From assembly GCA_903869185.1 (NCBI GenBank), contig CAIPYC010000128.1, forward strand, positions 1-32,669: 32,669 nucleotides of DNA, given 5' to 3'. A program made the translations under genes and the position numbers. The stretch is from an uncultured cyanobacterium (GTDB lineage Bacteria > Cyanobacteriota > Cyanobacteriia > Cyanobacteriales > Microcystaceae). A model generated the notes under the pieces. It worked only from the letters and a program-made list of their open reading frames with translations. It searched no databases and was not told where the DNA came from. Of this stretch, positions 1 to 32,669 are shown one piece after another. Numbering within the stretch: position 1 is the stretch's first letter; every line of letters begins with the position of its first letter.

Positions 1-118
1 CTAGGCACCGCAGCCCTGTTAATTTCTGTGTAAATCTCATCTGTGGATTAATCGCCTACTGCCATCAGCCCAAAAAACCTTCTCTTAACTTGTAACTGTA
101 CTGTCTTTTTTCTCCTTC

Positions 119-400
119 TTATCCCGAATTGACGTTAATTAGATTTTTCCGAAATCCTGGGGGTTTATTTTTTATTTGTTCATTTTTAGAATAATTAATA
201 AAATCATAGTTCTTCTTAAATGTGCTTACTGTAACATAATTAGAGTCAGTAATTAAATTATCTGAAATGCATATATCAACTTGAAATTTATAAAATTCAT
301 TGACACTTTCAACTTGTGGACATATGCTTTAAAGTAATTCCTCTAAAAAACATGTTGGTCTATCATAAACTGGTATACAAATAGATAGTAGTTTTTCCAT
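119..400 (-). pseudogene. Degraded family 2 glycosyltransferase, N-terminal remnant
   Basis: Read on the minus strand from an ATG at 400, the frame gives MEKLLSICIPVYDRP, the N-terminal beta strand and 'IPVYNRP' signature of GT-A fold family 2 glycosyltransferases. After 23 codons there is an in-frame TAA (329-331). Beyond it the same frame keeps family-like sequence: ICPQVESVNEFYKFQ, then CISDN, which matches the 'VSDN(S)TD' nucleotide-sugar motif, then a RKNLINV stretch like the usual 'DRNLINV'. A second stop falls at 119-121, and nothing recognisable follows down to position 1. The remnant lies 78 nt downstream of the ABC exporter on the same strand, so it was probably the last gene of the NRPS/polysaccharide operon. 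It lacks the catalytic half. The family call rests on motif recognition; the nonsense codon is directly visible. Confidence 0.72.
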
Positions 401-478
401 ATTTATTAATATTGATACTGTAATATTCTTAATTGCTATTTGTTGTATTGTGGATTGCTGTATCTTATTTTAATCAAG

Positions 479-2353
479 TTAGCGTAAAATAATTCCCCTA
501 TCTATACCTTTTTCTTGATTCTTCAAGCTCTGAGATTCATATAATAAATAAAATATATTTCTCTTGGCCAATAATTGTTCTTGAGTACCTTGTTCTACTA
601 TTTTTCCTTCCTCCATAACCACAATATTGTCAGCATTTTCAATAGTAGAAAGACGATGAGCAATTACAATTACAGTACGATTTTGGCTTACTTCATCAAT
701 TGCCTTTTGAACTATTTTTTCCGAATTGGAATCTAGAGAACTAGTGGCTTCATCGAGAATGAGTATTTCCGGGTCACATAATACAGCTCTAGCAATCGCA
801 ATTCGTTGTCGCTGGCCACCGGATAGTCTTGTGCCACGATTACCGACAATCGTATCAAGCCCATTGGGAAGTTCTTCTATAAAATCGAGAATATAGGCTT
901 TTCTACAAGCTTCAAAGATCTCTTTATCTGTTGCTTCTCTTTTGCCGTAGGAAATATTTTCTCTTATGGAGCAATTGAACAAAAATGTTTCTTGGCTTAC
1001 CAGTGCAATACTTCTTCGCCAAGTCCCTATTGCTAAGTCACGAAGATCCATTTCGTCTATAAAAATTAATCCACTATCGGGATCATGAAATCTCATTATT
1101 AAATCTATCAAGGTAGACTTACCACAGCCTGAAGTACCGACAATTGCTGTAGTTTTTCCTTTGGCTATAGAAAGATTAATATTCTTTAAAGTAGGTTCAG
1201 GGTTAGTGGGATAAGTGAAATATATATTTTTAAATAAAAGCTCTCTTTCCAATCCTCCATATGTAAGCTTGCCATTAGGTAACCTTGAATTGTCTGTCGA
1301 TGATAAGAAGGTTTGGATAGATTCAAAACTTCCTCTAAATAATGAGCATTCTGAGCGTAAATTATTTAATGAGTTCACTCTTGGCAAGGTTCTTAGTAAA
1401 GCCAGTGTAAAGGTAAGTAATATTGGAAGATTAGTTCCATTTGCATTTCGTGTAAAAATCAAACTTGTTCCTACAAACAGGATAATAATTAATGCCAAAA
1501 TTCCTAAAGTTTCTGTTAAAGGAGCAACTGCTGAATATAATTTATAAGCACTAAATTCGGCTTTGAAGCGATTATTAATTAATCTCTTAGCATCTTCTAT
1601 TTCTCTGCCTTCAGTATTAAATGATTGAATCACTTTTATACCATTGAGAATCTCGCCAACATGGTTAGACAAATTTTCAATTTCACTAGAACTTTTTTGA
1701 CCCTTTTTATTAATTTTCTTAATTAATATATGAATGGATAAAGCGAGTATTGTTATACAGAAAAACGTAATTAGTGTTAATAAAGGACTCAGAATAATCA
1801 GAAATATTAGTAGGAAAGCAATTGTAATTACTTCTCTTGTAATATCAACTAAATCATTTAGATAACGTTCACTACGCTGTGCTTGCTCATTGACATAACC
1901 TAGCAATTCTCCTGTGCTGGTTTTGACATAAAATGTGAGTCCAAGTTTCAAAAAACGCTCAATACATATTTCTCTAAGTCTGGAAATTGTTTCGAATGTA
2001 AAACTAATTTGAAAAATACGGGATAGATAAAGATTACTATTTTTAATAATCGTTACTAAAGCCAACGAAATGAGGATAGCTTGAAGCTGATGATTTTGTG
2101 GAATGTGTAGATAAATACTACTCAACTTACCTAAAAAGCCAGAACTAGATGTTGCTGGGATTACATGATTTCCAGCCAGTATTTGAGTTAACGGAAGTAC
2201 TAATGCAGTACCTACAACCTCGAGCAAGGAAGAAAAAGTTGATAACGTTATTGATTTAATTGCTAGGTGCAAATAAGGATGGGTTAGTTGATACAAAAAA
2301 CTTTTGTCTTTTGATCTCCCTAAAAATCTGGGTAGTAAAATAAATTGTCTCAA
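479..2353 (-). CDS. ABC exporter, fused permease-ATPase (MsbA/PglK-like)
   Basis: 624 aa, the normal size for a half-transporter with a fused ATPase. Residues about 30-330 are hydrophobic with several membrane helices (type I exporter fold). The ATPase domain has Walker A GTSGCGKST at about 406-414, signature LSGGQ at about 510, Walker B ILILDEATSSLD with its Asp at about 534, and the switch His in IAHRLS at about 566. It belongs to the lipid, oligosaccharide or peptide exporter branch, acting as an inner-membrane homodimer. The start follows NRPS module 2 by 56 nt on the same strand, which suggests it exports the NRPS product or a lipid-linked glycan made by the same operon. There is no N-terminal peptidase domain, so it is not a bacteriocin-type exporter. 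The family is secure; the substrate is inferred. Confidence 0.9.
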   Translation of the reverse strand: MRQFILLPRFLGRSKDKSFLYQLTHPYLHLAIKSITLSTFSSLLEVVGTALVLPLTQILAGNHVIPATSSSGFLGKLSSIYLHIPQNHQLQAILISLALVTIIKNSNLYLSRIFQISFTFETISRLREICIERFLKLGLTFYVKTSTGELLGYVNEQAQRSERYLNDLVDITREVITIAFLLIFLIILSPLLTLITFFCITILALSIHILIKKINKKGQKSSSEIENLSNHVGEILNGIKVIQSFNTEGREIEDAKRLINNRFKAEFSAYKLYSAVAPLTETLGILALIIILFVGTSLIFTRNANGTNLPILLTFTLALLRTLPRVNSLNNLRSECSLFRGSFESIQTFLSSTDNSRLPNGKLTYGGLERELLFKNIYFTYPTNPEPTLKNINLSIAKGKTTAIVGTSGCGKSTLIDLIMRFHDPDSGLIFIDEMDLRDLAIGTWRRSIALVSQETFLFNCSIRENISYGKREATDKEIFEACRKAYILDFIEELPNGLDTIVGNRGTRLSGGQRQRIAIARAVLCDPEILILDEATSSLDSNSEKIVQKAIDEVSQNRTVIVIAHRLSTIENADNIVVMEEGKIVEQGTQEQLLAKRNIFYLLYESQSLKNQEKGIDRGIILR

Positions 2354-2409
2354 AGTTATAAAATGGTCGTTTTATTAATGAAATAATACAAAAAAATCGA
2401 AAAATAAGT

Positions 2410-5400
2410 CTACATTTGAGCTAACATTGAAGGAATCTTTTCTAGAATTATCTCTGACTCTATTGTATTGTCAATAGCTACTTTAATTCTTTCTGCCATC
2501 ACTTGAACATGAGGTTCTTTGTATGCAGTATAATCAATTCCGTCATTACCAGGTACATAATTTAATTCGAAACCATTGGAAAAGATCTCCATAAAATTAA
2601 GCAGTACTTTCGGCTCAAGTTCTTCGTAGTTTCGTTGTGCATCCTGAAGAGATTTGAAATACAAAACTTTACTAGCTAGTTTGTCATAATCGACAGTTGG
2701 CTCAAGTGCAATCATTCGTCCTTTATAGGGTTGAGGTATGTAGTTGTCGTATGCTAGAGAAAGTGATCTATTCATTTTTGTAGATTTATTTTCGATTAAA
2801 TTATTTTGATCATTAATTGAAGAAAATCTCCTTAATATCTTGTGATTAATTATTTGACTTAATCTTTTTTTGAAGTGATAAAAATCATTTGTTTTTATGA
2901 TTTTTAATTGACGTGTAAACCATTTGTGGCTTAGTCTATGAGGTTGGCGCATCAAACCACCAATAGTAATTACTAAATCAACCTGTTGATCCTGTGCTAC
3001 TAATCTTTGAGCTATTTCTAGGGCTATCAAAGCCCCAATATGTTTACCACCAAGAAAATATGGTCCATTGGGCTGGATAGTTATTAGTTCTTTAAGATAA
3101 TGTGATGCCATTGCTTCGACACTTTGATGTGGCTCCTGTTTTTCATCTAGCCCTACTGCTTGTAATCCGTATACAGGTATTTCAGGTCCCAATTTTTGAG
3201 CGAGAGTACGATATATAAAAGTTTCTCCATTGCAAGCATGAATTAAAAATAAAGGAGGTTTATTTCCTCTTGTTTGAAGTGGGACTAAGCTGGAATAAAA
3301 GGCTTTATTTTCTTCTGTTTGAGCAATGATTTTTGCCATCTCTTCAACGGTAGGGGCATAAAATATTGTAGACAATGGCAAATTAATATTAATGCTATTG
3401 GCAATTCGCAGAAAAAGTTTAGGTACCATAAGCGAATGTCCACCTAATTCAAAGAAGTTATCATAAATACCTATATTTTCTAAGTTAAGAATTTCAGCCC
3501 AAATCTTAGCTATAAATACTTCATTTGGCGTTCTAGGCGCTGCATTTTCTTTTGTTCGGTGTTTTGTCCTTTTAGGAACTGGTAAGGCTCTGCGGTCTAC
3601 TTTTCCATTGGGAGTTAATGGTAAACTGTCTAGGCTTACAAAGAGAGAAGGCATCATAAATTCTGGTAGCGTTCCCTTGAGAAAGTTTTGTAGTTCTCTA
3701 GAGTCTATTGTTTCTTCATTGGTTATTAAGTAAGCTACTAATTGTTTATTGCCTGGCTCATCTTCTCTGGCTATAACTATTGCTTGTTGAATTTGAGGAT
3801 GACTATTAAGAACTGTTTCTATTTCCCCTAGCTCAATCCTAAAACCTCTTATTTTTACTTGATTGTCTATTCTGCCTAGATATTCAATGTTGCCATCTGG
3901 TAAATAGCAAGCTAGATCCCCTGTTTTATAGAGACGACCATCTCCAAAGGGATTATCTATAAATTTTTCTGCTGTCAGTTCTGGATTATTTAAATATCCT
4001 CTTGCTAATCCATCACCTCCAACATGGAGTTCTCCTGCCACCCCAATAGGTACTGGTTGAAGGTGAGAATCCAGTATATAAACTTGAGTGTTGTTTATTG
4101 GCTTACCTATTGGCACCGAATTCACTAATTGATAATCTTTTTTGACTGAATAGCAACAAGAGAAGGTTGTATTTTCTGTTGGACCATATCCATTGATTAA
4201 TTGACAATCTTTTAATTCTGATAGGACTTTTTGGACATGAAAGATTGACAAGACATCTCCGCCAGCTAACAATTTTTTCATACCTTTTAGATCCTCTAAT
4301 TTTTCATCTACTATCAAGTTAAATAAACCTGATGTCAACCAGAGAGTTGTAACCTTATATCTTTTTAATACATTTCCTAAAGTTTGTAATGAAATCGCTT
4401 CGTTAGGATAGATCACTAATTTGGCTCCATTAAGGAGACTTCCCCATATTTCCCAGGTGGAAGCATCGAAGGAAATAGGCGCCAGTTGTAATAGAACTTC
4501 ATCAACAGTTAGATCTACATAATTGGTTTTTTTAACCAGTCTTACTACTCCCTTTTGAAGTACAAGAACTCCTTTTGGTTTTCCTGTTGAACCCGAAGTA
4601 TAAATAACATAAGCCAGGTTATCAGAACTCACGCTAGTGACTGGATTATTAGCAGAAGATTGATTAATTGTTTCCCAATCCCTATCTAAAAAAACCAGCT
4701 TAGCTGCATTAGGAGGTAAAGATTCTAATAACTTTTCTTGGGTCACCAGGATATCTACTGCTGAATCCTCCAACATATAGTTCAAGCGTTCAAGCGGATA
4801 ACTAGGATCCAATGGGACATAAGCCCCGCCAGCTTTGAGTATCCCCAATAATCCCACTATCATCTCAAAGGATCTTTCTATACAGATTCCTACTAAGGTT
4901 TCTGGTTTTACTCCCAGGGATATTAAATAATGTGCCAGTCGGTTGGCTCTATTATTCAATTGCTGATAAGTTAATTCTTGCTCTTGGAATACTAACGCTA
5001 TAGCTTCAGGTGTCTTTTCTACCTGTTCTTCAAATAATTGATAAATGGATTTGCCGGCAGGATAATCTACTTTAGTATCATTCCATTCCACCAACAATTG
5101 GTGTCTTTCTGCTTGAGTTAATAATGTTAACTTACCAATTTCCTGAGTTGTATCATTGAGGATTTCTTTTAGTAGTGTTTGGAAATGTCCTACCATTGCC
5201 TCTATTTTATTTGCAGTGAATATGTCGACATTGTATTCAAAGCATCCTTTTAGTTCTGTTGGTGTTTCTGTTATTGATAAAGTCAAATCAAACTTAGCTG
5301 TTCCATTATCTATATCTAATGGGGTTAATTTTAACCCTTGTATTTCAATTTTATTATTAGGGGTATGTTGTAAAACAAACATTACCTGAAACAGTGGGGT

Positions 5401-6621
5401 ATTGCTCAGATTTCTCTCTGGTTGTAGTACTTCTACAATTTTCTCAAATGGGAAATCTTGGTAATCACATGCTTCTAAAGCTGTTGTCTTGACTTCTTCG
5501 AGAAGTTGTTCAAAACTTTTAGAATCTTCTATTGTGATTCTCAATGGTAAGGTATTTATGAAGCAACCTATCAGGTTCTCTATTTCCTGTAGATTTCTAT
5601 TGGCTATTGGGGTTCCTATCACCAGGTCAGGTTGGCCGCTGTATCGATATAGTAAAACCGACCAAGCTGACAATAGGATCATAAAAAGGGTTACCCCTTT
5701 TTCTTTGCTGAGTGACCGTATAGGATCTGTAATTTCTTTATCCAAAATAAAGGCATGCTTCCTGCCCTTATATTTTTTTTGGTCAGGATGAGGATTATCG
5801 ATTGGTAATCTTAAACAATCTGGTATTCCTGCAAGTTGTTTTTTCCAATACTCTATAGCTGATTTTGTGCGCTCCCCTTCTAGCCATTGTTTCTGCCATA
5901 TGGCAAAATCTGCATACTGAATGGGCAATGCCGGTAACGATACAGATTGACCAGAAACTTCTTCTTGATATAAATCCGCTAGCTCTTTGAAGAAGACATC
6001 CTTTGACCAACCATCAAAGACTATATGATGTATTACTATCAATAAAATATAAGATTGCTCTGAAAGTTGATAAAGATTAACCCTCAACAGGGGGCCTAAA
6101 GCTAAGTTAAATGGTCTTTGGGCTTCTTGTTGGATTAGCTCCCATATTCTTTCCTGGGATTGTGGTAAGTTAACATTGAAGCATTGGTAATTAGCTTGGG
6201 ATTCTGTTATCTGTACTGGCTTATCTTCCTCCAGTTCAAATCTGGTTCTGAGTATTTCATGTCTTTCGATAATCTGTTCAAGTGCTTTTTGGAGTGCTAA
6301 AACGTTGAGCATGCCCTCGATTTGATAGGCATAGATAATGTTATTGGATGCGTTGTTTGTCTCAAGCTGATCCAAAAACCAGAATCTTTGTTGGACAAAG
6401 GAAGTAGGTGATCGAGCATGATTATCCGTTCTTTTATGGATTGATTGTGAGAATGATATTTGAATAAGATCAATGATTTCATGCTTGTGTTCTTTGATCT
6501 CAGCCAAAAGTTCTGGGGTGAGGATGTCTTTGGGGGCTCTATAGCGAAGCCGACCTTCTTCTAACCAAAGCTGGATATTGAGTTGACGCAATTGTGAAAT
6601 TAAATCAATAGTAGATTTCAT
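2410..6621 (-). CDS. NRPS module: docking-C-A-PCP-TE-like
   Basis: 1403 aa. Domains: TubC_N-like docking helices (1-55); condensation with HHIVFDGWS near 197-205 (HHxxxDG intact); adenylation with YTSGSTGKPKGV near 675, FDASTWE near 718 and NGKVDRRAL near 1006; carrier with FELGGHSL, phosphopantetheine Ser at 1063; and an alpha/beta-hydrolase thioesterase-like end (about 1110-1403). By-eye specificity code is D-A-W-W-L-G-G-T-F-K, close to published Val-type codes such as DAFWIGGTFK, so a branched hydrophobic residue is inferred. The TE-like domain is unusual: the nucleophile position in GGxSxG is His1194 (GGKHIG), the acid position is Gly1221, and the catalytic His position is Asp1363, although flanking family sequence such as EPHVQVMAE is kept. 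The start ATG overlaps the upstream NRPS stop as ATGA, with GGGAGAG as ribosome-binding site. It should add the last residue. Confidence 0.93.
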   Translation of the reverse strand: MKSTIDLISQLRQLNIQLWLEEGRLRYRAPKDILTPELLAEIKEHKHEIIDLIQISFSQSIHKRTDNHARSPTSFVQQRFWFLDQLETNNASNNIIYAYQIEGMLNVLALQKALEQIIERHEILRTRFELEEDKPVQITESQANYQCFNVNLPQSQERIWELIQQEAQRPFNLALGPLLRVNLYQLSEQSYILLIVIHHIVFDGWSKDVFFKELADLYQEEVSGQSVSLPALPIQYADFAIWQKQWLEGERTKSAIEYWKKQLAGIPDCLRLPIDNPHPDQKKYKGRKHAFILDKEITDPIRSLSKEKGVTLFMILLSAWSVLLYRYSGQPDLVIGTPIANRNLQEIENLIGCFINTLPLRITIEDSKSFEQLLEEVKTTALEACDYQDFPFEKIVEVLQPERNLSNTPLFQVMFVLQHTPNNKIEIQGLKLTPLDIDNGTAKFDLTLSITETPTELKGCFEYNVDIFTANKIEAMVGHFQTLLKEILNDTTQEIGKLTLLTQAERHQLLVEWNDTKVDYPAGKSIYQLFEEQVEKTPEAIALVFQEQELTYQQLNNRANRLAHYLISLGVKPETLVGICIERSFEMIVGLLGILKAGGAYVPLDPSYPLERLNYMLEDSAVDILVTQEKLLESLPPNAAKLVFLDRDWETINQSSANNPVTSVSSDNLAYVIYTSGSTGKPKGVLVLQKGVVRLVKKTNYVDLTVDEVLLQLAPISFDASTWEIWGSLLNGAKLVIYPNEAISLQTLGNVLKRYKVTTLWLTSGLFNLIVDEKLEDLKGMKKLLAGGDVLSIFHVQKVLSELKDCQLINGYGPTENTTFSCCYSVKKDYQLVNSVPIGKPINNTQVYILDSHLQPVPIGVAGELHVGGDGLARGYLNNPELTAEKFIDNPFGDGRLYKTGDLACYLPDGNIEYLGRIDNQVKIRGFRIELGEIETVLNSHPQIQQAIVIAREDEPGNKQLVAYLITNEETIDSRELQNFLKGTLPEFMMPSLFVSLDSLPLTPNGKVDRRALPVPKRTKHRTKENAAPRTPNEVFIAKIWAEILNLENIGIYDNFFELGGHSLMVPKLFLRIANSININLPLSTIFYAPTVEEMAKIIAQTEENKAFYSSLVPLQTRGNKPPLFLIHACNGETFIYRTLAQKLGPEIPVYGLQAVGLDEKQEPHQSVEAMASHYLKELITIQPNGPYFLGGKHIGALIALEIAQRLVAQDQQVDLVITIGGLMRQPHRLSHKWFTRQLKIIKTNDFYHFKKRLSQIINHKILRRFSSINDQNNLIENKSTKMNRSLSLAYDNYIPQPYKGRMIALEPTVDYDKLASKVLYFKSLQDAQRNYEELEPKVLLNFMEIFSNGFELNYVPGNDGIDYTAYKEPHVQVMAERIKVAIDNTIESEIILEKIPSMLAQM

Positions 6622-9600
6622 AGCTCTCCCGTTTCGTAATTATCGAGATTATCTGGTGCTAAAACCTGGGAATTTTGGCTTGCCCATTGTATTGTTTCAA
6701 TCTGTTGAGATAACCTGGCTATTGTTGGAGATTCAAATAATTCTCTTAGCCCAAGATTTAGATCCAATGTTTTGGATAGACGAGTTATTAATTGGGTTGC
6801 CAATAGTGAATGCCCTCCCAGTTCAAAGAAATTACTGTCAATCCCTACCTTATCTAAATGGAGAACCTGAGACCAAATTTCAGCAATCTTTTGTTCTAGA
6901 GGATTTCTAGGCTCTAGAACATTCTCAATTGGAGCAGCGAGAGTTAAATTGGGCTTTGGTAGAGATTTTCGGTCTACCTTCCCGTTGGAATTTAAGGGGA
7001 GATTTTCTAGAAATACAATGCTATAAGGGATCATGTAATCTGGTAATTTGGGCTTGAGGAAGGAGATTAGATGATCAATATCTAGAGTTTCATCCAGGCT
7101 AACTACATAGGCTACCAATATTTTAGTCTTTGAAAGATCCTCTCTGGCTATCACGACGGCTTGTTGAACCTGGGCATGACTATTTAGTGCTGATTCGATT
7201 TCTCCCAATTCAACACGAAAGCCGCTTATTTTGACCTGATCGTCTATTCTGCCAATGAATTCGATATTGCCATCGGGCAAGTATCTTCCAAAATCTCCTG
7301 TCTTATATAATCTTTCTTGGCTCAATGGATGAACTATAAATCGTTCGTTGGTTTTTTGCTCATCTTGCCAATACTCTTTGGCTAGTCCAACACCTCCAAT
7401 ATAGAGTTCTCCCGGTACCCAGGTCGGTGTAATTTGCATTGCCTGATTTAGCACATAAAAACTTTGATTCCTCATTGGTTTGCCGTAAGGAATGCTTTTC
7501 CAATCAGGCGCTACTTCCTCAATTGGATACAAGATTGACCATATAGATGCTTCTGTTGCTCCTCCCAAACTGACAACCTGGATATCTCTATAGAGAGACT
7601 TGACTTGCCCTGGTAAGTTTGGCGGTATCCAGTCTCCACTGAATAAGGCCAATCTCAGAGGACCTAAATACGAATCTGTATTGATTGATAGATACTCAAC
7701 CAGCATTTGCATAAAGGCCGGCACTGTATTCCAAATAGTTACCTGATGCTCTTTGATCAATTCAATCCAATGAGCTGGATCTTTTCTGAGACATTCTAGA
7801 TCTTGGGGAAAAACTATTGCTCCGCCTGCAGCCAGCATGCCAAAGATATCATAGACAGATAGATCAAACTCGAGGGCTGATAAGGCCAATACTCGCTCAT
7901 GTGGTTGTATACCAAAGCGCTCGTTGATATCCAAAATGGTATTAACTGCTCCTCGATGACTAGTGGCTACACCCTTAGGTAATCCAGTAGAACCTGATGT
8001 ATAAATTACATAAGCTAAATCATCCGGGGTGTTTATTGACTTAATTTGATTTGATTTTTCCCCTTTGAGCTTTTCTAGCTCGATAGATAGACAGTCAATA
8101 CCTTCAGGTAAAGATAGATCTTGTTCAAGTTGAGATTGGGTTAGAATAATTTTGACTTTTCCCTGTTGGAGTAAATGGTATATTCTTTCTTTGGGATATT
8201 CTGGTGAGATGGGTAGATAGGCCGCTCCTGACATTAAAATGCCCAAGGTTGCCACTACCTGCTGCCAGCCCTTGTTCATGATTACAGCAACTAAAGTATT
8301 TCGCTCTGCGCCCAATTGGCGAAGCTGATGTGCCAGATTATTGGCAAGTTGATTTAATTGCTCATAAGATAAAGTCACCTCTGGTGAGATGACTGCTGGA
8401 AATTGTAAGCAGGGAGCCAACTGCTTCTGAAATAGACTGTGCAGGGTTTCTTCTGGAATCAAAGAACTATCACTGTTAATTGAACGGATCAGCTGAGCCT
8501 GATTGGAAGGCAGTAAATCCGGTTGGGTTTGCTGCCAAGCTGTATCAGTCTGGGCCAACTGCTGGAGCCAACTGGAATATGCTGTAAACATATCTTCAAT
8601 CAGACCGGCAGGATACAGTTCTTCTACGACATCCCAATGGAATAGTAATACTCCACTTTCTTCATATATCAGATGGTCTAACCATACCTGCGGTGTTTGG
8701 GTAATGGTAAATACGGGTTCACCCAGAGTTCTCGAGGCATTGGGCTCGTCATTTAATTGGTTGAGTCCCAATGTGCTGGTAAAAACTACACCCATTAACT
8801 GGTTATTGCCCTGTTGGCGACGTGATTGCCTTTGAACTTCCACTCCACTGACATAGCGATGGTCCAAATCCTGCCAAAGTTGTCTTTGTAGTGTTTTGGC
8901 GCGAGCAGCAAAGTTTTTTTCCTGTCCGGTTGAAACTTGCAACAGATTGAGTGAAGCGAAATCCCCGACTAGTTGATTGACCTGAGAATGCAGGGGAATA
9001 CGATTGAATAATGTCAAGTTGATTGTAAATTCTGGACTTTTACTCCACCGGCTTAGGATATCTGCAAAGGCCGTTAACAAAACCGTAGATGGAGTAAGAT
9101 TGGACTCAATGGCTTTTTGTTTTAGCTGTTTCCATTGTTGATAATTGAGCTTTGAACTGTAACGTTTAAATCTAGGCTGGACTACAGAAGATAGAGGAAC
9201 AGCCAAAGGTAGCTCAGGAGGACCGGCTAAAGCTCGATTGAACCAATATTTTCGGCTTAGCTCGTATTGAGGGCTTTTTCTGAGGGATAGTTCCGCTAGA
9301 ACATAATCTCGAAAGGAAATTTCTAATTTTGGCAGGGCACTTTCAATATCCATGTAGAGCTGTTGTAACTGTTGTTTAAGTAGCATCAAGCTCCAGGCAT
9401 CAATTATCAGAGCATAAAAGCTAAAGTGAAGCCTAGTTCTTTCTCTATCAAGTAAGGTGGCACGAATTTTAAATAATGGATAAATATCTTCGGGTAATAT
9501 TTCATGGGACATTTGTTCCCGGATTGACAGGAGTTGTTCTTGAGCACTTGAGGGGTATAATGAGCGCAAATCCGAGACTTCTATTTGGTAATAGGGGACA

Positions 9601-11918
9601 TCATAGAGAATCTGTTGTTGACCTGAAGGTAAAACAATGGTTCTGAGCATGTCATGATAGACAATTAATTTATTCCAGGCTTGGGTCAGCTGCGACAAAT
9701 TCAGATCCACACAATCTAGTTCCCAATAGGTATGAGTAGCTACATTTCCAAGATCAAAATCTCCTCGGCGACCCAACCAGTATGCTTGTTGGATATCTGT
9801 AAGTGGGAAAGAAAAATATTTATTTTCCGGATCGGCTGATATTGTTGGTAAGGATATCTGGGTAAGGTTCTCATTTGATGTCTGATTTTGATTTTCGAGA
9901 ATTTTGTGCGCCATTGCTTCAATCGTTGGCATTTCCAGAAAACTCTGTATTGGCAGAACCAACAAGAATTTTTCATGTATCTTGGCAACTATTTGAGTCA
10001 GTAAAAGTGAGTCGCCACCCAATTCAAAGAAATTATCCAATACGCCAACTCTATCAAGACCAAAAACCAAAGACCAGATATTGGCTAGTTCTTCTTCGAT
10101 ATGATTTCTAGGAGCAGAATATGAAACCTTTAAGTCTCCTCTGGATTGACGTTTTGCATTTTTTATTTGATTTAGAACCGCCTTGGGTTCCAAGGATTGA
10201 TTTGCAATCTGCTCAAAAATATCCAACTTATCAATAAAAACTATATCTTGGTTTCTATTGTTTTCATTTTGATATTCATGTTTAATATCCTCATCTGATA
10301 CCTTGTAACTCAAGTTGATGAGAATTTCAACTGGGATTTTATAGTTAACACCTTGCTCACCAGAAGATTGATATTCTAAAAAGTTACTTTTAAGAAAGCT
10401 TAAAGCTGGCTGATTTTTTGCACTAGGTATATAGTTAATGTTGATATGATTGATTTCATGAGATTGGGCGACCTTTGCAAGATGGACTAACATGCAATGC
10501 TCGACTCCTCGACCTAGAGCCCTACAACTGAGAAGCAAACTATCTACACTTAGCAATTGGTTATCAATGGTAAATATAATCGCCCCGACCAGCCCATAAT
10601 CACCAAAACGATCACTGACTTCTACTACCAAGCACTCTAATCCCAGCTCTGGTAGTCGGGCAATCTCACTGGGAGATCTTCTGATGGTCGTTAAATTAAA
10701 TTGATTGGTTCTTTGGGTTAACTGAGATACTCTTTGGATCTGATCTACCTTAATGTTTGAAACTACAACTTGTAAATTGAGATCTTCTAAAAAACTTTCC
10801 AGGGTTAGAGATACATTTCTAAGCTCTTCACGTTCTGTATTTTGTTGATAAAATTCTGTTCGTCTCAAATCCTCCTTAAGGATTGAAGAATGGTCAAAAG
10901 CCCAGACATTTTGGATGAATTTTGGAATTTTGGCTTCCTCTTGAGGTAACTGTAGAGTCAAAACCTCTGGACAATTAGCTTTAACTTCTGCGCATTCAAA
11001 TGGGCTATCATCGATAAAAATAAAACTGTCCAATCCAAGATTCAATTGGCTAGCTAGAGATTTGATATTTTCTGATTTAGGCAGCCAATTAATGCGCCAA
11101 GCGACAATATGATTCAGAGACAAGAACATATTATCAGAGCGTTTTGCAAATACTTCCAAAACATCCGCCTCTTCGTTTTTACTGCAGAGACAAACCAACA
11201 TTCCTGCTTGTTGTTTATTAACTACAAATTCTTGAAGTGATTTTCTATGGAGACCTATTTTGATACCATCAATCCCATCTTCACCGCAAATGCCGCTCCA
11301 AAGTGTATTGTCGCAATCTAGAATAATTACCTTATATGAGGCTCGATTTAGGGCACTTGCAAATCTGGCCACCATGGTTCCGATGGCGACATAGCATTCA
11401 TCTCTATAGGGTATGTAAGCTAATTTATTGGTATATTCATCAAAATATTTTGAACAAGGATAGCTATCAAATAGCTCTTTGGATGTAAATAGTTTTACCT
11501 GAGAGATCTCTTTTATTTCTGCCTCAAGTAATTCCTCCATCTCTTGGAAAAATTCTCTCGATTCAGGGTCGGCGTAGCTGGCAGGAGAAGCAGGGCAAAC
11601 ACCCAATAAAAATGGACTGGCAAAATTAGCTGAATTCTTTTTTAAAATACCAATCAAGTCTAGAATATTATTTCGGATGTTGTTTATAGAGCCAGTTGTT
11701 GCCGTTCCTTTAAAATCTTCCAGATTAACCAAGATGATATTTAATCCTTCTTGATTTTTGGCGAAACAACTTCTAGGATCGAGTAACTGTTGAAAAATCT
11801 GGTTATATGGAGCAAACTCTATTTCATAGTGATTTGCAAACTTACTCATCCAAAAATTGATACTTTCCTCAATAGGTTCTATCGTAAAGGTACTACCGAT
11901 TACAATTTTAAAGGTCAT
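6618..11918 (-). CDS. NRPS starter and Cys module: FkbH-PCP-Cy-A-PCP
   Basis: 1766 aa. Residues 1-560 are a full FkbH-type glyceryl transferase/phosphatase. The HAD motif DCDNT is at 201-205, with the nucleophile-type Cys at 202, and IDDSPFE lies near 303. Known FkbH enzymes load a glyceryl unit from 1,3-bisphosphoglycerate onto a carrier. Next is a carrier domain (FELGGDSL, Ser637), then a heterocyclization-type condensation domain (about 700-1130) with the family blocks VFTSTLG and QTPQVWLDH. Its core motif reads YALIIDAWS, so the first Asp of DxxxxDxxS is Tyr835 while Asp840 and Ser843 remain. The adenylation domain (about 1175-1660) has FDLSVYDIFG and the code D-L-Y-N-L-S-L-I-W-K, the published cysteine code. 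A final carrier has Ser1704. The start has an AAGGAAG ribosome-binding site. This protein should begin the peptide and pass a C3-hydroxyacyl-Cys chain to the next protein. Confidence 0.93.
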   Translation of the reverse strand: MTFKIVIGSTFTIEPIEESINFWMSKFANHYEIEFAPYNQIFQQLLDPRSCFAKNQEGLNIILVNLEDFKGTATTGSINNIRNNILDLIGILKKNSANFASPFLLGVCPASPASYADPESREFFQEMEELLEAEIKEISQVKLFTSKELFDSYPCSKYFDEYTNKLAYIPYRDECYVAIGTMVARFASALNRASYKVIILDCDNTLWSGICGEDGIDGIKIGLHRKSLQEFVVNKQQAGMLVCLCSKNEEADVLEVFAKRSDNMFLSLNHIVAWRINWLPKSENIKSLASQLNLGLDSFIFIDDSPFECAEVKANCPEVLTLQLPQEEAKIPKFIQNVWAFDHSSILKEDLRRTEFYQQNTEREELRNVSLTLESFLEDLNLQVVVSNIKVDQIQRVSQLTQRTNQFNLTTIRRSPSEIARLPELGLECLVVEVSDRFGDYGLVGAIIFTIDNQLLSVDSLLLSCRALGRGVEHCMLVHLAKVAQSHEINHININYIPSAKNQPALSFLKSNFLEYQSSGEQGVNYKIPVEILINLSYKVSDEDIKHEYQNENNRNQDIVFIDKLDIFEQIANQSLEPKAVLNQIKNAKRQSRGDLKVSYSAPRNHIEEELANIWSLVFGLDRVGVLDNFFELGGDSLLLTQIVAKIHEKFLLVLPIQSFLEMPTIEAMAHKILENQNQTSNENLTQISLPTISADPENKYFSFPLTDIQQAYWLGRRGDFDLGNVATHTYWELDCVDLNLSQLTQAWNKLIVYHDMLRTIVLPSGQQQILYDVPYYQIEVSDLRSLYPSSAQEQLLSIREQMSHEILPEDIYPLFKIRATLLDRERTRLHFSFYALIIDAWSLMLLKQQLQQLYMDIESALPKLEISFRDYVLAELSLRKSPQYELSRKYWFNRALAGPPELPLAVPLSSVVQPRFKRYSSKLNYQQWKQLKQKAIESNLTPSTVLLTAFADILSRWSKSPEFTINLTLFNRIPLHSQVNQLVGDFASLNLLQVSTGQEKNFAARAKTLQRQLWQDLDHRYVSGVEVQRQSRRQQGNNQLMGVVFTSTLGLNQLNDEPNASRTLGEPVFTITQTPQVWLDHLIYEESGVLLFHWDVVEELYPAGLIEDMFTAYSSWLQQLAQTDTAWQQTQPDLLPSNQAQLIRSINSDSSLIPEETLHSLFQKQLAPCLQFPAVISPEVTLSYEQLNQLANNLAHQLRQLGAERNTLVAVIMNKGWQQVVATLGILMSGAAYLPISPEYPKERIYHLLQQGKVKIILTQSQLEQDLSLPEGIDCLSIELEKLKGEKSNQIKSINTPDDLAYVIYTSGSTGLPKGVATSHRGAVNTILDINERFGIQPHERVLALSALEFDLSVYDIFGMLAAGGAIVFPQDLECLRKDPAHWIELIKEHQVTIWNTVPAFMQMLVEYLSINTDSYLGPLRLALFSGDWIPPNLPGQVKSLYRDIQVVSLGGATEASIWSILYPIEEVAPDWKSIPYGKPMRNQSFYVLNQAMQITPTWVPGELYIGGVGLAKEYWQDEQKTNERFIVHPLSQERLYKTGDFGRYLPDGNIEFIGRIDDQVKISGFRVELGEIESALNSHAQVQQAVVIAREDLSKTKILVAYVVSLDETLDIDHLISFLKPKLPDYMIPYSIVFLENLPLNSNGKVDRKSLPKPNLTLAAPIENVLEPRNPLEQKIAEIWSQVLHLDKVGIDSNFFELGGHSLLATQLITRLSKTLDLNLGLRELFESPTIARLSQQIETIQWASQNSQVLAPDNLDNYETGEL

Positions 11919-11958
11919 GATATAACTTCCTTGTATTTAGTATTCTCTTGATTTCTTA

Positions 11959-14097
11959 TCAACGTGACTGGTTTACTACAACGCCAGCAATATTACTATT
12001 ACTTGTTTGCAGGACCTTCATCGTCTCAGTCAAAGTCGTACGAGTTAATAGCTTCATTCCTGCTACAAGAATCAGTTCATCCACTTTTAAAAAAAGAGCC
12101 TGAGCATTTCTGGGTGAATGGGTATCAATTAGTACAAAATCATAGCTGTTCCTCCACTGGTTGAGCAGGTTTTCCATCTTCTCGGATGCCAACCAAGCAC
12201 CGGAGTTTGTTAAGCTTGGTCCTGCTGTGAGAACATCTGGAGATAAATAGCCTGGAGTTATCTGCTGGAGCTTTGTAGAAACTAGGGTGTGCAGAGAATC
12301 AGACCAGGAAGAGTTTTCCGAAGGCTGGTAATTGTGAGAAGAACCCATCGGCTCGGATTGTTGAACAAGTTCCTGCCATCCGGTATTGGTGCTCAGTACT
12401 GTGCTTAAGCCAGCAACATTGGGGAGATCACAAATCTTATCAATAGTCGGCTTGAGCATATTGGTATCAACTATTAATACTTTCTGTCCCAATTCTGCCA
12501 AGGCAGAGGCAAGGTTATAAGTGATTGTAGATTTTCCCTCAAGTTCAACCGAAGAGACAATGGCAATTGTTTTGGAAGAAGTTTTTTTACCCAGAATCAG
12601 CAGGGCTAATGAACGAACAGACTCACTAAAGGGATCAATTTTAGTCGTTAAATGGGGTTGCTCATTGAGTAAAAGCGGTTTATCTCTGCCGGCAAAGGGA
12701 ATCTCGGCAAGTAGTGGTAAATTGGTGAGCTCTTTGATTTTTTCTGGATCTTTAATTGATCTGCCAAATCGTTCCAAGAGATAGGCAACTCCTGCTGCTG
12801 CTAAAGCTCCAGGCACCAAGGCAACCAATAAACTGCGAAATAGACCAGGAGAGATCGGTAAATTTGGGAGATTGGGTGGTTGGACAATTTTCCAGCTGGA
12901 ATATTCTTGCGCATCACGAATCTTCAGCTCTCGCAGTTTTGTCAAGAAAGATTCGTATTCCTGAGAATTTAGCCGATACTGACGTTCTAATTCCTTGTAT
13001 TGCGGCTGTAATCGTGTAGTTCTGCTAAAATCGACATCTGCCTTGGTTTTTAGCCATCGCAAATCACGCAGGCGTTGTTGCTGAGCTGTTAAATCAATTC
13101 TTGCCTTTAGTAGCTGAACGGCCAAATCCTGTTGAATTGGACCACTGCTAAGCACTTTTTCTTTTTTCCCCATCACTTGAGAAATACGCTTTTGGATCAG
13201 TTTATTGAGGCGATCTCTGCGCTCTTGCAATTGGCGCATGATTGGATGGTTCGGCCGATAGTTTATTTCTTGTGAAGAATATTGAATCTCAACTGCATTC
13301 AGCTGACTCCAAAGTGCCTGATAAGTACTATCTTGATTTAGGATGGCAGAGGGTATAATTCCTTTTGAAGTTTGTCCAATCTGTCCTGCTTGATGTTCGA
13401 GAGATTTGTATAAACTTTGTAATTCATTGAGAGAAGCCTGAGATTCAAAAAGTTTTTGATTGATATCCTGTTTTCTTTGATAGACTGCAGCCAATGAGGC
13501 ATCTGAATCATTTATACCATTGTCTCTTTTGAAGGTAGTCAGCTTTTCTGAAGAGATTATAAGTCCGCTTTGGACCGTTGGTAGTATTCTCTCTATAAAA
13601 CCGATGGCATTTTTCAGAGGAGATAGCCTGCTCTCGGAGCTATAATCCAAATATGTTGATACCAAAGCTTCCAGGGTTTTTTTAGCTTTAACCGGATCAC
13701 TGTCAACATAAGATACCAAAAGAATGTCAGTTCCTTTGCTCTGGTGTAGTGTAAGGTTATCTTCCAGTTTGGCTGGTGTTATTTCCTCTTTGGTGTGTAA
13801 TCGTTTGATTGCTCTGGTTAATAGAGCGCGGCTTTTCAAGATCTCAATATCAGTAGCTTGGGCGTTTTTTTTCTGATCTACGTTTTCTTCTTTTTGTGGT
13901 GTCACCAGAGGAACCGTATTTTGGTTGGAAATCAGGATCAAAGAATCAGATTGATATTTGGGCTCTCGGATTTCTAGATATGTAACGACTCCAAATATTG
14001 CTATGCCGACTAGAGCAGATACCAAAGAGTGGTTTCGAAGGGCTCTGACTATGTTGATTTCCATATTCTGATTTTCCATTGGAGAAAAGTTAGACAT
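11959..14097 (-). CDS. Wzc-like polysaccharide co-polymerase with P-loop domain
   Basis: 712 aa. An N-terminal Wzz-type chain-length domain has one membrane helix near residues 20-40 and a proline-rich segment plus second helix near 425-450 (PNLPISPG, then LLVALVPGALAAAG). A long periplasmic coiled-coil lies between them. The C-terminal part is a CpsD/BY-kinase-like P-loop domain: SSVELEGKST with Gly521-Lys522, a Walker A' region VLIVDTNMLKP, DVLTAGP, and Walker B LIDT. In the usual family Walker A' reads D-A-D; here it is D-T-N. There is no Tyr-rich C-terminal tail, so autophosphorylation as in Wzc is unproven. These proteins control chain length and export of exopolysaccharides in the inner membrane. 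The gene is 15 nt behind the glycosyltransferase and 40 nt ahead of the first NRPS, which places a polysaccharide protein inside the NRPS operon. Confidence 0.88.
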   Translation of the reverse strand: MSNFSPMENQNMEINIVRALRNHSLVSALVGIAIFGVVTYLEIREPKYQSDSLILISNQNTVPLVTPQKEENVDQKKNAQATDIEILKSRALLTRAIKRLHTKEEITPAKLEDNLTLHQSKGTDILLVSYVDSDPVKAKKTLEALVSTYLDYSSESRLSPLKNAIGFIERILPTVQSGLIISSEKLTTFKRDNGINDSDASLAAVYQRKQDINQKLFESQASLNELQSLYKSLEHQAGQIGQTSKGIIPSAILNQDSTYQALWSQLNAVEIQYSSQEINYRPNHPIMRQLQERRDRLNKLIQKRISQVMGKKEKVLSSGPIQQDLAVQLLKARIDLTAQQQRLRDLRWLKTKADVDFSRTTRLQPQYKELERQYRLNSQEYESFLTKLRELKIRDAQEYSSWKIVQPPNLPNLPISPGLFRSLLVALVPGALAAAGVAYLLERFGRSIKDPEKIKELTNLPLLAEIPFAGRDKPLLLNEQPHLTTKIDPFSESVRSLALLILGKKTSSKTIAIVSSVELEGKSTITYNLASALAELGQKVLIVDTNMLKPTIDKICDLPNVAGLSTVLSTNTGWQELVQQSEPMGSSHNYQPSENSSWSDSLHTLVSTKLQQITPGYLSPDVLTAGPSLTNSGAWLASEKMENLLNQWRNSYDFVLIDTHSPRNAQALFLKVDELILVAGMKLLTRTTLTETMKVLQTSNSNIAGVVVNQSR

Positions 14098-14112
14098 GAT
14101 AGAGATAAATAG

Positions 14113-15417
14113 CTAGTTGTCTAGCTCGAGTACTTTTGCATATTCTCGAGCAATGATTGCAGGTGTATAGTTTTGTATCAAGTGATTGCGGCCTGCTTGA
14201 CCCATCCTCTTGCCCAATTGCGGATCGATGGCTAATTCTTGGATAAATTGAGACAATCCATCGCTATCACCATTTTCAAAAACACGTCCACATCTAGCTT
14301 GATTAATTATTTGACAAAGATAAGAGTTTTTTGGACAGATAGCAGCAATAGGCCTTCCACTAGCCAATGCACTGTAAAACTTACTAGGTGCGATTACTCC
14401 CTCCATGCCAGCTTTGATAGAAACCAAAGACAAATCACCGGCTGTCAGGGAATAAGGTATATTCTTTTTTTCCTGATATGGCAAGAGTATGCAGTTTTTT
14501 AGTTGCCACAGCTTGATCAAATTCATACAATACTCGACTCCCGCACCTCCACCAATGAATACAAACTGAAACAAGCGTTCTTTCAATTGGTAAGCACTTC
14601 GCATTATGGTATCGATATCGTGACATCTTCCCAGGTTGCCTGAATAGAGAACTGTAAACTTATCGACTAGTTTGTGTTTCTGGGCAAACCAATTCTCTGA
14701 TTTGTCAATTGACCTGATCCATTCAGGATCTGCCCAACTGTGAATTACTGAAATCTTATCTTCCAGTTTTGGATGCTTACTAAGGATTTGATCTTTCATG
14801 CTATTGCTCAAGACAATGATCCCCTTGGAACGATTCCAGATCTTTTGATTGAGATTATCCCAAATTTTAACAAGCCAACTGTTTTTGGATACTGCCTCTA
14901 GTTTGACTGCAACATCTGGGTAAACATCGTAAATTATACAAAAATAGAATATTCCCAATAGATAGTTGAGAATATAACCCACTATGGAAAGAAAAGGTGG
15001 TGCGGTCGTTAAAATCAGGGAATCTTCTTTTTTTAAACTTCTAATTCCATAAATCAGTGCGCTAATACAAAACAATATTCCATTAATTGATTTGCCCCGT
15101 ATACGATCTCCCCATAGTTTAGTAGAATTAGTCCGTCGAATATTTACACCATTGACCTGTTCAACTCTGGCTGAAACGTTTTGGTTATGAGCATAACTGG
15201 GCTGTCCTGCAAAGATCTGTATTTTTCTTTCTCTTGGACCTAAAGAATGGATTAATTCTTCAATTAATTGCCCAGTTGGGGCATAATCCGGTGGATAAAA
15301 TTGGGTGAATATATAAATAGTTTTTTTGTTATTTTGTATTCTATCTGTTTCAGTTGGAACATGATCTGGTGGATAAAATTGAGTGGATATATGAACAGTT
15401 TTATTTTTATTGCGCAT
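14113..15417 (-). CDS. Family 4 (WcaI/WbuB-like) glycosyltransferase
   Basis: 434 aa GT-B fold protein. The N-terminal QFYPPDYAPTGQL block is the usual start of WcaI/WbuB-like GT4 enzymes. The second half has TVLYSGNLGRCHD and the donor-binding region GVIAPSKFYSALASGRP (about 335-355). It would transfer a nucleotide-activated sugar onto a growing cell-surface glycan at the cytoplasmic face of the membrane. The N-terminus is odd: the first beta strand and its loop occur twice, 26 residues apart (TVHISTQFYPPDHVPT, then TIYIFTQFYPPDYAPT). There is no start codon at the second copy, so the extra 26 residues appear to be translated. It is the first gene of the minus-strand operon. The family is secure; donor and acceptor are unknown. 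Confidence 0.88.
   Translation of the reverse strand: MRNKNKTVHISTQFYPPDHVPTETDRIQNNKKTIYIFTQFYPPDYAPTGQLIEELIHSLGPRERKIQIFAGQPSYAHNQNVSARVEQVNGVNIRRTNSTKLWGDRIRGKSINGILFCISALIYGIRSLKKEDSLILTTAPPFLSIVGYILNYLLGIFYFCIIYDVYPDVAVKLEAVSKNSWLVKIWDNLNQKIWNRSKGIIVLSNSMKDQILSKHPKLEDKISVIHSWADPEWIRSIDKSENWFAQKHKLVDKFTVLYSGNLGRCHDIDTIMRSAYQLKERLFQFVFIGGGAGVEYCMNLIKLWQLKNCILLPYQEKKNIPYSLTAGDLSLVSIKAGMEGVIAPSKFYSALASGRPIAAICPKNSYLCQIINQARCGRVFENGDSDGLSQFIQELAIDPQLGKRMGQAGRNHLIQNYTPAIIAREYAKVLELDN
15273..15410. repeat. Tandem 78-nt duplication in the glycosyltransferase 5' end
   Basis: Two direct copies with a period of 78 nt: one from 15273 and one from 15351, each beginning CAGTTGG on the plus strand. 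They stay similar for about 60 bases, with scattered substitutions (roughly five in six bases match by eye). The period is exactly 26 codons, so the reading frame is kept and the protein carries the FYPPD strand-loop twice. The divergence says the event is not recent. Confidence 0.8.
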
Positions 15418-15606
15418 TATATTGGTTCCATTAATATATGGAAGGATTGTGAATTAGCTTTTTAAAGACAAAATCCTCCCTACTATCTAGAACAAATAAA
15501 GCGCACTCACTGGCGTCGTCTCAATCTGCTCACATCTTTTGCAAGTATGGAGGATAAAATTATTAAATTTGTAGTGACTTAAAAAAATATTGACAAAGAA
15601 AAGATG

Positions 15607-16071
15607 CTAGGCTCTCATCCTATTTAGAAGAGCAAGACTACAGCCTCGACTAATTCGATTGCTAAATTCGCTAACTGTTCCGTTGGAACCATCTGGATTG
15701 ATTGTTTTTGTGGATCTAAGCCAATCTTCGGCAGTTGCCAGTCTGCTGGATAGTTCTGTTTCTTTTCGTGTAATATGCAACCATAATCTTCCATCTTGTT
15801 CACAGAAAAACTCTTCCAACCAGACATTAATATTGAGCTGTGTATAGCTTTGGTTAACCAAGAAATTTGCATTTTTAGCCGATAAACCAAAACCTTTTTT
15901 AATTTCTGTTTTACCTGCGTAATAAATGTAATATTTTGGAGAACCACTTCGCCAGAGTCTTCTTTGACAATATGGACAAAAAAAGTGATGTTTATTCTTA
16001 TTTAATCTCTTATGCGCCATGCGATGGAGTTTCCTCTGTTTAGGATCACATAACTGATTTATGAGTATCAT
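15607..16071 (-). CDS. Conserved cyanobacterial zinc-ribbon-like protein
   Basis: 154 aa. The N-terminus is basic, followed by FFCPYCQRRLWR (one CxxC pair near residues 31-34), then SPKYYIYY, WLEEFFCEQDG and a Ser/Thr-rich C-terminus with VSEFSNR. I recognise the pattern 'CPxCxRRLWRxGSPK... WLEEFFC' from uncharacterised cyanobacterial proteins, but no function is known to me. The CxxC plus the later Cys could form a structural metal site; that is inference. It lies 189 nt upstream of the glycosyltransferase on the same strand, and the space between holds no other gene I can see. It need not belong to the NRPS operon. Another frame over the same bases (15624-15947) is a shadow. Confidence 0.7.
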   Translation of the reverse strand: MILINQLCDPKQRKLHRMAHKRLNKNKHHFFCPYCQRRLWRSGSPKYYIYYAGKTEIKKGFGLSAKNANFLVNQSYTQLNINVWLEEFFCEQDGRLWLHITRKETELSSRLATAEDWLRSTKTINPDGSNGTVSEFSNRISRGCSLALLNRMRA

Positions 16072-16258
16072 TTTAGATTGATTTTATTTGCAGATCAACC
16101 TAAAATAAATTTTATGTAGACATTACAAAAGGAGTTATGCCTTTAATATGAACTTTACTTTTTTGAAAAAACAAAAAATATAGCTTTTTGGCCGTTTTAG
16201 ACCATTCTTATCTATCAAAAAGTCCACAAATTTTGTCTATTTATTGAAATATGAAAAC

Positions 16259-17935
16259 ATGAAAATCAAACATTTATTTCCAATATTGCAATGGTTGCCC
16301 AGCTATAATGCTAATTGCTTTAGAGCGGATATGATTGCTGGTTTGACTATTTGGGCTGTAATGATTCCAGAGGCAATGGCCTATTCTGCTATAGCTGGAG
16401 TGCCCGCTATTATGGGGCTTTATACTGTACCACTTCCTTTGCTGGTTTATAGTATTCTGGGTACCTCAAAAACCATGGTGATAGGTCCAGACTCTGCAAC
16501 TGCACTTATTTCTGCAGTGACAATCGGGGCAATGGCTAGTACTGAAAATGCCCAATATCTTTCCTTAACTTCGACCTTGGCCCTTTTGGTTGGAATCCTA
16601 TTTAGTCTATTGGGAATCTTGAAAATGGGCTGGGTTGCCAATTTTATACCTATGCCAGTGATGAAGGGATTTATTCAAGGTCTTGTCTGGCTGACAATCA
16701 TTGGTCAGGTTCCCAAGACACTTGGAATTGTAGGCAATTCTGGTAACTTCTGGCAAAAGTTAATACATATAATTGAGCATTCTCCTGCCTTGCATCTTCC
16801 TACTACCTTGGTGGGTTTATCCAGTCTCGTATTGCTATTGTTTTTCAAGCGTTATTATCCAAAGATCCCTGCCGCATTGACTACTGTGGTCTTTGCAATT
16901 CTTATGGCACGGATTTTTCACTTCCAACAACATGGAGTAGAAGTAATCAGTTCGATAGCCACAGGTATGCCTATTTTTAGATTGCCTACTTTTTCCCTGA
17001 ATAATCTGGATGTCATGATGGGCGGAGCCTTTGCTATAGTACTTGTTGGTTACGCCGAGTCGTTAGGCGCAGCCAAAGCGGCAGCCGAAAAATATGGAGA
17101 GGAAATTGATGGAAATCAAGAATTAATTAGTTATGGTCTTGGTAATATTGCCAGTTCTGTCAGTTCTGGTTTTGTAGTAGTAGGAAGTCTGTCTAAAACA
17201 TCTGTGGCAATCGAAGCAGGAGCTGTGAGCCAAGTTTCTTCTATAGTCCATAGCATACTGGTGATTTTAACGCTTTTGTTTTTGATGCCCCTTTTTAGCA
17301 ATCTTCCATATGCCACCCTTTCTGCCGTTGTGATAGAAGCTATGTTGGGGCTTTCTAATCTGAATTATCTAAAACGTCTACGTTCAATCTCTACCTTGGA
17401 ATTTGGCATCGCGATAGCTTCGTTTATGGGTGTACTTTTTCTCGATGTTTTGCTGGGAATCGCTGTGGGCGTTGTTTTATCTTTGCTATTGCTATTGGAT
17501 AGGGTTACCAATCCTGGCTTTGCCATCTTGGGAAAATTACCTGACGAGGAGATGTACAGGGATATAGCCAGACATCGAGAGTCCATTACAATTGCCGGCT
17601 TATTAATCTTTCGCTTTAATGGTAGTCTATTTTTTCCCAATGCCAATAACTTTCGCTCAGCCCTCCTCAAAACAATTCAATTTACATATCCTCCAGTTCT
17701 TCAAGTGTTGATTGATGCTGAAACTTTCAATTTTATTGATGTAACCGCTATCGAAATGCTCAGTAAATTAAACAGCACTCTCCGGCAGAGAGATATTGTA
17801 TTGTCTTTGGCCAGGGTGAGGGATCCTGTTCGGGATTTGATGAAAAAAATGGAATTGGAAAAGCAGATAGGTTCCCAATATTTCTATGAAAGGATCAGCG
17901 ATGGCATGGCGTTCTTCTTGGAGAATCATCCATAG
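16259..17935 (+). CDS. SulP-family anion transporter with STAS domain
   Basis: About 558 aa from ATG 16259. A TTG at 16244 in the same frame would add five residues (MKYEN), but the family normally begins like MKIKHLFPILQWLPSY, so the ATG is preferred. The SulP signature is strong: FRADMIAGLTIWAVMIPEAMAYSAIAG at the first helices, then GPDSATALISA, about 10-12 hydrophobic helices, and a C-terminal cytoplasmic STAS domain (about 445-555) with LIDAETFNFIDVTAIEML. Cyanobacterial SulP proteins include bicarbonate (BicA) and sulfate transporters; sequence alone does not separate them here. It stands alone, with the divergent zinc-ribbon gene about 190 nt away. That spacer is AT-rich with no clear riboswitch. 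Confidence 0.9.
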   Translation: MKIKHLFPILQWLPSYNANCFRADMIAGLTIWAVMIPEAMAYSAIAGVPAIMGLYTVPLPLLVYSILGTSKTMVIGPDSATALISAVTIGAMASTENAQYLSLTSTLALLVGILFSLLGILKMGWVANFIPMPVMKGFIQGLVWLTIIGQVPKTLGIVGNSGNFWQKLIHIIEHSPALHLPTTLVGLSSLVLLLFFKRYYPKIPAALTTVVFAILMARIFHFQQHGVEVISSIATGMPIFRLPTFSLNNLDVMMGGAFAIVLVGYAESLGAAKAAAEKYGEEIDGNQELISYGLGNIASSVSSGFVVVGSLSKTSVAIEAGAVSQVSSIVHSILVILTLLFLMPLFSNLPYATLSAVVIEAMLGLSNLNYLKRLRSISTLEFGIAIASFMGVLFLDVLLGIAVGVVLSLLLLLDRVTNPGFAILGKLPDEEMYRDIARHRESITIAGLLIFRFNGSLFFPNANNFRSALLKTIQFTYPPVLQVLIDAETFNFIDVTAIEMLSKLNSTLRQRDIVLSLARVRDPVRDLMKKMELEKQIGSQYFYERISDGMAFFLENHP

Positions 17936-17986
17936 TTCTCTACAGGCCCTAAAATAGTTAATATTCTATCTGTGAGTCACCCGCCC

Positions 17987-20302
17987 ATGTCGGATTACCA
18001 TCAAGTCAAGCTTAGCCAGAGCCAGCGGATAGCTGTAGAACATTTTACTGGACCTTTACTGGTAGTTGCCGGTGCCGGATCTGGTAAAACCAGAGCGCTT
18101 ACTTATAGAATTGCCCATTTAGTGAATCATCATAGAGTAGATCCTGCCAATATTTTTGCGGTTACCTTTACCAACAAGGCCGCCAAAGAGATGAAGCAAA
18201 GACTGGAGAATATTTTTGCCACTGAGATTGCCCAGGCAGAATATGGTAAATCTCTTTCACTTCTCGATGAGGGTAATCAAAGGAAAATCTATTCAAAAGT
18301 CTATAAAACAATCATCAAGCCTATCTGGATTGGTACCTTTCATAGCCTTTTTTGCCGGATCTTGCGCTATGACATCAATAAATATCAGGATAAAAACGGT
18401 AGAAGTTGGACTAGAAATTTTTCGATATTTGATGATGCTGATTCTGTGGCTCTGGTCAAAAATATTATCACCAAGCAGTTTAATCTAGATGAAAAAAAAT
18501 TTGAACATCGGGCGATTCGCTATCAAATTAGCAATGCTAAAAATCTAGGGCTCTCTCCTGAGGAATTTTTGCAGAGAGATCCCAATTATAAAACCAGGAC
18601 TGTTGCTGAAATCTTTCAGGAATACCAAAGGCAACTGGTGACGAACAATGCCCTAGATTTTGATGACTTGCTCTCAATTCCAGTAGAAATTTTTCGTCAA
18701 AACGAAAGTATATTGGGTTACTGGCATAAACAGTTTAATCACATTTTGGTTGATGAGTATCAAGATACTAATCAAATTCAATATGAATTGATCAGTTTGC
18801 TTTCTACCAATGGCGAACCAGTTAAGCAAAACTGGAATTGGCAAAATCGATCCGTTTTTGTTGTAGGTGATGCTGATCAATCAATTTACAGTTTTCGTAT
18901 GGCTGATTTCAAAATTCTGCTCAATTTTCAGAGAGATTTTGGAGATAATCTACCCGATGAAGATACCAGAACCATGATCAAACTGGAAGAAAACTATCGA
19001 TCTCAAGAGACCATATTAAAGGCAGCCAATGCACTGATTGACTACAATACCCAGCGTATTGATAAAACATTAAAGCCCACTAGGGGTGAAGGCGAAAAGA
19101 TGGTACTATATCAAGCTGCCAATGAGCTTGAGGAGGCTCTTTTCATACTCAAGCAGATCAAACAACTCAAACAGGAATATTGCAATTTAAATTGGTCCAG
19201 TTTTGCCATTCTCTACAGGATCAATGCTCAGTCACGCTCTTTTGAAGATACCTTGATACGCAATAATATTCCCTACACAGTAGTCGGTGGTTTCAAGTTT
19301 TATGATAGGCAGGAAATCAAGGATGCCTTGGCTTATTTGAAGGTCATCTCTAATCCCAATGATACAGTAAGTCTTATGCGGATCATCAATAGACCAAAAC
19401 GAGGAATTGGAGATACTACCACTGAAAATCTATTAAATGCATCTCAAGAGTTGGCTATTCCATTGTGGGAGATATTACAGGATAGAACTTCTGTTAATAC
19501 CCTAGCTGGCCGCAATAGTAAATCTATTGTGGGTTTTGTGGAGATTATTGAATATTTTCAAGCAAGACTGGACCACCTTAGTGCTGCAGAAATCCTCGAT
19601 CAGGTGCTGGAAAGGTCTGGTTATTTGGCTGATCTAAAAAGTAAAAGAACAGAAGATTCAGAAGCCAGGATAGAGAACATAGTTGAGCTGCTCAATGCTG
19701 TCAATCAGTTCCAGGAAGAAACCCAAGAAACCTCATTAGAAGCTTATTTAGGTAATACTTCACTGGCTTCAGATCTCGATAACCTCGATAGTGAACAGGA
19801 AAAGATAACCTTGATGACCCTCCATGCAGCTAAGGGCTTGGAATTTCCCGTAGTCTTTTTAGTCGGACTAGAACAGGGGATCTTGCCTCATGCCCGCAGT
19901 CTTAATGATCCTGCTGCTATAGAAGAAGAACGTCGACTCTGTTATGTGGGTCTGACCCGCGCTCAGGATTTACTATATCTCAGCCATGCCCAGGAAAGAA
20001 GCGTATGGGGACACCGCGAATATAAAAATCCTTCTCAGTTTCTTGCCGAGATCCCCCAAGAGCTCTTTGCTTCATTTTCAACTAATTCCAAATATTCAAA
20101 TAGAGAGACTGTCACTAGAACCAAGAAAAATACCGAGATTGGCTGGGAACAGGGAGATCGCCTCTGGCATAAGATTTTTGGTGAAGGACAAGTCAATATG
20201 ATCATTGGAAATGTCGATAAAATAACGCTGGCTGTTAAATTCAAAGGACCCGGATTGAAAATAATTGATCCTAAATTAGCGCCTATAGAGCGACTAGAAT
20301 AA
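17987..20302 (+). CDS. pcrA: UvrD/PcrA-type 3'-5' DNA helicase
   Basis: About 771 aa from ATG 17987 ([14 protein letters not shown]). A GTG at 17972 would add five residues. All superfamily 1A motifs are present: I GAGSGKT at 29-35, Ia [20 protein letters not shown] with Asp256, [33 protein letters not shown] and VI YVGLTRA. The C-terminus ends in a Tudor-like [14 protein letters not shown] segment, as in Gram-positive PcrA and cyanobacterial orthologues. It unwinds DNA in repair and in removal of stalled forks and protein roadblocks. Only 4 nt separate it from ruvB, so the two are probably co-transcribed as a recombination/repair pair. Function is secure. Confidence 0.93.
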
Positions 20303-20306
20303 AGCC

Positions 20307-21350
20307 ATGCCGATTAAACGTTCGTTGGATCAACCCAGCAGTCTTCCCTCCAAGAAAGCTAAATCCTTGGTTTGCTCCGAACAGCAAAAAGGTGAACACC
20401 CAGAAGAGAGTTTAAGACCTAGTTCTTTGTCCGAGTATATAGGACAGGCTCCACTCAAGCAGGTGCTCTCAGTTGCAATCGCTGCTGCAAAAGGTAGGGC
20501 AGATACGCTTGACCACCTACTTCTTTACGGTCCGCCAGGGCTTGGCAAAACAACTCTTTCGCTAATATTGGCAAGCCAAATGGGGGTACAATGCAAGATC
20601 ACTTCTGCTCCAGCCCTAGAGCGCCCAAGAGATATCACTGGGTTGCTACTCAATTTACAGCCTGGAGATATTCTCTTTATCGATGAAATTCATCGTCTCA
20701 ATCGGGTAAGTGAAGAACTACTTTACCCGGCAATGGAAGATTATCGTTTGGATATTACCATCGGTAAAGGTCAAGGGTCCAGAATCAGATCCCTCAATCT
20801 GCCCAAATTTACCTTGGTGGGCGCAACTACTAAAGTCGGCTCTCTCAGCTCTCCCCTGCGTGATCGTTTTGGTCTGATTCAAAGACTAAATTATTATACA
20901 GTCCCAGAATTGATCGAGATCCTTGAGCGTACGGCAAATCTGTTGCAAATGCCAATGACCCCTGCTGGCGCTCATGTAATTGCAATGAGATCGCGCGGTA
21001 CTCCACGCATTGCCAATCGTCTCTTTAAAAGGGTTAGAGACTATAGCCAGGTTGAACAGGTCAATCCCATTTCAGCCGAATTGGCTTCCAAGGCCTTGGA
21101 TATCCTCAATATAGATCCTAAAGGACTAGATCAAAGCGATCGTCTTTTTTTGCAAACAATCATTCAGCAATTTCAAGGTGGACCGGTTGGACTGGACGCG
21201 GTGGCCGCAGCAACCGGCGAAGATATTAAAACCATTGAGGAGGTTTTTGAACCTTATCTGCTTCAGATAGGCTACCTTAGTCGTACTCCCCGAGGCAGAG
21301 TGGCCACTCAGGCTGCCTATGGACACCTAGGAATTGATTGGTCTCGATAA
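20307..21350 (+). CDS. ruvB: Holliday junction branch-migration ATPase RuvB
   Basis: 347 aa, normal length. Walker [10 protein letters not shown] begins at Gly75, Walker [10 protein letters not shown] has Asp126, sensor 1 is GATTK, the arginine finger lies in LRDRFG, and the C-terminal winged-helix includes TPRGRVAT and the typical end AYGHLG. It forms the hexameric motor that drives branch migration with RuvA. The partner ruvA lies 8 kb away next to menD on the opposite strand; this split is common in cyanobacteria as far as I know. The basic, Ser/Lys-rich first 35 residues before [12 protein letters not shown] are an N-terminal extension. It follows the helicase gene by 4 nt. Confidence 0.96.
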
Positions 21351-21383
21351 TTTTCTAGGAGAAAAACCAATCGCATCCTTGTA

Positions 21384-21974
21384 TTATCTGCGCATTCTCG
21401 AAGAGTCAGCGACATTCGAGTTGAACCCAGGAGAAAGGCTACCAATTGTGATCTGTTTATCTTTGGGAGGTGCGCCGTCTCCATCTTGAGTAGAGAGATT
21501 CTTGGGTTTAGTTGATAGACCCATCTGTTTGAGAAGACGACTGACATGGCGCGGACTACATTCAATTTTTAGTTGTTTTGCCAGATGTCTGCTCAACCAA
21601 TCGGCAGTCCAGCTTCTAAAAGAATAGCCGTAGTGTTTAGGACCATTGTTTACCAACTCCTTAAGGGTTTGTAAATACTCATCATTGATGATTTTGGGCC
21701 GGCCGATTGGGTGTGTATTCCACATATGTGCTTGGCCAGATTGAGCAATAGCTATCCAGTAACGAGCCGTCTCTTGAGAGCAACCCAAATGGTGACAAAT
21801 TTCTGACTGGGTTCGTCCTTCATCTGCTTTAATCATGATTTCCAGTCTTCGGCGATACTCAGGTCTAAGTTCTGTTTGTAAGCTCTTAAAGAGCAGTTTT
21901 TTCTGAAAATCAGTCAGACAAAGACCATTCAAATTTACGGAAGAATCTTGACGTTGTGGGTTTTGTTGGAGCAT
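21384..21974 (-). CDS. IS630-like helix-turn-helix protein, probably domesticated
   Basis: 196 aa. Residues about 28-100 contain LRPEYRRRLEIMIKADEGRTQSEICHHLG-type sequence with CSQETARYWI, the DNA-binding arrangement of IS630/Tc1 transposases, followed by a second winged segment (SRHLAKQL, CSPRHVSRLLKQMGLSTKP). The catalytic DDE domain of IS630 transposases is entirely absent, and the C-terminus is a short Ser-rich tail. Very similar short stand-alone proteins occur in many cyanobacteria as I recall, so this looks like a conserved domesticated DNA-binding protein and not a fresh IS remnant. No terminal inverted repeats or target duplication are visible. It is convergent with ruvB (33 nt apart). 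Probable role: transcription regulator; target unknown. Confidence 0.75.
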   Translation of the reverse strand: MLQQNPQRQDSSVNLNGLCLTDFQKKLLFKSLQTELRPEYRRRLEIMIKADEGRTQSEICHHLGCSQETARYWIAIAQSGQAHMWNTHPIGRPKIINDEYLQTLKELVNNGPKHYGYSFRSWTADWLSRHLAKQLKIECSPRHVSRLLKQMGLSTKPKNLSTQDGDGAPPKDKQITIGSLSPGFNSNVADSSRMRR

Positions 21975-22459
21975 AGCTTATTAATGGGTTTGTATTACTA
22001 AGGATTCTTGTTGACGAGTGAGTGGATACATTGAACCTGAGTTGTTTGCCCTTATGAATTGACTTTAGTCGAGATCTTTCTTTTTGGGTACTAAGTTATA
22101 CAATTCAAACAAATCAAACATATTTTCATGGCTTGAGTTGCTCAATGATATAGTTCAAAAACCCCTTGATCAATGATCTTTGCTTTTTTAGCTAAACGAA
22201 ATGCAGCTTCTAGTCTTACCCAAAACTCTCGCAATGACTAGCTTTTTTGTCTTACTAATTCGCTACAAAAACATATTTAAAGTCATTCAACATGTTTGAT
22301 TTGTATGCTGATTATGTTTGAATGTATGTAGCAAATGATTGATTTGAAGATGTAGAACAAGATCGACGGCTATCTATATTGCTCATCTTGAACTCATATT
22401 ATCTACAATTGTCTATGATTTTTGTCGAATTTTCTAATAAAAAGATACAGTGAAAACTA
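21975..22459. other. 485-base non-coding stretch
   Basis: No gene is supported between gpsA and the HTH gene, both on the minus strand. The stretch is AT-rich. It holds a 16-base imperfect inverted repeat (22106-22121 with 22292-22307) and a nearby foldback (22284-22293 with 22314-22324, flanked by GCTAC/GTAGC). It must include the promoter of the HTH gene, but I cannot fix -35/-10 boxes. A 32-codon frame at 22201-22299 has no ribosome-binding site. Confidence 0.55.
22106..22307. repeat. Long-range inverted repeat around CAAATCAAACAT
   Basis: ACAAATCAAACAT at 22109-22121 is the exact reverse complement of 22292-22304. Extending to 16 bases leaves one mismatch. The arms are about 170 bases apart. 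A third related site, ATGTTTGAATG, is at 22314-22324. Arms could be operator sites for the adjacent HTH protein, or ends of a decayed small element; no target-site duplication is evident. Confidence 0.5.
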
Positions 22460-23383
22460 TTATTCTGATTTGAGATCTCTTTCCATGATGAGTTTGACTG
22501 ATTCTTGAGGGGTAATATCATCCAAGAGGAGTCGGTGAACCTCGTTGGTAATGGGCAGATAGAGCTTTTGTTTATCTGCGATTTGCATCAGAACCCTGGT
22601 TGTATTGATACCCTCGGCTGTACCTTCAAGATTGGCAAGAATTGTTTGTAGAGAATGCCCTTTGGCCAATTGGTAACCGACTTGATAATTGCGCGATAGG
22701 ATGCTGTTACATGTGGCCAAAAGATCGCCTAAACCGGATAGTCCAAAAAAAGTTTCCGTTTTTGCACCCAATGTAGTACCTACCCTTATCATTTCGGGTA
22801 AAGCTCTGGTTAAAAGAGCGGCCTTGGCATTGGTACCCAGCTCTAAACCATCACAGACTCCAGCTGCAATAGCCATAACATTTTTTAATGTTCCGCCTAA
22901 TTCTGTGCCCAGAGGATCTCGATTAAGGTATACACGAAATAGCTCACTAGATAGTACTTTTTGGATGGCTTTGGCTGCTTCAAGGTTTTGGCTCGAAACA
23001 ACAGAAGCTGCCGGTAATCCTTGTTGAATCTCCTTGGAAAGGTTAGGTCCTGAAAGAACAGCTATAGAATGTCTAGGGAAGTGATTTTGCCATATCAGTG
23101 AAGGGGTTTTGGTGGTGAGGGGATCCAATCCCTTGGTTGCACTAATTAGAAGAGTATCTATTGGTATGTCTAGATGTTGTAGTCGCTCTATCGTTGGATA
23201 AAGACCTGCCACAGAAACGGCAGAAACGATAACATCAGCATTTGCAAGTGTTTCTGCTAGGGTTTCATTGTTTTTGCGAGACCATGAGTAAACCTGGGAT
23301 GAATTGTAAGCAAAGAGCTTGACGAGAGCGGATCCCCAAGCTCCTGAACCTAAAATAACGATTTTTTTGTACCTAGTTGACAT
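22460..23383 (-). CDS. gpsA: NAD(P)-dependent glycerol-3-phosphate dehydrogenase
   Basis: 307 aa, typical of the short cyanobacterial form. The Rossmann fingerprint GSGAWGSAL is near residues 12-20. VLSGPNLSKEI and the catalytic-lysine region GTLKNVMAIAAGV follow, then FGLSGLGDLLATC, which matches the GpsA substrate-site block. It reduces dihydroxyacetone phosphate to sn-glycerol 3-phosphate for membrane lipid synthesis in the cytoplasm. The start ATG (MSTRYKKIVILG) lies 54 nt from the divergent Nudix gene, so both promoters share that short spacer. Identity is secure. Confidence 0.94.
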   Translation of the reverse strand: MSTRYKKIVILGSGAWGSALVKLFAYNSSQVYSWSRKNNETLAETLANADVIVSAVSVAGLYPTIERLQHLDIPIDTLLISATKGLDPLTTKTPSLIWQNHFPRHSIAVLSGPNLSKEIQQGLPAASVVSSQNLEAAKAIQKVLSSELFRVYLNRDPLGTELGGTLKNVMAIAAGVCDGLELGTNAKAALLTRALPEMIRVGTTLGAKTETFFGLSGLGDLLATCNSILSRNYQVGYQLAKGHSLQTILANLEGTAEGINTTRVLMQIADKQKLYLPITNEVHRLLLDDITPQESVKLIMERDLKSE

Positions 23384-23437
23384 ATTCTAGAAAATGTAAA
23401 AGTGCTATAAATCCGCCCTAAAGAGTATTTTTGTCTT

Positions 23438-23869
23438 ATGATATTTCGCAATCCTGCCCCTACAGTTGATATCATTGTCGAGTTGATGGATCAACCTCAC
23501 CGTCCTATTGTTCTGATAGAAAGAAAGAATCTTCCTTATGGTTGGGCTATTCCTGGTGGTTTTGTTGACTATGGTGAGTCAGTAGAGATTGCGGCAATTA
23601 GAGAGACAAGGGAAGAGATAGCACTCAATGTGGAGTTGATTGAACAGTTTCATGTCTATTCAGATCCAGAGCGTGATACAAGACAACATACAATCAGTAT
23701 AGTCTTTATTGCCACAGCCTTTGGTATTCCTCGAGCATCAGACGATGCCAAAAACGTGCAAATTATTCATCTGTGGGATATGCCTCAAGAATTATGCTTC
23801 GATCATGGCAAGATTTTGCAGGATTATAAGCGCTATCGTTACTATGGGATTCGCCCAAATCTGAGTTAG
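23438..23869 (+). CDS. Nudix hydrolase
   Basis: 143 aa, a single Nudix domain. The Nudix box runs from GGFVDYGE to RETREEIAL, matching G-x5-E-x7-RE-U-x-EE-x-G-U except that the late Gly is Ala (EEIAL for the usual EETGL). The catalytic RE...EE residues are intact. [14 protein letters not shown] resembles the region found in ADP-ribose pyrophosphatase-like Nudix enzymes with the PGGFVDYGE box. A likely role is hydrolysis of a nucleoside-diphosphate derivative, for example ADP-ribose; the substrate is inferred from resemblance only. It is divergent from gpsA and followed by hflX about 80 nt later on the same strand. Confidence 0.88.
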
Positions 23870-23938
23870 ATAGGGCCTTTTGGTGATCTCACCATTGGAG
23901 CAAGCTAAAATAAGGGAATTCACAATCTTGTTATATAA

Positions 23939-23944
23939 AGAGGA
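23939..23944 (+). promoter_or_regulatory. Ribosome-binding site supporting an ATC start of hflX
   Basis: AGAGGA (part of AAAGAGGAAG) lies 5 nt upstream of ATC 23950, an ideal Shine-Dalgarno spacing. It is 26 nt from the alternative TTG at 23971, which is too far for that start. Confidence 0.6.
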
Positions 23945-23949
23945 AGCCT

Positions 23950-25644
23950 ATCGAAACTCTCTACGGCAATTTGCAAGGACTCAAATCAAGCCAAATTAAG
24001 CAACTGCTGAAGATTTACCAGCAACGTCTTCCAATTGACTCACTCACAACATCTGAATTTGCCCAACGACTCGGTGCTATTAGTGCTGAAATTCAACAGT
24101 CCATATCAATCTACATTAATAGGCGCGGTCAAATTATCAGGGTAGGCGTGGGGGGACCGAAACAGACCCAAATCCCACTTGCCGAGCTTCCTCGCTATGG
24201 CGCCCAAAGGCTTTCCGGGATACGTTGTTTGACCACTAGCCTAGAAGATGATGCGCCAAAGGATTCTAGTTTGACCTTAATGGTGTTGCAGCGACTGGAT
24301 GCTTTGGTGACATTAAAACTGACTGATAAAGGATTTCAAAAAAGAGGCGGAGGAGGTACTGGTTATATAGAGCAGGCCCATCTTGCTCATCTGCTACCCA
24401 AGTCGCAATTCAATCCAGATCATCGCTATTATTGGACTGTTTCGCCTCCACTGAGCTTGGATACTCTTGCCGGGCAGGATTTTACCAGTCTTGTTGAGGG
24501 ATTAGAGGCAGAATTTAGTAGAGAATATATAGCCCAACAAGTTGAGAGTAAACTAGATCGGGCGATTTTAGTTGGAGTCATAACACAGCATACTCGAACT
24601 GAAGAGTTTACTGAAGTGATGCTTGAACTTGCTCGGTTGGTAGAAACAGCTGGTGGTGAAGTTCTAGAAACCCTAGAACAAAAAAGATCTTCACCCCATC
24701 CTCAAACTGTTGTTGGGGTTGGCAAGGTTGAAGAAATAGCCTTAAGGGTTCAGGCATTAGGCGCTAATTTGGTCGTATTTGATCGGGATCTTTCACCTAC
24801 CCAGATACGTAACTTGGAATTGCAGATAGGGGTCAGGGTAGTAGATCGTACGGAAGTCATTTTAGATATTTTTGCTCAAAGGGCTCAATCTCGCGCAGGA
24901 AAGCTACAAGTTGAGCTAGCACAGTTAGAATATCAATTGCCCCGGTTGGTTGGACGTGGTCAAGCGCTATCGCGTCTAGGTGCTGGAATCGGTACAAGAG
25001 GACCGGGTGAAACCAAGCTGGAAACCGAGCGTAGAGTCATTCAGCGCAAGATCTCCAGATTGCAGGAGGAAGTTAATCTACTGATGGAGCACCGTGCTCG
25101 CCTAAGGAAACAGAGAGAAAAACGGGAGATCTTCTCAGTAGCCATTGTTGGTTATACCAATGCCGGTAAATCAACTCTGCTTAATGCTCTGACTCAAGCT
25201 GATGTCTATGCGGCTGATCAGCTTTTTGCGACATTAGATCCTACTACCAGAAGGCTGCTTATCAGAGATGACGAAAATGCCGAACCCACAACTATTCTTT
25301 TGACAGATACTGTTGGTTTTATTCATGATCTGCCAGCTTCACTTTTGGATGCTTTTAGGGCAACTTTAGAAGAGGTGGTCGAGGCTGATGCTATTTTGCA
25401 TCTTGTCGATCTTTCTCATCCGGCCTGGGAGAATCAATTTAAATCTGTTCTTAGGATTTTAGAAGAAATGCCGTTAATTCCAGGGCCAATGTTGTGGGTA
25501 TTCAACAAAATAGATCAGGTTGAACCTGGTCTTGTGGAGTGGCTCAAGGGGCATTATCCTGATGCAATCCTAATCTCTTCTCTTACTCGCGTGGGATTGG
25601 ATGAATTGCGTCATCGTTTAGCCAGACTGGTCACTCTAGATTGA
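23950..25644 (+). CDS. hflX: Ribosome-associated GTPase HflX, apparent ATC start
   Basis: The HflX N-terminal domain is followed by a GTPase domain: G1 GYTNAGKST at about 401-409, DTVGF at about 453-457 and FNKID later. The family glycine-rich region is GIGTRGPGETKLE. The protein is about 564 aa if it begins at 23950. HflX rescues stalled ribosomes and splits 70S under stress. The start is unusual: in the cyanobacterial family the N-terminus reads M-E-T-x-Y-G-N-L-Q-G-L-K, and here the same residues are encoded with ATC at the Met position. No ATG or GTG occurs between the upstream in-frame stop (23911) and the conserved region. An AGAGGA ribosome-binding site sits 5 nt before the ATC. The first canonical start is TTG at 23971, seven codons in and within the conserved block. 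The 3' end overlaps the convergent gene by 14 nt. Confidence 0.9.
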   Translation: METLYGNLQGLKSSQIKQLLKIYQQRLPIDSLTTSEFAQRLGAISAEIQQSISIYINRRGQIIRVGVGGPKQTQIPLAELPRYGAQRLSGIRCLTTSLEDDAPKDSSLTLMVLQRLDALVTLKLTDKGFQKRGGGGTGYIEQAHLAHLLPKSQFNPDHRYYWTVSPPLSLDTLAGQDFTSLVEGLEAEFSREYIAQQVESKLDRAILVGVITQHTRTEEFTEVMLELARLVETAGGEVLETLEQKRSSPHPQTVVGVGKVEEIALRVQALGANLVVFDRDLSPTQIRNLELQIGVRVVDRTEVILDIFAQRAQSRAGKLQVELAQLEYQLPRLVGRGQALSRLGAGIGTRGPGETKLETERRVIQRKISRLQEEVNLLMEHRARLRKQREKREIFSVAIVGYTNAGKSTLLNALTQADVYAADQLFATLDPTTRRLLIRDDENAEPTTILLTDTVGFIHDLPASLLDAFRATLEEVVEADAILHLVDLSHPAWENQFKSVLRILEEMPLIPGPMLWVFNKIDQVEPGLVEWLKGHYPDAILISSLTRVGLDELRHRLARLVTLD

Positions 25645-26830
25645 TCTCTCTGCTTTTTTGTCCATCTTGAGGCAGGAATGCTCTATCTGAAGAAATCGGC
25701 GCTACTGGTTGGGTTAGGGTGAAATCACCTGCTTCTATCCATTTTTTTAGGGTTTGAGCCACCTTCCTAGAAAGAGGAATACTAGAGAGAGGGGCCGTTC
25801 TTACGGTTTTACCTTCTATAGTTATACGGCCTGATTTTAGTTGAGCGTAAGTTACCAGACCAAAGGTTGGGCGAACCCTACGGGGAACCGCAAAATCAAC
25901 AACAGGAGCTACAATTTCTTCATCAGTTACGCCACAGTGAAGAATCACTTCTTCTTGTAAAACAGGTAAGGCAATTCCAACTCCTAACATCAGAGAAGAT
26001 CCATAGTTTTTGAAATGACAACCTCTGACCCAATATGGATCCATCTGCTTGGCATCGCCTATTAGGGCTAATGTTGAAGCAGGTCCTATAGGTGTGCCAT
26101 TTTCAAGACGTTTTTGCAGAGGAAAGTGTTGTGTTCCCTCCCAGGCAATATAGCCTATCCCACCACCTAAGAAAATGCGGCTTCCAATCCCGACAAGATT
26201 TAGATATGGATCGTTGAGTAAAGGAGACAGTGCCCCAGAATTGGAGTACACAGCGTTGCCTAAACGCGGACGCAGAGGACCTAGATAAGTATAAAGAGTA
26301 CGCTCTCCTCCATTTACACCCACAATAAAATTTTGGTAAAGATTGCGTGGATTGTAGAGATAAAACTGATTGATGGTCTCTTTGTTGATCATCGCCTCTA
26401 GGGTTGGGCGAGGATAACAGTCTGTTACCTGACCTAAGGCTTTGAGGCTAACAGACTTGCCTGCGATCAAGTTCTCAATCACATGCCCACCACCCCAATT
26501 CTCATTGAGCTGATCTGGTAGTTTTTTTGTTTCTAGATTTTCTCCACTAGCTGTTGCCCCAATGTAGAGATCGACTGCGCCAAAACCGGCATAAGATGGT
26601 ACTCCATCTAGCCAGCATTGTCGGATTTTGATCGGTGGGTCGGTATGTCCCAAATTGATCATTGCACCTGAAGATTCCATGGTCTCAAAAGTACCAGTGC
26701 AAATTACATCTACCTGCTGAAATGCTTCTTGTACAGTAATGCTTTGCAGTCTGGATTTAAGTTCTTCAACTGTCCAGACTACAGCCTTACCTTGGGTGAT
26801 CTTTTCATTAATCTCTTCTAATATGCGCAT
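25631..26830 (-). CDS. Homocysteine biosynthesis-type protein (COG1900/DUF39)
   Basis: 399 aa. The sequence fits the DUF39/COG1900 family: TEELKSRL-like start, CTGTFETMESSGAMINLGH, a central GxGSRIFLGGGIGYI and WEGTQHF block, and HCGVTDEEIVAPVVDFAVPRRVRPTFG near 305-330. Conserved cysteines include those in the CTGTFE, RGCHFKN and HCGV segments. In methanogens and sulfate reducers this family converts aspartate semialdehyde to homocysteine with sulfide; in cyanobacteria the reaction has not been shown as far as I know. There are no CBS or ferredoxin domains as in some archaeal members. It overlaps the small membrane gene upstream by 23 nt and hflX downstream by 14 nt. The family call is good; the activity is inferred. 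Confidence 0.82.
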   Translation of the reverse strand: MRILEEINEKITQGKAVVWTVEELKSRLQSITVQEAFQQVDVICTGTFETMESSGAMINLGHTDPPIKIRQCWLDGVPSYAGFGAVDLYIGATASGENLETKKLPDQLNENWGGGHVIENLIAGKSVSLKALGQVTDCYPRPTLEAMINKETINQFYLYNPRNLYQNFIVGVNGGERTLYTYLGPLRPRLGNAVYSNSGALSPLLNDPYLNLVGIGSRIFLGGGIGYIAWEGTQHFPLQKRLENGTPIGPASTLALIGDAKQMDPYWVRGCHFKNYGSSLMLGVGIALPVLQEEVILHCGVTDEEIVAPVVDFAVPRRVRPTFGLVTYAQLKSGRITIEGKTVRTAPLSSIPLSRKVAQTLKKWIEAGDFTLTQPVAPISSDRAFLPQDGQKSREINLE

Positions 26831-27035
26831 CAGCTATAGTACTGGGTTTGAAAAAATTATAGCTTTTTCTCAATAAGAGCAACAAAATAACCATCATGGG
26901 TAACAATATTGCAATTAAAGCGTTGAAGTTGGTAGGAGAAAAAGAAAGCAAAGAACCACCATATTTGACAATGATCGACATTACCAAGGATATAAACAAA
27001 AGCTTTAGTACTATACCCGTCTCAAAGCTAACCAT
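26808..27035 (-). CDS. Small two-helix membrane protein
   Basis: 75 aa. Two hydrophobic helices (about 7-30 and 40-62) are joined by SFSPTNFN; the segment IVKYGG precedes the loop and a basic RRD end closes it. I recall short proteins of the same pattern ('KYGG... PTxxNALxxV LLP') in cyanobacteria, with no function assigned. Its 3' end overlaps the start of the homocysteine-type gene by 23 nt in a different frame, which argues for translational coupling and a shared operon. A role next to a sulfur-assimilation-type enzyme is possible but unproven. Confidence 0.65.
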   Translation of the reverse strand: MVSFETGIVLKLLFISLVMSIIVKYGGSLLSFSPTNFNALIAILLPMMVILLLLLRKSYNFFKPSTIADAHIRRD

Positions 27036-27152
27036 GATTCTAAGATAAATCGAATTTCTCTCTAATAGTATCGAAATCTGACTAAAGTTGGTTAGACTAT
27101 ATATTAATATTTTTCCTGAATGCCATTTTTTGTATTTTATATCTATTTAGCG

Positions 27153-28034
27153 ATGGTTTCAGACTCTCTTAAACTTGAAAAACTTCCCAGTTGGTTGAAG
27201 CGCCCCATCGGTAACTCCCGTCAGTTGGCCGATATGCAACGTATCATCAAAACCAATCATCTTCATACCATTTGTGAAGAAGCTCGCTGTCCAAATCGCG
27301 CTGAGTGTTATTCTCAGGGTACTGCTACCTTTTTACTTTTGGGCAATATATGCACTAGATCTTGCGCATTCTGTCAGGTCGATAAAGGAAAATCTCCTCT
27401 TCCACTTGATCCCATGGAGCCAGAACAGATAACCAGAGCCATCGAGCTTCTATCACTGCGTTACGTTGTCCTAACCTCCGTAGCACGCGATGATCTCCAT
27501 GACGGTGGAGCAAGTCGTTATGCTGAGGTCATCAGATCAATTAGAAATTTTGATTCGAACATTCAAATTGAGGTTCTGACTCCGGATTTTTGGAATGGAC
27601 AGAATGCATATAGCCAACAGAAAGAAAGTATTGCTCAAATTGTAGAACTATTGCCTGCTTGCTACAATCACAATATTGAAACTGTAGAAAGATTGCAGGG
27701 ACCTGTGCGTAGAGGCGCAAGATACGATCGCTCTCTGCGTGTTCTCTCTCTGGTCAAAGAATTGGATTCTTCAGTTGCCACCAAATCGGGGTTAATGTTG
27801 GGACATGGTGAGACTGTGGAAGAAATCATCGAGACTCTCAGGGATCTGCGCTCAGTAGGCTGTGATCGAATCACCTTGGGCCAATATATGCGCCCAGGAA
27901 TGGATTATCTTCCAGTCAAGAAGTACTGGGATCCAGAAGAGTTTGATTATCTGGGACAAGTTGCAATTTCCCTGGGTTTTGCTCATGTGCGCTCTGGTCC
28001 CCTGGTCAGAAGTTCATATCATGCTGCTTCTTGA
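27153..28034 (+). CDS. lipA: Lipoyl synthase
   Basis: About 293 aa from ATG 27153 ([20 protein letters not shown]). An in-frame ATG at 27120 adds 11 hydrophobic residues not usual in the family, so I prefer the inner start. Both iron-sulfur motifs are intact: [12 protein letters not shown] gives Cys41, 46 and 52 (auxiliary cluster), and CTRSCAFC gives Cys67, 71 and 74 (radical SAM cluster). The C-terminus ends with RSSYHA, the family Arg-Ser-Ser-Tyr-His signature. It inserts two sulfurs into octanoyl-protein for pyruvate dehydrogenase and glycine cleavage. The [11 protein letters not shown] start marks the cyanobacterial subtype. The 3' end overlaps the convergent coiled-coil gene by 21 nt. 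Confidence 0.95.
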
Positions 28035-28370
28035 ATTTTCTAATTCCTGCCTCAGGGCAATGATGGCAACTGTCAGTTCTTCTACCCCCTCTTTAGTGGC
28101 ACTTCCTCTTGTGGCTTGAGTTGTAGCCACGGTAGAGAAATTTCCGCTTTGGCTTTTCCCGAGCCATTGTTCAGCCTTGATTCGAACCTCTCTCTCGGCT
28201 ACTTCTCCTCTTTGGGAAAGTTCTTCTGCTGTTTGTTTTAATTGGCTTTGTAGTTCATCGAGGGTTTGAGTTCGCTTTTGTTGATCCTGTAGGGTTTCTG
28301 AGAGAACAGTTGCACCGCCTAAGATTATTCTCAGTCCCTGTTGTAATATTTCAGTAAGATTGCTATTCAT
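28014..28370 (-). CDS. Small coiled-coil protein, unknown function
   Basis: 118 aa. The first 25 residues ([20 protein letters not shown]) form an amphipathic or hydrophobic helix. Residues about 28-75 are a charged coiled coil ([22 protein letters not shown]). A Ser/Thr-rich linker and a second helix ([16 protein letters not shown]) follow. The layout resembles short cyanobacterial phasin-like or coiled-coil proteins, but I cannot assign a role. The gene is convergent with lipA and overlaps it by 21 nt. About 90 nt separate its start from the divergent K+ channel gene. Confidence 0.65.
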
Positions 28371-28462
28371 AATTAAACATAGATAAATTTGGATTGCTTT
28401 GTAGAGAATTCTAGCATTTTCCCATAGAGAAAGATTTTGTTAACCGACTAAAGATTAAATTA

Positions 28463-29128
28463 ATGATTAAGTACTATTTTAGGCTTTCAATGTTCAATAA
28501 AATACCTAATCCCTATTTGATTTGCGCATTAACCGTACTTGGTATTGTATTGCATATTGTGGGTGATACACATAGAATCTTTGCATTGGCTAATTGCGAT
28601 TTGCTTTTGATAATGTTACTGATTAGTGGTAATGCGCAGGTACGGATATTTTTGTTTGTTTTTGCCATATGCCTTTCGCTGAGTTTGTTTAATTATTATG
28701 ATTTGTTTGCCGGACTCACCACTACTTTTATAGTTATTAACTCAATACTTAAAGTTACTTATTTCCTTTGGGGATGGATTAAAGTCTTAAGTACTTTAAT
28801 AAAGAAACAAAAAATTACTGGTGAAACAATTTCCCTGGCTGTAACTGGTTATCTTTTTATTGGAGTCATTTGTTCATTTGTCTATTTCAGTTTTTGGGAA
28901 ATCAGCAAAGATAGTTTCCATTTATCTTATGCAAGAGATTTTGAACTGAAATCTTGGAATCTGTCTATGTATTTTAGTTTAATCACTCTAACAACAGTTG
29001 GTTATGGCGATATAATCCCTTCTAGTAGATGGTTGATGGTATTTGCCTCTTTTGAAGCTATTACAGGCTTGATTTATATTGCAGTAATTGTAGCTAGGCT
29101 TGTATCTTCATATGATGCGTTTGATTGA
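28463..29128 (+). CDS. Potassium channel, TVGYGD pore (Ion_trans_2)
   Basis: 221 aa. The selectivity filter TTVGYGD is at about 177-183 between two membrane helices (TISLAVTGYLFIGVICSFVYF before, MVFASFEAITGLIYIAVIVA after). The first 110 residues are three or four further hydrophobic helices without the Arg/Lys repeats of a voltage sensor. There is no RCK or cyclic-nucleotide domain at the C-terminus, which ends soon after the last helix. It should be a K+-selective channel in the plasma membrane, gating unknown. It ends 5 nt from the convergent ruvA gene. The family is clear from the pore motif; the number of helices is an estimate. Confidence 0.85.
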   Translation: MIKYYFRLSMFNKIPNPYLICALTVLGIVLHIVGDTHRIFALANCDLLLIMLLISGNAQVRIFLFVFAICLSLSLFNYYDLFAGLTTTFIVINSILKVTYFLWGWIKVLSTLIKKQKITGETISLAVTGYLFIGVICSFVYFSFWEISKDSFHLSYARDFELKSWNLSMYFSLITLTTVGYGDIIPSSRWLMVFASFEAITGLIYIAVIVARLVSSYDAFD

Positions 29129-29133
29129 CAAAA

Positions 29134-29751
29134 TCAAGAATCCAGGAGGAAAATTGCTCTTTTAAGCCATTCTTCAAATTGGGAAACTTTTAGTAAATTT
29201 TCGTCTGCAGTGAGTTTGTTGATCGCTAGAATTATCTCTCTATTTTCATAACCCAAGGTTTCAAGAGTAATTTGCAAATCTGACAATATTTCCGTTCTAG
29301 AAGATGAATCATTTAGTTCGAGAGATTTAAAATGAATGAATTTATCCTTGAGCTCTAGAATAATCCGCTCAGCGGTTTTTTTGCCGACTCCAGGAACCCT
29401 AACTAAAATGGCTATCTTTTCAAAGACTATCGCTTGTATTAGTTGGTCAGCTCCCAATGCATCCAAAAGTGAACTGGCTAGCTGAGCTCCTATCCCGCTT
29501 ACTCCTATTAATTGACGAAAAATGTCTCTTTCCATTGAGCTGGCGAAGCCATAAAGCTGAGGCAAGTCCTCTTTAATTTGAAAATGTATGTATATTTGTT
29601 CTGTGCCTATGGTTTTATGTTCTAGTTCTTGAGCTAAATGTGAATTGATTTGGATTTCATAGCCAATCTGTTGAACTTCTAAAATCAAAATAAGGCGATT
29701 ATTGGATGTTTTATTGATTGTGATAACTTTGCCTTTTAGATAGTTGAGCAT
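29134..29751 (-). CDS. ruvA: Holliday junction DNA-binding protein RuvA
   Basis: 205 aa. The N-terminal OB fold (MLNYLKGKVITI) is followed by two helix-hairpin-helix motifs, GVSGIGAQLASSLLDALG and VPGVGKKTAERIILELKDK (about 75-140), and a C-terminal domain III (about 160-205) that contacts RuvB. A tetramer holds the four-way junction. The ATG follows directly on the menD stop codon (TAAATG), with GGAG inside the menD 3' end as ribosome-binding site, so the two genes are translationally linked. ruvB is 8 kb away. Confidence 0.95.
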   Translation of the reverse strand: MLNYLKGKVITINKTSNNRLILILEVQQIGYEIQINSHLAQELEHKTIGTEQIYIHFQIKEDLPQLYGFASSMERDIFRQLIGVSGIGAQLASSLLDALGADQLIQAIVFEKIAILVRVPGVGKKTAERIILELKDKFIHFKSLELNDSSSRTEILSDLQITLETLGYENREIILAINKLTADENLLKVSQFEEWLKRAIFLLDS

Positions 29752-31521
29752 TTAATCTCCAGCAAGTGCGCTCATATTTTCTTGTAGCCAATTTGCATCA
29801 GCTTGGCGATCTGTTCTTATTTCTAATATACGTATTGAATTTTGAGTTTGTCTGTTGATAATATCTGCCAATTGGAACCAATTTTCAATATAACAATATT
29901 CAATTCCATAGGACTCAGAGAGTTTCCTGAAATTGACATTCTGCCCAGTAGCAAAATATTTCTCAAATTCTTTTTCCTGCGCTATGGGTAAGGTATTAAA
30001 TATTCCACCACCTTGATTATTAATTAATATAATTGTTAGTTTACCATGAAAGAATTGATTAACCAAAAAGCCATTGATGTCATGAAGAAGAGCAAGATCT
30101 CCAGTGAGTAAAATTGTATCTTTTCCCTTATGAGCAATACCTAGAGAGGTGGATAGGGTTCCATCGATACCATTGGCACCACGATTACAGAAGATAATAT
30201 GGTTTTTATCATTCTTTCTCCAAAAAAATTCAGCGTATCTCACTGACATACTATTAGCAATGAATATTGATTTGTTCTCTGTTAGTATTTCTGGAAGAAT
30301 CCAGGCGATTTTCCCTTCTACTAAATCTTCAGTACTTTGCATTTTTTGGTTAATTCTCTCACTAAAGATCACCTCTTGTTTCAACCAAAGATTTAAATAA
30401 TTTAATCTTTGATAATCATTGGATTCAAGAGGATACAGATCCTGATTGTTCATACTTTTAGCTAATTGTTCAATCGAAAGTCTCAGATGGATTGTTTTAC
30501 CATGTAAAGGATCAAGGTTATCAGCACAAGGATCAATTACAAACCTTGGTAAGTCGTGGAGTTCAAGCCAAGAGCGCAATTGTTTACTGATTGGTAATTC
30601 GCCAATTTGTATTATCAGATCTGCTGTCATATCATTGGCTAATTTCCTATTGCGCAGAATCAAGTCATAAGTAGCAATAAGATTTGGATTCACTCCGGCA
30701 TGATGTCTCAAAGGAGATAGACAATCAGCCAGGATGGGATATTGTAGCAATTTAGATAAATAAGCAACTGATTGACAATAGTTGATAGATGATTTAGGAG
30801 AATGATTACCAACAATAATTAAGCCACTTCTAGCTGAGTAAATTCTCTCTAGAAAAAAGGTTTCAATATTATGAGAATTGAGGTGATAATCAGGAAAAAA
30901 ACCAGAAAGATGCGAAAAAAAAGCAGTAAAATCAGTTTCTTCTTGGATTTTTTTGATATTAGGATCTAATATCGGAGAGAGCGGTTCATCTAAGGGAATA
31001 TTGATGTGAACCACGCCCGGAACTGGAAGTAGGGTTCTCTCCCATGCCTGGATTACTATCTGACGCAAGTATTTCAGCATCTGCATACTATAGGAAGCCG
31101 GAGCCAGTTCTATATACCAATTAGGGTATTGTCCATACAGATTGGTTTGGATGATTGTCTGTCCTGCATGACAATCTCTCAGTTGGGATGGGCGGTCTGC
31201 TGTCAGAACCAGCAAGGGTGTTTTGCTCTGCTGAGCTTCGATAATGGCTGGAAGGTAGTTGGCCCCGGCGGTTCCCGAGGTACAAACTATAGCAACCGGG
31301 ATTTTGCTGCGTTTGGCCAGTCCTAGAGCAAAAAAGGCAGCTGAACGTTCATCTAATATGGGAATGGTTTCAATCTTGGGCGCTCTGGCAAAAGCTAGTG
31401 TTAACGGAGTAGAGCGTGAGCCCGGGGATATAACAGCTGATGCTAGTCCCAAGTGAGAAAGTGTCTCCACCAAGAGTGAAGCCCAAAGCGTATTGACATT
31501 GTGAAAATCTAAGTTAGTGAT
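29752..31521 (-). CDS. menD: SEPHCHC synthase MenD, apparent ATC start
   Basis: A thiamine-diphosphate enzyme joining isochorismate and 2-oxoglutarate to give the menaquinone or phylloquinone precursor; in cyanobacteria it supplies photosystem I. Motifs: ISPGSRSTPL and DERSAAFFALGLAKR (isochorismate site), CTSGTAGANYLPA, and the TPP pocket TGDLALLHD then INNQGGGIF. The frame extends upstream of the first TTG (31473) through DFHNVNTLWASLLVETL, which is conserved in the family, back to an in-frame TAG. It has no ATG, GTG or TTG in the right place. Its family-like first residues, T-N-L-D-F, follow ATC at 31519-31521, giving about 589 aa. So the gene uses AUC, or a truncated TTG start that loses the conserved NTLWAS. 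A clear ribosome-binding site is not visible before the ATC. Confidence 0.92.
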   Translation of the reverse strand: MTNLDFHNVNTLWASLLVETLSHLGLASAVISPGSRSTPLTLAFARAPKIETIPILDERSAAFFALGLAKRSKIPVAIVCTSGTAGANYLPAIIEAQQSKTPLLVLTADRPSQLRDCHAGQTIIQTNLYGQYPNWYIELAPASYSMQMLKYLRQIVIQAWERTLLPVPGVVHINIPLDEPLSPILDPNIKKIQEETDFTAFFSHLSGFFPDYHLNSHNIETFFLERIYSARSGLIIVGNHSPKSSINYCQSVAYLSKLLQYPILADCLSPLRHHAGVNPNLIATYDLILRNRKLANDMTADLIIQIGELPISKQLRSWLELHDLPRFVIDPCADNLDPLHGKTIHLRLSIEQLAKSMNNQDLYPLESNDYQRLNYLNLWLKQEVIFSERINQKMQSTEDLVEGKIAWILPEILTENKSIFIANSMSVRYAEFFWRKNDKNHIIFCNRGANGIDGTLSTSLGIAHKGKDTILLTGDLALLHDINGFLVNQFFHGKLTIILINNQGGGIFNTLPIAQEKEFEKYFATGQNVNFRKLSESYGIEYCYIENWFQLADIINRQTQNSIRILEIRTDRQADANWLQENMSALAGD

Positions 31522-31588
31522 ATTGCGCTATTTTGTTAGAGTTATCTCTATTAGTTTAGGGCTTTTGGAGGAGCTGTTCGTTCTGTAG

Positions 31589-31620
31589 TTGACAAGATAG
31601 TCCCAGTTCATTGTTAGAAT
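31589..31620 (+). promoter_or_regulatory. Possible sigma70-type promoter for the peroxiredoxin-like gene
   Basis: TTGACA at 31589-31594 and TAGAAT at 31615-31620 lie ahead of the gene at 31672, in the 150-nt spacer from divergent menD. The 20-nt spacer is longer than the usual 17, so this is a weak call. Confidence 0.3.
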
Positions 31621-31671
31621 GAGTAAAAAATACAAAATAAAATTTGCTCCTATGATATTAAAAAAGAAAGT

Positions 31672-32481
31672 ATGACTTCAATTGATTCATCAGAAAATCT
31701 TGGATATTACAGTATCTTTAAAAAAACCAAACTTCAACGAGTTAGCGATGGAGTAGAGGAATATATTTTTAGCGATTGTATAACAGAAAAACGTTTATTA
31801 GTAATTGTTTGGCCGCAATTAGGAGATTTTGATAGTCTAGAATATGCCTGGTGGTTACAAAAAGAATCTAAACTACTTACAGATAAAGGAATAAAAATAC
31901 GAGCAGTAGGTATTGGTAATCGTTCTTCAGGGGAGAAATTTTGCGATTATACTGGTTTTCCAGCAGTAGACTTGTTCGTTGACCCAGAAGCCAAATTGCA
32001 CTCTTCTTTAAATTTATATGGAGGTCTGTCCTTAAAAATACCAGGACTTTCACCAACTCAGAATGCTTGGGTTAATTTGATGCTAATGTGTGCAGGAATA
32101 GGAAGTCCCGGAACCTTAAATGAAGTATTAAGAGGTTACAAAGGAGATCGTCAGGCTCCCCAGCTAATCCAAGATGAAGAGATAATCCATGCCAAACCAC
32201 TTCCACCAATCAGAGGTTCATTTTTCGCTAAAGCAGGCGGAAAAGGTTTCCAAAGACCTTTAGAGTTAGCCACTCTGAGATTAAGAAATATGACTGAAGT
32301 TCTAAGTAATTGGAAAACTTATGTTCCAGATGCCTCTTATATGACTCAAAGAGGTGCTACCTTCTTATTCGATTCACAAGAAGAACTACTTTACAAATAC
32401 CAAGATAAAGGTATATTAGGGTTTGCTGCTAATATGAGTCATCCTTTATCATTTCTAGACACTATAGGGTTATTTGAATAA
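31672..32481 (+). CDS. Peroxiredoxin-like (AhpC/TSA fold) protein, no typical peroxidatic Cys motif
   Basis: 269 aa. A thioredoxin-like domain reads LLVIVWPQLGDFDSLEYAWWLQ, the point where AhpC/TSA members have the TxxC peroxidatic motif; here it is WPQLGDFD with no Cys. The remaining features (IRAVGIGNRSSGEKFCDYTGFP, LFVDPEAKLHSSLNLYGGL) match the PRX-like 2 subgroup. The one nearby Cys is in GEKFCDYTG, where the subgroup also has it. The C-terminal half (NAWVNLMLMCAGIGSPGTLNEVLRGYKGDR, ELATLRLRNM, TQRGATFLFD) is strongly conserved in cyanobacteria as I recall. Function unknown; a redox role via the later Cys is only a guess. It stands alone, divergent from menD. Confidence 0.82.
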   Translation: MTSIDSSENLGYYSIFKKTKLQRVSDGVEEYIFSDCITEKRLLVIVWPQLGDFDSLEYAWWLQKESKLLTDKGIKIRAVGIGNRSSGEKFCDYTGFPAVDLFVDPEAKLHSSLNLYGGLSLKIPGLSPTQNAWVNLMLMCAGIGSPGTLNEVLRGYKGDRQAPQLIQDEEIIHAKPLPPIRGSFFAKAGGKGFQRPLELATLRLRNMTEVLSNWKTYVPDASYMTQRGATFLFDSQEELLYKYQDKGILGFAANMSHPLSFLDTIGLFE

Positions 32482-32572
32482 TGGGAGACATTAAAAAGAT
32501 TGACTGATCAAAAGAAGTTATATTGTTTTGAGGTGTCGTCCGCCGAGTTTGTGGGAAAAGAACTTTAAATAT

Positions 32573-32669
32573 CTACCAAGACTCTGGTTGAAATTGCTCA
32601 TCATTGATGATTTCTACAGTATCCCCGCTTGGTTTGATTACAAATAATCCTTTTTTATATGCGTAGCGA
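32573..32669 (-). CDS. Partial C-terminus of an unrecognised protein
   Basis: The minus strand from the window edge reads, in one open frame, RYAYKKGLFVIKPSGDTVEI, then INDEQFQPESW and a TAG stop at 32573-32575. This is 31 residues of natural-looking sequence ending in a tryptophan, so it is most likely the 3' end of a gene that continues beyond the window. It is convergent with the peroxiredoxin-like gene (91 nt apart). I do not recognise the family. Confidence 0.6.
   Translation of the reverse strand, partial: RYAYKKGLFVIKPSGDTVEIINDEQFQPESW

Follow-up and report, generated by a model that had tools for sequence, protein, structure and literature searches.

Does menD in this uncultured cyanobacterium start with a codon outside ATG, GTG and TTG? 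menD is a gene of the vitamin-K pathway, and in the window (the whole stretch of 32,669 nucleotides analysed here) its reading frame carries ATC at the position of the initial Met. A preliminary description of the window had claimed as much, and this was borne out by direct reading of the minus strand and by the same codon in a second genome. The frame runs from TAG (31530-31528) through CGC and AAT to ATC (31521-31519), continues with ACT AAC TTA GAT TTT CAC and AAT GTC AAT ACG CTT TGG GCT TCA CTC, and then reaches TTG (31473-31471). No in-frame ATG, GTG or TTG lies between TAG 31530-31528 and TTG 31473. A canonical start upstream in another frame was also ruled out, as a scan of all frames of the 57-base leader found no ATG, GTG or TTG in either species. 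We consider it likely that menD of this genus is translated from the AUC at 31521-31519, which would be a derived, genus-level start used with an ordinary initiator tRNA. The features discussed are listed in Table 1.

Table 1. Positions of the features discussed (window coordinates, except for infC, which is given within its own locus).
Feature	Position	Strand	Basis or remark
menD reading frame, ATC to stop, 589 codons plus stop	29752..31521	-	TIGR00173 455.7 bits; open frame
menD proposed start codon ATC	31519..31521	-	direct read; same in G002; ATG/TTG in 28/28 other loci
menD codon 17 TTG, first canonical codon in frame, rival start (ATG in G002)	31471..31473	-	direct read, locus comparison
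menD 16 codons from ATC to before TTG 31473, residue-level conservation	31474..31521	-	13/16 residues and 40/48 bases as in G002
In-frame stop TAG two codons before menD ATC, present in G002 too	31528..31530	-	direct read, locus comparison
menD leader, 57 bases before ATC, partly conserved with G002	31522..31578	-	no ATG/GTG/TTG in any frame; no GGAG/GAGG/AGGA by eye
hflX ATC at family start position, comparison case, class-wide	23950..23952	+	direct read, loci and pattern comparison
GAGG six bases before hflX ATC, Shine-Dalgarno-like	23940..23943	+	direct read
hflX gene	23950-25644	+	window
infC of G000	L124 1507-2016	-	G002 = L125, G001 = L126

The menD search covered 39 genomes, namely the window genome (G000), two other members of its genus (G001 and G002) and outgroups, and 38 of them had a match at E <= 0.001. 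The match in G001 (90% complete) was weak, with 25% identity, and is not menD. G002 is a separate metagenome-assembled genome (Umea_bin-05048, CAISPN010000081.1); its menD is 71% identical to that of G000 and reads TAG CCC AGT ATC ACT AAC TTA GAT TTT. The 18 bases from the ATC onward are identical in the two genomes, the two preceding codons differ, and the ATC start is common to both genus members that have menD (2/2). Of the thirty menD loci read, the 28 from outside these two genomes carry ATG (25) or TTG (3) a short way ahead of the corresponding block. A degenerate pattern (start, any residue, hydrophobic, Asp, Phe), which detects exact spacing only and does not match G000 itself, was run on 291 genomes of the class and matched 61 of them, with ATG in 61/61 places. 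A canonical menD start would have been lost in the ancestor of G000 and G002 and AUC retained since. It counts against the AUC reading that only two genomes have the ATC and that menD was not matched in G001, their congener. As to the other genomes, G021 (2.8 Mb, single contig) had no menD match at E <= 0.001 and may have lost the pathway; in G023, G024 and G032 menD appears in two or more pieces, with an internal TAA in G032, which may reflect errors, splits or inserts.

The preliminary description had also suggested early decay. A decaying menD, or an error of sequencing or assembly at its start codon, would fit a 205-contig assembly that at 2.76 Mb is small for its group, and the likewise small G021 lacks a menD match, but we consider this explanation highly improbable. 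The frame is open throughout its 589 codons, and at residue level it is 71% identical to G002, far above the identity at four-fold sites, which is 48.1% over the alignment and 47% when codons 1-16 are excluded; the suggestion of decay was thus not supported. An assembly error was ruled out by the same codon in the second metagenome-assembled genome. Because it is common to two separate species, the AUC seems to be inherited rather than a sequencing error or the mark of a dying gene.

MenD might instead begin at codon 17 (TTG 31473; ATG in G002), 16 residues shorter, with the upstream stretch being a conserved leader or a remnant. A canonical codon stands at this place in both species, where the outgroups mostly have none, so a shorter MenD product is possible, and in local alignments two solved MenD chains (2x7j and 7tin) begin to align only at residue 16 and 21. 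Most solved chains, however, align from residue 8-10 of the AUC-started frame in these local alignments; a start at codon 17 would therefore probably remove part of the first helix of MenD. Such a start would also cut into TIGR00173, the NCBIfam menD model, which the protein matches across the whole model (positions 1-434 of 435) with 455.7 bits, above the curated cut-off of 244.2, and whose position 1 falls at 31488, upstream of TTG 31473. The residues before codon 17 match the outgroup block LDF-N-N-LW. Between G000 and G002, 13/16 of these residues and 40/48 bases are kept, against 48% identity at four-fold sites, and none of 20,000 neutral simulations under a simple model with one rate for all sites and the four-fold-site identity reached the observed residue or base conservation. 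Given this conservation of residues, codons 1-16 counted from the ATC are almost certainly translated, and the earlier claim that a start at TTG 31473 drops a conserved block held up. No Shine-Dalgarno-like motif was seen by eye before codon 17 in the window genome. A start at codon 17 is thus unlikely in our judgement. The AUC start of menD is most likely real, inherited and derived within one cyanobacterial genus, and initiation at the AUC itself is what we infer from these comparisons.

The menD leader is partly conserved between G000 and G002 over about 50 bases and then diverges. Inspection by eye of the 57 bases ahead of the ATC showed no GGAG, GAGG or AGGA in either genome. Since a Shine-Dalgarno-like motif is not strictly required for a start, its absence weakens the AUC reading without excluding it. 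A promoter scan of the leader region gave one match, against a mean of 1.5 in shuffled sequences. The gene divergent to menD (31672-32481, plus strand) encodes an AhpC/TSA or peroxiredoxin-like protein according to the annotation in plasmid relatives. Set beside genes with IF3-discriminated starts, menD has no canonical codon in frame from the upstream stop to the conserved protein and an unusual codon conserved between species (G000 and G002), but no Shine-Dalgarno-like motif at the normal distance. In the mechanism that we propose, the ordinary initiator tRNA (anticodon CAU) would pair with A and U and tolerate C at the third position, and MenD would start fMet-Thr-Asn-Leu-Asp-Phe, with the first residue predicted. 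As AUC is among the start triplets discriminated by IF3, MenD output would probably be low and IF3-sensitive.

The initiator tRNA and IF3, which the preliminary description had proposed to inspect, gave different answers: the tRNA arm is ordinary, and the genus has a strikingly diverged IF3. The tRNA search covered genes resembling the arm pattern, and 33/39 genomes matched at up to 3 mismatches. Among such genes an altered initiator tRNA was rejected: G000, G001 and G002 each have a single exact match to the arm pattern, and ARAGORN read the anticodon as CAT in the loci submitted to it. The IF3 of the three genus members scored 198-201 bits, compared with 217-253 bits for the best copy in 34 other genomes. 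The best copy in G004 scored 188 bits, its ordinary copy being cut by a contig end, and the search found no match in G003. Mean identity to 30 outgroups was 58.5-60.7% for the genus, against 80.8% among the outgroups themselves and 70.5% for the lowest outgroup mean. At 15 of 76 outgroup-invariant positions all three genus members differ, the alignment shows an 11-column gap (about 10 residues) in the N-terminal tail, and the motif INERIRF of the relatives was not found in this tail. By comparison, the shortfall from the outgroup mean identity is only about 4-8 points for hflX and menD of the genus. Acquisition of this IF3 from another cyanobacterial group was rejected: 145/146 genomes of the phylum matched, the best matches (64-65% identity) came from ordinary relatives, and no donor was seen within the phylum. 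A second IF3-like gene, 33-35% identical to the IF3 of the genus, lies beside the ordinary infC in two other genomes (G009:C2:135564-136064 and G004:C13:571461-571961).

The infC gene of the genus itself has no canonical codon in frame before the conserved region, and ATA GCA is common to G000, G001 and G002. The sequence AAAGGAGAAAAAATCATAGCA suggests that infC starts with ATA in this genus. In most other relatives the frame reads NNG CCT GTG at this place, which fits a GTG start.

The preliminary description had grouped menD with hflX as two core genes with the same change. It was right that ATC stands at the family start position of hflX (23950-23952, plus strand), whose product we take to be a ribosome-splitting GTPase, but the meaning differs. 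In the 30 hflX loci read, the start place is ATC in 27, ATA in 2 and ATT in 1. An in-frame canonical codon between the stop and the start place is absent in 20 of these loci and present in 10, in four of which (L099, L100, L101 and L121) it lies just two codons upstream; an upstream start is therefore possible in these. GAGG or AGGA occurs within 22 bases upstream of the start place in 24/30 loci. In 291 genomes of the class, a pattern for this region, uninformative for the 229 unmatched genomes (G000 included), found 63 places in 62 genomes, with ATC in 49, ATA in 13, ATG in 1 and ATT in 0. The Ile codon three places downstream in the same pieces is ATT in 35 and ATC in 28. The absence of ATT is thus confined to the start place, an argument for a special role of that position. 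With ATC or ATA at 62/63 places across the class, the hflX start place is, on these sequence patterns, an old class-wide cyanobacterial feature and not a change shared with menD. Because ATC/ATA is class-wide in hflX, only menD has changed in this lineage, and the grouping of the two genes as carrying the same change did not stand.

A start-codon survey, another check proposed at the outset, was carried out in part. It compared about 727 kb of sequence from G000 (26%) with 920 kb from G002, and yielded 304 reciprocal best pairs, 272 after filters and 159 non-overlapping genes. The rule flagged 38/159 genes, those in which 6 or more aligned residues precede the first canonical codon on the G000 side, and these were judged by eye; it misses any gene that by chance has a canonical codon upstream and any in which the next such codon follows after fewer than 6 residues. 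The convincing cases were hflX, infC and menD alone, each in a locus retrieved for a specific reason; contigs included without selection yielded none. A second rule gave no further convincing case among the five of its genes looked at. Among other genes, metK fits a TTG start and prs has a possible GTG start. One 471-residue open reading frame (L137 59-1471, plus strand; L170) has ATG in G002, but G000 lacks a canonical codon at the corresponding place.

These results bear on whether a changed IF3 has relaxed start selection throughout the genus, with menD one among many such genes. The low identity of the genus IF3 to the outgroups, the much smaller shift of hflX and menD and the apparent ATA start of infC in all three genus members are consistent with this idea. 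In contrast, of the 159 orthologous genes in the survey, which took in about 26% of the genome, only those three were convincing, and the unselected contigs added none. A review (PMC4611024) moreover reports that the isolated C-terminal domain of IF3 already rejects non-canonical complexes, so a change in the N-terminal tail would not have to loosen selection. We therefore judge genus-wide relaxation improbable; this partial and conservative survey gave no hint of AUH starts in large numbers. The earlier suggestion of a lineage trait stands in that the menD ATC is inherited within the genus (2/2 genomes with menD), but for a general tolerance the partial survey yielded no further convincing case outside purposely retrieved loci. 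More speculatively, and with considerable doubt, cyanobacteria might keep a small IF3-sensitive set of AUH starts (hflX class-wide, infC with AUA here), which menD would have joined in a genus with a fast-evolved, shorter-tailed IF3, its output tracking IF3 and free ribosomes. If this were true, bacterial genera would differ in start-codon stringency as an evolving trait.

For annotation, a gene finder limited to ATG, GTG and TTG would call the start of menD 16 codons too late and assign wrong starts to hflX in many cyanobacteria. Comparing menD (ATG at 61/61 pattern places) with hflX (ATC/ATA at 62/63) offers a way to separate new from old unusual starts, and a derived AUC in a conserved metabolic gene, together with a sharply changed IF3, makes the evolution of start-selection stringency testable. 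Both the IF3 divergence of the genus and the class-wide AUC/AUA of hflX merit further study. A search of open-licence literature returned no title dealing with AUC as a start of menD or hflX in cyanobacteria.

AUU, AUC and AUA are recorded bacterial starts that are discriminated by IF3, according to PMC4611024. Two of the closest known cases are described in PMC5472188. There, sigR of Streptomyces starts with GTC under IF3, as proven by mutation and IF3 experiments; like menD, it is a gene other than infC with a start outside ATG, GTG and TTG that is conserved in one genus, whereas the menD ATC is known from comparison of sequences. The same source gives the infC start, under IF3, as ATT in E. 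coli and ATC in Streptomyces, AUH starts discriminated by IF3 as proposed for menD. Unlike menD, a metabolic gene with an AUC derived within one genus, infC autoregulates its own factor. Cyanobacterial hflX resembles menD in having AUC or AUA at the family start position, with no canonical codon in frame upstream in 20/30 loci. It differs in age and setting: the menD start is recent, limited to one genus and without a GAGG or AGGA motif, whereas that of hflX is old, class-wide and preceded by such a motif in 24/30 loci.
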